Assembly (NCBI GenBank): GCA_905182175.1
Contig: CAJJAT010000005.1
Coordinates: 1 to 56,600, forward strand
DNA length: 56,600 nucleotides
Direction of reading: 5' to 3'
Source: Flavobacteriales bacterium UBA1494
GTDB lineage: Bacteria; Bacteroidota; Bacteroidia; Flavobacteriales_E; Vicingaceae
Shown: positions 1 to 56,600 of the stretch, one piece after another
Layout of the letters: every line of letters begins with the position of its first letter
Position numbering within the stretch: position 1 is the first letter of the stretch
Position numbers and translations under genes: made by a program
The notes under the pieces: model-generated
The model's database searches: none
Seen by the model: the letters and a program-made list of their open reading frames with translations, nothing else
What the model was told of the DNA's origin: nothing

Positions 1-318
1 GAAAATGAAAGCCAATTCTTCTGGTTCTTTAATTGCTGCTCTAAATCGCACAATAGACAGTGCTCCAACTAAACCTAAGGAAAGGGCAAGAGAAGATTTT
101 ACAATGGTGATAATGAGCATTGTTGTAAAAGCTAGAATCATAAAGTTGGCAGAGAAGTCTTTTCTGTTTGATAAACTTTTAGCTACTTTTTGATAGGTAA
201 TGCCCAACAACCAACAGAGAATGATAATGGTAACAGAACTAATTAAAAAGTCTGTTAGCGATATATTACTATTCTCAGTGATGAGAAATTTTTCGAAGAG
301 GTTCCACTTATTTTCCAT
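1..318 (-). CDS. DUF4956 membrane protein, second copy (N-terminal part; runs off window edge)
   Basis: The first 106 codons of a DUF4956 family membrane protein are seen; the rest lies left of the window. It starts at an ATG (316-318) giving MENKWNLFEKFL and aligns without gaps to the complete copy at 4826-5506. Only 6 of 318 bases differ, and five of these are synonymous; the one replacement is Thr for Ile in the first membrane segment. That pattern suggests a recent duplicate kept under selection. DUF4956 proteins are small multi-pass membrane proteins usually encoded next to VTC polyphosphate polymerase and CotH genes, as in the neighbouring cassette. This copy sits just downstream of the cotH stop (472) but has its own conserved -7 element, so it probably heads a second cassette. 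Molecular function is unknown. Confidence 0.9.
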   Translation of the reverse strand, partial: MENKWNLFEKFLITENSNISLTDFLISSVTIIILCWLLGITYQKVAKSLSNRKDFSANFMILAFTTMLIITIVKSSLALSLGLVGALSIVRFRAAIKEPEELAFIF

Positions 319-336
319 CTGTAAAAATTAAGAATT

Positions 337-344
337 CAAAGTTA
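337..344 (-). promoter_or_regulatory. Bacteroidota -7 element (TAACTTTG) of the second DUF4956 gene
   Basis: On the minus strand this reads TAACTTTG, a match to TAnnTTTG, 19 bases upstream of the ATG. The paralogous site at 5525-5532 reads TAAGTTTG: the only change is at a position the consensus leaves free, which supports function. No clear -33 element was found. Confidence 0.5.
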
Positions 345-471
345 ATGTTATTAAATAAACGTTAAGCGAATATTTAGAGCGAATATAGTAATAGAGCTCT
401 TTTAAGAATAAGACCTGGAGCAAGACTACAAATAGGTATAATACATGAGCAAGAAGTATTTATGATTTCAA

Positions 472-3462
472 TTAGTAGAACATTTCTGCAACCTTTTTCT
501 TTTTCCCTTCGATAACTTTCCCTTCCAGAATAACTTTTGATTTTTTTTCGATAACAAAGTCATTTTCGCAATTAATAAATGTTAGTCCTTCCGTCTTGAT
601 TAGTGCAGGGCCATATTCTGGTTTCTTTTGAAGTAGTACTAAACCAAACTTTGAGTCTTTAATTGAAACCTTAGTGAGATATACTTCCGATAAGTCCTTT
701 GAAGCAGTGCCAATGTTGCAATTCGTAATCTGAGTATTACTCACCCATAGGGTAGAGCCTTCGCCACCACTTATACCTTTATCTTTTATGTTCTGAATGT
801 TACAACTGTCTATTTTTATTTTGCTTGTACTAAAGTCGATTGCGTCATTTCCAACTCTATCAAAAGAAGTATTGATAAGCTTGCCTGTGCAATAGTCAGA
901 ATCAAAAGCATCAGCAAAAATATCTTCAAATTTGCAGTTTGCTACTAAAAAGTCTGTCTTGATTATATTAAGAGCGTCTTCGCAAGAATTCTTTTGGAAA
1001 GTACAATGTTGGATTTCAACCTCGGATTCGTAGAAATTAATGGCACCTGAGAGATTCCATCCTTCATAGCTAAAAGTATTTAGATTGCTAAATGTTACAT
1101 GTTGCACGAAGCTTTTCTGTTCCGCTTGTAAAACAGAGAGGCCGTTACCTGTTTTATCAGAAGAATGGACTAGAATAGGTCGTTCTTTTGAACCGTTAAA
1201 GTGAACTGCAGAAAAAGACAGAATGGAAGCTTCGTTTATTAAATCGACTGAAGATCCAGCTTCAAAGATTACTGTTTTTCCTGAAGGGATTATAACTTTA
1301 TGTCTCAGCGTTTTATTTCCAATTAATCGCAGTGTATCGTTCGCCTCAACAAATATTTGACTTGCATTAGAACTATCCGAGTGCAATAATTTTTGATACG
1401 GACTTGGTTTGATATTTTTGTTCCACAGTGTAAGCTCAGTTAGATGCTTTTTGTTAGAATCTAAATCTTCAAACTCAATATATGCCGATGATTCATAGTA
1501 AGGTAAATAAATTGTATCCTGACCTTGTATGTCTTTGAACTCTTCAATGACAACATCTTTTAAGCTAGCAATTGGTCTTTTTTTATTGTCTAATAGGCGT
1601 GTTAATTTAACTTTTCTATTGTTATAATTCTCTACATGTAATTTTGCTTTATTATCAACCTTAGAATAGTATGCGTTTAAAAAATATGGAAATAGCACTC
1701 GGTGATAATTTTTAGAATAGAGGACTTTGCTGTCTGTTAATTTAATTCGACTGAAAAAATCGTCATTTATTCTTTCTTTTAACTCAGGTAAATAGTTTCT
1801 AATAACTGTTGCATTATTTAATAAAAAGGAGCTATCTAATTTATAAGAAGGGAATTCCGATTTTATGATTGGAAGAAATTCGTCAATTTTTGCTTGATGT
1901 TTGACATAGAAGTCAGACACAAATATTGGGTCGCTATATTTTTCTAAATAATCGATGTACTGAAGAATTAATTTTTTTGAAGTAAATAAATAGGGGTACA
2001 AATTAGCCCAAGAGCTTAGAGGCTTATCTAATGCATAAGTAAGTGCTAACGGCTTAAAATCTTTTAATTTGTAATAGTCAGTATAATTGTCATAATTGAT
2101 AAATTCAAGCTTGCAATTTATAGGATTGTAATAAAACCTTAAGTTATGCCATACTGCACCATGTCTCCCCTGATGAAGGTCTGTTAGGGCTAAAAATTTC
2201 GCAAGCTTGTCTATGTCAAATATTTCATCTACAGGCGTTTCTCTCGTTTTGAATTGATAGAGCAGGCTATGAGCAATAAGGAACTGATTTTTTAGCTTTT
2301 CACTTTCAATAATCTTAGAAGTTCCAAAAGGGATTATTCTGCTCGTTTGATAATTGGGGTAGGTTTGCCAATCTTTAATTGGGTTCAATCCTTTATGCAT
2401 GGCCGTGTTTCGCCACATTGGGTTTTCATCAAACTTTACAATTGGACCTTCTCGCCGTAAATTACTTTCGACAAGCTGCTTCGTAAAGTGTTCTTCAATA
2501 GCATAGATTCCCCTACTTTCCTGATTGATGTACACTTGGCTGAAATCGTATCGAGTAGTTAGCAGGCCCTCTTGTCTCATCAGCTGATGCGACAAGTATT
2601 CATGTAAATGATTTCTACTTTTTGTTGTTTGTAAAGAAAATTGTCTCAGTCGATTAAATGTTTTCCCTTTTCTAACTTTAATTCTAAACGACCATTTTTT
2701 GCCCATTAGATGGTCTAACCAATCACCTTTAAACCTGGCCTTTATTGGTAAAACATCATTGCCATCAGAGAGTATTCCTTTGCTCCAAACTCCGCTACTA
2801 AAATGAACACCCTGCTCAAACGCTTCGGCTTTAAATTTTTCAAAACGAGCCATTTTCTTGTCGCTAAAGTTCAGCGACAAGAATTTGTTATTGGGATATT
2901 CATTGTATGTTTTCTGTTTGATTCGTTTAACTTCTAAATTGTCAAAGTAAGCGGAGTCTGATCTGGCAATGAAAGCATAAATAGATATTTGGTTTGTATG
3001 TGGAGGAATTTCAAATTTAATTTCGATTTTTTTCCAACCATTTTTACCATTTTCTACTGTTTTTGTAGTTGCTTCATAAAAGATTGTTGGATTGTTGGAT
3101 TGAATAACCAATGCACCAAGATTTTTTTTGTCTTTTCGCCAAATGGAGACTTTAAAGTATTCATTCAATTTCACGTCATTTAACTTCACGTTCAAACCAT
3201 ACTTTGCTCCCTTCGTTAATAGTATGCTCTCATCCTTGCTAAAAGCTTCCTTTTTAGTTCTAAGACCCCCAGTTTTAAATTCGGCCATAACGCCATTTGA
3301 AAAACGATGGAGATGGGTTTTGTTTGTTTTTGTAGTATCAGCGCATTCCACGGTGCAAGAAGCAATAGCGAAGGTACTCGCCTCCTTTTTAGCATACGTG
3401 CTGAAATTATCGCAGGCACTAAAAAACATTGCTAAACATAAAATTGAGACAATGGCTTTCAT
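472..3462 (-). CDS. CotH kinase family lipoprotein with N-terminal CBM-like domain and C-terminal beta-helix
   Basis: CotH kinase family protein, about 996 residues, predicted surface or periplasmic lipoprotein. The start at 3462 is preferred over an in-frame ATG at 3507 because it gives a short lipoprotein signal ending in lipobox FSAC (Cys17). Order of parts: lipid anchor; a beta-sandwich-like domain of about 150 residues with a CTVEC motif; the CotH domain (FKGDW, KWSFRIKV, YDFSQVYING-like, GIYAIEEHF, RREGPIVKFDE and later NLRFYYNP/FINYDN); and a C-terminal right-handed beta-helix with repeating INxSFDxxGNDAID-type turns. CotH proteins are protein kinase-like enzymes that phosphorylate Ser in spore coat proteins; the substrate here is unknown. 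It is the last gene of the DUF4956-VTC-lipoprotein-CotH cassette, and its N-terminal domain is paralogous to the protein encoded just upstream. Confidence 0.85.
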   Translation of the reverse strand: MKAIVSILCLAMFFSACDNFSTYAKKEASTFAIASCTVECADTTKTNKTHLHRFSNGVMAEFKTGGLRTKKEAFSKDESILLTKGAKYGLNVKLNDVKLNEYFKVSIWRKDKKNLGALVIQSNNPTIFYEATTKTVENGKNGWKKIEIKFEIPPHTNQISIYAFIARSDSAYFDNLEVKRIKQKTYNEYPNNKFLSLNFSDKKMARFEKFKAEAFEQGVHFSSGVWSKGILSDGNDVLPIKARFKGDWLDHLMGKKWSFRIKVRKGKTFNRLRQFSLQTTKSRNHLHEYLSHQLMRQEGLLTTRYDFSQVYINQESRGIYAIEEHFTKQLVESNLRREGPIVKFDENPMWRNTAMHKGLNPIKDWQTYPNYQTSRIIPFGTSKIIESEKLKNQFLIAHSLLYQFKTRETPVDEIFDIDKLAKFLALTDLHQGRHGAVWHNLRFYYNPINCKLEFINYDNYTDYYKLKDFKPLALTYALDKPLSSWANLYPYLFTSKKLILQYIDYLEKYSDPIFVSDFYVKHQAKIDEFLPIIKSEFPSYKLDSSFLLNNATVIRNYLPELKERINDDFFSRIKLTDSKVLYSKNYHRVLFPYFLNAYYSKVDNKAKLHVENYNNRKVKLTRLLDNKKRPIASLKDVVIEEFKDIQGQDTIYLPYYESSAYIEFEDLDSNKKHLTELTLWNKNIKPSPYQKLLHSDSSNASQIFVEANDTLRLIGNKTLRHKVIIPSGKTVIFEAGSSVDLINEASILSFSAVHFNGSKERPILVHSSDKTGNGLSVLQAEQKSFVQHVTFSNLNTFSYEGWNLSGAINFYESEVEIQHCTFQKNSCEDALNIIKTDFLVANCKFEDIFADAFDSDYCTGKLINTSFDRVGNDAIDFSTSKIKIDSCNIQNIKDKGISGGEGSTLWVSNTQITNCNIGTASKDLSEVYLTKVSIKDSKFGLVLLQKKPEYGPALIKTEGLTFINCENDFVIEKKSKVILEGKVIEGKKKKVAEMFY

Positions 3463-3518
3463 TGAGCGTTGGACTAATTTTATGTTTGGAGGTAAACGTT
3501 TGTGCACACTTCTTAGGT

Positions 3519-4097
3519 TTAATCCAATTTTATTTTTTCTAGTTCTAAATGATCAAAATATGCCAAGTTAGATGAGGCTATGTAGGAATAAACTTTAATG
3601 GCGTTGACACCTTTTGGAATTTCAAATTCTATTAAAATTTTTTCCCAACCATTTTCTGTTGTTTGTGTCACCTTTTTTTTAGCAGTGTACAGCTTTTTAG
3701 AATTTAGACTTTCAACAACTAAGGCAGCTAATTTCGATTCATCTTTTCGCCAAACAGAAACTCTATAACTTTCTTCTGCTTTTAGATTTTTGGCAGTTAG
3801 TGCAAGGCCGTATTTTTTCTTGGGTGTTAGCTGAATGCTCTTGTTTCCATCATAAAATTCTGTTGACACCTTTGTTCCGCCAATTTTTACAGAATATTCA
3901 TGGCCCTCTCCATTCGAATGTTTGTGAACTCCTTTTTGGGATAGAGTATCTGAGCACTCAACTGTGCAAACAATCATGGAATTATATTTTTTCCCAGGAG
4001 AATCTATAGTTTCTGCTTTTTTTTGACCATCTCCACAGGCGTTTAGACCAAATAAAATGTTGAAAATGAGTACTATATACAGTGTGTTTTTCATCAT
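3519..4097 (-). CDS. Small lipoprotein paralogous to the CotH N-terminal domain
   Basis: A 192-residue predicted lipoprotein (signal ends LNAC, Cys21; ATG at 4097 or 4094). The mature part aligns along its length with the N-terminal domain of the adjacent CotH protein: CTVECSDT versus CTVECADT, KKKYGLAL versus GAKYGLNV, YRVSVWRKDESKLAALVV versus FKVSIWRKDKKNLGALVI, and ENGWEKILIEFEIP versus KNGWKKIEIKFEIP. Both end in a segment like IASSNLAYFDHLELEKIK, typical of carbohydrate-binding-like beta-sandwich modules. No catalytic motif is seen. It lies 12 bases after the VTC gene and about 56 bases before cotH, in one operon. Likely a binding module or partner for the kinase; this is inference from homology and position. 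Confidence 0.8.
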   Translation of the reverse strand: MMKNTLYIVLIFNILFGLNACGDGQKKAETIDSPGKKYNSMIVCTVECSDTLSQKGVHKHSNGEGHEYSVKIGGTKVSTEFYDGNKSIQLTPKKKYGLALTAKNLKAEESYRVSVWRKDESKLAALVVESLNSKKLYTAKKKVTQTTENGWEKILIEFEIPKGVNAIKVYSYIASSNLAYFDHLELEKIKLD

Positions 4098-4109
4098 TGC
4101 TTTTTATAT

Positions 4110-4823
4110 TTATACCGCTAAATGTGGATTAAAAATTTCCACACCTCGGATGTATTTTGAGAATTTTCCGAGTCTAACGGGAAGGGCTGTTGTAATTTTT
4201 TTAACGCTTTTATCGTCCGCTATGTCATACTTCAATTCTAGAATAATTGTATTTTCAGGAAGTGCTTTCTCAAGGAATGAACCAGTTAATGACTTAACAT
4301 TGATGAACTTTAAATTGTAATCTAAGGTAAATCTGAAAAGCTTATCGAAAGATTGAAAATACTCTCTTTCGTAATTATTGAGAAGGGTTGGCACGTTTCT
4401 TTTGAGTTCAGATCTTACCATTTCAGGAAGTTCTGAGGCTTGGAATACTGAATTCCAATCTTGGCGGGAAAATCCTTCTTTTAGATGGAATGACTTTAAT
4501 GGGTATGACTTTTTCTTACCTGCAGCACCAAATTTTAATTTGATTTCTAATATTGGTTCCTGAATAAGCCCGAGTGTTTCGCCATACCAGCGCACTCTAA
4601 TTTTCGTTCTTTCACTTTTCCCAAAGTGGTTTTCATAGTAGCTTGTAAGGTTTGGAGTGTCAAAATAGATATTGTTCACTTTCCTTTTGTGGTAGATGGG
4701 CGAAAATATTCCTGTATTTATTTTAAGTAGCATTTTCGCGTAAGAGAGACTGCTGTTTTCTAAAACAAACTTTCGCTCGAATCGAGCAGTTTCCAACAAG
4801 GTATAGTTCGCAGGAGTCGACAT
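4110..4823 (-). CDS. VTC domain polyphosphate polymerase
   Basis: A 237-residue protein of the VTC/triphosphate-tunnel family. Visible motifs are ARFERKFVL (RxExK), NNIYFDTP, KIRVRWYGE, LEIKLK, the NYEREYF segment, LELKYD and KFSKYIRGVE; together they supply the Arg, Lys and Glu residues that line the phosphate tunnel. The family makes inorganic polyphosphate from NTP in eukaryotic VTC4; bacterial stand-alone forms are annotated as polyphosphate polymerase domain proteins. There is no signal peptide, so it is cytosolic, probably working at the membrane with DUF4956. Its ATG lies 2 bases after the DUF4956 stop, indicating tight coupling. Length is usual for bacterial members. Confidence 0.9.
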   Translation of the reverse strand: MSTPANYTLLETARFERKFVLENSSLSYAKMLLKINTGIFSPIYHKRKVNNIYFDTPNLTSYYENHFGKSERTKIRVRWYGETLGLIQEPILEIKLKFGAAGKKKSYPLKSFHLKEGFSRQDWNSVFQASELPEMVRSELKRNVPTLLNNYEREYFQSFDKLFRFTLDYNLKFINVKSLTGSFLEKALPENTIILELKYDIADDKSVKKITTALPVRLGKFSKYIRGVEIFNPHLAV

Positions 4824-4825
4824 AA

Positions 4826-5506
4826 TTAGTACGCCTTACTATCTAGAAAAGAAATGTTTGTGTTGGGGTAAGCTGCAAGGAGCTCATTTTTGAATACTTC
4901 TAAATTATTGCTTTTTTGAACGTTTGCAACGTACGCTATTTCTGAAGCGCCATCCACTTGGTCAAAACGTTTTAGAAGGGGCTGGCTGAAATGTTTTGCC
5001 ATCAATTCCCTGACCACATTCAGCTCTACTTTGTCTTGGTTTGAATTAATGCTGACAAAGATATTTTGACTTTCATTTTTTCCCTGAATAAAGAATCTAC
5101 CCCATAGAATTACCATGAATATACAAAATGCAGTAAGCACAATTGGGATCTGATTTGCTCCTAAACCCAATCCAATAGAGATAGAAAAGAAAATGAAAGC
5201 CAATTCTTCTGGTTCTTTAATTGCTGCTCTAAATCGCACAATAGACAGTGCTCCAACTAAACCTAAGGAAAGGGCAAGAGAAGATTTTACAATGGTGATA
5301 ATAAGCATTGTTGTAAAAGCAAGAATCATAAAGTTGGCAGAGAAGTCTTTTCTGTTTGACAAACTTTTAGCTACTTTTTGATAGGTAATGCCCAACAACC
5401 AACAGAGAATGATAATGATAACAGAACTAATTAAAAAGTCTGTTAGCGAGATATTACTATTCTCAGTGATGAGAAATTTTTCGAAAAGGTTCCACTTATT
5501 TTCCAT
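4826..5506 (-). CDS. DUF4956 membrane protein, complete copy
   Basis: A 226-residue DUF4956 protein starting MENKWNLFEKF. The reading frame could extend two codons to a TTG at 5512, but the ATG at 5506 is shared with the second copy. Hydrophobic segments lie at about residues 23-42, 60-95 and 105-145, giving roughly four membrane spans; the last 75 residues are soluble and mixed alpha/beta. The conserved GLVGALSIVRFRAAIKEPEE segment lies on a cytosolic loop. It heads the operon DUF4956-VTC-lipoprotein-CotH and has a -7 element at 5525-5532. The function is not established; linkage suggests a membrane partner of the polyphosphate polymerase. Confidence 0.88.
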   Translation of the reverse strand: MENKWNLFEKFLITENSNISLTDFLISSVIIIILCWLLGITYQKVAKSLSNRKDFSANFMILAFTTMLIITIVKSSLALSLGLVGALSIVRFRAAIKEPEELAFIFFSISIGLGLGANQIPIVLTAFCIFMVILWGRFFIQGKNESQNIFVSINSNQDKVELNVVRELMAKHFSQPLLKRFDQVDGASEIAYVANVQKSNNLEVFKNELLAAYPNTNISFLDSKAY

Positions 5507-5563
5507 GAACAAAAATTAAGGAAACAAACTTAATGTTATTAAATAAATGTTAAGCGAATATTA
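5189..5563. repeat. Segmental duplication, right copy (paired with 1-375)
   Basis: Gapless match to 1-318 (98% identity) followed by weaker similarity upstream of the start codon. The remaining 360 bases of this DUF4956 gene have no counterpart visible because the other copy leaves the window. Confidence 0.93.
5525..5532 (-). promoter_or_regulatory. Bacteroidota -7 element (TAAGTTTG) of the DUF4956-VTC-CotH operon
   Basis: The minus strand reads TAAGTTTG (TAnnTTTG), 19 bases before the ATG at 5506. The paralogous promoter at 337-344 keeps all six fixed positions. The PPase gene upstream ends at 5598, so the cassette may also receive read-through. Confidence 0.5.
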
Positions 5564-5597
5564 CTAGAGAATGTAAAATTTTGTCGTTGAAATATTC

Positions 5598-6197
5598 TTA
5601 GAATGACTGTTTGGCGGTAGAATAAATTTCTTCGGCTGTATTTTTGTCCTTATATCCACTGCTTACCATCATGCCTTTCCCCTTGTAATAGGTGAACCAA
5701 GTTTCAATAATAGTGCTAATTCCGGGGTATTTTTCATCTAATTCTTGCAAAGAGTTAACCCCATTTAGCGAACTATTTCTATTTATACCAATTAGTTTGT
5801 CATCCTGTTCGCCATTATCTTTGAGTTTAAGTACTCCAATTATTTTAGAATCTATTGTTTCGCCGATTTTTGCCGGCGGCCCAATAGATATAATATCTAG
5901 AGGATCTCCATCTCCACCTAATTCGTAAGGTAGCACTGTTTCTCGAATCATTCCATAGTTTGCAGGGTAACCGAGGTAATTAATCGTCCGAGGTTCCCCA
6001 TCAATCGAATCTCTTTCTATTTGGCTATTGGTTTTGTTGAGCTCGTATTTATCCACTGTTCCAGCAGGTATTTCGACTAACATTGTCACCCAAACTTCTC
6101 TGCTGTTAATTTTAGATTCTTCCGCCAACTTTGGTTGATTACAAGCAAACAATGAGGCAATTAAAAAAGAGGATAGTATAACTCGGAGTATTTTCAA
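5598..6197 (-). CDS. Family I inorganic pyrophosphatase, predicted lipoprotein
   Basis: Hydrolyses pyrophosphate to phosphate. Family I signatures are present: EIPAGTVDKYE (like EIPxGSxxKYE), YPANYGMI (YPxNYGxI) and the catalytic GDGDPLDII. Unusually there is a Cys-lipoprotein signal (about 17 hydrophobic residues ending LFAC) in front, so the enzyme is predicted to be exported and lipid-anchored, unlike the cytosolic housekeeping Ppa. No ATG fits that signal; a TTG at 6197 does. A longer reading frame reaches ATGs at 6275 and 6344, but a TAnnTTTG element at 6221-6228 lies between those and the signal, favouring the TTG. It is encoded just upstream of, and co-directional with, the polyphosphate cassette. 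Confidence 0.82.
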   Translation of the reverse strand: MKILRVILSSFLIASLFACNQPKLAEESKINSREVWVTMLVEIPAGTVDKYELNKTNSQIERDSIDGEPRTINYLGYPANYGMIRETVLPYELGGDGDPLDIISIGPPAKIGETIDSKIIGVLKLKDNGEQDDKLIGINRNSSLNGVNSLQELDEKYPGISTIIETWFTYYKGKGMMVSSGYKDKNTAEEIYSTAKQSF

Positions 6198-6220
6198 AAT
6201 AATGTTCTTAGGATAAGCAG

Positions 6221-6228
6221 CAAAAATA
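6221..6228 (-). promoter_or_regulatory. Candidate -7 element (TATTTTTG) for the lipoprotein PPase
   Basis: The minus strand reads TATTTTTG, 23 bases upstream of the proposed TTG start at 6197. It argues against translation starting at the upstream ATGs. No good -33 TTG was seen at the usual distance. Confidence 0.4.
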
Positions 6229-6326
6229 TAAAAACGATTCGTCGAAAAGTTGAAACCTTGTAAAATCTTCGTCATTATTACTTTTGGCGGGCAATTTGCG
6301 ATACCCGCATAGCAAATTGAAAATAT

Positions 6327-6744
6327 ATGATACATGCATCTCAAATTAAGACAAGGTCTAGCATTATTGATAAAATGGATGACAATATTTTAAAAATTGC
6401 TAGAAAGCAAGGAGTTGAAATGGTCATTGACATTTTACAGGAAATAAGTGCTGTTTACAAAGAGCTATTGAATGACAAACCAGCTAAACTCTTGGTCATT
6501 GTCGATGAAGGATGTACTTCGGAAGTTGGCTTTATGAAAAAAATGGCTAAAAACAGCAGACAAGGTTTACGAAAGGCGGAAGCTATGGTGGTGAATACAC
6601 TAAGTAAGCGATTAGAGGTTAATTTTTACATTAGAAGATTTAAGCTAGATTATCCTAATTGCTGTTTTTAAAACAGAAAAAGAAGGTTTAGCATGGTTAA
6701 AAAACATCAAGCTAGTAAAGCTTATCTTACCTCAAAATTTTTTA
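6327..6744 (+). pseudogene. SEC14/STAS-like regulatory protein gene with a one-base frameshift
   Basis: The open frame 6327-6671 encodes 114 residues resembling short Bacteroidota proteins annotated as STAS/SEC14 domain: RSSIIDKMDDNILKI, LLVIVDEGC, KAEAMVVNTLSKRL, NFYIRRFK. The frame ends early in LDYPNCCF. One frame over, the expected C-terminus is present as VFKTEKEGLAWLKN. Removing one A of the AA pair at 6657-6658 restores YPIAVFKTEKEGLAWL. The restored frame has no stop before the next gene and would run straight into the deaminase. It is either a young pseudogene or a sequencing error. Identification of the family is from remembered pattern, so moderately sure. Confidence 0.6.
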
Positions 6745-7758
6745 ATGAAAAACCTGGCCCAGTTTGTTCAAGCTCTTCCGAAAGCAGAATTACATTTACA
6801 CATTGAAGGTTCGTTTGAACCGGAATTGATGTTTGAAATCGCAAAACGGAACAATATTTCAATTCCTTTTAACTCAGTAGAGGAGGTGAAAGCTGCATAT
6901 AAATTCAATAACCTTCAAGAGTTTTTAGACATTTATTATGCTGGAGCAAATGTTCTGATAACAGAACAAGATTTTTTCGATTTAACATGGGCGTATCTCA
7001 TCAAAGTTCATTCTCAGAATGTGAAGCACGTTGAACTATTTTTTGATCCGCAAACTCATACTGAAAGAGGAGTAGAGTTCCATACCGTGTTACTGGGAAT
7101 TTACAAAGCACTTGAGCAAGGCGAAAAAGAATTGGGAATATCTTTTCGCTTAATTATGTCTTATTTGAGGCACTTGAGCGAAGAATCTGCTTTTGAAACA
7201 TTCAACCAGTCTTTACCTTTCAAAGATTTAATTGATGGCGTTGGATTAGATTCTTCAGAAGTTGGCAATCCACCTGAGAAGTTTGAGAAGGTTTTTCAAG
7301 CTTCTGCCGAAGAAGGATACAAGTTATGCGCACATGCAGGGGAGGAAGGCCCTGCTGAATACATTTGGGGAGCACTGGATATATTGAGAGTTGATCGAAT
7401 TGACCATGGAAATCGTTGTTTAGATGATGAAAAATTAGTGGAGCGTTTAGTGAAGGAGCAAATGCCATTAACACTTTGTCCTCTCTCAAATTTAGAATTA
7501 AAGGTTATCCAAGATTTAAAAGATTTTCCTCTGAAGAGAATGATGGAACTAGGTTTGTTGGTTACTTTACATTCTGATGATCCCGCATATTTTGGTGGTT
7601 ACATGAATGAGAACTTCATAGAAACAGCTAAAGCAATCGATCTTTCAAAGGAAGAAATTGGTACGCTGATGAAAAATGGTTTCGAAGCTTCTTGGCTTAC
7701 GACTGAGGAGAAAGAGAAGTGGAAAGTCGAAATTGATGCTTTTGCCAAAGAATACTAA
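6745..7758 (+). CDS. Adenosine deaminase family protein, adenine deaminase (Aah1)-like
   Basis: A 337-residue zinc hydrolase of the adenosine deaminase superfamily. Metal and catalytic motifs: ELHLHIEG near the N-terminus, HAGEEGPAEY near residue 204, then RIDHG, CPLSN and HSDDPAYFGGY. In adenosine deaminases the fourth motif is normally RIGHG; RIDHG together with CPLSN and SDDPAYFGGY is the pattern of the Aah1-type adenine deaminases, so adenine to hypoxanthine is the better guess. It acts in the cytosol in purine salvage. The start ATG follows the frameshifted gene in the same restored frame. The 3' end overlaps the convergent radical SAM gene by 4 bases. Confidence 0.85.
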   Translation: MKNLAQFVQALPKAELHLHIEGSFEPELMFEIAKRNNISIPFNSVEEVKAAYKFNNLQEFLDIYYAGANVLITEQDFFDLTWAYLIKVHSQNVKHVELFFDPQTHTERGVEFHTVLLGIYKALEQGEKELGISFRLIMSYLRHLSEESAFETFNQSLPFKDLIDGVGLDSSEVGNPPEKFEKVFQASAEEGYKLCAHAGEEGPAEYIWGALDILRVDRIDHGNRCLDDEKLVERLVKEQMPLTLCPLSNLELKVIQDLKDFPLKRMMELGLLVTLHSDDPAYFGGYMNENFIETAKAIDLSKEEIGTLMKNGFEASWLTTEEKEKWKVEIDAFAKEY

Positions 7759-8999
7759 AGTATTTCGTCTAGTTCCTTAAATAATTCTGTCGCATCTTCA
7801 TTTCTCAACGAATCCAACAATGTTGTTTTTTCTTTGAAAGAAGTTATGAATTTAGGTTCTGCAACGTTACCCAGCTGATTTAAAATCGCCCTGAATTGTT
7901 GCAAGCATTCGTTATGGCTTTCAACGTTTAGGAACTCCTGATTTTCTATCCACCTGATGTGGGTTTCGTATAAGGGTCTCAAGTTAAGCTGCTCTTCCAA
8001 CGGAAGAATTTTTAGTTGATACTCTTTGGGATGAATTAAAATATTCGGGATAAAACCTTCCACTTTAATGAAACCGAGCTCCACCCAGTTTTTATGAAAT
8101 TGTGGTAACTGTGAAACGTTAAAAACGCAAGCCGTTGGTGCAATCTGAAATTTTAGATGCGGTAATTCTTTCAAACAAACTTTTCTGTTTTCAAGCACTT
8201 GTTCCCACTTTAAATTCTTTCTCAAAAATTCACCTTGTTGTGCTTCCGAATCCAGACTTGCTGTAAGGTGAACGTTCTTGAATTGCTTCCAGTATTCTAT
8301 TACATCGTACTGTTTAAAATGTAAGGTGGAGAAGTTGGTATTGTAGCTGAGTCTGATCGAAGTGTTGCCACATGCGATAAGTGCATCTAGCACTTTGTAG
8401 TGTTGCTCCATCATTAATGGTTCGCCTCCTGCAAAATAGAACTCCTTTGCTTCAGGCAATAGCGGAATGATTTGCTCAAAAAAGGAATCTTCATCTTCAA
8501 CAGCAAGACTTAATACTTTAGAGCCCTTCCTTCTCATTCCCGTGGCAACAGCATCTTTGTGCCATTGAGAACTTGCCCAAGGACCGCATATTCTGCATTT
8601 TAAATTGCACGCATTAGAGAATCGTACGTCAAAATGAATAGGAACTGAGACAACGGACATTCCTGCTTTTTTTACTTCACTTACTTTATCTGAGAACTTT
8701 TCGTTTGTAATTTGGCGCAGGCTTTTTGCGCCGCTATCCTCTTTCAAGTAGCACTGCTTGCATCGGTGATCCTTTTTATCATTCAGCATTTTTTGTCGAA
8801 AAGCATGAATATCCTCTCCATTCCAAATTTGCGCGACACTTTGCTCATTTACATTGCCAAAACGGTGAATCTTATGTGGTGGAGCTTGGCAACACGGAAT
8901 TACGTTTCCATTTTGAGACACGTGCAAATGAACCCAAGGCATGATGCAGAAGTTGCGATCTGATTTGTCTGTTTTAGCGTCTAATTGTGGTTCATTCAT
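7755..8999 (-). CDS. Twitch domain-containing radical SAM protein
   Basis: A 414-residue radical SAM enzyme. The N-terminal part carries a SPASM/twitch-like Cys cluster (FCIMPWVHLHV, NVIPCCQAP, HRCKQCYL), followed by the SAM-binding 4Fe-4S motif CNLKCRIC (Cx3Cx2C) near residue 135 and the AGGEPLM segment. This arrangement, with the auxiliary cluster domain before the barrel, matches a family common in Bacteroidota and marine bacteria whose substrate is unknown. No precursor peptide gene is visible beside it. The ATG is only 8 bases from a TAnnTTTG element, implying a very short leader. It converges on the deaminase gene with a 4-base overlap. Confidence 0.85.
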   Translation of the reverse strand: MNEPQLDAKTDKSDRNFCIMPWVHLHVSQNGNVIPCCQAPPHKIHRFGNVNEQSVAQIWNGEDIHAFRQKMLNDKKDHRCKQCYLKEDSGAKSLRQITNEKFSDKVSEVKKAGMSVVSVPIHFDVRFSNACNLKCRICGPWASSQWHKDAVATGMRRKGSKVLSLAVEDEDSFFEQIIPLLPEAKEFYFAGGEPLMMEQHYKVLDALIACGNTSIRLSYNTNFSTLHFKQYDVIEYWKQFKNVHLTASLDSEAQQGEFLRKNLKWEQVLENRKVCLKELPHLKFQIAPTACVFNVSQLPQFHKNWVELGFIKVEGFIPNILIHPKEYQLKILPLEEQLNLRPLYETHIRWIENQEFLNVESHNECLQQFRAILNQLGNVAEPKFITSFKEKTTLLDSLRNEDATELFKELDEIL

Positions 9000-9007
9000 G
9001 CGAAGCG

Positions 9008-9015
9008 CAAAGGTA
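9008..9015 (-). promoter_or_regulatory. Candidate -7 element (TACCTTTG) for the radical SAM gene
   Basis: The minus strand reads TACCTTTG, ending 8 bases upstream of the start codon at 8999. If used, the transcript would be nearly leaderless. Confidence 0.4.
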
Positions 9016-9178
9016 TTTAAGCTTATAATTCTATTGACGATTTTTCTTTTCCTCCGAATCCAACTTCCAAGCTTTTGGAAATCAAAACTTACTTTTTTTC
9101 CTTACAATAAGTTGGAATTTCTGCGTTCATTTTTTAGTATTTCGAAGAGTAAATAGCAGTTGCTATGAGGTGGAAAAA

Positions 9179-9559
9179 ATGAAAACTGAAAGTTATTTTG
9201 TACTTCTTCCGTTAATGGAATATTATTATCAAAAGACAAAGCCTGAATACCGGAAATTACCGCAATGGGACAAAGGCTGTCAGCGACTAGAAAGTTCATC
9301 CATGGAATTAATTTCTCCGGAGAATGCAGAACAGATTCTTATTCCCATCGATTTAGATGGAATTAAAGGTCGATTGGCTATTCAGGTAGCGCATAGAAGT
9401 GCCGATGCGATAATTTATTGGAATCTGGACGAAGAGTTTATCGGCACGACGGAAGGAATTCATCAGAAAGAGATTTCTCCTTCAGTAGGATCACATACGC
9501 TTACATTGGTGGATAGTGATGGGAATACATTGGTGAAGAGCTTTGAAATAATAGAGTAA
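9179..9559 (+). pseudogene. Orphan C-terminal (BiPBP_C) domain of penicillin-binding protein 1C
   Basis: A 126-residue open frame (ATG 9179; a GTG at 9170 is also in frame) matching the end of PBP1C: YFVLLPLMEYYY, KPEYRKLPQWDKGCQ, then the BiPBP_C beta-sandwich with IPIDLDG, YWNLDEEFIGTT and GSHTLTLVDSDGN. The glycosyltransferase and transpeptidase domains (about 650 residues in the family) are absent; the 170 bases upstream hold no trace of them, and there is no signal peptide. The frame itself is undamaged, so a captured stand-alone domain is possible, but a truncated remnant of pbpC is likelier. Confidence 0.7.
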
Positions 9560-9571
9560 ATTAGTTTTTAT

Positions 9572-9598
9572 ATTAATTAATGATTATCATTAATTAAT
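9572..9598. promoter_or_regulatory. Perfect 12-bp inverted repeat, Fur-box-like
   Basis: Arms ATTAATTAATGA and TCATTAATTAAT flank a 3-base centre. The central 19 bases match 14 of 19 positions of the classical Fur consensus. It lies 14 bases upstream of a TAnnTTTG element serving the next two genes and just after the BiPBP_C frame. It could be an operator (for Fur or for the XRE protein at 10155) or a weak terminator. Confidence 0.45.
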
Positions 9599-9611
9599 TA
9601 ATGTAATTAGT

Positions 9612-9619
9612 TATATTTG
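9612..9619 (+). promoter_or_regulatory. -7 element (TATATTTG)
   Basis: TATATTTGC, a match to TAnnTTTG, 20 bases before the ATG at 9639 and close to the Fur-like palindrome. The -33 region is AT-rich without an obvious TTG. Confidence 0.5.
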
Positions 9620-9638
9620 CACTCTAGAATTATCGGTT

Positions 9639-10151
9639 ATGAGAAATTTAAAAGATGTATTGGCGGTAGTTGCAATCATAGTTTTTACGGCTTTGATGCC
9701 TAGGCTCTTTCCTGCTGATATGCACAATGTGATTTTTGCAGTTTTTATTGTATTAGTTGTAATTTTTCAAATGTGCTCTTTTAGTGGCCGGTCAAAATTA
9801 AGTTGGAAGAGATTTTACACTAGCTCTTTTAATATTTTAACTACAAAGAATACTCTAAAACTAGATTTTGAATTTGATCAGAAAACTTTGTTTGAGAAAG
9901 CAAAAGAAGTTCTGATAACCAATGGCTATAAGAATTTAATCATAGATGAAAGTCGAAAATTAATTTTAGTGAAAGAGCGGATTTCTTTTAAATCGTGGGG
10001 TGAGAATATTTACGTCACTATTCTAGGTAAAGACAACGGGAATTCTGAACTAGTTTACGAATCCGTTGCTTTTCAAATATACACTTGGGGTAAAAATGAG
10101 GACAATGGAACGAAGTTTTTAGCAAACATGGAGGAATCATTTATAATTTAG
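9639..10151 (+). CDS. Hypothetical two-span membrane protein
   Basis: A 170-residue protein not recognised as a named family. Two hydrophobic segments (about residues 6-24 and 29-47) form a hairpin; the remaining 120 residues are a charged soluble domain on the same side, with segments LDFEFDQKTLFEKAKEVL and LILVKERISFKSWGENIYV resembling small alpha/beta domains. The next gene, a tiny XRE regulator, follows after 3 bases, so the two are co-transcribed. The pair resembles membrane protein plus YozG-like regulator pairs seen in many Firmicutes and Bacteroidota. The upstream palindrome suggests regulation by metal status or by the regulator itself. Confidence 0.6.
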   Translation: MRNLKDVLAVVAIIVFTALMPRLFPADMHNVIFAVFIVLVVIFQMCSFSGRSKLSWKRFYTSSFNILTTKNTLKLDFEFDQKTLFEKAKEVLITNGYKNLIIDESRKLILVKERISFKSWGENIYVTILGKDNGNSELVYESVAFQIYTWGKNEDNGTKFLANMEESFII

Positions 10152-10154
10152 GTT

Positions 10155-10364
10155 ATGGCAATTAAAGTGAATGTTGACGTAATGTTGGCAAAACGGAAAA
10201 TGCAGTTAAAGGAACTTTCTGCCTTGACAGGTATCTCTAATGTAAACCTCTCAATTTTAAAACAGGGAAAGGGCAAAGCAATTCGGTTTACGACGCTGGA
10301 AGCGATATGCAAAGCCTTGGATTGCCAGCCTGGCGATATTTTGGAGTGGGAAGGTTTATCGTAG
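10155..10364 (+). CDS. Small XRE/YozG-type helix-turn-helix regulator
   Basis: A 69-residue protein made up of a single Cro/C1-type HTH: VDVMLAKRKMQLKELSALTGIS (helices 1-2), VNLSILKQGKGKAIRFTTLEAICKALDCQPGDILEW. The GDILEW ending and the length match the YozG/HTH_26 group. It is a DNA-binding cytosolic regulator, probably of its own operon; the palindrome at 9572-9598 is a candidate site. It lies 3 bases after the membrane protein gene and its 3' end overlaps the decayed minus-strand gene by 9 bases. Confidence 0.85.
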   Translation: MAIKVNVDVMLAKRKMQLKELSALTGISNVNLSILKQGKGKAIRFTTLEAICKALDCQPGDILEWEGLS

Positions 10365-11003
10365 GGTTGAAGGTTGAGTTTCTAACTTAAATGTTTTTAC
10401 ATCATCTGTCATGAAATTGAATGTAAAAACTACATTTTCTATCGTTGCGATCGAATCATTTAACATCAAATAGAACTCTCCTCCAAAGACTTCTCTATTC
10501 TCATAAATTCTGGTTCTTCTTGTCGTTAATCTTTTAAATTCGACTAAGTCAACATACCAATTCTTATACTAGACTTTAAAAATCTCATTTAGTGGAATGT
10601 TGGGTAAATAAGTTTTTGTAGTGGTTTGAATTGTATCGTTGGCAGCTATGCTGATTGCATTTAAAAATTGAATGATTTATGTTAGGAGGAATGCTGCATG
10701 CTTTCAATGCGTTTCCCCAAACAATTTTAATCGCATTAGATGGGTGTGCTTCGGAGTAAAACCCCAGTGAAGTTCTAACTTGAAAAACGAGAGAGTCTTG
10801 TGTGGAGGGAATCCGTTGTTCAACTAATCGCTCGCTAAAGTATTCGCTGGTCGCAGAAGCAGAGACTGCTTTGAGTTCTATTTCTTCAACAAAATTTTTC
10901 CTATCGTTCCTTCGCAATCCTCATCGTCCATGGCACAAGAAAAAGGGAGGCTGAAAAGAACAAATACAGCAACTACAAAACCTCTAATCGTAAATACCTT
11001 CAT
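10356..11003 (-). pseudogene. Decayed lipoprotein gene
   Basis: Reading the minus strand from ATG 11003 gives a lipoprotein signal ending PFSC, then AMDDEDCEG before a frame change. The second frame (10585-10917) continues EEIELKAVSASATSEYF, VFQVRTSLGFYSEAHPSNAIKIVW. A further shift near 10680 gives ISIAANDTIQTTTKTYLPNIP, an in-frame TAG near 10570, then YVDLVEFKRLTTRRTRIY, FGGEFYLMLNDS, ending at TAA 10356. So there are two or more frameshifts and one stop in a protein of about 210 residues. The family is not recognised. The pattern of a small secreted lipoprotein beside regulator genes does not indicate function. Confidence 0.75.
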
Positions 11004-11082
11004 ATGATTAGCTTTCTTGTTAATAATGAACTAAAAATTTAGCGATTCGCCTTCTTTTTAATATTACCATTGTGTAATTATT

Positions 11083-12918
11083 ATGAAGCAATTTTTGTTA
11101 GGTCGAAAACAATCTTTATCATCCCAAATAGTGAAATGGAAGTGCATTGTAACTTCTAGTATTCGCAATTCAAGTTCATCTTTCCGCCTTTTTCCTCTTC
11201 CCTTTTTCTTTAATCTTTTCTCCTTTCTTTTTTTTCCTTTCGTCTTCACCAAAAAAACACTTTCAAAATTCTACACTCCACATTCTTCATTCAACACTCG
11301 TACTTCCTTTTTCTCTATTCTCTTACTCCTCATTCTAACCTCTTGCCAACCTGAGCAACGCTACAATGGGAAATCGATTTTTAGATACAATGTCTCAGAC
11401 GGTATTACCTCATTAGATCCTGCTTTTTCACGAAGTATAGATAACGTATCTGCTGTTAATCAGTTATTTAATGGTTTGGTTGAAATTGATAAGAACCTCA
11501 AATTAAGACCGAGTTTAGCTGAATCATGGCAGGTGTTGGATAGCGGAAAAATATACCGTTTTAAACTTAGAAAAGGAGTTTATTTCCACAAAAGCGAAGT
11601 GTTTGGCGATGATTCTACTAGAGAGGTTATAGCCAGTGACTTTGTTTATTCTTTTAATCGTTTAATTGATCCAGAGGTCATCTCTCCAGGAAAGTGGTTG
11701 CTAAACGAAGTTCAGCGTAATTACGAAGGTGCGTTGGATGTTCATGCAATTGACAAGTATACTTTAGAGATAAATCTAAAGCGATCCTTTCCACCATTTT
11801 TAGGTATTTTGAGCATGCAATATTTTAGCGCGGTGCCAAAAGAGGCTGTGGAATATTATGGCTCTAAATTCAGAGCGAACCCAATAGGAACAGGTCCTTT
11901 TAAGTTCCAATTTTGGAAAGAGAACACAAAGCTGGTTTTTCTAAGAAATGAAAACTATTTTGAGAAGGATGAAGAAGGACAGCAATTGCCCTATTTAGAT
12001 GCAGTATCTATTTCTTTCATTAAAGATTTAGAGGTAACGTTCCTAAAATTTTTGAAACTAGAAATCGATTACCTTACCGGGTTAAAAGGTTCGTATAAAG
12101 ATGAGTTACTGACTTCTGATGGGAAATTGCGGAAAAAGTATGCGGAGCAAGTTATTTTCACAACTTCTCCTTACTTGAATACGGAATACTTGGGCTTTTT
12201 AGTAGATGAAACAAAAGAGCCTTTATCGAAGGATATTCGTAGGGCCATTAACTATGGTTTTGAAAGAGATAAAATGTTGAAGTACCTAAGAAGCGGAATT
12301 GGAATTCCTGCCAATCAAGGTTTTATTCCAAAGGGTTTACCGGCATTTAGTGAAGCAACAATCGGTTATTCTTATCAACCTGATTCTGTGTATGCATTAT
12401 TGGAAAGAGCTGGGTTTTCGAATGGGAAAGGCTTGCCTGAAGTTAGTTTAAGTACCACGGCTCAGTACCTAGACATTTGTGAATATTTGCAATCTCAATT
12501 GGCCATTTTTGGAATTAAAATAAAAGTAGAGGTTAATCAGGCAGCGACAAACAATGAGTTGATTGCAAACTCTAAAGCGCAGTTTTTTCGAAAATCTTGG
12601 GTCGCAGATTATCCCGACGCTGAGAACTATTTATCGCTTTTCAAAAGTGAAAATTTTTCGCCAAACGGTCCAAATTTTACACATTTTAAGAGTCAACAAT
12701 TTGATGTTTGGTACGATAAGGCTTTGTCAGAGGTTAATGACTCATTAAGAATTAGCTTGTATCGGAGAATGGATAGTTTGGTAATTGAAGAAGCACCTGT
12801 TGTACCGTTATTTTACGATGAGGTAGTTCGGTTTACGCAACCTACAATTTCGGGGCTTGGGGTGAACCCAATGAACCTTTTAGTGTTGAAGTATGCAAAG
12901 AAACCAACGGAAAAATAG
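11083..12918 (+). CDS. Peptide/nickel-type ABC substrate-binding lipoprotein (SBP_bac_5)
   Basis: Solute-binding protein of the oligopeptide/nickel (DppA/OppA) family: SLDPAFSRSIDNVSAVNQLFNGLVEID, LRPSLAESW, YRFKLRKGVYFH, NPIGTGPFKF, and the DLEVTFLKF and YLGFLVDET segments. The mature lipoprotein starts at Cys88 of the open frame (lipobox LTSC). No ATG sits just before the signal; the only ATG (11083) adds about 70 residues encoded by a C/T-rich tract, so the true start is probably an unusual codon near 11300 and the coordinates given are an upper limit. No ABC permease or ATPase genes are near; instead an RND exporter gene follows after 2 bases. The substrate is unknown. Confidence 0.8.
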   Translation: MKQFLLGRKQSLSSQIVKWKCIVTSSIRNSSSSFRLFPLPFFFNLFSFLFFPFVFTKKTLSKFYTPHSSFNTRTSFFSILLLLILTSCQPEQRYNGKSIFRYNVSDGITSLDPAFSRSIDNVSAVNQLFNGLVEIDKNLKLRPSLAESWQVLDSGKIYRFKLRKGVYFHKSEVFGDDSTREVIASDFVYSFNRLIDPEVISPGKWLLNEVQRNYEGALDVHAIDKYTLEINLKRSFPPFLGILSMQYFSAVPKEAVEYYGSKFRANPIGTGPFKFQFWKENTKLVFLRNENYFEKDEEGQQLPYLDAVSISFIKDLEVTFLKFLKLEIDYLTGLKGSYKDELLTSDGKLRKKYAEQVIFTTSPYLNTEYLGFLVDETKEPLSKDIRRAINYGFERDKMLKYLRSGIGIPANQGFIPKGLPAFSEATIGYSYQPDSVYALLERAGFSNGKGLPEVSLSTTAQYLDICEYLQSQLAIFGIKIKVEVNQAATNNELIANSKAQFFRKSWVADYPDAENYLSLFKSENFSPNGPNFTHFKSQQFDVWYDKALSEVNDSLRISLYRRMDSLVIEEAPVVPLFYDEVVRFTQPTISGLGVNPMNLLVLKYAKKPTEK

Positions 12919-12920
12919 TT

Positions 12921-15194
12921 TTGGAAGATCACATTAAGGAAGAAATTAAGTGGAGAAAGTACAGTAGATATGTCCTAGCAGGGTTAACGTTGGTTTTGTT
13001 ATTCTTAGGGTACAGCTCTAGTAAGTTGGAGTTTGACTATGATTTTGAGAAATTTTTTCCACAAGAGGACAACGATTTAGTTTTTTATGAAGATTATCGC
13101 GAGAAATTTGAGAACGACAGTGATTTTATTTTGTTGGGATTTACAAATAAGATTGGGGTTTTTGATCAACAGTTCCTACAAAAAATTCAGGATTTTACTG
13201 CCAAGCTAAGAGAATTACCACATTTACGTGAAGTTATTTCCCCTTTGGAAATGAAGTTCGTAGAAGTGAGTCCGGCAGGTATTGGTTTTTCGCAAAGGCC
13301 ATTTTTTCATATTGATGATACCTCTCGGTATAAAAGCGATCGAGAGCGAATAGAGAAAAGTATTGAGCCCGTTTCTGAAATGGTCAATCTTGAGAATAAC
13401 TCGCTTATCATAGTTATTAAAAACAAACAGCTCATCGATAAAGACGATTCTGATGAACTGGCCAGAGCACTCCAAAAAGTAATTGATAAGGAAGGTTTTA
13501 AGGAGGTGCATGTGATGGGTAAAATCATGGGGCAACAGGTATACGTTTCTGTGATGAAGGTGGAGTTTATAACCTTTGCTTCCATTTCAATTTTTGTATT
13601 AATCATTTTCTTAATTATTGCATACCGTGCATTGTGGGGTATTCTTATTCCTTTGGCAACAGTATTGTTAGCAGTTGTTGGTAGTTTAGGTTTTATGCAG
13701 TTAAGTGGCACGCCATTAAACATGATGACGACATTGTTGCCGGTAATTATGCTGGTAGTCGGAATGTCAGATGTAGTGCATTTAGTGTCTAAGTATTTAG
13801 AAGAAATCCGTTACGGCAGGACTAAGACAGTTGCGATTAAGAACATGCTAAAGAAGGTAGGAGTAGCTACTTTGTTAACCTCACTAACAACTTCTTTGGG
13901 TTTTGTAACTTTAATTGGAGTGGGAATGGAGCCTATTCAAGACTTTGGAATTTTTACGGCGGTGGGAGTATTAATGGCTTTTATTCTATCTATACTATTT
14001 ATTCCTTCTATTTTCCTCAACATTAAAAAACCAAAAATCACTGATTCAACTAAGGTTCAGAATGCTTGGGAGCGAGCATTGGGTGCGTTTTTCATAAAGC
14101 TTTGCCGCAACCAAAAAGCGGTTTTGGTATTTTATTCTATCATTACAGTCGTTTGTATAGTAGGGGCCTGCAGAATTAAATTCGATTACTTTTTAATGCA
14201 GGATTTAGGCGAAGATCAGGTATTAATGCAAGATTTGAGGTATTTTCAAAAGCAGTTCGGAGGAATTCGTCCTTTTGAATTAGCCATTATTCCGGCAGAA
14301 GGAAAACAAGTAAATGACTACGATGTAATTTTAGAGATAGAGAAATTAGAAGAATATTTAAAGGAAGAATACGGAGTAAATCAAATAATTAGCCCAACAG
14401 TTCCCTTCAAGTTTGCGAATAAAACACTAAGAAGCGGTAGAGACGATTATTACAAAATTCCGGACAACGAAAAGCGTTTCAATTACCTGAAACGTCAAAT
14501 GGAAACATTTGAAGATAGAGCAGAACTACAGCAAATTATTTCAAAAGATAAAAAGTTAGGAAGACTTTTTGGGCGCATGGTTGATCCTGGTAGCGGAGCA
14601 ATGCTTGGGAAGAATGACAAACTAAAAGCGTTTTATGATGCTAATATCAACAGTTCGGTTTTAGGTTATAAATTAACGGGAACAGCGGTAATCATCGATG
14701 AAGCAGGACGGCATGTATCTGAAAATATTGTAATCGGATTGTTATTTGCCTTTGTTCTTATAGGAATTAGCATGGCAATACTGTTCAAGTCCATTAAAAT
14801 GGGATTTATTTCTTTGGTTCCAAATATGTTCCCAATTCTATTAACTGCAGGTTATATTGGCTTTGCAGGAATTGATTTGAATATGTCTACAGCGATAGTG
14901 TTTACAATTGCCTTTGGTATCGCGGTAGATGACACCATTCATTTTTTAAGTCGTTTTAAGCAAGAAATGGGGCAGGGTAGATCTAACTTGTTTGCGTTAA
15001 GAAGAACGTTTATTTCAACAGGTAAAGCAATAATTATCACGTCAATTATTCTGTTGGGAGGTTTTGGAAGTCTTATTTTCTCAAACTTTCTAAGCACCTT
15101 TTACATAGGCCTGTTTGTTTGTATGACCTTAGTTTTTGCGGTGATAACAGATCTTACTTTGTTGCCAATGATGTTGTTGAAGAAAAATAAGTAA
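12921..15194 (+). CDS. RND superfamily (MMPL/SSD-type) exporter
   Basis: A 757-residue inner membrane transporter with two repeats, each of one membrane span, a large periplasmic domain, and a five-span block (about residues 215-365 and 600-750). Motifs include GMSDVVHLVSKYLEE and GIAVDDTIHFLSRFKQE, the conserved acidic/His segments of proton-driven MMPL-type RND proteins. It is shorter than AcrB-type pumps and carries no partner adaptor. The start is TTG at 12921; the next ATG would remove the first span. It lies 2 bases after the binding lipoprotein and is probably co-transcribed. Candidates for transport are lipids, hopanoids or pigments, as for other family members; this is not shown here. 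Confidence 0.85.
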   Translation: MEDHIKEEIKWRKYSRYVLAGLTLVLLFLGYSSSKLEFDYDFEKFFPQEDNDLVFYEDYREKFENDSDFILLGFTNKIGVFDQQFLQKIQDFTAKLRELPHLREVISPLEMKFVEVSPAGIGFSQRPFFHIDDTSRYKSDRERIEKSIEPVSEMVNLENNSLIIVIKNKQLIDKDDSDELARALQKVIDKEGFKEVHVMGKIMGQQVYVSVMKVEFITFASISIFVLIIFLIIAYRALWGILIPLATVLLAVVGSLGFMQLSGTPLNMMTTLLPVIMLVVGMSDVVHLVSKYLEEIRYGRTKTVAIKNMLKKVGVATLLTSLTTSLGFVTLIGVGMEPIQDFGIFTAVGVLMAFILSILFIPSIFLNIKKPKITDSTKVQNAWERALGAFFIKLCRNQKAVLVFYSIITVVCIVGACRIKFDYFLMQDLGEDQVLMQDLRYFQKQFGGIRPFELAIIPAEGKQVNDYDVILEIEKLEEYLKEEYGVNQIISPTVPFKFANKTLRSGRDDYYKIPDNEKRFNYLKRQMETFEDRAELQQIISKDKKLGRLFGRMVDPGSGAMLGKNDKLKAFYDANINSSVLGYKLTGTAVIIDEAGRHVSENIVIGLLFAFVLIGISMAILFKSIKMGFISLVPNMFPILLTAGYIGFAGIDLNMSTAIVFTIAFGIAVDDTIHFLSRFKQEMGQGRSNLFALRRTFISTGKAIIITSIILLGGFGSLIFSNFLSTFYIGLFVCMTLVFAVITDLTLLPMMLLKKNK

Positions 15195-15204
15195 AGATGG
15201 TTAC

Positions 15205-15366
15205 TTATACTTTCTTATTCAAAAAATACATTGAACCAAACCAAACTGCAAAACCTGCTACAGCGATATATTTGGCAATTTCTTTGCCCCAAATAAAGTA
15301 GCTCACAAATATGCTTCCGAAGGTAATTAGGGCAATAATTACTTTTGTTTTGTCTTTCTTGTTCAT
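15205..15366 (-). CDS. Small two-span membrane protein
   Basis: A 53-residue protein starting MNKKDKTKVIIALITFG at ATG 15366; the frame can be extended to 15462 but this overlaps the divergent gene start and adds Cys-rich non-conserved sequence. Two hydrophobic segments (VIIALITFGSIFVSYFIWG and IAVAGFAVWFGSMYFL) fill almost the whole protein. No known family is recognised; similar tiny proteins sit beside the GlmU-like gene in other Flavobacteriia, from memory. It is convergent with the RND gene (11-base gap) and divergent from the GlmU-like gene. Confidence 0.55.
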   Translation of the reverse strand: MNKKDKTKVIIALITFGSIFVSYFIWGKEIAKYIAVAGFAVWFGSMYFLNKKV

Positions 15367-15401
15367 TGCGCTAAAATAGTAAGGATGTCTTGAATTTCCT
15401 T

Positions 15402-15409
15402 TATTTTTG
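15402..15409 (+). promoter_or_regulatory. -7 element (TATTTTTG) for the GlmU-like gene
   Basis: TATTTTTG 20 bases upstream of the ATG at 15430, inside the divergent intergenic region. Confidence 0.45.
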
Positions 15410-15429
15410 TTGCATACAACACAGTACAT

Positions 15430-16614
15430 ATGAACCTTATTTTTTTCGATCAAAACAGACAAAATTTACTTCCTTTTACTTACAGTCGGCCTATAGCCGA
15501 TTTTAGATGTGGCATTTTAACCTTGTCTGAAAAGTGGTCTAAAAGAGTCGATTCACCAAAAGTTTCTTATTTAACAGAAGACTATTTATCAGAGAAATAC
15601 CCTGCGAATTACGAAGCGTTAAATTATTATATCAATGGTAGTGTTTTGGCAAACGATGAATTAATTGGGGCTACAAAACTCTTAAAAGCGGGAGAGTTAT
15701 TGATGGATGAAGCTATGTACAAAGTGTTGAGCTTCTGTTCTACCGATAAACTCAAATATGCTGATTTCAATTTAGCAGACTACAGGAAGGTAATGTTTTC
15801 AGCTCCTTACTTGTGCATTGACAACATTTGGGACATTTTTGCAAAAAATGGAAAGGCAATTGAAGAGGACTTTACTTTATTGACAGAAGGTCGAGTATCT
15901 CAACCGTTAGGTAAAACCTGCACACACATTGGAAGTCAATTGTTTATTGAGGAAGGAGCGAAAGTGCAAGCTGCCATATTAAATTCCACTTCAGGTCCAA
16001 TTTACATTGGGAAAAATGCCGAAATAATGGAAGGCTCAGTTGTAAGAGGAGCCTTAGCAATGTGCGAAGGTGCTGTTTTAAAACTGGCAACAAAAATATA
16101 CGGACCAACCACCATTGGGCCTCATTCTAAAGTAGGAGGAGAGGTGAATAATTCCGTTCTTTTCGGGTATTCAAACAAAGGCCATGATGGATTTTTAGGC
16201 AACTCTGTGCTAGGGGAATGGTGTAATTTAGGGGCAGATACAAACGTTTCAAATCTAAAAAATAATTATGCCGAGATAAAGCTTTGGAACTTTGAAAAAA
16301 GAGGATTTAAGCCAACAGGCTTGCAGTTTTGTGGAATGATGATGGGTGATCATTCGAAAAGTGGAATCAATACCATGTTCAATACTGCAACTGTGGTGGG
16401 AGTTTCTGCTAACATTTATGGAGGTGGGTTTCCCAGAAATTTCATTCCTTCATTTGCATGGGGTGGTTCTGAAAAGTGGATGGTGTACAGATTCGAAAAG
16501 GCAATGGAAGTAGCGGCGAAAGTGATGGAACGTCGTTCTAAAAAATTGGATCAAGTTGAAATGTCGATTTTGAAGCACATATTTGATGAAACAGCCACTC
16601 ACCGTAATTTTTAG
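15430..16614 (+). CDS. GlmU-like sugar nucleotidyltransferase family protein
   Basis: A 394-residue protein of the Bacteroidota-specific GlmU family (putative sugar-1-phosphate nucleotidyltransferase). The N-terminal 150 residues are a degenerate nucleotidyltransferase-like region beginning NLIFFDQNRQNLLPFTYSRPIADFR. From about residue 160 there is a left-handed beta-helix with hexapeptide repeats (IGKNAEIMEGSVVRG, IYGPTTIGPHSKVGGEV, LGEWCNLGADTNVSNL). The typical G-x-G-T-R-M motif of true pyrophosphorylases is not seen, so activity is uncertain. It likely acts in cell-envelope sugar nucleotide metabolism. A strong terminator follows at 16666. Confidence 0.85.
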   Translation: MNLIFFDQNRQNLLPFTYSRPIADFRCGILTLSEKWSKRVDSPKVSYLTEDYLSEKYPANYEALNYYINGSVLANDELIGATKLLKAGELLMDEAMYKVLSFCSTDKLKYADFNLADYRKVMFSAPYLCIDNIWDIFAKNGKAIEEDFTLLTEGRVSQPLGKTCTHIGSQLFIEEGAKVQAAILNSTSGPIYIGKNAEIMEGSVVRGALAMCEGAVLKLATKIYGPTTIGPHSKVGGEVNNSVLFGYSNKGHDGFLGNSVLGEWCNLGADTNVSNLKNNYAEIKLWNFEKRGFKPTGLQFCGMMMGDHSKSGINTMFNTATVVGVSANIYGGGFPRNFIPSFAWGGSEKWMVYRFEKAMEVAAKVMERRSKKLDQVEMSILKHIFDETATHRNF

Positions 16615-16665
16615 GCTGACAGATAAGCAGGCAAGTAATTTGGCATAAGCCTTGAGTAAGGTAAG

Positions 16666-16698
16666 ATCACTTCACATAAAAGAAGTGATTTTTCTTTT
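16666..16698 (+). terminator. Rho-independent terminator after the GlmU-like gene
   Basis: Perfect 8-bp stem ATCACTTC / GAAGTGAT with an 8-base A-rich loop and a T-rich tail (TTTTTCTTTT), 52 bases after the stop codon. Confidence 0.85.
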
Positions 16699-16722
16699 AA
16701 CTGACAATTTGACCCAAGATAT

Positions 16723-19161
16723 ATGAGTTCATTTAAATTTGATAAACTAAGATTAGAGAGTGCCATTGACGAAGGAGCAGAGTTTATTCCATTAATGACA
16801 AGTGAAGACGAAGAAGAAATGGAGAAGGAGGAAACTCCGGAGTCACTGCCAATTCTTCCTCTACGAAATACAGTGCTTTTTCCAGGAGTTGTAATTCCAA
16901 TTACTGTTGGCCGTGATAAATCAATTAGCTTAATTCAAGACGCCAACAAAGGCGATAAAATTATTGGAGTTATTTCACAAACGGATGATACCGTTGAAGA
17001 ACCTAACAAAGAACAATTGTTTGAAGTTGGTACCGTCGCTCGTATTTTAAAGATTTTTAAAATGCCCGATGGCAATACAACTGCTATTATTCAAGGTAAA
17101 AAGCGATTTAAGTTAAATGAAATTACAGCACACGAGCCGTATATTAGAGCTACCATTGAGAAGTATGATGTAAGCAAGGTTCCTAAAGATGCTAAGTTTA
17201 ATGCCCTAGTAGATTCTATTAAGGACATGGCATTACGAATTATAGAGCAATCACCAAATATCCCGTCAGAAGCTTCTTTTGCAATTAAGAACATTGAAAG
17301 CAATTCCTTCTTAATCAACTTTATTGCCTCTAACATGAATGCTGAGGTAAACCAAAAGCAAGAAGTCTTGCGAGAGAGAAATTGCCGTAAAAGAGCTCAA
17401 ACTTTACTCCGATTGTTGAGTAAAGACTTGAAATTACTGGAACTGAAGAACGACATTCAATCGAAGGTAAAAACAGACATTGACAAGCAACAAAAAGAAT
17501 ATTTCTTGAACCAGCAGATGAAGCAGATTCAAGAGGAGTTAGGTGGTTCGCCGCAAGACTTAGAGATTAAGGAATTTGAGAAACGAGCGAAAAAGAAAAA
17601 GTGGAGTAAGGCTGTAAAGGAACGATTCGAAAAGGAATTGGGGAAATTACAGCGAATGCACTCTGCTTCAGCTGAATATTCGGTTCAGTTAAACTACGTA
17701 GAAACGCTGTTGGACTTGCCTTGGAATGAGGTGACAAAAGATAAATTCGATTTAAAAGGAGCAAAGAAAATTTTAGATAGAGACCACTTTGGCTTGAAAG
17801 AAGTGAAGGAAAGAATTATTGAGCATTTGGCTGTTTTGAAGCTAAAAGGCAACATGAAGTCTCCAATCCTTTGTTTGTACGGCCCTCCAGGTGTTGGTAA
17901 AACATCTTTAGGGAAGTCTGTTGCTGAGGCAATTGGGCGGAAGTATGTTCGCATGAGTTTAGGTGGGTTGCGAGATGAAGCAGAAATTCGAGGACATCGA
18001 AAAACTTACATTGGAGCAATGCCAGGTAGAATACTACAAAACTTGAAGAAGGCTAAAACGTCTAACCCAGTATTTGTATTAGATGAAATCGACAAGGTTG
18101 GAAATTCTCATCAAGGAGATCCGTCTTCTGCTTTATTAGAGGTATTAGATCCAGAGCAAAACGAAGCGTTTAACGATAACTTCATTGAGTTAGATTATGA
18201 TTTGTCCAAAATTTTATTTATCGCTACAGCCAATTCATTAGCTACCATTCAGCCTGCCTTACGGGACAGAATGGAGATGATTGAAATTAATGGATATACC
18301 ATTGAAGAGAAAATACAAATTGCAAAGAAGCACTTGATACCGAAGTTGATTAAAGACAATGGTTTAACGACAAAGCAGGTTTCTATTTCTGAAAAGGTAA
18401 TAGAGGTTGTGTGTGATGAATATACAAGAGAGTCCGGGGTTAGAACCTTAGAAAAGAGACTTGGAAAAGTGGTGCGATATGCCTCCAAGTCTATTGCCTT
18501 AGAAGAGGAGTATGAAACTTCAATTTCTGTAGAAAAGGTATATGATATTTTAGGCCCTGGACATTCGAAAGACAAGTACCAAGGCAATGATGTAGCCGGT
18601 GTGGTAACAGGGTTAGCTTGGACTTCAGTAGGAGGAGATATTTTATTTATTGAAACGAGTTTAAGTAAGGGAAAAGGAAAGTTAACCTTGACCGGTAATT
18701 TGGGTGATGTAATGAAAGAGTCTGCAATAATTGCATTGGAGTATATAAAAGCTCACAATGAAGAGTTTGGGATTAATATAGAGGCATTCGAAAATTGGAA
18801 CGTTCACATTCACGTGCCTGAGGGAGCTACACCAAAAGACGGACCGTCTGCAGGGATTACTATGTTAACTGCAATTACATCTGCATTTACTCAACGAAAG
18901 GTGAAGAAAAACCTAGCCATGACAGGTGAGATTACCTTAAGAGGTCGAGTGCTTCCCGTTGGAGGAATTAAGGAAAAGATTTTAGCTGCTAAGAGAGCGG
19001 GAATAAAAGAAATTATCTTATCAGAATCAAACGAGAAAGACATCTTGCAAATTGATGAAAGTTACTTGAACGGATTGAAATTTATTTACGTAAAGGAAAT
19101 GAGTGAGGTCATTGGCCATGCTCTTCTTAAAACGAAAGTAGACAACGCTAGGATGATATAA
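16723..19161 (+). CDS. lon: ATP-dependent protease Lon (LonA)
   Basis: An 812-residue cytosolic AAA+ protease that degrades misfolded and regulatory proteins. The LON substrate-binding domain starts at about residue 42 ([14 protein letters not shown]), followed by a coiled region, Walker A GPPGVGKT near residue 387, Walker B VFVLDEID, sensor segment FIATAN, and the proteolytic domain with the Ser709-Lys752 dyad (PKDGPSAG and GGIKEK). An acidic N-terminal tail of about 40 residues is usual in Bacteroidota. Length and all motifs are complete. The last codons (VDNARMI) recur in a relic at 19888-19904 just before the next terminator, suggesting something inserted between lon and its original terminator. 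Confidence 0.97.
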
Positions 19162-19294
19162 ACAAAATCGAAGATAACAGTTTTGACTTTTCTACACTGC
19201 AGCCTGTATTTCGAAAAGCCTTGTACTTAAATGTAAAGCTGAAAGAATCTGGATGCTGGATTGAAATTCATAGAATATTTAATAAAACAATAAA

Positions 19295-19828
19295 ATGAAA
19301 AATTTAATCCTATTTTTTGCTATCTCTATAATGATTGGAATGGGTTGCAAGCAGGTAGATAAATTAACCCAGTTTAATATGGAGTACAACGCAGAGGTTG
19401 TCATTCCTTCATCTGCGGGTATCAATTTACCATTTAATTTATTTACCCCAGATATTGAATCAAACTCAGAATCAACATTTGCCGTAAACGATACCAGAAA
19501 AGATTTAATTGAAGAAATTCAACTCACAAGTTTAGGCTTGACTCTAGCTTCTCCTCCAGATGGAGATTTTGGATTTTTGAAATCTATAGAGATATTCGTT
19601 TCAGCAGATGGTCATTCAGAAGTAATGGTAGCTTGGAAAAGAGATATTCCGGAGAATACCGGTCAGTTTCTCGCGCTAGAGACAACTGGAACAGACTTGA
19701 AAGAATATATAAAAGCCGACGAATTCAAATTGAGAGTTAATACGATTACGGATGAGGTTATTGCAACTGATCATCAGATTGATATTAATTCAGTTTTTTT
19801 TGTAGATGCAAAAATATTAGGCCAATAG
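19295..19828 (+). CDS. Hypothetical lipoprotein
   Basis: A 177-residue predicted lipoprotein with lipobox GMGC (Cys18). The mature part has no recognised domain; it looks like a beta-rich binding protein (AEVVIPSSAGINLPFNLFTPDIESN, KSIEIFVSADGHSEVMVAWKRDIP, FKLRVNTITDE). Similar Bacteroidota lipoproteins of unknown role exist in this size class. It lies 133 bases downstream of lon and is followed by a relic of the lon 3' end and then a terminator, so it may be an inserted gene now sharing lon's terminator. No clear -7 element was found in front. Confidence 0.65.
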   Translation: MKNLILFFAISIMIGMGCKQVDKLTQFNMEYNAEVVIPSSAGINLPFNLFTPDIESNSESTFAVNDTRKDLIEEIQLTSLGLTLASPPDGDFGFLKSIEIFVSADGHSEVMVAWKRDIPENTGQFLALETTGTDLKEYIKADEFKLRVNTITDEVIATDHQIDINSVFFVDAKILGQ

Positions 19829-19854
19829 GTACGATCCTGCATTAGAGTTTATTT

Positions 19855-19910
19855 GCAGTTCTTAAAGTGCATTTAAAATGACCGATGGATAACGCTAGAA
19901 TAATTTGTTA
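19855..19910 (+). repeat. Relic of the lon 3' end
   Basis: The 17-base block at 19888-19904 matches the lon tail at 19141-19157 at 14 of 17 positions and translates as MDNARII against VDNARMI; a shared CTTAAA lies upstream in both (lon LLKTKV, relic VLKVHLK). The relic directly precedes the terminator at 19910-19939. Homology is inferred by eye; the matched segment is short. Confidence 0.5.
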
Positions 19911-19939
19911 AAAAGCCGCGCTGAGAAGCGTGGCTTTTT
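19910..19939 (+). terminator. Rho-independent terminator
   Basis: Stem AAAAGCCGCGCT / AGCGTGGCTTTT (12 pairs, one G-T wobble), 4-base loop GAGA, then a T run. It lies 82 bases after the lipoprotein stop; possibly the original lon terminator. Confidence 0.88.
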
Positions 19940-20242
19940 GTTTGCTATAAATAGGATAAGGAAATGAGCTACGTTGTATACTTGGTAAGAATATTACGAG
20001 CATAAGAAACAAATAGTATTATTTAATAGTTAACTTTTTAGTTTATAATAGTTTATTAATCGGGTTGGGTTATTTTTTATTTACAAGCCGTACAATTTCA
20101 TTTAGGAATGTATATAAATTAAAAGTATGGTTGCTAAAATTCTGAGGAATAAGCTAGTAATTAAAAAGCTAAAAATATAATTCTTAGCTTCCTTTTAATG
20201 TTACGAGTTAGGTGGTTTAAGAAATTTAATAAAGTACAAATT
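19940..20242. other. AT-rich intergenic region, no feature seen
   Basis: About 300 bases of AT-rich sequence with no plausible coding frame, repeat or clear promoter. Confidence 0.5.
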
Positions 20243-21053
20243 ATGGAAAATCAATTTTATTCTTACTAATTCCATCGGTGCACTGCATTCGTACGCTCAA
20301 AAATTTGACAGTGTAGATTTTAACCAAAAAGCAAGAGTAGCCGAATGGCTTTATGAATATGACATGATTGCTTGGTGGACTTCAGATAGCGTTATGACTG
20401 AAAACACAACTGAAATAGCTCGGCTTGGAAGTGAGTGGTTCTGTTTTAAGGATGAAAGCAATTGTTGGCAAGCATTTTATGGTAAAGATGTAAATGGAAA
20501 ATTCCAATCAGTATTTCACTACGAAGTTGACACAACGGACTCTTTTCATCAGTCACTTACCAGTGTGGATACAGCAATACTTAATTCCTATTCCCGAGCA
20601 TTAGTAAATGCTTCAAAAGAGATGGAATTATTACAAGACACTATTAGTTTGCGGCTCAATTAATTCTTGCGAAAGAATGTAAATAATGAAATTGAAGTAT
20701 GGATTTTACCTGCATTTCAACCAAATGGAACAGCGGTATTTGGAGGTGAGTTTCATTATGTTTTTAGTTCAACTGGAAATGAGTTAATATCAAAGGATAA
20801 CTACTATCAAGGTAATTTTCGAGGCTTTAAGGTAGGAGAGCCTAGAGAAATTTGGCTAGACTTTAGAGATGTTGAAAAGCCTACATTAGGAGCTATTTTC
20901 TTTGTTTGGTACTATAAAAAATTTTTCACGAAAATAAATATAGAAACCAGTAAAAATATGAGCACTTTATTTGAAAGTGAAGGGGAACATAATTGGGTTC
21001 ACGTACAGAAAAATTTGAGCAAAAAGAAAAAGCGAGAAAACAGGAAGAAATAA
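20243..21053 (+). pseudogene. Exported hypothetical protein, interrupted by frameshift and stop
   Basis: One reading frame from 20247 to 21053 encodes an exported protein: a signal-like segment KINFILTNSIGALHSYAQ, then KFDSVDFNQKARVAEWLYEYDMIAWWTSD, WFCFKDESNCWQAFYGK, VWILPAFQPNGTAVFGGEFHYVFS and a basic C-terminus. Two lesions are visible: an extra G after the ATG at 20243 (removing it restores the signal peptide frame) and an in-frame TAA at 20661-20663 between SLRLN and FLRKNVNNEIEVW. Both sides of the stop are well preserved, so inactivation is recent. The family is not recognised; total length would be about 269 residues. Confidence 0.72.
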
Positions 21054-21294
21054 CAAGCGCACAAATATAAGTGGAACTTTAGTTTACAATACAGGAAGAA
21101 ATTGCGAGATAATTTGTAATTGAATTAAAGGATAAATAGGATCAATCAAGGCAATTGTTGGAATAGCGAGGTCAATCATGTGATTGGTTGAAAAAACTCT
21201 AGTTTAAGATATTTCAATCGCTTATTTTAGTTAGATTTATTATTGAATAGTATACTTCTAATTACTACTCATACTCACCTATTTAATTGTAAAC

Positions 21295-22014
21295 TTGGAA
21301 AATAAATCTACCCTTACTATTCTCGTTCCCATATATAACGAAGAAGAGAACATTCATCAATTTGCCGAAGAGATGAACAAGTACCTGGAGTTAACGCCGG
21401 TAGAGTCTAAAGTGCTTTTTGTAAATGATGGTTCGTCGGATAACAGCCAGAGCTTGATAGAACAAGTGTGTACCGAACACAAAGGATACAGTTACATTGA
21501 ATTGTTGAAAAATAAGGGGTTGAGTACCGCTGTAAAGGCGGGAATAGATTATTGTAAATCAGATTTAGTAGGTTACATTGACGCAGATATTCAAACTAAG
21601 CCGCAAGAGTTCCTAAAGTACTTTGAATTTTTTCCGGAGTATGATTTGGTTAACGGAATTCGTGCGAATAGAAAAGATACAGTTGTGAAAAAAATGTCTT
21701 CTAAAATCGCAAATGCATTTCGAAGAAAAATGATAAATGATGGTATAGAAGATACCGGTTGTCCACTTAAAATAATGAAAACCGAATATGCAAAACGAAT
21801 TCCATTTTTCGATGGAATGCATCGTTTCATACCTGCTCTAATTCAGTTGCAAGGTGGAAGAGTAAAGCAAATACCGGTTACGCATTATCCGAGGTTTGCG
21901 GGTACTGCAAAATACCATTTGTGGAATCGCATTAAAAAGCCATTTTTTGACACCTTTGCTTTCCGCTGGATGCGAAGTCGTTATATTCGATATGAAATTA
22001 AAAATGAAGGATGA
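21295..22014 (+). CDS. Family 2 glycosyltransferase (polyprenyl-phosphate sugar transferase-like)
   Basis: A 239-residue GT-A glycosyltransferase. LTILVPIYNEEENI at the N-terminus, FVNDGSSDNS, YIDADIQTKP (DxD-like) and FDGMHRFIPAL with a QIPVTHYPRFAGTAKYHLWNR region match the dolichyl/undecaprenyl-phosphate mannosyl- or aminoarabinosyltransferase-like group (ArnC/DPM1). There are no C-terminal membrane spans; it likely works on the cytosolic face of the inner membrane and transfers a sugar to undecaprenyl phosphate. It starts at TTG 21295. The stop overlaps the next start (ATGA at 22011-22014), so it is translationally coupled to the LAB_N gene. Confidence 0.87.
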   Translation: MENKSTLTILVPIYNEEENIHQFAEEMNKYLELTPVESKVLFVNDGSSDNSQSLIEQVCTEHKGYSYIELLKNKGLSTAVKAGIDYCKSDLVGYIDADIQTKPQEFLKYFEFFPEYDLVNGIRANRKDTVVKKMSSKIANAFRRKMINDGIEDTGCPLKIMKTEYAKRIPFFDGMHRFIPALIQLQGGRVKQIPVTHYPRFAGTAKYHLWNRIKKPFFDTFAFRWMRSRYIRYEIKNEG

Positions 22015-22631
22015 CTCCAAATGACATTCATGCAATAGGATATGTTGCTCAAGGTCTTTTTTCATCTCGATTTATCATTCAGTGGATTAGTTCTGAAAAG
22101 GCAGGTAAAGTACTGGCGCCTACTTTATTTTGGCAAATTAGTTTGATTGCTTCCTTTATGCTAATTGTGTACGGCATCTTAGTTAAAGACATTACCATTT
22201 TGTTGGGTCAATCGTTAGGCTATTACATTTACGTAAGAAATTTGCGCTTGCAGAACTCATGGCGAATCTTACCACGGTATTTTAGGTACTTAGTAATTGC
22301 TGTTCCAATTGTAGCGCTAGCAATTTTATTTTTCGGTGAAGAATATAGCTTTAAAAATATATTGGAAGGGCACTCTAGTAATCTCATATTATTTTGGGGA
22401 ACTATCGGGCAATTGGTATTCTCTTGTCGATTTATTTATCAGTGGTACTATTCTGAGAAGGTAAAGAAATCTGTTTTACCCCTCGGTTTTTGGATTTTAA
22501 GTATTGTCGGTTCGCTCATTATTTCGAGTTATTCTTATTATTTAAGTTTGTATCCAATTATTATTGGACACCTTTTCGGCCTAGTTATTTACAGCCGAAA
22601 CATAATGATCTATTTTAAAGGAAAACGATGA
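22011..22631 (+). CDS. Lipid-A-disaccharide synthase N-terminal domain (LAB_N) membrane protein
   Basis: A 206-residue multi-pass membrane protein made of two LAB_N repeats: GLFSSRFIIQWISSEKAGKVLAPTLFWQIS and QLVFSCRFIYQWYYSEKVKKSVLPLGFWILS. Each has the RFxxQWxxSEK signature and three hydrophobic helices. LAB_N proteins lack the LpxB catalytic domain and are often encoded with GT2 genes, where a lipid-linked sugar flipping or transfer role has been proposed. Start and stop both overlap neighbours by 4 bases, placing it between the glycosyltransferase and the epimerase in one coupled operon. Confidence 0.87.
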   Translation: MTPNDIHAIGYVAQGLFSSRFIIQWISSEKAGKVLAPTLFWQISLIASFMLIVYGILVKDITILLGQSLGYYIYVRNLRLQNSWRILPRYFRYLVIAVPIVALAILFFGEEYSFKNILEGHSSNLILFWGTIGQLVFSCRFIYQWYYSEKVKKSVLPLGFWILSIVGSLIISSYSYYLSLYPIIIGHLFGLVIYSRNIMIYFKGKR

Positions 22632-23599
22632 AAATATTATTAACAGGCTGTGCAGGCTTTATTGGATCTCACACTGCAGAACGACTTTTAGCTTCAGGTC
22701 ATGAAGTAATTGGAGTAGATAATTTTTCTAAATTCTACGATAGGAAAATTAAAGAGAGAAACATGGAGGGGTTTGTTAATCACGCTAACTTTTCTTTCCA
22801 TGAATTAGACATTAGAGATAAAGATGCCATATACTCCGCTCTTAACCAGTCGGTTGATTTAGTGCTTCACCTTGCTGCTAAAGCAGGAGTGCGACCTTCA
22901 ATCATAAACCCCATAGATTACATCGACGTAAACATAAAAGGAACGCAACATCTTTTGCAATGGATGGTCGATAACAAATGTAAAAAACTCTTTTTTGCCT
23001 CATCATCCTCTGTTTATGGAAATAATAAATTGGGTACAGCTTTAAGTGAGAATAAGTTAGACGTGGAGCCTATTTCGCCTTATGCTTTTACTAAACGATC
23101 AGCAGAATTAGTAAACCATACGTATCACCACTTATACGACATTGACATAATAAATGCACGATTTTTTACGGTGTATGGCCCGCGTCAACGACCTGATTTG
23201 GCAATTCACAAGTTTGTAGATTTAATTTATAATAAACAATCCATTGAAATGTATGGCGATGGCAACACAGCTAGAGACTACACATATATTGATGATACGG
23301 TGAGTGGAATAATTAGTGGGGTCGATTATTTGTTTGAAAATGATAAGGTATATGAAACGCTCAATTTAGGGAATCAGAATCCGGTTCAGTTGAAAGCATT
23401 GATAAAGGTTATTTATGATGCTATGAATTGTGCGCCTGAAATTATACAAAAAGGAATGCAAGACGGAGATGTGAACATTACCTATGCAAACATTGAAAAA
23501 GCAAACGCTTTACTTGGTTATAAACCTGAAGTTTCAATAAATGAAGGTGTCAAGAGATTTGTAGAGTGGTATAAGAAGATGCAGAGTTTAAATGTATAA
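22628..23599 (+). CDS. NAD-dependent epimerase/dehydratase (UDP-glucuronate 4-epimerase-like)
   Basis: A 323-residue extended SDR. Rossmann motif GCAGFIGS at residues 7-14, catalytic SSSSVYG and YAFTK (YxxxK), and sugar-nucleotide segments RFFTVYGPRQRPDLAI and GDGNTARDYTYIDD. The overall pattern fits UDP-glucuronate 4-epimerase and related enzymes; the exact substrate cannot be fixed from sequence. It makes or modifies the nucleotide sugar presumably used by the GT2 encoded two genes upstream. Its ATG overlaps the LAB_N stop by 4 bases. Confidence 0.9.
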   Translation: MKILLTGCAGFIGSHTAERLLASGHEVIGVDNFSKFYDRKIKERNMEGFVNHANFSFHELDIRDKDAIYSALNQSVDLVLHLAAKAGVRPSIINPIDYIDVNIKGTQHLLQWMVDNKCKKLFFASSSSVYGNNKLGTALSENKLDVEPISPYAFTKRSAELVNHTYHHLYDIDIINARFFTVYGPRQRPDLAIHKFVDLIYNKQSIEMYGDGNTARDYTYIDDTVSGIISGVDYLFENDKVYETLNLGNQNPVQLKALIKVIYDAMNCAPEIIQKGMQDGDVNITYANIEKANALLGYKPEVSINEGVKRFVEWYKKMQSLNV

Positions 23600-23637
23600 G
23601 TTCTATTGATTTGGTAATTCCTTAGCTTGCCAACTTA

Positions 23638-23835
23638 ATGGATGATAATAATAAAAAAAGACGCTCAATAAATATTAGAGGCATAACGTTTATTTTAATT
23701 GTTTCGATGATTTATTTTGTTGGGGTGTTGTAGGATAAATTAGAAGCCAACATGACCTTGGAAGATGGATTGGGGCTGTCAGTCTTTTTATCAGTATTTA
23801 TTTTCTACGGACTTTACCAATCAAAAATAATTTAA
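23638..23835 (+). pseudogene. Small two-span membrane protein gene with in-frame TAG
   Basis: A 66-codon frame starting MDDNNKKRRSINIRG with hydrophobic segment ITFILIVSMIYFVGVL, an in-frame TAG at 23731-23733, then DKLEANMTLEDGLGL and a second hydrophobic segment SVFLSVFIFYGLYQ, ending SKII. The coherent hydrophobic-charged-hydrophobic layout on both sides of the stop suggests one small membrane protein broken by a single change. It is 38 bases after the epimerase, so it may be a lost fourth gene of that operon. Family not recognised. Confidence 0.55.
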
Positions 23836-24125
23836 GTTGATATTAACTATCTTTTGTTCCTGGTAAAACTTATAGGGTGATGGGTTTGCTAAAAAATATT
23901 GACTAAATTAAACCAACAAGTATCAAGTTAAACAAAAAGGATCTATAGGGTATATGGTTTTTGTGCTTAAACCTTGTTAACGAAACCTGATTGAATTTTA
24001 AGTAGGGGTAAACAAGTCCAACAAGAATTTTAGAATTAGAAATTGGTCGTTGTAGCCTCCTCAATTAATTAAACTCATTTTAAAGTAACTTTTCAGTCGA
24101 ATAATCTTCCGAATGAAAGTTGAGC

Positions 24126-24965
24126 ATGAATAAAACAATACTTTACCAGGCTGTGCTGTTAATATTGGTTTCTTGCACCAACAGGTTTGAAGAGGAGCCT
24201 TCCAACGTGCAATTCGATAGCCATTTGCATCTTTCTCATACAAGAAAAAAGAGCAATCTAAAGTTAGAAGGAGTTGTTGAACAGCTAAATTTTGAGAAGT
24301 ACGACATGTTGTGGTTGGGTGGTGATCTAGCACAATTAACTTCCGAAGATGATGCCACGATCAATTATGTTGATTCAATATTCAACTTAAGCAGCAGAAA
24401 TACCCTTTGGTCAATAGGAACTCACGATTATACAGATTTAGAAAGAGTTCGCAATTCCACCAAGAAACCTCTGTATTACTCAACGCACAAAATGGAATTA
24501 CTCTCGTTGTGCTAGATACCCAAGATAGCTTAAGCAATATTATTGGTGCTCAGAGAGATTTCTTATTTAGAGTTTTGGATACTATTCAGGAATCTTCTCA
24601 TTTGGTGGTGTTGCACCATAAATTAATGCGGATGTATAATCAAATTGATTTGGAACCTATAATTTCTGATGTGTCAAAATAAAAATTAGCAGATTGCTTT
24701 TTTTGTATATATCCAAACAATTTCAACTCAGAAATCTATCCTCGATTAGTAGAAATTAAAGAAAGTGGAGTAGAAGTAATATGCATCGGCGGAGACATTG
24801 GATTTTAAACGAGGGGATTTGAACACAAAACCGACGAGGGGATGTATTTTTTAGCCTCAGGAATTTATGCTGGAAAAGAAGGCAACAAAGCCCTCTTTTT
24901 TCTCATAAATTGGAAACTCGGAAATTATCTTGGGAGTTTATTGCAATACAGGATTTATAGAAATC
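24126..24965 (+). pseudogene. Calcineurin-like metallophosphoesterase lipoprotein, decayed
   Basis: The start (24126) encodes a lipoprotein signal ending LVSC, then FDSHLHLSH, MLWLGGDLAQLT and LWSIGTHDY, corresponding to the metal-binding DxH, GGDxxx and GxHD/N motifs of exported phosphoesterases. Loss of one A in the run at about 24487-24491 shifts the frame: adding it back gives STHKNGITLVVLDTQDSL. The second frame continues LVVLHHKLMR, then stops TAA 24680-24682 and a further TAA near 24807 interrupt ADCFFCIYPN, VICIGGDIGF and MYFLASGIYAGKEGNKA. At least three lesions, so it is dead. About 280 residues originally. The 290 bases before it (23836-24125) hold nothing else. Confidence 0.78.
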
Positions 24966-24967
24966 TT

Positions 24968-25501
24968 TTATTTTCGGCTCTTCCCAACCATTCTAGTAAT
25001 CGACTCATTTTCTAGTGTTAAAATATCCCCAAAAGTCATCCACTTTACATTATTCGACTCTGATTTATCGAATTGAATCGACTCATTTTCATCTGCTTCA
25101 AAAAGCATGCGTATATCGAAGTGAAAATGTTCGAAAACTCCTTTTTTCGAAGTAGGAATTTTGTGCACGTCCATATCTAAGATGTCATTACTGAGCAAAT
25201 CAAATCGATTTAATCCGGATTCTTCTTTTAGCTCTCTAATGCAAGAATCAACAATGGTATTGTCTTCTGCTTCCAGATGACCACCCAATTGTAACCATCG
25301 GTCTAACTTCTTGTGATGAGTCATTAGTGCTTTAGTCCTTTCTTTGTTTACCACCCAACAGGCACAGGTAATTTGACCAACCGTGTTTTTTTTCGACCAA
25401 AAGTCATCGTATTTAGTTAGGAAAAGAAGAGTTAACGCTTTGTTAGTGTCATTTATGCTGTAATTTTCAATAAGCTGAATTAGTTCCTGTTTTTGAATCA
25501 T
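24968..25501 (-). CDS. NUDIX hydrolase
   Basis: A 177-residue NUDIX protein. The NUDIX box is visible near residues 73-96 as GGHLEAEDNTIVDSCIRELK followed by EESGL; the spacing between GGH and REL is one residue longer than the textbook motif, as in other GGHxExED-type members, and the metal-binding RExxEE core is intact. LQLGGHLE and MDVHKIP, FHFDIRMLFEAD flank it. The substrate, some nucleoside diphosphate derivative, cannot be predicted. Its 3' end lies next to the decayed phosphoesterase gene on the opposite strand. Confidence 0.88.
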   Translation of the reverse strand: MIQKQELIQLIENYSINDTNKALTLLFLTKYDDFWSKKNTVGQITCACWVVNKERTKALMTHHKKLDRWLQLGGHLEAEDNTIVDSCIRELKEESGLNRFDLLSNDILDMDVHKIPTSKKGVFEHFHFDIRMLFEADENESIQFDKSESNNVKWMTFGDILTLENESITRMVGKSRK

Positions 25502-25619
25502 ATCAATCGATAGTGAGGGTTGGAAATATAAATCTTGTAATTGTAATTTGGGCCCGTTATTTTACACTTTGTTTACCTTGCTAGTTGTAAACTGGCTAGG
25601 AGAAACAAATTGTCAAGAA

Positions 25620-26726
25620 TTAGTCATTCTTTTTAATTGGCTCAGAAAGATTCCACAATTTTAATTGATCCTCTTTTTTAACTCCCTCTAAAATTTCAAT
25701 GTTAATTCCGTCAGAGAGGCCGGTTTTAATATAACGTTTTTCATACTCTTGTTCTCCAACTTCTAGTTCTACGTAGGCAGAATCTCCATCAAATTGAAGG
25801 AGTGCTTCAGAAAGTGCTAAAACATTTACTCGTTTATCTAGTACAATGTCTGCATTGGCGCTGTAACCAGCTCTAATAAACTGATTGTCTTTTAATTGAA
25901 CGGCAGCTTTAATTTCGAATTGAATAGCCCCTTCTTCTTCAACTCCTTTTGGTGAAATGTATTCTAAAATGGCATCAAAAGTTTCGCCTTCAATTGCTCC
26001 AATTCTTAAAATCAGCGGCATTCCTTCTTTAATTTTTCCTACTTCAGATTCGTCTACGTTTCCTTCAAAAACTAAATCAGACATGTCTGCAATAGATGCA
26101 ACGGTTGTTCCTGCATTCATGGTATTGGCTTCTATAACTGAAAAGCCTTCTTCAACAGGTACATCAAGCACCATTCCTGATATCGTAGAGCGAATTAAGC
26201 GATTAGTACTGCCGCTATTCCTTGAGGTTTCACCCTTTTTTACCAAGTCTAAATTATCTTGAGCAGCTTTGTACTCTTCTTTTGCAGAATTGAAACTAAG
26301 TTCAAAAGACTGAAAATCTGCTGCTGCAATTACTCCACTTTCTTTTAGTGTCTTATTTCGATCTAGATCTACTTTTGCATTATCGAAACTAATTTTTGCT
26401 TGGCGTAATCGGTTCTGTGCATTGTTTAAAGAAACCATGTTTGGAATAATCTTGACCAACGCAATCTTATCATTCTTTTGAACCATTTTTCCCGCTTCAA
26501 TATAAATTTTATCTACAATTCCAGAAACTTGTGGCTTTACCTCAATTTCTTTCCTTGGAACAACAGATCCCGTAGCGACTGTTTTTTTATAGATATCTGT
26601 CGTCATAGGAGTCGCTGTTTGAAATACCACTGGTTTTTCTTCCGATTTAGAATACAAGAAGTAGATGGTTGCTATAAATACTCCGATAAGTACAACGGCG
26701 ATTAGGATTTTAAAGAATTTCTTCAT
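25620..26726 (-). CDS. MacA-like periplasmic adaptor (HlyD family)
   Basis: A 368-residue membrane fusion protein with one N-terminal span (KILIAVVLIGVFIATIYFL). The lipoyl-like half motifs (EIEVKPQVSGIVDKIYIEAGKMVQKND and STISGMVLDVPVEEG) flank an alpha-hairpin of about 80 residues (NAQNRLRQAKISFDNAKVDLDRN, QSFELSFNSAKEEYKAAQDNL). The C-terminal beta-barrel includes MPLILRIGAIEGETFDAILEYISP. It connects an inner membrane ABC exporter to an outer membrane channel. It is the last of four co-directional genes (ATPase, two permeases, adaptor), a MacAB-like export operon; no TolC gene is in the window. Confidence 0.9.
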   Translation of the reverse strand: MKKFFKILIAVVLIGVFIATIYFLYSKSEEKPVVFQTATPMTTDIYKKTVATGSVVPRKEIEVKPQVSGIVDKIYIEAGKMVQKNDKIALVKIIPNMVSLNNAQNRLRQAKISFDNAKVDLDRNKTLKESGVIAAADFQSFELSFNSAKEEYKAAQDNLDLVKKGETSRNSGSTNRLIRSTISGMVLDVPVEEGFSVIEANTMNAGTTVASIADMSDLVFEGNVDESEVGKIKEGMPLILRIGAIEGETFDAILEYISPKGVEEEGAIQFEIKAAVQLKDNQFIRAGYSANADIVLDKRVNVLALSEALLQFDGDSAYVELEVGEQEYEKRYIKTGLSDGINIEILEGVKKEDQLKLWNLSEPIKKND

Positions 26727-26752
26727 GACAATTTAGTTTTGGTTCAGTGGTA

Positions 26753-28006
26753 TTATTCAGCTCTTAAAGCATCTATTGGTTTAATTTTTATTGCTTTTCT
26801 TGCAGGAATTAGTCCTGAGAAAGCTCCTGCAATAATTAGTATGGTGAGCGCTGTTAGTGCAATTCTTAAATCTATGGTTGGGTTCATAAACATACCACCG
26901 CCACCATCTCCAATAGTTTCGGCTAGTACCTCAGTTAGTATAATTCCGAAGATTAAACCAAAATAACCTGCCACGGAAGTTATCGTGATGGCTTCTAACA
27001 TTATTTGTCCAACAATAGAAGCCGGGGTAGCTCCGATAGCCCTTCTAATTCCAATTTCTTTCGTGCGCTCTTTTACCACAATAAGCATGATGTTAGAAAC
27101 ACCAATAATTCCGGCGATTAGCGTTCCTGTGCCAACTACCCAAATTAACATGGCAATACCTCCAAAGAGGCCATTCAACTTTTTAAATTCTTTTTGTGCG
27201 TTAAAAGAACCAAATGCCCTGTCGTCTTCAGGAGCAACTTTATGTCTTGATTTCAGCACGTTCTTAATTTTTTCTTCAACTACAGTAGCATCAACCTCAG
27301 GGTTTATGGTTGCAGCAATCCAACCTACATTGTTTCCATAGTTAAATGCTTTTTGAAAAGTAGTAAAAGGAATAAAGAGTGTTTCGCTGTCGCTTTCTCC
27401 TCCATTGCCCTTTTTCTTTGACTTCCAAACTCCAACTACTTTAAAAAATACTCCGTTAATTTTTACATTTCCATTGATAGGGTCTTTCTTTCCAAAAAGC
27501 ACATCTCTAACTCTAGTTCCAATCACTACTACCTTTCTTCTGTCTTCAATATCGTAGTGATTCAGAAATCTACCCTGTAATATTTCCATAGGATTAATGT
27601 TCCACACTTGAGGGTAATCTCCCATGACAGTAAAACTTCCTGATTTATTTTTGTGACTCACATTGTTTCCTTCTCCGTATCCTCTCAGTTGATTTCTAGG
27701 GACCAAGTATTCTATTTCACTCACTTCTCTTTCTAGAGCAATAATATCTTCATTTTTCATATTGAAATTTCTCCCTTTCGGAAGGCCAGCATATGAAATC
27801 GATGTTCGCTGAGTCCAAAGAAAAACACTGTTTGTTGCAGAACCACCAAAATTATTTTTTACACCATTTTCTAGCCCTTTCCCAGATCCTAGCATAATGA
27901 TGAGCATAAAAATTCCCCAAAAAACACCAAAAGCGGTTAAGAAGGTTCTTAGCTTGTTCTTTTTGAGAGAACTATATATTTCTTGCCATCTGTCGGAATC
28001 AAACAT
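26753..28006 (-). CDS. MacB-like ABC transporter permease (second of two)
   Basis: A 417-residue permease with an N-terminal span (FLTAFGVFWGIFMLIIMLGSGKGLENGV), a large periplasmic MacB_PCD domain, and a C-terminal FtsX domain with three spans (AMLIWVVGTGTLIAGIIGVSNIMLIVVKERTKEIGIRRAIGATPAS and later segments). The KERTKEIGIRRAIGA coupling helix contacts the ATPase. It is a paralogue of the preceding permease gene (28008-29243); the two overlap in function as a heterodimer. Start ATG 28006 lies 2 bases after the first permease's stop. Confidence 0.9.
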   Translation of the reverse strand: MFDSDRWQEIYSSLKKNKLRTFLTAFGVFWGIFMLIIMLGSGKGLENGVKNNFGGSATNSVFLWTQRTSISYAGLPKGRNFNMKNEDIIALEREVSEIEYLVPRNQLRGYGEGNNVSHKNKSGSFTVMGDYPQVWNINPMEILQGRFLNHYDIEDRRKVVVIGTRVRDVLFGKKDPINGNVKINGVFFKVVGVWKSKKKGNGGESDSETLFIPFTTFQKAFNYGNNVGWIAATINPEVDATVVEEKIKNVLKSRHKVAPEDDRAFGSFNAQKEFKKLNGLFGGIAMLIWVVGTGTLIAGIIGVSNIMLIVVKERTKEIGIRRAIGATPASIVGQIMLEAITITSVAGYFGLIFGIILTEVLAETIGDGGGGMFMNPTIDLRIALTALTILIIAGAFSGLIPARKAIKIKPIDALRAE

Positions 28007-28007
28007 A

Positions 28008-29243
28008 TTATTCGTCTCTTAGTGCTTCAATGGGTCTGATAATCGCCGCTTTTCGCGCTGGAATTATACCTGCTATTGCACCTGCTGTGATTAAAATCAA
28101 AGTAGCTGTTATGGCAATTTGAAAATCTACCTCCGGGTTTTTAAAAAACGGAGTGTCAGGAGGAAGGACGGTGCTTACAAGTTCAATTAATCCAACCCCT
28201 AATACTAATCCAATGTAGCCTGAAACTGAAGTAATCAGAATCGATTCCATTAAAATTAATCCAACAACGCTGCTTGGCGTAGCTCCTAATGCTTTTCGGA
28301 TACCAATCTCTTTTGTTCGTTCTTTTACTACAATCATCATAATGTTACTAATGCCAACAATCCCCGCAATAATTGTCATGATACCAATAATCCAAATAAA
28401 GATATTGATGCCGGTAAACATATCTTGTATTTCTTGAAAACTCTCAATATTATTCCAGAAACGTATGGCTCTTTCATCATTAATATCAAAGTGATGAAGG
28501 TCCGCCATTTTTTCTCTTACCTGTTCCTCTATGACCAAACTTTCTTCGATACTGGATTCTGGGTCAATGTTAAACATGAACATATCAATTTGATTAAGAC
28601 CACTAAAAACCATTTGAGCTGTCGTTATAGGTAGGTATAGTATTTCTTGTTCATTCTCGCCTCCCTCATCTTCAAAAACGCCCACTATCTTAAACGGAAC
28701 GCCATTTATTTCAATGTACTTGTTAATAGGGTCTATACTTTTGAAAAGAGTCTTTTGAACCAAAGAGCCAATGGAAGCGACCTTCCTTTTCTTCTCAATA
28801 TCTGATTGGTTTAGGAAACGACCTTTAACCGTTAATGTCTTTTCAATATATTGATGCTCAGGATGTACAGTTCTTATTTGAAAACTTCCTGATTCGCCAT
28901 TAAAAACAACCTCAGAACTTCCTAAATAATACCTGCCGCTTGTTTCCTGTGCTCCATTTAATCTGTTGTCTACCCAATCAAAATCGTTATCATCAAATTG
29001 AATTCGTTTTCCAGGCTTCATTCCCTTGTAAGGCAAGCTTGTTTGACCACTGAATACCCAAATACTGTTGGTGGCAGTATCTGCAAACTCTTCTTGAGCT
29101 CCGTTTTGAAGTCCTGTTCCTGAACCCAAGAGTACAATAAGCATAAATATTCCCCAAGCAACACTAAAACCAGTTAAAAAAGTTCTCAGTTTATTCTGAG
29201 AAATGGTGAATAGAATTTCTTGCCATTTATCTCTATCAAACAT
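28008..29243 (-). CDS. MacB-like ABC transporter permease (first of two)
   Basis: A 411-residue protein with the same layout: span 1 (FLTGFSVAWGIFMLIVLLGSGTGLQNGA), MacB_PCD periplasmic domain, and FtsX domain carrying IWIIGIMTIIAGIVGISNIMMIVVKERTKEIGIRKALGATPSS. About half the residues match the neighbouring permease, showing an old tandem duplication. It would pair with that protein and the ATPase at 29246 to export a peptide, lipid or drug; the substrate is unknown. It sits 2 bases after the ATPase gene. Confidence 0.9.
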   Translation of the reverse strand: MFDRDKWQEILFTISQNKLRTFLTGFSVAWGIFMLIVLLGSGTGLQNGAQEEFADTATNSIWVFSGQTSLPYKGMKPGKRIQFDDNDFDWVDNRLNGAQETSGRYYLGSSEVVFNGESGSFQIRTVHPEHQYIEKTLTVKGRFLNQSDIEKKRKVASIGSLVQKTLFKSIDPINKYIEINGVPFKIVGVFEDEGGENEQEILYLPITTAQMVFSGLNQIDMFMFNIDPESSIEESLVIEEQVREKMADLHHFDINDERAIRFWNNIESFQEIQDMFTGINIFIWIIGIMTIIAGIVGISNIMMIVVKERTKEIGIRKALGATPSSVVGLILMESILITSVSGYIGLVLGVGLIELVSTVLPPDTPFFKNPEVDFQIAITATLILITAGAIAGIIPARKAAIIRPIEALRDE

Positions 29244-29245
29244 AA

Positions 29246-29962
29246 TTAGTTGTTTTCGCTATGTTCGGTTGTCTCGGCTACTCTGTCCGTTTCTGAAATA
29301 GAATTAACTATTAGTCCATCTTTCAAACGGATCAAACGATCTGTTTTCTCCGCAATGTCGTTCTCGTGAGTTACTATTATTACGGTAATTCCATCGTTAT
29401 TTATTTGTCGAAGCAGCTTCATTACTTCATGCGACGTTTGGGAATCTAGCGCTCCTGTTGGTTCATCGGCTAAAAGCACTTTTGGGTTCGAAATAAGAGC
29501 TCTAGCAATAGCAACTCTTTGTTTTTGACCGCCTGACAATTCATTGGGCATATGGGTTGCCCACTCTTTTAACCCAACTTTTTCTAAGTATTCTAAAGCG
29601 AGTTTATTGCGTTCCACTCGTTTTACTTTTTTATAGTAGAGTGGTAATGCAACGTTTTCCATTGCATTTTTAAATGAGATTAAATTAAATGATTGAAAAA
29701 CGAAGCCTAAAAATTTACTTCGATATTGTGCAGCCTTCGTTTCTGAAAGGTCTTTGATAACTGTATTGTCTAAAATGTACTGTCCACCATCATAATTATC
29801 GAGCATTCCAAGAATATTCAATAAAGTTGATTTTCCTGAACCCGAGGAGCCCATAATAGAAACCATTTCTCCTTCTTTAATCTCCATATTAATACCCTTC
29901 AGTACATGAAGCTTATTATTACCCATGTGGTAATATTTATGAATGTTGGTTAGTTTTATCAT
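29246..29962 (-). CDS. ABC transporter ATP-binding protein (MacB/LolD type)
   Basis: A 238-residue nucleotide-binding subunit: Walker A GSSGSGKST near residue 38, Q-loop FQSFNLISF, signature LSGGQKQRVAIARAL, Walker B VLLADEPTGALD and H-loop VTHEND. The FQSFNL Q-loop and overall length are typical of the MacB/LolD/FtsE branch. It is the first gene of the four-gene export operon, with 2-base spacing to the permeases. The C-terminal tail (residues 225-238) is acidic. Confidence 0.93.
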   Translation of the reverse strand: MIKLTNIHKYYHMGNNKLHVLKGINMEIKEGEMVSIMGSSGSGKSTLLNILGMLDNYDGGQYILDNTVIKDLSETKAAQYRSKFLGFVFQSFNLISFKNAMENVALPLYYKKVKRVERNKLALEYLEKVGLKEWATHMPNELSGGQKQRVAIARALISNPKVLLADEPTGALDSQTSHEVMKLLRQINNDGITVIIVTHENDIAEKTDRLIRLKDGLIVNSISETDRVAETTEHSENN

Positions 29963-30138
29963 TATACAGTCCGAAATTAGACTCTTTCAAGTGACATTGA
30001 AGGGATAATTTATTAACGGTCAATAATCGGGATGAACTATCTATTCGTCGCTAAATGAGTATCAATTGAACAATGTATTCAGAAATCTAATGAATATGTA
30101 CTAGGCTAATTTGGTGTAGAGTAATGTAAATAAAGAGT

Positions 30139-30185
30139 GGTGTAAATTCTTTAACAGAGACCAAATCACAAAAGAATTTTACACC
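30139..30185. repeat. Long inverted repeat (stem-loop) between two minus-strand genes
   Basis: Arms GGTGTAAATTCTTT and AAAGAATTTTACACC pair over 14 of 15 positions around an 18-base loop. It lies 49 bases downstream of the TIGR03643 gene stop and 177 bases upstream of the ABC ATPase start. No T run follows on the minus strand, so an operator or mRNA structure is as likely as a terminator. Confidence 0.6.
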
Positions 30186-30233
30186 TATTTACAATTTAGG
30201 AATGAGTTGTATTAACGACGAATTGGTGAAGAA

Positions 30234-30524
30234 TTATCGTTTTGAAATTTTATTACTAGTAATTTGACGTTGCATGGTGCATTTGAATCTACCGACTTCG
30301 TCAGTGCGCAAGAAAGCATGTTTTGTCTTTCGACCTTGAACCCTTGTTCTCCACATTTTCCAGCTTTTTAGTTTCATCTGATTCTTCATCAGTTGGATAA
30401 CTTCCTTTTCTGAAACTCCAAATTGGAATTTTATAGCTTCAAAAGGTGTACGGTCTTCCCAGGCCATCTCAACTATGCGGTCAATGGCTCTTTCGTCTAA
30501 ATTGTGTTTCTCTATTACGTCCAT
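30234..30524 (-). CDS. TIGR03643/DUF2805 family protein
   Basis: A 96-residue protein with the family hallmark ERAIDRIVEMAWEDRTPFEAIKFQFGVSEKEVIQLMK, a helix-turn-helix-like region, followed by LKSWKMWRTRVQGRKTKH and a basic tail. Members are widespread in Bacteroidota and cyanobacteria; function is unknown, with RNA or DNA binding suggested by the HTH-like fold and high pI. It lies 33 bases downstream of the EEP-family gene on the same strand. Confidence 0.88.
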   Translation of the reverse strand: MDVIEKHNLDERAIDRIVEMAWEDRTPFEAIKFQFGVSEKEVIQLMKNQMKLKSWKMWRTRVQGRKTKHAFLRTDEVGRFKCTMQRQITSNKISKR

Positions 30525-30557
30525 ATTCTTTGAACAATCTTAATTAACAATGGTTTT

Positions 30558-31661
30558 TTACCATGCTAAACTCACGCTTACCGGTCGATGATCTGAGAGT
30601 TCTTCTGGGTGAGTCTGGTAATTGTAACTTGTAAAACTTGTGTCTGAAAATATATAATCAATCCTAAACGATGGAAACTCTCCTATATAAGTTCTTCCTA
30701 ATCCAGAACCACTTTCAATAAATGTATCTATTAAATCGCCTTTAATCGTTCTGTAGGCATAAGAGGTTGGGCTGTCATTAAAATCACCACAAACTATAAC
30801 TGGGTGAGGGGAACTTATTATGCTCTTTTCTATTAAGTCAGCTTGCGCTGAACGTTTAATAAATCCCCCTTTTACCTTTTCTAACAAGCCAATTGTTTTG
30901 TTAAAAATGTTGGAATAGTCTTGTTCATTAATCGTTTGCATGGTTTTGTAATCTCGCTTTTCTAATTTAATAGAAGCTAAATGATTGTTGTAAACTCGAA
31001 TTACTTTGTCGTCAACTTGAATATCTGAAAAAATAGAAGCATTGTCTCCTGGGTTTTGGAAGGCAACAATTCCTTTGTTTTTAATCGGAAATTTAGAGAA
31101 GGTGATCAGACCCCAGTGGTCAGATTTCCGTAAAGTAGTAGTATAATGAACGTGATAATTCTTAGCGCTCATTATTTTAACTAAGGTATCTAACGTTTTG
31201 AATTCGTATCGTTTCAATTGTTTGTCTTTGTGATAAAATTCTTGCAAACAAAGTATATCGGGATTTTCGTCCTTTAAAAAATCTAAGATTTGGTTTCGAG
31301 TAGTTTTTTCTTTTGTCCACATATATAAGTCAAATACTCTAACATTAAAAGACATTATTTTTAATGAATTGATGGTTTTAATTTCCTGGCCAAAATGAAC
31401 TTGTAGATACTTAGGAATAGTTTTGTACCCTAAGGATAAAATGATTAATGAAATAATAAACCATGGTCTTGCTCGGAAAAGCCAGTAGATCGTGTAAAAA
31501 AAATTCATTAAAAGTAAATAAGGCATAGCTAAACCCAAAAAAGCCATTGGCCAGAACGTTGTAGGGTTTACGAGCGGAGAAGCGTAACCAAGTAGCGTAA
31601 AAAATACAACAGCTAAGTTGAATCCAAATAACAAACGGCTAACAAAACTGTGCTTTCTCAA
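30558..31661 (-). CDS. Membrane-anchored endonuclease/exonuclease/phosphatase family protein
   Basis: A 367-residue protein with three N-terminal membrane spans (about residues 10-85) and a C-terminal EEP domain. Catalytic motifs: MSFNVRVFD, DILCLQEFYHKD (metal-binding Glu), VYNNHLASIK, VIVCGDFNDSPTS (GDFN), and the terminal DYIFSD, LSDHRPVSV (SDH). This layout is very common in Bacteroidota; phosphodiesterase activity toward a lipid or nucleotide is assumed, the substrate is unknown. The active domain is predicted to face the periplasm or cytosol beside the membrane. It is encoded between ribBA and the TIGR03643 gene. Confidence 0.9.
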   Translation of the reverse strand: MRKHSFVSRLLFGFNLAVVFFTLLGYASPLVNPTTFWPMAFLGLAMPYLLLMNFFYTIYWLFRARPWFIISLIILSLGYKTIPKYLQVHFGQEIKTINSLKIMSFNVRVFDLYMWTKEKTTRNQILDFLKDENPDILCLQEFYHKDKQLKRYEFKTLDTLVKIMSAKNYHVHYTTTLRKSDHWGLITFSKFPIKNKGIVAFQNPGDNASIFSDIQVDDKVIRVYNNHLASIKLEKRDYKTMQTINEQDYSNIFNKTIGLLEKVKGGFIKRSAQADLIEKSIISSPHPVIVCGDFNDSPTSYAYRTIKGDLIDTFIESGSGLGRTYIGEFPSFRIDYIFSDTSFTSYNYQTHPEELSDHRPVSVSLAW

Positions 31662-31703
31662 AATAACCGGAAATTATTATTACTTAGATTGCATCTAGCA
31701 AAA

Positions 31704-32912
31704 TTAGTCCTTAAGTTTTAAGGAATGGCCCATTCTATTTTTCTTTGTTTTTAAATAGGTTGCATTATGTTCGTTAGACTCAATTTCTAGAGCGACATTC
31801 TCAACAATCTCTAGTCCATAACCTATTAATCCTGTTCTCTTCTTAGGATTGTTAGTCATTAACTTCATTTTTGATACCCCTAAATCTCTTAGTATCTGAG
31901 CACCAATTCCATAATCGCGATTGTCCATGTTGAAACCTAATTTCAAGTTGGCATCTACTGTATCGTAACCTTCTTCTTGCAGCTTATAGGCTTTCAATTT
32001 ATTCAATAATCCTATTCCACGGCCCTCCTGATTCATGTATACAATTACGCCCTTTCCGGCTGCTTCAATTGCTTTCATTGATTCTTGTAATTGCGTTCCA
32101 CAATCACATCTGCAAGAACCAAAAATGTCACCAGTCATGCATGAGGAGTGAACTCTAACCAACACAGGCTCGTCTTTTTCCCATTCACCTTTGGTTAAAG
32201 CCAGCTGCTCTTCGCCAGTTGTAGTTTGAGTATAATGTACCAAGTTAAAATCACCGTGCTCAGTAGGTAATTTTATTTCTATTTCTCTTATAACTAAGGT
32301 TTCATGCTTAATTCTGTAGGCAATTAGATCTTTTATAGTAACTAATTTTAAATCATGAATTTTAGCAATTTTTATTAAATCTGGTAGACGAGCCATAGTG
32401 CCATCTTCGTTCATGATCTCCACAATAACTCCTGCAGGCTGCATTCCCGCAAGTCTAGCAAAATCTATGGCTGCCTCTGTATGTCCTGCTCTTCTTAATA
32501 CTCCACCTTTTTTTGCCCGTAGTGGGAAAATGTGTCCCGGTTTACCTAACTCTTCGGGTCTTGTTTCTGGGTTTACCAAAGCTAAAACCGTTTTTGAACG
32601 ATCGCTTGCAGAAATACCTGTAGAAGTTCCATACCCTATTAAGTCGATAGAAACGGTAAATGGTGTTTCGTACGCAGCTGTATTTTGGTCTACCATTAAA
32701 TTTAAGCCCAATTCGTCGCAACGCTCCTCAACTAGTGGTGCACAAATTAAACCACGACCATGAGTAGCCATAAAGTTAATTACTTGTGGATTAACTTTTT
32801 CTGCTGCAATTAGAAAGTCACCTTCGTTTTCTCGATCCTCATCGTCAACAACGATAATTATTTCTCCGTTTTTGATGGCCTCAATTGCCTCTTCAATGGT
32901 ATTCAAATCCAT
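31704..32912 (-). CDS. ribBA: Bifunctional 3,4-dihydroxy-2-butanone-4-phosphate synthase / GTP cyclohydrolase II
   Basis: Catalyses both entry steps of riboflavin synthesis. RibB half (residues 1-205): [35 protein letters not shown]. RibA half: [24 protein letters not shown] with zinc-binding Cys residues, [19 protein letters not shown] and [15 protein letters not shown]. The start at 32912 (MDLNTIEEA) is preferred over the longer frame to 32996 because the extension is not family-like and a -7 element lies inside it. About 402 residues, normal for a fused RibBA. No FMN riboswitch is evident upstream. Confidence 0.95.
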
Positions 32913-32928
32913 GTTTGATAGTTTTATA

Positions 32929-32936
32929 CAAAGGTA
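32929..32936 (-). promoter_or_regulatory. -7 element (TACCTTTG) for ribBA
   Basis: The minus strand reads TACCTTTG 16 bases before the ATG at 32912; this supports the shorter start. Confidence 0.5.
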
Positions 32937-33409
32937 AACCGATGAAAGTAGAATTAGTTGTAATTCCAAAATTAAATTTCGACTTCCTGAAGACAAACGG
33001 TATTAATTTCATCATACCTATCTCGCCATGTTTTGTAAGCAGTTTTTAGGTCTTTCTCTCGAGGTCCTATCCAATATTTTAGCTGTAAAATAATAGCGCA
33101 TTAAATCTTTTTAACCGATTTGTTTTTCTTCGTCGCCTTTAAATTAATCCCTTTAAAAACTGGTAAATAAGTAAAATCATCCACCTTTTAAGTTGCAAGA
33201 AGCTAATTATTAGCGCGGTGTCGTTACTCTGAAATTGCGAAATAGATGAATTTCACCCTTTTTTATTCGAATAAACATCGAGTTTAATTGAAAGTAGCGG
33301 GGTTGATTTTTTTGATGATTACTGCTGTAGGTGTGTAGTTTAACTCAAAAAGTAGGTTGCTAAAATTAAATGTTGTACAGGAAATTAAGCGTTTAGCACT
33401 AAACGTAGG
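32937..33409. other. Intergenic region with a possible gene-end remnant
   Basis: About 470 bases without an intact gene. On the minus strand 32972-33100 is open for 43 codons and ends LKYWIGPREKDLKTAY followed by [11 protein letters not shown] and a TAA; it looks protein-like but is unrecognised and may be the C-terminal remnant of a lost gene. The rest is AT-rich. A 7-bp inverted repeat (33390-33405) near the 33410 gene is a weak terminator candidate. Confidence 0.35.
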
Positions 33410-33634
33410 TTATTTGGTAGTTATACTATCCGCTTTTAGTTCATTTTTAATGTTGGATAGTTCTGCACTTACATTTAGCAATTGAGCTTCTGCAGCTTCT
33501 AGTTTAATTTGCATTTGCTCAATCTCTTTTTGAACATCCTTTTGTTCTTCGTGAGATTCTATTTTAGTTTTATCGTCACATGAAATTAGACCTATAAACA
33601 AGAGGGAAACAAATGCTATTTTTAACGATTTCAT
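33410..33634 (-). CDS. Small coiled-coil lipoprotein
   Basis: A 74-residue protein with a lipoprotein signal ending LISC (Cys19). The mature 55 residues are almost entirely a charged heptad-like helix (EEQKDVQKEIEQMQIKLEAA, AQLLNVSAELSNIKNELKAD), resembling a miniature Lpp-type coiled coil. It starts 5 bases after the patatin gene stop and is likely co-transcribed. Function unknown; a structural or tethering role in the periplasm is plausible by analogy only. Confidence 0.7.
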   Translation of the reverse strand: MKSLKIAFVSLLFIGLISCDDKTKIESHEEQKDVQKEIEQMQIKLEAAEAQLLNVSAELSNIKNELKADSITTK

Positions 33635-33639
33635 GTGGC

Positions 33640-35838
33640 TTAGTTTAAAAGTTGTTTCAGTCGTGCTTCTGTTTCTATATTTTCCTTTAAATATACTGAA
33701 TTTACAATTTGTAGCTTTTCCTTTGAATTTAAGTGCCAGCTAAGGGAGATATACTCGTCCTCACTCTTGTTTAGATTGTACTCCAATAATTCTACTTTTC
33801 CTGAATAACTTTCCCGTAAAAAGTACAACAACTCTTCATTGCTATATTTTTGAACGTCAAACCAATTTCCATATAAACTACCAAAAGGACTCAGTAGTTC
33901 GCTAACAATGCTTTGCGACTTATCTTTAGGTTTGTTACGTTTATCTAAGCCGTCTTTAATTTGTAAAATAACAATTCCTGAAGTGTTTTTCTCAAACCAA
34001 TCCTTCAGTTGGTTGATGTAATTTATTGTGGTGTTCATGCCAAAATTATCTTTTAATCCTGCATCAAAAACTTCAACTTTAGGTTCAGTAGGTAGACTTA
34101 CAGAAGGTAAAACATAAGGGAACGAGGCATTCATTCTCAATACCGTGACGTAATTTATTTGGTCGGGATCGTTTAAGGCAAAAAAGCTCTGATAATCAAT
34201 ATTTTCGTTGTTGGTGGTACATAAGAATCGAAGTGGGAAATTTGAGATTAATAATCTCCTACTATCGTCAATAATGGAAGGGGTAACGATTAGGGATGGA
34301 ATTTTTGCTGCTAATTCATCCGATCGATAAGCTGCTAATGTTTTGTTTAAAACAGAGTCCGTATTCTGGTGTAATTGTTTTTCGAAAATATATCCACGGT
34401 CTTTCCAGTGGTTTTCCCCATTCTGTTCAAATCTGTGACTTCGAATCAAGGCATCGTGCACTGCTAGGGTGAAAATTATGGGGTTTAAAATATCTTTCCC
34501 CATATCCATTGCCTTTTCCTTAGTCGGTATGTTTTGACTGTGCAACTCTCTGAAATAGGCCAAGCCAATCATTCCTCCTGATGAACCTGTTCCCATGTTC
34601 ATATGTCGCATTAATTCGCCGTTGGTCTCTTGGTTTAAATGATGCATTGCTAAAAATGACCACATAGCAGCTCTCGATCCACCGCCGCTAGTAGCAATAA
34701 ATACTGCTTTTGGCTTTTCTTTTCCGGTTTGTAGCTTCCAATTTTCAAGACGTTTGATAGTTAATTTTAAATCAGCTTGAACATCTTCTTTAGCGGGAAA
34801 TTGAAAACTTTTTAAATAGTCAACTTCTTCTTTATAACTCATTCCATAGGCCTTACTATCAAAGTACAATGTATCATTTTTTGTCAATTGATTTAATCCA
34901 AATAAAGTCGCCAATATAATCACAAAAGTCCACCCTTTTGTCCAAGATCGAATCGCTGAACTAAGCATTAGTAATATGGTAAACAGTAAAATTACACTTG
35001 CTCCGGCAGGAATAATCAGGATGTAAAATTCGCGAAAAGCTCCTAAGATTAAAAAAGAGCCTACAAGGGTTAGTTGAAATAAGGAAGCGTTGACGTGATT
35101 TTGGCGAAACACCTTGGATAGCATTTTTTTATCATAATGAGCAGAGGGTCTTGTCGCCTTTAAGCGCAGTTTAGCATTTAAGTAACTATCCACTCTCCAT
35201 GTCTTACCTTCGCTATTCTCGAACCATGATTTGTTCTTTTTCTGTAGGATAGAATTTGTAGGTCCATTCTCACTTGCCCCTAGGGCCAACACCTTTGCAA
35301 TATCCTTCCCAAATAGTTTTTCAAAGTCTTTGTTAGTTGCTAAAAAATAGAAGGTAGAACTGATTGTAAAAAGGAGGTAACCTCCTAAAAATCCGAATAA
35401 ACGAAATAGTATTTCACTTTGGCTGAACGTCTCATTATGAGATAGAAATTGATGCGCCAAATATAAATAGCACCCAATAAAAATAGATGGAATAAAGGAG
35501 TTGTTGAGGGAATATTTAAAAAAGGGTTTAGAGAGTGTTGCTAAGAACGGAAACCTAGATCCATCCATTATATAACTCGATAAATTAAAGGCAACTACAA
35601 ATGTCCCAATAGCAAAGCCGACGATAAAGTAACTGGCGAAACTGAGTTCTCCTAAATATTCAGGAGCAAGAAATAAATAGGGGATACCGTATTTTAAACC
35701 CAGCTTCCCAAAAATGGCCATGAAAAGCATCAGCCAAAAAAATAGCAGTTGTTGATTTTTTTTAATGTGGACCAATACCAACTGAATAGGGAAGAAGTAA
35801 ATCAGCTTAACAAGAAAAGAAGAGGGTGATTTACTCAT
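33640..35838 (-). CDS. Membrane-embedded patatin-like phospholipase
   Basis: A 732-residue protein. The N-terminal 330 residues hold several hydrophobic segments (at least six, e.g. LLFFWLMLFMAIFGKLGLKYG, SYFIVGFAIGTFVVAF, VGSFLILGAF), followed by a patatin domain: oxyanion segment ATSGGGSRAAMW, nucleophile in GSSGG (Ser420) and the DAGLKDN motif (Asp592), forming the Ser-Asp dyad. Predicted lipid acyl hydrolase attached to the inner membrane; the substrate is unknown. Such membrane-patatin fusions occur in Bacteroidota. It is upstream of, and coupled to, the coiled-coil lipoprotein; the gap to ftcD is 9 bases. Confidence 0.85.
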   Translation of the reverse strand: MSKSPSSFLVKLIYFFPIQLVLVHIKKNQQLLFFWLMLFMAIFGKLGLKYGIPYLFLAPEYLGELSFASYFIVGFAIGTFVVAFNLSSYIMDGSRFPFLATLSKPFFKYSLNNSFIPSIFIGCYLYLAHQFLSHNETFSQSEILFRLFGFLGGYLLFTISSTFYFLATNKDFEKLFGKDIAKVLALGASENGPTNSILQKKNKSWFENSEGKTWRVDSYLNAKLRLKATRPSAHYDKKMLSKVFRQNHVNASLFQLTLVGSFLILGAFREFYILIIPAGASVILLFTILLMLSSAIRSWTKGWTFVIILATLFGLNQLTKNDTLYFDSKAYGMSYKEEVDYLKSFQFPAKEDVQADLKLTIKRLENWKLQTGKEKPKAVFIATSGGGSRAAMWSFLAMHHLNQETNGELMRHMNMGTGSSGGMIGLAYFRELHSQNIPTKEKAMDMGKDILNPIIFTLAVHDALIRSHRFEQNGENHWKDRGYIFEKQLHQNTDSVLNKTLAAYRSDELAAKIPSLIVTPSIIDDSRRLLISNFPLRFLCTTNNENIDYQSFFALNDPDQINYVTVLRMNASFPYVLPSVSLPTEPKVEVFDAGLKDNFGMNTTINYINQLKDWFEKNTSGIVILQIKDGLDKRNKPKDKSQSIVSELLSPFGSLYGNWFDVQKYSNEELLYFLRESYSGKVELLEYNLNKSEDEYISLSWHLNSKEKLQIVNSVYLKENIETEARLKQLLN

Positions 35839-35847
35839 AAGCGAAAA

Positions 35848-36852
35848 TTATGCATTCATAACATATTCTAGTATACGTTTATCAGGTTCAAAAGGTGACA
35901 AGTCCGCCAACCCTAATTGATCAATAGCTGTTTGAATATACTTTTCTTCAGTGAGTGTTTTATTTTTAGAATAAGTTAGACCTGTTTTAAGCAGTGCAGC
36001 TTTGGGTAATAAGCCAATTAGTTCTGAGCCAGTAACTTCTATGTTGTGTTGCGCTGCAAGTTTCTTCGTTGTCTCGAAAACTTCGTACAAGCTAGTAGTA
36101 TTGTAGTCTATTAAATTGACGGAAACTTGGGCAATATTAAAATCTTTAATGTACCAACCTATTGCTTTTACTTTTTTCAATTTGCCCGAATTGTAAATGG
36201 TTTTGCCATTTTCTTTTCCAATCGGACGACCTAATTCTCTTAAACTGTATGCTATTTCTTGTGCTTTTTTAGCATCTGTGGTGTTCAAATTAATGTTGTA
36301 CGCCACTAAAAAGTTACGAACTCCTATTACTGTTCCGCCAGTTTTTGCGTTAAATGTTCCAAAATCAGGTAGCCATTTTTTTGATTGCCTTCTCTCTTCT
36401 AATTGCTCATAGTTGCCAATCCTGTGATTGGCCAAATTTCTTCTAGTAACGCTTGAAGCACATTCCTCGTATAGGTAAATTGGTAGATTTAGTTTCTCAG
36501 AAATTAACTTCGCAAAATCATTCACTTTAGGCACTAATTCTTCCATGCTAATTCCTGAAATAGGTACAAAGGGACATACGTCACAAGCACCAATTCTCGG
36601 ATGCTCTCCGCCTTGAGAGCGCATGTCAATTTTTTCTGTTGCAACTTGAATCGCTTTGGAGGTAGCTTCAAAAACGGCATCAACATTGCCCATGTAAGTA
36701 AAAACAGTTCTGTTTGCGGCTACCCCTGAATCTTGATGCAGCAATTTAACGCCTTTAACGGATTGTATTGCAGAAGCTATCTCGGCTAAAATTTCTCTGT
36801 TAGCACCTTCAGAGAAGTTTGGTACACATTCGATTAGTTGATGTTTTTTCAA
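35848..36852 (-). CDS. ftcD: Glutamate formimidoyltransferase
   Basis: Transfers the formimino group of N-formimino-L-glutamate to tetrahydrofolate in the last step of histidine degradation. The 334-residue protein covers only the formiminotransferase domains: IECVPNFSEGANREIL, HQDSGVAANRTVFTYMG, EHPRIGACDVCPFVPI, LANHRIGNYEQLEERR, GVRNFLVAYNINL and VSVNLIDYNTTSLYEVFE. There is no fused cyclodeaminase. It is downstream of hutI and hutG but separated from hutG by 198 bases with tandem repeats, so it may be expressed separately. Confidence 0.93.
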   Translation of the reverse strand: MKKHQLIECVPNFSEGANREILAEIASAIQSVKGVKLLHQDSGVAANRTVFTYMGNVDAVFEATSKAIQVATEKIDMRSQGGEHPRIGACDVCPFVPISGISMEELVPKVNDFAKLISEKLNLPIYLYEECASSVTRRNLANHRIGNYEQLEERRQSKKWLPDFGTFNAKTGGTVIGVRNFLVAYNINLNTTDAKKAQEIAYSLRELGRPIGKENGKTIYNSGKLKKVKAIGWYIKDFNIAQVSVNLIDYNTTSLYEVFETTKKLAAQHNIEVTGSELIGLLPKAALLKTGLTYSKNKTLTEEKYIQTAIDQLGLADLSPFEPDKRILEYVMNA

Positions 36853-36951
36853 TTTTTTAGTATTCTATTTTATTATGTGCTCCTTACATCTCGCTAATTC
36901 TCTTGCAGTAATTTGTCATACTCTCCCGGAAGAAGCAGCCATTCCGACCAT

Positions 36952-37017
36952 AAGGATTTGTCATACTGAGCAGAAGGATTTGTTATTCCAACTGCAAGGA
37001 TTTGTCAAACTGAGCGG
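36952..37017. repeat. Three 22-bp tandem repeats of a dispersed-repeat type
   Basis: Units at 36952-36973, 36974-36995 and 36996-37017 each begin AAGGATTTGT and end near CTGAGC or CTGC. The third continues into GGAGTCGAAGTAG; strings like TCATACTGAGC...GGAGTCGAAG are known, from memory, as frequent intergenic repeats in Bacteroidota. A related fragment (TTTGTCATACTC) precedes at 36913. Located between hutG and ftcD. Confidence 0.7.
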
Positions 37018-37050
37018 AGTCGAAGTAGTCAAATTCAATTTTCTACACTT

Positions 37051-38064
37051 CTACGTTACACTTTTTGCTTTAATAAAATCACTTACCAAGTAACTTAACA
37101 TTTTTCCTACCCGTTGTTCAGACCCCTCAACTAACGAAGGCGCTGCCTCGGGCAAATGCAAATACTTGGCATTTGTTAAACGGCCTGCATTGTGAATATA
37201 TTGCCGAGCTTGTAAAGAAGAGATTCCACTTGGTGTTTGCGCTGATGACGGAAAGTTTTCAATTGCGTCGCAATCTAACTCAATGCCAAATGGTTCAGCG
37301 CCTACAAAGGTTAAACTAATGTCTACAGCATCTAAGTAATCAATCTCTTCTCGTAGAAATATAGCTTCATAGGTAGAAAAATCTATCAAATCTTGCTCCA
37401 TTCGGTCTATCATTTCTTGAGAGTTATAATTTTCATGTAAACCAACAATCGAATATTTATCTAAATACCCTTCCTGTTTGGCATAAGAAAACCCATTGCC
37501 GGAATGCCGTCCTTCTAAAGCTCTATAATCTGCATGTGGGTCAAGATTAATGCAGTTTACAGACTGACCTAATGCTGTTGAAGTACCTTTTAATAAACCA
37601 TAGCAGTTATTGTGCCCTCCTCCAATTACGATAGGGGTTTTACCAGCTTTCACAATACGCTCTATTAAAGTAGAAACAGATTCATCAATAGCACTTACAA
37701 TTTCTCGCAAGTGTTTTAAGCTGCCATACTCATATCCATCCATGGTTGTAAAATCGAAAGCACCAAGAAGTATAATACTCGACCCTTTCAATCGATTGGT
37801 CTCTTGAATGTTAATGAATTTTGTTAGAAAAGCTTCCCAAGCAGATTCTGATCCTCCTTTTCCGCAATTAGCTCTTGGTCCAACATCTTCAGGTATTCCA
37901 AGAATTACAAATTGGGCAGGGCAAGATTCTAAAGATTTACTAAGAAAATCACTTCCGGCAAACATAGTTTCGCCAATTTTTTTCTCGTTGTCTCGTATAG
38001 AACAGATTTTTAAAATTTCTTTTGCTTGAAATAAATCGAGTTTGCTATTAGAATTCTTTTCCAT
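37051..38064 (-). CDS. hutG: Formimidoylglutamase (arginase family)
   Basis: A 337-residue arginase/agmatinase-fold enzyme; the expected reaction is hydrolysis of N-formimino-L-glutamate to glutamate and formamide. Manganese ligands are visible: GGGHNN, NLDPHADYR (DxHxD) and ELDCDAI (DxD). Context supports the role: its start overlaps the end of hutI by 17 bases. The same window also encodes ftcD, which consumes the same substrate by another route, so two alternative last steps coexist. Assignment to HutG rather than another ureohydrolase rests on the context. Confidence 0.82.
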   Translation of the reverse strand: MEKNSNSKLDLFQAKEILKICSIRDNEKKIGETMFAGSDFLSKSLESCPAQFVILGIPEDVGPRANCGKGGSESAWEAFLTKFINIQETNRLKGSSIILLGAFDFTTMDGYEYGSLKHLREIVSAIDESVSTLIERIVKAGKTPIVIGGGHNNCYGLLKGTSTALGQSVNCINLDPHADYRALEGRHSGNGFSYAKQEGYLDKYSIVGLHENYNSQEMIDRMEQDLIDFSTYEAIFLREEIDYLDAVDISLTFVGAEPFGIELDCDAIENFPSSAQTPSGISSLQARQYIHNAGRLTNAKYLHLPEAAPSLVEGSEQRVGKMLSYLVSDFIKAKSVT

Positions 38065-39271
38065 TTATAATTACTTTATGAATAGCATCTTTTCCGAATG
38101 AGTACGGGATATAAGCAGCAGAATTAATTGGTTTAGTAATAATTAGGTTTGCCTTTTTGCCTCTAGCAATGCTGCCAAAGTTTTTCTCCAACTCCATGGC
38201 AAAAGCGCCATTTATAGTTGCGGCATTAATCGCTTCCTCCGGTGTCATTTTTAATTTTACACAAGCTAAAGAAACTACAAAATTCATATTTCCTGAAGGG
38301 GATGAACCTGGATTGTAATCTGAAGCTAAAGCAATGGCAACCCCTGCGTCAATCAATTCTCTACCCGGCTGATAGGGGTCGTTTAAAAAGAATGGTGCGG
38401 AGGGTAAGAGTGTAGCAATTGTATCTGAGTTCTTCAAACACTCAATTTCTACATCGTTGACCACTTCTAAGTGGTCAACCGACAAAGCATTGTTTTCCAC
38501 GCACAATTCAATTCCGCCCATGCAGTTAAACTGATTGGTGTGAATTTTAGCTTTCAACCCATATTTTGCTCCTGCTTTTATAATTTGCTCAGTATCTGAA
38601 ACTGAAAAAGCAACTTTCTCGCAAAATGCATCAATATAATCTGCTAATCCTTCTTTAGCAATTTGGGGCAACATTTCATTTACAATTAAATCAATATAGC
38701 CTTGGTGGTTATCTTTGTATTCAGCAGGATAGGAGTGTGCTCCTAAAAAGTTGGCTTTTATTGGAATCGGGCTTTTCTCTTTTAAACGCTTAATTACTCG
38801 TAACATTTTTAGTTCACCATCTACCGAAAGGCCATAGCCACTTTTAATTTCAATAGCTCCAGTTCCCATCTTCATTACTTCATTCAGTCGCTGCCAAGCT
38901 GCATCAAATAAGTCGTCTTCTGAAGTGTTTTGTAGCTTTTTAGCTGAGTTTAAAATTCCACCACCGGCTTGTGCAATTTCTTGATAGCTTTTACCTTTTA
39001 GGCGCATCTCAAATTCTTCTTCCCTGCTCGTTGCAAATACTAAATGGGTGTGTGAATCGCACCAAGTTGGCAATACCATTTTTCCCGAAGCATCTATCGT
39101 TTCGCCGTTATATTCGGGACAAGTATCCATGGTTCCAAAACCTTTTATGGTGTCGTTTTCTAGGAGCAACCAAGCGTTTTCAATGGAAGCTAGGCTAGAT
39201 AGTTTGCTGCCTCGCAATGCTTTTGATGGTGCGGTGGTTTGTAGAAGTGCTTTGATGTTTTTTATCAGCAT
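38048..39271 (-). CDS. hutI: Imidazolonepropionase
   Basis: Opens 4-imidazolone-5-propionate to N-formimino-L-glutamate. A 407-residue amidohydrolase with metal ligands in WCDSHTHLVFA (HxH), a His in IHTNQFNCMGGI, and SDYNPGSSPSGNM with the metal-binding Asp; FEMRLKGKSYQEIAQAGGGI and EIKSGYGLS are HutI signatures. It is the first gene of the hut run here; hutH and hutU are not in the window. A candidate -7 element lies 20 bases upstream of the start, and its end overlaps hutG. Confidence 0.94.
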   Translation of the reverse strand: MLIKNIKALLQTTAPSKALRGSKLSSLASIENAWLLLENDTIKGFGTMDTCPEYNGETIDASGKMVLPTWCDSHTHLVFATSREEEFEMRLKGKSYQEIAQAGGGILNSAKKLQNTSEDDLFDAAWQRLNEVMKMGTGAIEIKSGYGLSVDGELKMLRVIKRLKEKSPIPIKANFLGAHSYPAEYKDNHQGYIDLIVNEMLPQIAKEGLADYIDAFCEKVAFSVSDTEQIIKAGAKYGLKAKIHTNQFNCMGGIELCVENNALSVDHLEVVNDVEIECLKNSDTIATLLPSAPFFLNDPYQPGRELIDAGVAIALASDYNPGSSPSGNMNFVVSLACVKLKMTPEEAINAATINGAFAMELEKNFGSIARGKKANLIITKPINSAAYIPYSFGKDAIHKVIINGKEF

Positions 39272-39290
39272 GTATTAAGTTGTGTTTGTT

Positions 39291-39298
39291 CAAATTTA
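39291..39298 (-). promoter_or_regulatory. -7 element (TAAATTTG) for hutI-hutG
   Basis: The minus strand reads TAAATTTG, 19 bases before the hutI ATG, just downstream of the yebC terminator. Confidence 0.45.
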
Positions 39299-39310
39299 CA
39301 AAATGGAACA

Positions 39311-39340
39311 TAAAAAAAGCCACGTTTAAGTGGCTTTAAT
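39311..39340 (-). terminator. Terminator of yebC
   Basis: Stem AAAGCCAC / GTGGCTTT with a 6-base loop; in the minus direction it ends in a run of seven T. It begins right after the yebC stop codon. Confidence 0.85.
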
Positions 39341-39341
39341 T

Positions 39342-40052
39342 TTAAGCGATATTCGTATAAACCGCTTGAACATCGTCATTGTCTTCCAACTTGTCTAGCA
39401 TTTTATCAATGTCTTTCATCTGTTCGTCGTCGAACTCAACTGGCGAAGTAGGGAAACGTTGTAAGTCTGCTTTTGTTATTTCTATCCCTTTTTCTTCAAA
39501 GGCAGAAGTTAAGGTTCCAAAATCTGTCCAAGCTGCATAAGCATAAGCAGTAGTTTCATCTACTTCAATTTCTTCTAGGCCGGAATCTATCAATTCTAAT
39601 TCCAACTCTTCTGGTTCTACACCTTCTGTTATTGCAAATTCTATAACAGCTCTTCTAGTAAACATATATTCTAGCGAACCGGTTGGCACAGTAGCTCCGC
39701 CTGCCTTACTAAAGTAAGATTTTACATCAGCAACTGTTCTGGTTGTGTTATCAGTAGCACATTCCACAAATACCTGTACACCATGAGGACCTTTGCCTTC
39801 GTAATTCACTTCTTCAAAGGCTGCAAGATCTTTTGCTTCAGCTCGTTTAATCGCATTTTCAATGTTTTCTTTGGGCATGTTTTCGCCCTTAGCATTCTGA
39901 ATAGCAGTTCTTAAAGTTGCGTTAACTTCTGGGTCCATTCCGCCTTCCTTAGCAGCTAAGGTAATTTTCTTGGCCAACTTTGGAAATACTTTCGACATTT
40001 TGTCCCATCGTTTCTCTTTTGCTGCTCGTCTGTATTCAAATGCTCTTCCCAT
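39342..40052 (-). CDS. yebC: YebC/PmpR family protein
   Basis: A 236-residue member of the YebC family: MGRAFEYRRAAKEKRWDKMSK, NATLRTAIQNAKGENMPKENIENAIKRA, YEGKGPHGVQVFVECATDN and NRTVADVKSYFSKAGG-like segment RTVADVKSYFSKAGG. These proteins were described as DNA-binding regulators and more recently as translation factors that relieve ribosome stalling at proline stretches. The acidic C-terminus (EDNDDVQAVYTNIA) is typical. Monocistronic with its own terminator. Confidence 0.94.
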   Translation of the reverse strand: MGRAFEYRRAAKEKRWDKMSKVFPKLAKKITLAAKEGGMDPEVNATLRTAIQNAKGENMPKENIENAIKRAEAKDLAAFEEVNYEGKGPHGVQVFVECATDNTTRTVADVKSYFSKAGGATVPTGSLEYMFTRRAVIEFAITEGVEPEELELELIDSGLEEIEVDETTAYAYAAWTDFGTLTSAFEEKGIEITKADLQRFPTSPVEFDDEQMKDIDKMLDKLEDNDDVQAVYTNIA

Positions 40053-40243
40053 AACCTTTAATTTTTATAAATGTAAATTAACTCATTATCTGTTTAAGCT
40101 GAAAATGTTTTAATAAAATGCAGGGAGATGTATGAAGAGTAAAATTGAAGTAAGTTCAGTACCACAAATAAGAAGTGACAAAAAATTAGAAGTGTAACGA
40201 AAGCGTGACATTTTCTTATTTATCAATCTATTAATTTTATGGC

Positions 40244-41143
40244 ATGAAGAAGAGCAAACTATTGATGGCTGTGCTATTGGTATGGTTTTCATTTGAAGGG
40301 TTCTCTCAAGAGCAGTTTGATTCTACAAGTAAAACTCGATTAATTAAGGTTTCAACTTTGGGCACAGGAATCTACATAGGAGGACTCTCTTATCTATCAC
40401 TGGTTTGGTATAAAGAAGCCGAAAGAGTTCCGTTTAATTTTTACAACGATAATAAAGGATACTTTCAAATAGATAAATGGGGACATGCATAAACTGCCTA
40501 TTATCAAAGTTTAGGTGCATATAAGGCGTTAAAATGGGCTGGCTTGTCAGAAAAAAAAGCCACATTATATGGAGGTCCTGTTGGTTTGTTGTTTCAAACA
40601 CCAATAGAGATTTTTGATGGGATTTATGAAGGTTGGGGCTTTTCTTGGGGTGATATGGGAGCAAATGCTTTTGGGTCGGCTTTATTTACATCGCAACAAT
40701 TAATATGGAACGAACAACGCATTCGAATGAAGTTCTCTTATTCGCCAAGTCCATATCCCGAATATCATCATGCGTTGGGCGAAAATGAATTAGAAAGTTT
40801 TTTTTTAGATTATAACGCTCATACATACTGGTTGTCAGTTAATATCTCAGATTTTAATTCAAAGCAAGAAAGATTTAAGTGGCTTAATGTAGCTTTTGGT
40901 TACAGTGCAAACGGGATGATTAAAGAATTTGAAAATCCTCAATTTTATAGGGGAGAAACGTTTCCGGAATTAGACCGTTACAGACAATATTTGCTATCAC
41001 TAGATGTCGATTTCTCTAAAATTAAAACAAATAGGAAAGGATTGAGATTTCTGTTTGGAGCATTAAATTGTATCAAAATTCCTTTCCCTGCTTTAGAATA
41101 CAACCAAATGCAAGGATTCAAATTCAATTCCATTTATTTTTAA
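40244..41143 (+). pseudogene. DUF2279 outer-membrane-type lipoprotein/porin-like gene with in-frame TAA
   Basis: A single 300-codon frame encodes a signal peptide (MKKSKLLMAVLLVWFSFEGFSQ), then DUF2279 hallmarks: FQIDKWGHA, YQSLGAYKALKWAGLSEKKA, GGPVGLLFQTPIEIFDG, WGFSWGDMGANAFGSALF and an amphipathic beta-rich end. The frame is cut by TAA at 40490-40492 exactly where family members have an aromatic residue after WGHA, so a Tyr codon (TAT or TAC) to TAA change fits. Everything after the stop stays in frame and intact. Either very recently inactivated or a base-call error. DUF2279 proteins are exported proteins of unknown function common in Bacteroidota. Confidence 0.82.
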
Positions 41144-41188
41144 AGTTTCTGAGGATTCAAATCGCCCCAAAACGTTATTTTTGTTACT

Positions 41189-42268
41189 ATGGCAGGAAAC
41201 ACCTTTGGTCAAGTTTTTCAGGTAACAACTTTTGGAGAGTCGCACGGCATTGCTATTGGGGGAATTATTGATGGTTGCCCTGCTGGGTTAGAATTAGATG
41301 TTGATTTCATTCAAACAGAGTTAGATCGCCGAAAGCCTGGTCAGTCAAAATTAACGACTCAGCGAAAAGAGGATGACCAAGTAGCATTTTTGTCCGGGAT
41401 ATTTGAAGGAAAGACAACTGGAGCTCCCATTGGATTTCAAATCAAAAACAAAGACCAAAAATCGAAAGATTATGGTCACATTCAGGATAAGTTTCGTCCA
41501 TCGCATGCAGATTACACCTACGAGAAGAAATACGGAAACCGAGATTACAGAGGTGGGGGAAGATCTTCGGCAAGAGAGACGGCTTGCAGGGTTGTAGCAG
41601 GAGCAATTGCTCAGTTAATATTGAGACATCATGGAGTAGAAATTCATTCTTATGTTCAGCAAGTTGGAAGTTTAATTTTACTTAAAGAGTTTGATGAAAT
41701 TGATTTTTCAAAAACATTTAAAAATGAAGTTCGCTGTCCTGATGCAGAGATGGCTGAAAAAATGAGTGATTTTATTTTACAAATTAAGAAAGAAGGAGAT
41801 ACAATTGGTGGCGTTATTCAAACGGTAGTGAAAAATTGTCCTGTTGGTCTGGGAGAGCCGGTTTTCGATAAATTACATGCGGATTTAGGAAAAGCGATGT
41901 TGAGCATAAATGCAGTAAAGGGGTTTGAATACGGTTCGGGTTTTTGCGCTTCGGAAATGAGAGGCTCTCAACACAACGATGAATTCGTAAAAACGGAAGA
42001 AGGAATTCGCACCAAAACAAATTACTCAGGCGGTATTCAAGGTGGGATTTCAAATGGCGAAGAAATTTATTTTCGAACAGCATTTAAACCAGTTGCAACT
42101 ATAATGAAAAACCAAGCGAGTATTGATACGCAAGGTAAAGAAACAGAAGTGACAGGAAAAGGAAGACACGATGCCTGCGTCGTTCCCAGAGCGGTGCCGA
42201 TTGTTACCGCTATGACCGCCTTGGTTTTGGTGGATCATTTGTTGAGGAGTAAAATTTCGCAGTTATAG
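41189..42268 (+). CDS. aroC: Chorismate synthase
   Basis: Final shikimate-pathway enzyme, converting EPSP to chorismate with reduced FMN. A 359-residue protein with the family start [77 protein letters not shown] and [14 protein letters not shown]. All three signature regions are complete. A TATTTTTG element ends only 5 bases before the ATG, so if it is the promoter the transcript would be leaderless. It follows the broken DUF2279 gene by 45 bases. Confidence 0.97.
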
Positions 42269-42465
42269 GAATTACCTCAGGATTTTACTGATAATAACTC
42301 ATCCTTATAAATTTAAGTGACACCGGCAATGTAACTGCCTCGTTTAAGTTTTGAACACACAATTTAGTAAAAATCTATTAAATCTGCGTCCGTAAAATAG
42401 CTAACACTAATTCTATGCAAAATATAAATTAACAGCAATAGGATTAAATCGACAGATTCTCTAAA

Positions 42466-42746
42466 ATGACAGGAGTAAATTTTAAAGTCCACAACGCCCT
42501 GATATTACATTTAATGGAAACCATCTATTCAGCAGCTTTAATGCACGAATTAGCAAAAGAAGATTCCACTTTTCAAGAGAAGGTCTGGTGTCTGTTAGGT
42601 ATGACGAACAAAAATTAGAATTGGGTTTTCGATTGGTCATACTAGTGGAAAATGAGGCAATCACCGAGATTAAATCCATGGAACATTTTGCAGATGTGCA
42701 TCATAAACAAGTGCTTACTTATTTAAAGCTAACCAATTTAAAGTAA
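42466..42746 (+). pseudogene. GxxExxY protein, frameshifted and truncated
   Basis: The frame starts at ATG 42466 and reads KVHNAL, METIYSAALMHELAKE, then leaves the family pattern after TFQEKVW. Another frame continues VRYDEQKLELGFRLVILVENEAITEIKS, MEHFADVHHKQVLTYLKLTNLK and stops at 42744. The G-x-x-E-x-x-Y motif itself is altered (MET-IY) and the C-terminal strand GLLINFN is missing. So at least one frameshift plus truncation of a protein of about 125 residues. Short TCTGCG-containing strings occur on both sides (42383 and 42845), as often seen around these genes. Remaining bases 42269-42465 and 42747-42895 show no gene. Confidence 0.78.
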
Positions 42747-42895
42747 GCTATTCTAGTTAATTTTAGCAACTAGAATAAAATAAGCGGAATTTTCATAAAA
42801 GTGAATAATCTCTAAGATTAAAGTTAATTATGCTGCTGCGAAAATCTGCGATATCTGCACGGGAATAAAATGTGCCTTGATAAACGAAAAACTAC

Positions 42896-44197
42896 ATGAA
42901 AAAACTAGCATTACATTGGCAAATAATTATTGGACTTATTCTAGGACTCATTTATGGATTAATTGCTGCAAACGCAGGTTGGCAAGAGTTTACTTCAGAC
43001 TGGATTGCTCCGTGGGGTAAAATGTTCATAAATATGCTAAAAATGATTGCAGTGCCTTTGGTACTTATTTCATTAATTAATGGTATTTCCGGCTTGAAAG
43101 ATGTCTCTCAATTGTCTTCTATGGGAGGGAAAACAATTGGGATTTACATTGCTACAACCGTCATGGCCATTACCATTGGCTTGGTTATGGTGAATTTAAT
43201 AAAACCTGGAGACTCCTTCTCCGACGAGATAAAGCAGCAATTAGTAAGTCAGAATGTAGAGAAAGCACAGTCAGCAGAAGAGAAAGCGATGGCGCAGAAG
43301 AACTCAGGTCCCTTGCAGTTTTTAGTAGACATGGTTCCAGATAACATCTTTCTTGCTGCGGGGAACAATAGAAACATGTTGCAAGTTATTTTCTTTGCTT
43401 TAATGTTTGGTATTGCTTTAATTATCGCCCCCGACCAGACCAGAGTTGAGCCTATCAAAAAGTTTTTCGATGGGGCCAACGAGGTTATACTAAAGATGGT
43501 TGATATCATCATGTATTTTGCTCCAATTGGGGTTTTTGCTTTGTTGGGAAATATTATGGTAGAACTAGCAGGCGATGATCCTGCTGCTGCAATGGAGATT
43601 TTGAAAGGGTTAGGGGTGTATTCACTTACGGTAGTTATTAGTTTAGCAATCATGGTATTTGTAATGTATCCTTTGATTTTGAAATTTTTAGCAGGGTACT
43701 CGTACAAGCGTTTTTTTCAAGGAATTGCTCCAGCTCAGTTACTGGCGTTTTCTACCAGTTCATCGGCGGCAACTCTCCCATTAACTATGGAGCGTTGCGA
43801 GGAAAAATTAGGAGTTTCCAACAAAGTAGCCTCATTTGTTTTGCCGCTTGGTGCTACCATTAATATGGATGGGACAAGTTGCTATCAAGCGGTAGCTGCT
43901 GTTTTTATTGCGCAGGTTTATGGTATGGATTTGGGGCTCTCGGAGCAACTAACCATCGTTTTAACTGCAACATTAGCTTCTATTGGCTCGGCAGCAGTTC
44001 CGGGTGCGGGAATAATTATGTTGGCCATTGTGCTGGGAGCTGTGGGCATACCGCTAGAAGGAATTAGTTTAATATTTGCTGTTGATCGAATTTTAGATAT
44101 GTGTAGAACTGTCGTAAACGTTACCGGTGATGCCACAGTAGCAACTATTGTTGCTAAAACAGAAAATGAATTAATTCCACTTCCAATAGAACGTTAA
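42896..44197 (+). CDS. Dicarboxylate/amino acid:cation symporter (DAACS family)
   Basis: A 433-residue membrane transporter related to GltP/DctA/GltPh. Hallmarks: eight membrane spans plus two re-entrant hairpins; the serine-rich hairpin AFSTSSSAATLPLTMER, the NMDGT motif in PLGATINMDGTSC, and the last helix with RILDMCRTVVNVTGDA where Asp and Arg bind the substrate. Likely imports glutamate, aspartate or C4-dicarboxylates with Na+ or H+. The Arg in the last helix (CRTVVNVTGD) favours acidic amino acids over neutral ones. It is followed by the AsmA gene after 21 bases. Confidence 0.93.
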   Translation: MKKLALHWQIIIGLILGLIYGLIAANAGWQEFTSDWIAPWGKMFINMLKMIAVPLVLISLINGISGLKDVSQLSSMGGKTIGIYIATTVMAITIGLVMVNLIKPGDSFSDEIKQQLVSQNVEKAQSAEEKAMAQKNSGPLQFLVDMVPDNIFLAAGNNRNMLQVIFFALMFGIALIIAPDQTRVEPIKKFFDGANEVILKMVDIIMYFAPIGVFALLGNIMVELAGDDPAAAMEILKGLGVYSLTVVISLAIMVFVMYPLILKFLAGYSYKRFFQGIAPAQLLAFSTSSSAATLPLTMERCEEKLGVSNKVASFVLPLGATINMDGTSCYQAVAAVFIAQVYGMDLGLSEQLTIVLTATLASIGSAAVPGAGIIMLAIVLGAVGIPLEGISLIFAVDRILDMCRTVVNVTGDATVATIVAKTENELIPLPIER

Positions 44198-44218
44198 TAG
44201 ACCATTTAACCAATTGAA

Positions 44219-46930
44219 ATGAAAGAGAAAAAAAATAAAGTATTTAAAAAGATTTTTAGTGGCATAAGCATCCTTCTTTTGTTGATAATAGGAACGTTGA
44301 TTGCATCGCCGTTTGTATTTAAGGACGATATCGTAAAAATGGTGAAAGAGGAAGCCAATAAATCGGTGAATGCCAAAATTGACTTTGGGAATTTTAATTT
44401 AAGTCTAATTAAAAGCTTTCCTGACTTTTATTTTTCTATTGAAGAAATTAAGATAGGTGGGCTAGCAGAATTTGAAGGCGTTCCATTGGCTACTATTAAA
44501 GAAATTGACCTTGTAGTTGATGTTATGTCGGTGATTAATGGTGAGTCAATCAGCATCAAGCGAATTTCAATTGTCGAACCTATCATTAACACTTTAGTTT
44601 TGGCAAACGGTAAAGCAAATTATGACATTGCCAAAGTAGATTCAACTGCAGATGAACAAGTAGAAGATACAACTTCTTCAGTACCGTTTAAAATGGAATT
44701 GCAGCAATTCGAGATTGTTGATGCTATCATTAACTGCGATGATGCTACTTTACCAATGTTGCTAACTATCAACGATTTTGATTTGAACTTGAAGGGAGAT
44801 TTTACTGAGAACTTAACGAACTTGGATATTAATGGCGGAATGCAGCAGTTTAGCCTGATCTATGACGGAATTCAATACATGAACCAAGCTAAAATAATGC
44901 TTGATTTGGTTTTGGAGATGAATGCTGAAAAAGCGAAGTACTCTTTCAGTGAAAATGAAATTACAATCAATGAATTGCCACTCGGCTTTGATGGTTGGAT
45001 AGCCATGCCTTCTGAAGCCATAGACATGAATCTAACTTTTGAAGCAAAGAAAACCGATTTTAGAAATATATTATCGCTAATTCCTGCTGCTTTTGCTAAG
45101 GATTTAGAAGGCGTTAAGACTTCGGGTAAATTGGCACTTAATGGGTTTGTAAAAGGAACGTATGCAGAAGAAAATTACCCTGCCTTTGGAATAGACCTAG
45201 CAATAGAAAATGCTCGTTTTAAATATCCTGATTTACCAAAATCGGTAGAAGACATTCAAATTCAAGCATCCGTAAAAAATAGTAACGGTATTCTTGATCA
45301 TACAGTTGTTGAGGTCCCAAAGTTTCACCTGGAAATAGCAAATAATCCGTTTGACATCAACGTAACACTTAAAACTCCTATTTCAGATCCTTTTCTGAAA
45401 GCAGGTATGAAAGGTAAAATTATTCTAGACAATATAAAAGACGTTGTTCCTTTGGAAAAAGGCGATGAAATGTTAGGAGAGTTTACTGCAGACCTTTTTG
45501 TTGAAGGCTATTTGTCAACCCTAGAGAAAGAGGAATACGAAAAGTTTAAAGCAATGGGAACCCTGCATGCAAGAAACATTAAATATGTATCAGATTCCTT
45601 AGATTATACTGTTTATTTGAAGGAAGCTGAAATGGTTTTCTCTCCCCAATTTGTTGCTTTAAATAAAATGGATCTAATGTTAGGTGAATCTGATTTTAAT
45701 GCGAATGGAAGACTAGAGAATTTTATTGGCTATGCTCTAAAAGAGAATCAAGTGTTAAAAGGGAACTTGGTACTTAAATCAACATACATGAATTTAAATG
45801 AGTTAGCAGGAATGGATGAAGAAGAGGTTGCCGCTGCTGAAGAAGATTCCAGTTTAATGGAAGTGGTGTTGATTCCTGAAAATATTGATTTTACAATGAC
45901 GACGACCATTGGGAAGGTGTTATACGAACAGCTATTAATTGAAAATATCAACGGATCAGTGGAATTGAACGACGAAAAAATTTCGATGAACCAAGCATCT
46001 ATGAATTTGCTAAAAGGGAGCATGATTATGAGTGGATTTTATGAAACAACTGACTCCCTCACACCGAGTTTTGACTTTGACGTGAATATTATTGATTTTG
46101 ATTTACATGAAACTGTGAAAAATTTCAATACAGTGGAACAATTGGTTCCGGTGGCTAAATACGGTAGAGGGTTGTATTCTACTAACATGGAGGTGAAGGG
46201 CAGGCTAACCAAGAACATGGATCCGAGATACGAGACCTTGACAGGAGAAGGTAGTGTAAAAACAAAGAGCATAGCTATTGAAGGATATGAACCACTGGAA
46301 AAAGTGGCTGATTTAATTAAATACGATAGAATTACACCCTTGTTAATCAACGATGCTAACATAACCTTTCGACTTATTGAGGGTAAGGTTTTCATTGACC
46401 CATTCACCAATAAAATTGGAAATACAGAGATGAGGATTTCTGGAAGTAACTCTTTTGATCAAACGATTGATTACTTGTTCTCTTTTGCAATTCCTAGAGA
46501 GGAGTTTGGAGGGAAAGCGAACCAAGTTGTGGATGGTTTACTTTCTAAAGCTAAGGCGAGCGGTGTTGACTTAAGCAGTGCGGTTGACGTTATAAATGTT
46601 GACGTTACTTTGAAGGGGCCTGCGGAAAAACCAAAAATTGGTACAAACTTTAAGCAGAAAGCTGGCGATACAAAAGATGCTTTAAAAGCAAAGGCTCAAG
46701 CAGAATTGGATGCTGCAAAGCAAAAAGTGAAGGAAGAGTTAGAGAAGAAAAAACAAGAACTGAAGAATCAAGCGAAGAATGAAGTAGAGAAACAAAAACA
46801 AAAAGCAAAAGAAGAGCTTGAGAAGCAAAAGCAAAGAGCTAAAAAGGAGTTGGAGAAGCAAAAAGAAGCAGCTAAGAAAAAATTAGAAGATGAAGCAAAG
46901 AAAAAGTTAAAAGGCTTATTTGGTAAATAA
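44219..46930 (+). CDS. AsmA family protein
   Basis: A 903-residue AsmA-like protein with one N-terminal span (SILLLLIIGTLIASPFVF), the AsmA repeat region in the N-terminal half (KSVNAKIDFGNFNLSLIKSFPDFYFSIEEIKI) and the AsmA_2-like C-terminal domain around residues 650-790. AsmA proteins are related to TamB and VPS13-like lipid bridges and affect phospholipid movement to the outer membrane. The last 100 residues are a Lys/Glu/Gln/Ala coiled coil built of short repeats (KEELEKQKQRAKKELEKQKE), not part of the core family. It lies between the symporter and the OmpA protein. Confidence 0.87.
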   Translation: MKEKKNKVFKKIFSGISILLLLIIGTLIASPFVFKDDIVKMVKEEANKSVNAKIDFGNFNLSLIKSFPDFYFSIEEIKIGGLAEFEGVPLATIKEIDLVVDVMSVINGESISIKRISIVEPIINTLVLANGKANYDIAKVDSTADEQVEDTTSSVPFKMELQQFEIVDAIINCDDATLPMLLTINDFDLNLKGDFTENLTNLDINGGMQQFSLIYDGIQYMNQAKIMLDLVLEMNAEKAKYSFSENEITINELPLGFDGWIAMPSEAIDMNLTFEAKKTDFRNILSLIPAAFAKDLEGVKTSGKLALNGFVKGTYAEENYPAFGIDLAIENARFKYPDLPKSVEDIQIQASVKNSNGILDHTVVEVPKFHLEIANNPFDINVTLKTPISDPFLKAGMKGKIILDNIKDVVPLEKGDEMLGEFTADLFVEGYLSTLEKEEYEKFKAMGTLHARNIKYVSDSLDYTVYLKEAEMVFSPQFVALNKMDLMLGESDFNANGRLENFIGYALKENQVLKGNLVLKSTYMNLNELAGMDEEEVAAAEEDSSLMEVVLIPENIDFTMTTTIGKVLYEQLLIENINGSVELNDEKISMNQASMNLLKGSMIMSGFYETTDSLTPSFDFDVNIIDFDLHETVKNFNTVEQLVPVAKYGRGLYSTNMEVKGRLTKNMDPRYETLTGEGSVKTKSIAIEGYEPLEKVADLIKYDRITPLLINDANITFRLIEGKVFIDPFTNKIGNTEMRISGSNSFDQTIDYLFSFAIPREEFGGKANQVVDGLLSKAKASGVDLSSAVDVINVDVTLKGPAEKPKIGTNFKQKAGDTKDALKAKAQAELDAAKQKVKEELEKKKQELKNQAKNEVEKQKQKAKEELEKQKQRAKKELEKQKEAAKKKLEDEAKKKLKGLFGK

Positions 46931-46967
46931 GGTTTTAGCTTTCTTTGCGAATTGATTGAAGAATTGG

Positions 46968-48986
46968 ATGAAAAGAATAGATAAATGTAATAGGAGTTTA
47001 AAAAGCGGTGTGTTTCTAACGTTGCTTTTTACTTTTTCGTTAAGTTTTGCACAAGAGGAGTATGGATGTTCCAAGCCGAGCAAAAAAGCGAAGAAGCTTT
47101 TTAGTAAAGCTCAGCAAGCTAACTTTAAGACAGAGGACAATTATAGAAATTTAATAGAAGCAGTGAAGCTTCAAGAAGATTATGCTGAAGCGTTGTCAAT
47201 TTTAGCGTACATAAATGATAAAAAATTTCAAGCAAACCCTGCCAATTTAAGAATTCAAAATCGAGTCAAATCATATTACGAAAAAACAAGAGATGCTTGT
47301 CCGGCATACAGAAACTATGAAGCTAGTTTTTGGCTGGCGAACTTTTATTACAATCAAAAAAGTTATTTAAAAGCATTAAAATATGCTTCGGAATATGTTG
47401 CTAACTCAAAATCTAAAAAGGGAAAAGAGTACAACGAGGCATTATCAATTGAGTTGCGCATCAAGCAGTATAATGAAATATTCAAGAACCCTGTTCCTTT
47501 TAACCCTACGAAAGTACTAGGAGTTTCAACGAAGGATGACGAATATTTGCCTATGTTGTCGCCTGACAATCAGTTTTTGTTTTTTACAAGAAAAACGATG
47601 ATTGACAATAAAGATATTTTTGGTGGTAAAATAACAGAGTTATTTGTACAAAGTAGAATGCGATACGACGATAATTACTCAGTGGGAATCCCTATGCCTA
47701 AGCCATTTAATATGGACAAGAACAGTAGTCAAGGAGGTTCATCTATCTCAGTAGATAATAAGTTGCTTTTTATTACAATGGTGAGCCCTTCTTATACTCC
47801 TGATGGGCGCTCTTTTTCGAATGGGGATATCTATTATTCAGATTTTTATGACGGAACCTGGAGTGGTTTAAAAAGTATTGGCGATCATATAAATGGGCAG
47901 TTTACTTGGGAAGGGCAGCCTTCTATATCTGCTGACAATCAAACACTATACTTTGCTAGTGCCAGGGCGCCAAGCGAAACGCACTTTGGTGGAATGGATT
48001 TGTACAAGGTAGAACGACAATTAAATGGGAATTGGGGAGACCCCATAAATTTAGGGCCAAAAATTAATACAACCGGGGACGAAAAATCACCATTCATGCA
48101 TTCCGATAGTTATACTTTATACTTTTCTTCTGATGGGCATCCGGGAGTAGGAGGGCAAGATATCTTTTTTGCACATGTGGATAAATTCAAAGAGTTTACC
48201 GAACCGGTTAACATTGGTGTTCCCATTAATACGGAAGAAGATGAAGTAGGATTTATGGTAAGTACAGACGGGAAGTATGGCTATTTTTCATCCAATGCAG
48301 CTGGTGAAGGACTTGATATTTATAATTTTGAATTGCCTGAATATGCTAGGCCTGATGAGGTAGCATTTATTAAAGGTTCGATAAGTTCAAAAGATCCGAA
48401 CGCAGCAAAGGGAATGAAAATTGAACTAAAAAACACAGCTACAAACGAAGTCACAAAAGGAGTAGTAGATGAAAAAACAGGGGAGTATGTAGCAGTTATT
48501 CGAGCGAAAGAAAAAGAAGATGTAATGATGATGGCAAAGAAGAATGGTTATGCCTTTACGTCACAATATGTTAATTCAAATAAGGATGTTATTGGCCGTC
48601 CAAAGCGCATTGCTGCGGTAGAATTTAAGCCAATTGAAACTGGGCAGACCTATCAAATCAATAACATAAATTTCGGTACAGATTCCTATGAGTTAAACAA
48701 GCAAGTAGTGAATGTTTTGAATGAATTTATTGTCTTCTTAGACGATAACGCTTCTGTTAAGGTGGCCATTCATGGGCATACCGATAACGTAGGTAACCCT
48801 AACAAAAACTTAGAACTCTCTACAAATCGAGCTAAAGCCGTTTTTAACTATCTGATTATACAAGATGTTGATCCAACACGATTGAAATTTAAAGGCTTCG
48901 GAGCCTCAAAACCAATAGTAAGCAACCAAACAGCAGAAGGAAAAGCTAAAAATAGGAGAACTGAATTTGTGATTCTTTCAAAGTAG
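46968..48986 (+). CDS. OmpA family protein with PD40 beta-propeller repeats
   Basis: A 672-residue envelope protein from ATG 46968 (a TTG at 46956 is in frame but lies before the signal). It has a signal peptide ending LSFAQ, a TPR-like N-terminal part (YAEALSILAYINDKKF, AYRNYEASFWLANFYYNQKSYLKAL), a PD40/WD40-like propeller (YLPMLSPDNQFLFFTRK, WEGQPSISADNQTLYFASAR, KSPFMHSDSYTLYFSSDGHPGVGGQDIF), a CarboxypepD_reg-like domain and a C-terminal OmpA peptidoglycan-binding domain (INFGTDSYEL, HGHTDNVG, NLELSTNRAKAV, GASKPI, NRRTEF). This layout is common in Bacteroidota next to T9SS-related PorE-like proteins, so a role anchoring surface machinery is possible. Confidence 0.9.
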   Translation: MKRIDKCNRSLKSGVFLTLLFTFSLSFAQEEYGCSKPSKKAKKLFSKAQQANFKTEDNYRNLIEAVKLQEDYAEALSILAYINDKKFQANPANLRIQNRVKSYYEKTRDACPAYRNYEASFWLANFYYNQKSYLKALKYASEYVANSKSKKGKEYNEALSIELRIKQYNEIFKNPVPFNPTKVLGVSTKDDEYLPMLSPDNQFLFFTRKTMIDNKDIFGGKITELFVQSRMRYDDNYSVGIPMPKPFNMDKNSSQGGSSISVDNKLLFITMVSPSYTPDGRSFSNGDIYYSDFYDGTWSGLKSIGDHINGQFTWEGQPSISADNQTLYFASARAPSETHFGGMDLYKVERQLNGNWGDPINLGPKINTTGDEKSPFMHSDSYTLYFSSDGHPGVGGQDIFFAHVDKFKEFTEPVNIGVPINTEEDEVGFMVSTDGKYGYFSSNAAGEGLDIYNFELPEYARPDEVAFIKGSISSKDPNAAKGMKIELKNTATNEVTKGVVDEKTGEYVAVIRAKEKEDVMMMAKKNGYAFTSQYVNSNKDVIGRPKRIAAVEFKPIETGQTYQINNINFGTDSYELNKQVVNVLNEFIVFLDDNASVKVAIHGHTDNVGNPNKNLELSTNRAKAVFNYLIIQDVDPTRLKFKGFGASKPIVSNQTAEGKAKNRRTEFVILSK

Positions 48987-49092
48987 TCAACAGGTATTTT
49001 TAATCTAAGGTTTGGAAGGAAAAATGCTGAAATGGAGAGAAGGTAGTAGCATATATTGGGTTAATATGGATGAGCTGTTGGTATAATGTACT

Positions 49093-49100
49093 TACCTTTG
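49093..49100 (+). promoter_or_regulatory. -7 element (TACCTTTG) for the DUF4920 gene
   Basis: TACCTTTG, 22 bases before the ATG at 49123; a TTG lies 12 bases further upstream, closer than usual. Confidence 0.45.
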
Positions 49101-49122
49101 CTTTAAATTAATAGAACTGAAA

Positions 49123-49680
49123 ATGAAAAAGAATTTATTATTATTTGCAGCAGGAGCGATGTTATTTACAACTGCATGTGATACAAAAAAGGTAGAAAAA
49201 GCAGAAGAAGTTGCAGAGGAAACAATGGATAATTCGGAAGAAGCATTAGAAAAGGCAGCCGAAGAGTCTAATCAATTTGCTGATAATCCAGAAGGGTATT
49301 TTGGAAAAATTATCGAGTCAGAAGGGGCTAAATTTATTGACGAATTCGCTACTTTAATGGACGGGAAAGATTCATTAAGAGTAAAAATTCAAGCCATAGC
49401 AGCAGATGTTTGTCAAAATAAAGGGTGTTGGATGAAGGTTCAAACTGCTGATGGAAGTATGATGAGAATCAAATTTAAAGACTATGGATTTTTTGTGCCA
49501 ATGGACATCTCAGGAAAAAACGTAATTTTTGAAGGATTGGCATTTAAAGACACAACCTCAGTAGAAGATTTAAAGCACTACGCAATGGATGGTGGTCAAA
49601 CGGAAGAAGAAATTACCGCGATTACTGAGCCTGAAATAAATACATCATTCCTGGCAGACGGAGTGATTGTGACGGATTAA
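49123..49680 (+). CDS. DUF4920 domain-containing lipoprotein
   Basis: A 185-residue lipoprotein (lipobox TTAC, Cys19) with an acidic helical linker (KAEEVAEETMDNSEEALEKAAEE) and a DUF4920 domain: KIQAIAADVCQNKGCWMKVQTADGSMMRIKFKDYGFFVPMDISGKNVIFEGLAFKD. The VCQNKGCWM pair of Cys is the conserved family feature and could bind metal or undergo oxidation. The function of DUF4920 is unknown; it is usually encoded as a single periplasmic lipoprotein. It has its own promoter-like element and a long inverted repeat after it. Confidence 0.85.
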   Translation: MKKNLLLFAAGAMLFTTACDTKKVEKAEEVAEETMDNSEEALEKAAEESNQFADNPEGYFGKIIESEGAKFIDEFATLMDGKDSLRVKIQAIAADVCQNKGCWMKVQTADGSMMRIKFKDYGFFVPMDISGKNVIFEGLAFKDTTSVEDLKHYAMDGGQTEEEITAITEPEINTSFLADGVIVTD

Positions 49681-49700
49681 GTACAATTATAAAAATAAAA

Positions 49701-49765
49701 GAGAGCCTTTTTTAGATTTTTTGCACCGACAGTAATTGCGGTAAAAAAATAAAAGAAAGGCTTTC
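49701..49765. repeat. Long imperfect inverted repeat downstream of the DUF4920 gene
   Basis: Arms 49701-49728 and 49739-49765 pair with a few bulges (GAGAGCC...TTTT...ACCG against CGGT...AAAA...GGCTTTC), with a 10-base loop. It begins 20 bases after the DUF4920 stop. It may act as a terminator for the DUF4920 gene or be a small MITE-like element; no target site duplication was identified. Confidence 0.6.
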
Positions 49766-49845
49766 TTATGCAATTAATTGAGCTCTCCAAAGCCCACTGC
49801 AATAAATCACTTACTTTAGCGTAATTGAAGATAGTTTTTTAGGGT

Positions 49846-50883
49846 ATGATAAGAAAGATTGGATTATTTATAGGTGCGTTAAGTAGCTTGTCGGCCTTCT
49901 CTCAGAGCGGAGGAGACAACACTTATGAATTCTTAAACACTACATCGTCTGCGCGAGTTGCTGCTTTGGGTGGACAACAAATAGCTGTAAAAGACAACGA
50001 TCCTTTTCTAGCGTTTGATAATCCTAGTCTTTTGAATAAAGAGATGGACAACAAGTTGGCATTGACCTATCTCAATTATATTTCAGATATTGGTTCAGGT
50101 TTTGCTTCATACACCAAGTATTTTAAAGATGTAGGTACGTTCTCTGGTGCAGTCAAATTTATCGATTACGGAGAATTTACTGAGACAGACAATGCAGGAA
50201 ACGAGATTGGCGACTTTTCTGCCGGAGAATATGCTTTCGTTATAGGCTATGCCAAACAATTAGATACAAATTTTTCATTTGGAGCAAATGTTAAAGCCAT
50301 TTACTCAGATTTTTATGATTACAATTCATTGGGGGCTGCAGTAGATTTGAGTGTCACTTATGTGAGTCTAGATAGGAGTTTTACCATGGCAATGGTTGTC
50401 AAAAACGTTGGACAGCAAATTACGAAATATGGAGATGGGGAGAACGAAAACTTACCCTTTGAAATTCAATATGGGTTAACAAAGAGATTTAAAAATGTGC
50501 CGATTAGGTTGGGGTTGATGTTGCACAATTTACAACAGTGGGATTTGAGTTATGAGAATCCAAATGAAGCTCAGCAATCGTCAATTCTTGGGGCGCCGCA
50601 AGAGGAGGAAAAGGACAATGAGTTTCTAGATAACCTAGGCCGTCATATTGTGATTAACACAGAGTTTTTGGTAAGTAAAAATTTCAACATTCGATTTGGG
50701 TATAATTACCAACAACGTGCAGAATTAAAAATTGATGAAAAAATTGGAACTGTCGGATTTAGTTGGGGCCTGGGCTTTAGAGTAAATAAATTTCATTTAA
50801 GTTACGGGCGTTCGGCATTTCATCAAGCAGCCGCAACAAATACCTTTTCAATTTCTACCAGACTTTCCGATTTTATCAATTAA
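49846..50883 (+). CDS. porQ: Type IX secretion system protein PorQ
   Basis: A 345-residue PorQ/PorV-like outer membrane beta-barrel protein. It has a signal peptide ending SAFSQ, then the family opening NTYEFLNTTSSARVAALGGQQIAVKDNDPFLAFDNPSLL, GYAKQLDTNFSFGANVKAIYSDFYDYNSLGAAVDL, and ends GWGLGFRVNKF-like GLGFRVNKFHLSYGRSAFHQAAATNTFSI. PorQ belongs to the T9SS attachment complex group that handles secreted CTD proteins. It is followed after 9 bases by cmk, the same pairing seen in many Bacteroidota. Strong indicator of phylum and of gliding/T9SS capability. Confidence 0.93.
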   Translation: MIRKIGLFIGALSSLSAFSQSGGDNTYEFLNTTSSARVAALGGQQIAVKDNDPFLAFDNPSLLNKEMDNKLALTYLNYISDIGSGFASYTKYFKDVGTFSGAVKFIDYGEFTETDNAGNEIGDFSAGEYAFVIGYAKQLDTNFSFGANVKAIYSDFYDYNSLGAAVDLSVTYVSLDRSFTMAMVVKNVGQQITKYGDGENENLPFEIQYGLTKRFKNVPIRLGLMLHNLQQWDLSYENPNEAQQSSILGAPQEEEKDNEFLDNLGRHIVINTEFLVSKNFNIRFGYNYQQRAELKIDEKIGTVGFSWGLGFRVNKFHLSYGRSAFHQAAATNTFSISTRLSDFIN

Positions 50884-50892
50884 TTTTGAGGA

Positions 50893-51582
50893 ATGACTAA
50901 GCCAATTATTATTGCCATTGACGGTTATTCTTCTTGTGGAAAAAGTACCATTGCAAGAGCATTGGCAAAGCGTTTAAATTATGTGTTTGTAGATACCGGT
51001 GCAATGTACCGGGGGGTTAGCTTGTACATTCTTCGAAATAACATAGATTGGCAAAATAGTTCTGAAAAAGAAGTTGAAAGTATTCTAGATAAAATAACAA
51101 TTACGTTTGAATACAATGCAGAAACGAAAAACTCTGATACTATTCTAAACGATGAGAATGTTGAAGAAGAAATTCGTGGTAAAGAGGTATCAGAAGTAGT
51201 TAGTCAAATAAGCCAATTAAGGGCCATCCGAACGAGAATGGTTAGCCTTCAGCAAAAAGCTGGGTTGAAAAAAGGTTTGGTAATGGATGGCCGAGACATT
51301 GGAACAAAAGTTTTTCCCAAAGCAGAACTTAAATTATTTATGACAGCAGATCCGAAAATAAGGGCTCAACGGAGATTCAATGAATTGAAATCAAAAGGCA
51401 AAGAATCATCGATAGAGGAAATAGAAGAGAATTTGAAGATTAGAGATTATAACGATACCCACAGAGAAGAGCATCCCCTGAAAAAAGCAATAGATGCCAT
51501 AGAACTAGATAACTCATATTTAGATAAAGATGAACAGCTTAGTTGGGTCATTCGCCTGTTAAACGAAAAGAAACTTAGCTAA
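50893..51582 (+). CDS. cmk: (d)CMP kinase
   Basis: A 229-residue cytidylate kinase phosphorylating CMP and dCMP. P-loop GYSSCGKST at residues 10-18, FVDTGAMYRG substrate region, GLVMDGRDIGTKVFPKAELKLFMTADPKIRAQRR and the ITFEYN insert. Typical cmk length. Cytosolic, essential in pyrimidine nucleotide supply. It follows porQ by 9 bases and its 3' end overlaps the convergent ispH gene by 8 bases. Confidence 0.95.
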   Translation: MTKPIIIAIDGYSSCGKSTIARALAKRLNYVFVDTGAMYRGVSLYILRNNIDWQNSSEKEVESILDKITITFEYNAETKNSDTILNDENVEEEIRGKEVSEVVSQISQLRAIRTRMVSLQQKAGLKKGLVMDGRDIGTKVFPKAELKLFMTADPKIRAQRRFNELKSKGKESSIEEIEENLKIRDYNDTHREEHPLKKAIDAIELDNSYLDKDEQLSWVIRLLNEKKLS

Positions 51583-52801
51583 TTCCCATTTCCGATAGAA
51601 TTTGCTCCTTCGACTTGTGGTCTGGGTAGAAAGAAAGTAACTTATCCATTACCCCATCAACAACAGCATCTGGGCAGGAAGCTCCTGAAGTTAAAATTAC
51701 TCTCAAAGGTTCTTTTTTGGGTAAGTAATCTCTAGTCATTAACATTTGTTTATTGTGAAAATTAAAATGTCTGATTCTTGAAGTATTCAGTATCTCCTCC
51801 TCCGTTGATATAAAGTAGGTTGAAAGTTTCTCTTCACAAAGCTCTACCAAGTGAGAGGTGTTCGAACTATTAAATCCACCAACTACAATTGCCAAGTCAG
51901 CTTTTTCTTTTAACAAGCCAAAGGTTGCTTGTTGATTATCGTTTGTTGCATAGCACAGTGTATCTCGGGTGTCAGCAAAGTGCTCACTCAACTGTTTTTC
52001 TCCATACTTCGCAAGCATTATATCTTTAAAGTAATCAGCAATTGCCTGTGTATCCGAAGCGAGCATAGTGGTTTGGTTCACCACACCAACTCTTGTTAGA
52101 AGCTTCTCAGGATCGAACCCTTCCGAATAATATTCTTTGAAGTAACTATGAAACCCTTCTATGCTCATTTTTCCCTCAATAAATTCGCCCAATCGTTTCG
52201 CTTCTTCCATGTCTTTAACAACAATAGATTGAGAAAATTCTGAGCTGTGAGAAAAAGTAGCCCTTGTTTCCTCATGCTTATGTTTACCATGTATAATAAT
52301 GGTGTAATCGCCTTTGCCTAATTTTTCGGACTGCTTCCATACTTTAGTTACAAAAGGACAGGTTGTGTTATATTTTTGAATTTCAATTCCGATATCATTT
52401 AATTTGCCCTCTATCTCTAAGGTTGTTCCAAATGCCGGTATAATAACAATGTCTTCAGTCTTCAACTCATTCCATTCTACAAATTGATTGCCTTGAGTAT
52501 CCATTATAAACTGTATTCCCATTGATCTTAAATCCGTGTTTACAGAGGGGTTGTGAATCATTTGACTCAGCAAGTAGATCCGCTTTCCAGGATTTTCCTC
52601 GACAGCTTTATATGCGATTTCGATTGCATTTTCAACGCCGTAACAAAAACCAAAATGCCGTGCAATTAAGAATTGAACGGATCCAAAATCCAAAAGTGTA
52701 GGAGTGAAGTCTTTTTTTCTTGGGTCTGAATCCTTCCTACTCTTTTTGATAGTAGAGATGAAGGAACTTCGATATGTAGCAGGAATGTCAAATTGTTTCA
52801 T
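51575..52801 (-). CDS. ispH: 4-hydroxy-3-methylbut-2-enyl diphosphate reductase (long Bacteroidota form)
   Basis: Last enzyme of the MEP isoprenoid pathway, an oxygen-sensitive 4Fe-4S protein. The three cluster Cys residues appear in IARHFGFCYGVENA, NTTCPFVTKVW and TSGASCPDAV; the conserved HxxE-type loop (HKHEET) and NQTTMLAS segment are present. At 408 residues it is about 90 longer than the usual 310-320, with an N-terminal extension and a C-terminal part that are typical of the Bacteroidota form. It is convergent with cmk and has a -7 element 16 bases upstream of its start. Confidence 0.95.
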   Translation of the reverse strand: MKQFDIPATYRSSFISTIKKSRKDSDPRKKDFTPTLLDFGSVQFLIARHFGFCYGVENAIEIAYKAVEENPGKRIYLLSQMIHNPSVNTDLRSMGIQFIMDTQGNQFVEWNELKTEDIVIIPAFGTTLEIEGKLNDIGIEIQKYNTTCPFVTKVWKQSEKLGKGDYTIIIHGKHKHEETRATFSHSSEFSQSIVVKDMEEAKRLGEFIEGKMSIEGFHSYFKEYYSEGFDPEKLLTRVGVVNQTTMLASDTQAIADYFKDIMLAKYGEKQLSEHFADTRDTLCYATNDNQQATFGLLKEKADLAIVVGGFNSSNTSHLVELCEEKLSTYFISTEEEILNTSRIRHFNFHNKQMLMTRDYLPKKEPLRVILTSGASCPDAVVDGVMDKLLSFYPDHKSKEQILSEMGIS

Positions 52802-52817
52802 GGCAAAATTTGTTACT

Positions 52818-52825
52818 CAAAAATA
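52818..52825 (-). promoter_or_regulatory. -7 element (TATTTTTG) for ispH
   Basis: The minus strand reads TATTTTTG 16 bases before the ATG at 52801. Confidence 0.45.
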
Positions 52826-52888
52826 ACAATTGGTTATAAATGTGAACGTTCATAAAAGAGATATGTTTCATCTTAAATTTTAAGTTTT

Positions 52889-52914
52889 TTGCATTTCAAA
52901 TTTTAGTACATTTG
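52889..52914 (+). promoter_or_regulatory. Promoter of rpsA (TTG ... TACATTTG)
   Basis: TTG at 52889-52891 and TACATTTGCACTC at 52907, with a 15-base spacer; this TTTG...TAnnTTTGCACTC pattern is characteristic of strong Bacteroidota promoters for translation genes. The leader to the ATG is about 95 bases. Confidence 0.7.
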
Positions 52915-53014
52915 CACTCTCATTTTGGGAAGCTCGATTGTCGATATTTCGGGTTTATTTATAACACTTTCGTTTTCATATCGATTAAAAAACGAAATAC
53001 AAAACTCATGATTC

Positions 53015-55066
53015 ATGGACGAATCTAAAAAAGACGCTGCTGAGAACGCAGAAGAAGTAAAACAAGTAGTTACTGAAGCAAAGACGGAAGTAAAAACTGA
53101 AAAAGTTGAAGCTCCTAAAGAGGAAAAAGCTGAGACTAAAAAACCAACCAGAACGAGAGCCAGAAAAAACGTTGCTGCTGTTCAATCAAAAAACGAAGAA
53201 CTCGAAGTTGAGGATAACACGGCAGAAGCTCCAGATGCTGAACCACCAAGAACTAGAGAAGAACGTAAAAAAGACCGTGAGGACTTTAGAAACGATTTCG
53301 ACTGGGATGCGATTGGAAAATACGACGATAAGTATTCTGATGAAGATCAGAAGCAAATGGAAGAGATGTACAATGAAACAATCAATTCTATATCTGAACA
53401 AGATGTAATTGATGGTGAAGTAGTAAGCATCACTCCTCGTGAAGTAGTTGTAAATATTGGTTACAAGTCTGATGGAATCATAACCAAATCTGAACTACGA
53501 TACAAAGAAGATTTAAAAATTGGCGATCAAGTTGAAGTTTTTATCGAAAGTCAAGAAGATAGAAATGGTCAACTAGTTCTTTCACATAGAAAGGCCCGCG
53601 CATTAAGAGCATGGGAAAGAGTAAATGATGCATTAGCTACCCAAGAAATCATCAAGGGTCACGTTAAGTGCAGAACTAAAGGTGGTTTAATTGTTGATGT
53701 ATTCGGTATTGAAGCATTTTTACCAGGTTCTCAAATTGATGTGAAGCCTATTAGAGATTACGATATTTATGTAGATAAAACAATGGAATTCAAAGTTGTT
53801 AAAATCAACAAAGAATTTAAAAACGTTGTAGTTTCTCACAAAGCATTAATTGAAGCAGAGTTAGAAGTTCAGAAAAAAGAAATTATTTCTCAATTAGAGA
53901 AAGGACAAGTACTTGAAGGTACTGTTAAGAACGTAACTTCTTACGGTGTATTTATTGACTTGGGTGGTGTTGATGGATTAGTTCACATTACAGATCTTTC
54001 ATGGGGTAGAGTTAATCACCCAGAAGAAGTGGTTACTTTAGATGAGAAAGTAAAAGTTGTAATCCTTGATTTTGATGATGACAAGAAGAGAATTGCTTTA
54101 GGTATGAAGCAGCTTGAAGGTCATCCATGGGATAAGCTAGACGACAAGCTACAAGTAGGAGATAAAGTAAAAGGTAAAGTAGTTGTTGTTGCTGATTATG
54201 GTGCGTTTGTTGAAATTCAGCCTGGTGTTGAAGGTTTAATTCACGTATCTGAAATCTCTTGGTCTAACCAATTGCAACCTGCTCAAGCTTTCTTCAAAGT
54301 GAATGACGAAGTAGAGGCGGAAATCTTAACTTTGGATAGAGAGGAAAGAAAAATGTCTCTTGGAGTGAAGCAATTGACTGCTGATCCATGGGAAGGTATT
54401 GAGTCTTTATTCCCAATAGAGTCTAAACAAAAAGGTAAAGTAACTAACATTTCAGATTTTGGTGTGTTCGTTGAGTTAGCTGACGGTGTAGATGGTTTAG
54501 TTCATATTTCAGACCTTTCTTGGCAAAAGAAAATCAATCATCCAAAAGAGGTTGTGTCTGTAGGAGAAGAAATGGAAGTTATAATTTTGGAAATCGACAA
54601 AGACAACAGAAGGTTGAGTTTAGGTTACAAGCAACTTGAGGAGAATCCTTGGGAGACTTTCGAAACTGTTTTTGAAATTGGATCTGTTCACAAAGGAACC
54701 ATTTCCGAAATTAACTCTAAAGGAGCTACCATTATTTTACCTTACGGTGTGGAAGCATTTGCTACGAAGCGTAATTTGATTAAGGAAAATGAAGCTGTTG
54801 GAGTGAAAGACGAAGAGTTAGATTTCAAAATCATGGAATTCAACAAGAATGCTAAGAAAATTGCAGTTTCTCACACTCAAATCCACAAGGACGAAGAGTA
54901 CGAAGAGAAAACAGTAAAAAGAGCAGCTGCCAGAGCTGATCATGCTGCAACTTCAAAAGCAATCAAGAGTATGAACAATAAGCAAGAGAAAACGACTCTT
55001 GGTGATTTGGACGCACTTGCGGCTCTTAAGAATGAATTAGAAGCAGGAGAGAAGAAGAAGAAGTAA
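53015..55066 (+). CDS. rpsA: 30S ribosomal protein S1
   Basis: A 683-residue S1 protein with an acidic/basic N-terminal extension of about 120 residues (poly Glu-Lys tracts) usual in Bacteroidota. Six S1 RNA-binding repeats follow; clear ones include VEGLIHVSEISW, VDGLVHITDLSW and VDGLVHISDLSWQKK with GVFIDLGG and GVFVELADG turns. The last 45 residues (ADHAATSKAIKSMNNKQEK, LGDLDALAALKNELEAGEKK) form a low-complexity helical tail, and it is this segment whose DNA recurs three times downstream. S1 binds mRNA and assists initiation; in this phylum Shine-Dalgarno sequences are rare, raising its importance. Confidence 0.96.
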   Translation: MDESKKDAAENAEEVKQVVTEAKTEVKTEKVEAPKEEKAETKKPTRTRARKNVAAVQSKNEELEVEDNTAEAPDAEPPRTREERKKDREDFRNDFDWDAIGKYDDKYSDEDQKQMEEMYNETINSISEQDVIDGEVVSITPREVVVNIGYKSDGIITKSELRYKEDLKIGDQVEVFIESQEDRNGQLVLSHRKARALRAWERVNDALATQEIIKGHVKCRTKGGLIVDVFGIEAFLPGSQIDVKPIRDYDIYVDKTMEFKVVKINKEFKNVVVSHKALIEAELEVQKKEIISQLEKGQVLEGTVKNVTSYGVFIDLGGVDGLVHITDLSWGRVNHPEEVVTLDEKVKVVILDFDDDKKRIALGMKQLEGHPWDKLDDKLQVGDKVKGKVVVVADYGAFVEIQPGVEGLIHVSEISWSNQLQPAQAFFKVNDEVEAEILTLDREERKMSLGVKQLTADPWEGIESLFPIESKQKGKVTNISDFGVFVELADGVDGLVHISDLSWQKKINHPKEVVSVGEEMEVIILEIDKDNRRLSLGYKQLEENPWETFETVFEIGSVHKGTISEINSKGATIILPYGVEAFATKRNLIKENEAVGVKDEELDFKIMEFNKNAKKIAVSHTQIHKDEEYEEKTVKRAAARADHAATSKAIKSMNNKQEKTTLGDLDALAALKNELEAGEKKKK

Positions 55067-55089
55067 TTCTTTTGCTCTATATTTTAATT

Positions 55090-55117
55090 AAAGGCCTCAC
55101 ACATGTGAGGCCTTTTT
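55090..55117 (+). terminator. Rho-independent terminator of rpsA
   Basis: Perfect 11-bp stem AAAGGCCTCAC / GTGAGGCCTTT with a 4-base loop and seven T, 23 bases after the stop. Confidence 0.92.
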
Positions 55118-55205
55118 TTGTGCTTTTTTCTAGATCTGTTGATATAAAATACAGGGAGTGTTTGTTTAGTGTGGAGCATTTGTGTTGAAAGGACCGTCTA
55201 TTACG

Positions 55206-55408
55206 GTTAATGATGTCGCAAGAATAAAAGCTATCAAATCAATGAACAACAAGCGCGAGAAAACTATACTTTTCGACTGTTATGCTTTTTAAGACTGAAT
55301 TAGAGTTAGAAGAGAAGAGATTGGTGGACTATTTTATATATATATATATATATTATGAGAAATAGCCATGCATTTGTCAGGCTTTTTTTGTGTCACTTTT
55401 TAGACTTG
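55206..55408 (+). repeat. Decayed copy 1 of the rpsA 3' end plus terminator relic
   Basis: Translated, 55220-55300 gives IKAIKSMNNKREKTILFDCYAF against the rpsA tail SKAIKSMNNKQEKTTLGDL, then stops and shifts; DNA similarity extends from 55206 (GTTAATGATGTCGCAAG against GCTGATCATGCTGCAAC). After an inserted TA tract, 55369-55408 resembles the rpsA terminator region (CAGGCTTTTTTTGTG against GAGGCCTTTTTTTGTG). So the unit duplicated coding tail and terminator together. Confidence 0.82.
55335..55353. repeat. TA dinucleotide tract
   Basis: Nine consecutive TA units inside relic copy 1, between the coding-tail relic and the terminator relic. Confidence 0.95.
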
Positions 55409-55542
55409 TAATAGATAAGAGTATTAACCCTTGCCTCATGCATAATACATTTGCACGAACTTTCTTTGAGAAAAATGTAAAAAGAATAGGATCCCTTGTG
55501 CTTATCACTTATAAGGTTAATGAATGCACGCTGAAGGAGTCT

Positions 55543-55678
55543 TAGCAGAAGTTAAAAGAGCTGGTTACGCTGCAACTTTAAAAGCAATCAAGAGTATGAA
55601 TAATCCGTAACAGAAAATGACTCTTGATGATTTAGTTGCATTTGCGGCTTTTAAGAGTTAATATCAAAAAGAAATCGC
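55543..55678 (+). repeat. Decayed copy 2 of the rpsA 3' end
   Basis: The best preserved relic: a 21-base block AAAGCAATCAAGAGTATGAA plus the next codons is identical to rpsA apart from AAT for AAC. In one frame it reads VKRAGYAATLKAIKSMNN, a TAA, QKMTLDDLVAFAAFKS and TAA, matching rpsA residues from about 635 to the end. The N-terminal border starts near a VKRA segment, further upstream than copy 1. Confidence 0.88.
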
Positions 55679-55789
55679 TCAATGTCATACCTTACGAACG
55701 GGTCTCGTATCACTGAGTCCAAGTTGTGACATACCTCTCTAGGCCTGTTACTAGAAATTAGTAGTTGGGTTTGGGACATGAGTGGTTAA

Positions 55790-55949
55790 GGTGGCTGTTG
55801 CTCGAGTTAATCATGCTACAAGATTGAAAACACTTGGTAGAGACAACAACAAGCATGAGGAAGTATATTTTGTGACTGGAATGCATGTTTGAGTATTAAG
55901 AGTGAATTAAAAGAGAAGAGAAGAGAAGAGAAGAGAAGAGAAGAGAAGA
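55790..55949 (+). repeat. Decayed copy 3 of the rpsA 3' end
   Basis: Reads VAVARVNHATRLKTL then NNKHEE, compared with AAARADHAATSKAI and NNKQEK in rpsA, followed by degraded sequence and GAGTGAATTAAAAGAGAAG aligned with the rpsA codons for NELEAGEKKKK. It ends in the AAGAG pentanucleotide tract at 55909-55949. Confidence 0.72.
55909..55949. repeat. AAGAG pentanucleotide microsatellite
   Basis: About eight tandem AAGAG units. It sits exactly where copy 3 aligns with the GAGAAGAAGAAG codons of the rpsA Glu-Lys tail, so it probably grew by slippage from that tail. The short frames it creates are not considered genes. Confidence 0.93.
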
Positions 55950-56518
55950 AATTCTGCAACACTATAGCAGAAGTAAAGGCTTCGGATGAGAGGTCATATT
56001 TTGTTCTGTATTTCCTTGGCTTAATATTAGACAGTGACTGTGATGGTTTATACATAGAATTTAAACGTTATTAGTAATACCTATAAAAAGTATTGCTCAA
56101 TTTTAGTGTTATATGATTAAAGCACAAAAGGGAATAGTGGGAAGAAAGAACGTCAAACAAAAAATCTTTTATTAGAGTATGTCTTTAAAGTAATTTGGAA
56201 TCTGAATTGTGGGCTATAAATACAATTTTTGATTACTAGTGCTTTCCTGTAAAGTTGAAGAATTAATGCAAAGTAGCAAAGAGCGCAGGATAACTAAACT
56301 ATTAAACTTTTTATTTAAGAAAGAGGATGTCTTGCTTAAAGCCGTTTTTAGGCCTATATCAGGCTAAGATTAGCAGTAAGTCATAGCTGAAGGTGTAATG
56401 ACATAGGTTCAATAAACATTACCTAGCTTAGCGTTGACTTAACTAATTGTTTTTAAATTAGTTGAATTTTATGATATCGAATCAAAAAAAGTTTATAAAA
56501 AGTTACATGAATAGTGTT
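55950..56518. other. Non-coding AT-rich stretch, no intact gene
   Basis: No convincing coding frame, RNA gene or terminator. A weak further rpsA-tail similarity (GCAGAAGTAAAGGC at 55967) could be a fourth, heavily decayed relic. The block between copies 2 and 3 (55679-55789) likewise holds no gene. Confidence 0.45.
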
Positions 56519-56546
56519 TTTGTAATGTTAAAGTTTGGTATCTTTG
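56519..56546 (+). promoter_or_regulatory. Strong promoter-like element at the right edge (TTTG ... TATCTTTG)
   Basis: TTTG at 56519-56522 and TATCTTTG at 56539-56546, 16-base spacer; both elements match the Bacteroidota consensus. The transcript would run right, out of the window; the gene it serves is not visible. Confidence 0.65.
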
Positions 56547-56600
56547 TCGTCCCGAAAATAGTAGGGGTTGTGGCTTGAAAATTTAGATTGGGAGTTGGTT

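Follow-up and report, generated by a model that had tools for sequence, protein, structure and literature searches.

The left edge of contig C5 of the marine Flavobacteriales bacterium UBA1494 raises the question of why genes for a predicted polyphosphate polymerase, a membrane protein, CotH-like lipoproteins and an exported pyrophosphatase lie side by side, and whether, as an earlier note on this DNA had proposed, they form a duplicated envelope system for making and using polyphosphate. The stretch analysed here (the window) comprises 56,600 nucleotides (C5:1-56600), starting at base 1 of the contig, and belongs to an assembly of 45 contigs totalling 3.33 Mb; the relatives recovered by protein searches were Flavobacteriales MAGs, one of them Vicingaceae. 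Open reading frames and Pfam matches confirmed the full gene order described in that note, all of it on the minus strand. The order begins with an exported family I inorganic pyrophosphatase (PPase), a predicted lipoprotein (5598-6275; PF00719, E 8e-30; the ORF is open to 6344, with the likely ATG at 6275), followed by DUF4956 copy 1 (4826-5506; PF16316, E 1e-14), which combines membrane helices with a C-terminal beta-alpha-beta-beta-alpha-beta domain, and by a VTC (triphosphate tunnel) domain protein of 237 aa, predicted to be a cytoplasmic polyphosphate polymerase (4110-4823; PF09359, E 9e-29). A small lipoprotein gene (3519-4097; weak CBM_4_9 match) then precedes a 1011-aa ORF (472-3507) for CotH-like lipoprotein 1, made up of a CBM-like domain, a CotH-like core (PF08757, E 7e-12) and a right-handed beta-helix (PF13229, E 2e-7). 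Finally, a second DUF4956 gene runs off the contig edge, with its first 106 codons (1-318) inside the window. This second start lies within a 374-bp repeat (1-374 and 5189-5562) that is 96% identical overall and, as previously noted, 98% identical over the first 300 bp, with six codons differing between the shared parts of the two DUF4956 copies, five of them synonymously. The neighbours of the locus are housekeeping genes, with no glycan genes among them. Elsewhere in the window, two 100-bp repeats (54932-55031 and 55557-55656) are 84% identical, the former at the end of an ORF in which S1-like segments are repeated.

The genome's only other VTC and CotH matches are found right where contig C23 begins (L003:1-3224); that contig opens with the C-terminal 73 aa of another VTC protein (97.3% nucleotide identity to the first over 224 bp) and continues with a second CotH-like protein, CotH-2, of 998 aa. 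In the sister genomes G032 and G033, the C5 flank (on the adenosine deaminase side) and the C23 flank (on the hemN side) enclose a single PPase-DUF4956-VTC-CotH locus on one contig. Since the sister genomes hold both flanks around one locus, a join between C5 and C23 is strongly supported, as is the order adenosine deaminase - PPase - [DUF4956-1, VTC-1, lipoprotein, CotH-1] - [DUF4956-2 ... VTC-2, CotH-2] - hemN. About 0.85 kb, covering the remainder of DUF4956-2 and the 5' part of VTC-2, is absent from the assembly; the contig ends at a point where near-identity of the two copies is expected, which would make an assembler stop, and collapse of such a repeat would account for the missing stretch. 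An assembly artefact is unlikely, given that the copies differ, that CotH-1 and CotH-2 are distinct, and that the G032/G033 synteny bridges both contigs. The second VTC and CotH expected beyond the left edge are therefore both present; the description in the note needs one correction, as the second cassette lacks a separate lipoprotein gene.

The two cassettes do not share one history. CotH-1 and CotH-2 are 53% identical, and CotH-2 is 66-68% identical to the CotHs of the sister genomes, with which it groups (100/100, clade of four), while CotH-1 branches outside. At the same time, the DUF4956 and VTC genes are 97-98% identical in DNA between the two copies in the window genome, and copy 1 of each has 83-94% protein identity to the closer sister species. 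This pattern led us to reject a simple recent duplication of the whole cassette: CotH-2 clusters with the CotHs of sister species, and CotH-1 represents an older paralogue. The CotH genes are old paralogues, and the nearly identical DUF4956-VTC pair beside them looks to have been homogenised or re-copied recently. The small lipoprotein is missing from the sister-genome loci and is 41% identical to the CBM-like N-terminal domain of CotH-1, so that it is probably a partial copy of that domain; the genes for the two proteins also share a 40-nt repeat. In this genome the tandem expansion comprises an old second CotH and a free copy of the N-terminal domain, the second CotH now having its own, nearly identical DUF4956-VTC pair.

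The VTC protein retains the catalytic residues of the tunnel. R76 and R78 align to R264 and R266 of yeast Vtc4, and K220-F-S222-K223 to the KFSK motif (K455-K458); E196 was matched to Vtc4 E426 from conservation and pattern only. The corresponding R264A/R266A/E426N mutant of Vtc4 features in the structure of the yeast complex, in which basic membrane residues are needed for translocation (PMC9911596). The VTC domain is the only one found in the 237-aa protein: no SPX domain, DUF202 domain or membrane helix was found in it, and a plasmid collection held no VTC relatives. The earlier note had treated polyphosphate synthesis by such domains as known. For bacterial VTC proteins, the literature searched offered predictions only, with no polyphosphate or transport assay of a DUF4956-VTC pair, and synthesis of polyphosphate from ATP by the window protein is accordingly treated here as an inference.

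What lies next to VTC is highly constant, with DUF4956 adjoining it in 65 of the 69 Bacteroidia loci read in detail. Residues G82, L83, R91 and R93 of DUF4956 are invariant in 16 diverse sequences, and R91 and R93 lie where a predicted membrane helix ends in an AlphaFold 2 (AF2) model that is of low confidence (pLDDT 52, as for CotH-1, both from alignments of 4-5 related sequences) and that combines membrane helices with a ferredoxin-like beta-alpha-beta-beta-alpha-beta tail. This constant partnership suggests that the pair corresponds, in bacteria, to the polyphosphate synthase-channel of yeast. Like the yeast VTC complex (Vtc1/3/4), in which catalytic and membrane parts cooperate, the pair has the tunnel polymerase residues; unlike it, the membrane part is here a separate and unrelated-looking gene, DUF4956, and SPX and DUF202 were not found. 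A cytoplasmic VTC docked on DUF4956 would polymerise phosphate from ATP, and DUF4956 would let the chain leave the cytoplasm, either through it or alongside it, as the yeast complex passes its product into the vacuole.

The same proteins could be read as regulators, with VTC as a tunnel enzyme that acts as a triphosphatase or handles nucleotides, and DUF4956 as an MgtC-like regulator with an ACT-like domain, the set together controlling the synthesis of an envelope polymer instead of exporting polyphosphate. Tunnel enzymes do vary in activity (PMC8233210), and the tail of DUF4956 fits this idea, as does a weak, collinear match to the MgtC profile (hhalign probability 58.6, P 9.5e-5, over 187 columns), which agrees with the MgtC/ACT reading given in PMC12345266. 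Moreover, in Streptococcus intermedius, Pel increases when DUF4956 is lost and decreases when CotH is lost (PMC12345266). However, the window VTC is a strong match to the Pfam VTC family and has retained the Vtc4 pattern, KFSK included, and regulation would leave the association with exported phosphohydrolases, described below, unexplained; we consider this alternative unlikely.

If polyphosphate does leave the cytoplasm, the CotH-like lipoproteins are the candidates for handling it, and here the surface kinase of the earlier note did not hold up well. Both proteins match PF08757 (CotH-1 with 46 bits and CotH-2 with 34.9, against a cut-off of 23.8). Nevertheless, none of the seven aligned CotH-like proteins of the lineage has the catalytic Asp of the D-x4-N motif at the position that it takes in canonical CotH, and the canonical D-W-P-x-N-N is replaced by H-G-x-x-W-H-N (GAVWHN in the window); no Asp stands at either possible counterpart position, 450 or 452, in an alignment to the profile that is itself weak. 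N455 and D473, equivalent to the metal-binding N171 and D184 of PKA, and K271 are invariant in the lineage. The window proteins thus share with the Bacillus CotH spore-coat kinase the PF08757 match and the metal-binding N and D positions, but lack an equivalent of Asp228, whose loss inactivates B. subtilis CotH (PMC7821199), and differ from it as lipoproteins with CBM-like and beta-helix domains. A sequence search found no solved CotH structure, and Foldseek with the low-confidence CotH-1 model gave CBM-like matches for the N-terminal domain only and was uninformative on the kinase-like core. CotH in the window lineage is therefore probably non-canonical; the lineage has CotH-like proteins of this divergent kind only, and they may be non-kinases or may use another residue. 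In families f21 and f31, by comparison, a canonical CotH (176 bits in L071) directly follows VTC, and a second CotH-like beta-helix protein is found further along.

One could still imagine the window CotH as an active extracytoplasmic kinase for glycans or proteins, with exported polyphosphate as the donor in a compartment where ATP is absent. The linkage of a predicted polyphosphate exporter to CotH in distant phyla would fit, as would the conservation of K271, N455 and D473 and the CBM-like domain, but the catalytic Asp is missing from the aligned position throughout the lineage and known CotH uses ATP, which makes this reading quite improbable.

The exported PPase carries, besides PF00719, the metal-binding Asp motif, and the motifs DGDPLD, DxGExDDK and YYKG are kept among its homologues. 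A housekeeping role in phosphate metabolism was rejected for the locus set because the genome encodes PPK1 and a separate cytosolic-type PPase elsewhere (the latter on contig C28). The linkage of the PPase to DUF4956-VTC-CotH extends beyond this genome, being conserved in three genera of the family. Furthermore, an exported PPase or a secreted calcineurin-like phosphoesterase accompanies 17 of 20 CotH-linked VTC loci (the PPase in 7 and the phosphoesterase in 11, with both in one genus, L046) and none of 49 VTC loci without CotH, counts that share ancestry and are not phylogenetically independent. That two unrelated enzyme families occupy one slot lends some independent support to the linkage. 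Two of the three exceptions occur at contig ends: L003 represents the C23 half of the window locus, and in L042 the contig ends inside DUF4956, with a PPase in the right orientation at the end of another contig. The third, L082, lacks DUF4956 as well. The contrast between the two kinds of locus strengthens the case for an envelope polyphosphate system with an exported phosphohydrolase, and the recurrence of such exported enzymes beside CotH-linked VTC is a direct clue that the VTC product acts outside the cytoplasm. The secreted calcineurin-like family found near CotH-like proteins (L071-L079, L046, L084) has the usual D-x-H altered to G-H-x-H/Y, and its members fall partly below Pfam cut-offs.

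Might the PPase nevertheless be a neighbour through inheritance alone, a common exported scavenging enzyme of the family with no functional link? It stands alone, not adjoining VTC, in genera g9 and g16, and the G031 copy has an in-frame stop (TAA; L112 / L039:11092-11490), indicating a pseudogene or a sequence error. Against this, the linkage is kept in three genera, loci of this kind in other families contain a different exported phosphohydrolase, and an exported PPase, linked or not, occurs in 16 of 26 VTC-positive genomes of the family and in none of the 20 VTC-negative ones (Fisher 6e-6, ancestry ignored). Within genus g16, G042 and G044 have both VTC and the exported PPase, and G043 and G045 have neither. 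We judge a purely inherited neighbourhood to be improbable.

At the level of the order, 26 of 46 genomes carry VTC genes; among the Bacteroidia sampled the figure is 144 of 295 genomes, or about half, and the literature searched offered no experimental function for these genes. Their loci fall into a DUF4956-VTC-CotH arrangement, as in the window, a VTC-DUF4956 arrangement that continues, in the inspected loci, with a DUF2490 protein of the outer-membrane-barrel type, and a small VTC-DUF4956 group (L065-L070). All CotH-linked VTCs cluster together in the tree (one change, versus 16.9 in shuffles; support 88/50, and present in 87% of bootstrap trees). The DUF2490 arrangement is commoner than the CotH-linked one, has a small lipoprotein gene upstream (L050, L085 and similar), and suggests an envelope-spanning path. 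Both VTC systems are present in two genomes of the window's genus, G033 and G034 (L053, L064); in the window genome the CotH-linked one stands alone. In f21 and f31, the trio of DUF4956, VTC and CotH belongs to polysaccharide clusters that also encode an O-antigen-ligase-type (Wzy_C) protein and, in one case, an MBOAT acyltransferase, and the exopolysaccharide connection of the trio is kept there.

That connection is described in Gram-positive bacteria, where DUF4956, a polyphosphate polymerase and CotH, in some cases with DUF4832, are accessory genes of Pel operons (PMC7112168; SIR_1592-1594, PMC12345266). The window has the same three families together, with a lipoprotein gene between VTC and CotH, and shares with the Pel accessory set a secreted CotH and a membrane-located DUF4956. 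It differs in the absence of PelG, in the extra exported phosphohydrolase, and in CotH-like proteins that have CBM and beta-helix domains and lack the catalytic Asp. Mutants of S. intermedius without the DUF4956 or the CotH gene differed in aggregation as well as in Pel level, and VTC deletion had no reported aggregation phenotype (PMC12345266). The authors of that 2025 study did not find this gene arrangement outside Pel loci. PelG (PF16933), the Pel gene tested, was absent from 15 of 15 Bacteroidia genomes carrying the set; a Pel cluster was rejected on this basis and, against the 2025 statement, the trio exists without Pel. Clostridium perfringens NELoc-2 (CP4_0460-0465, PMC2879425) also has two tandem VTC-DUF pairs with CotH, but has a single CotH, a resolvase between the pairs and no PPase listed. 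Next to its VTC genes, CP4_0461 and CP4_0464 are annotated as tubulin/FtsZ GTPases; by size and position they correspond to DUF4956, and are probably misannotated.

Taken as a whole, the locus may be an envelope polyphosphate module in which DUF4956-VTC synthesises and exports the polymer, the CotH-like proteins handle it at glycans and the PPase finishes its breakdown, a proposal that we regard as about evenly balanced between right and wrong. The CotH-like lipoproteins would act on polyphosphate, or hold it, on or near envelope glycans; this link to glycans is drawn from the CBM and beta-helix domains and from the occurrence of the same set in exopolysaccharide clusters elsewhere (PMC7112168, PMC12345266). 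The housekeeping surroundings of the window locus and the lack of a reported aggregation phenotype for the S. intermedius VTC deletion speak against the proposal. Outside the cytoplasm, the exported PPase would then hydrolyse pyrophosphate left by breakdown or transfer of the polymer.

Although the trio was already known as a Gram-positive Pel accessory, its presence in Bacteroidia without PelG, the CotH-linked VTC group and the phosphohydrolase partner are new; the combination of trio and exported phosphohydrolase seems nearly constant in Bacteroidia, and the partnership seems undescribed. A bolder version, which we hold to be quite improbable, is that polyphosphate serves as the energy-rich phosphate donor for an envelope free of ATP; CotH-like proteins would transfer phosphate to glycans at the surface or anchor it there, and the exported PPase or phosphoesterase would complete the cycle. 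If true, bacteria would possess a system for extracellular phosphorylation that runs on polyphosphate, and how CotH-type enzymes work without ATP would become a testable question.
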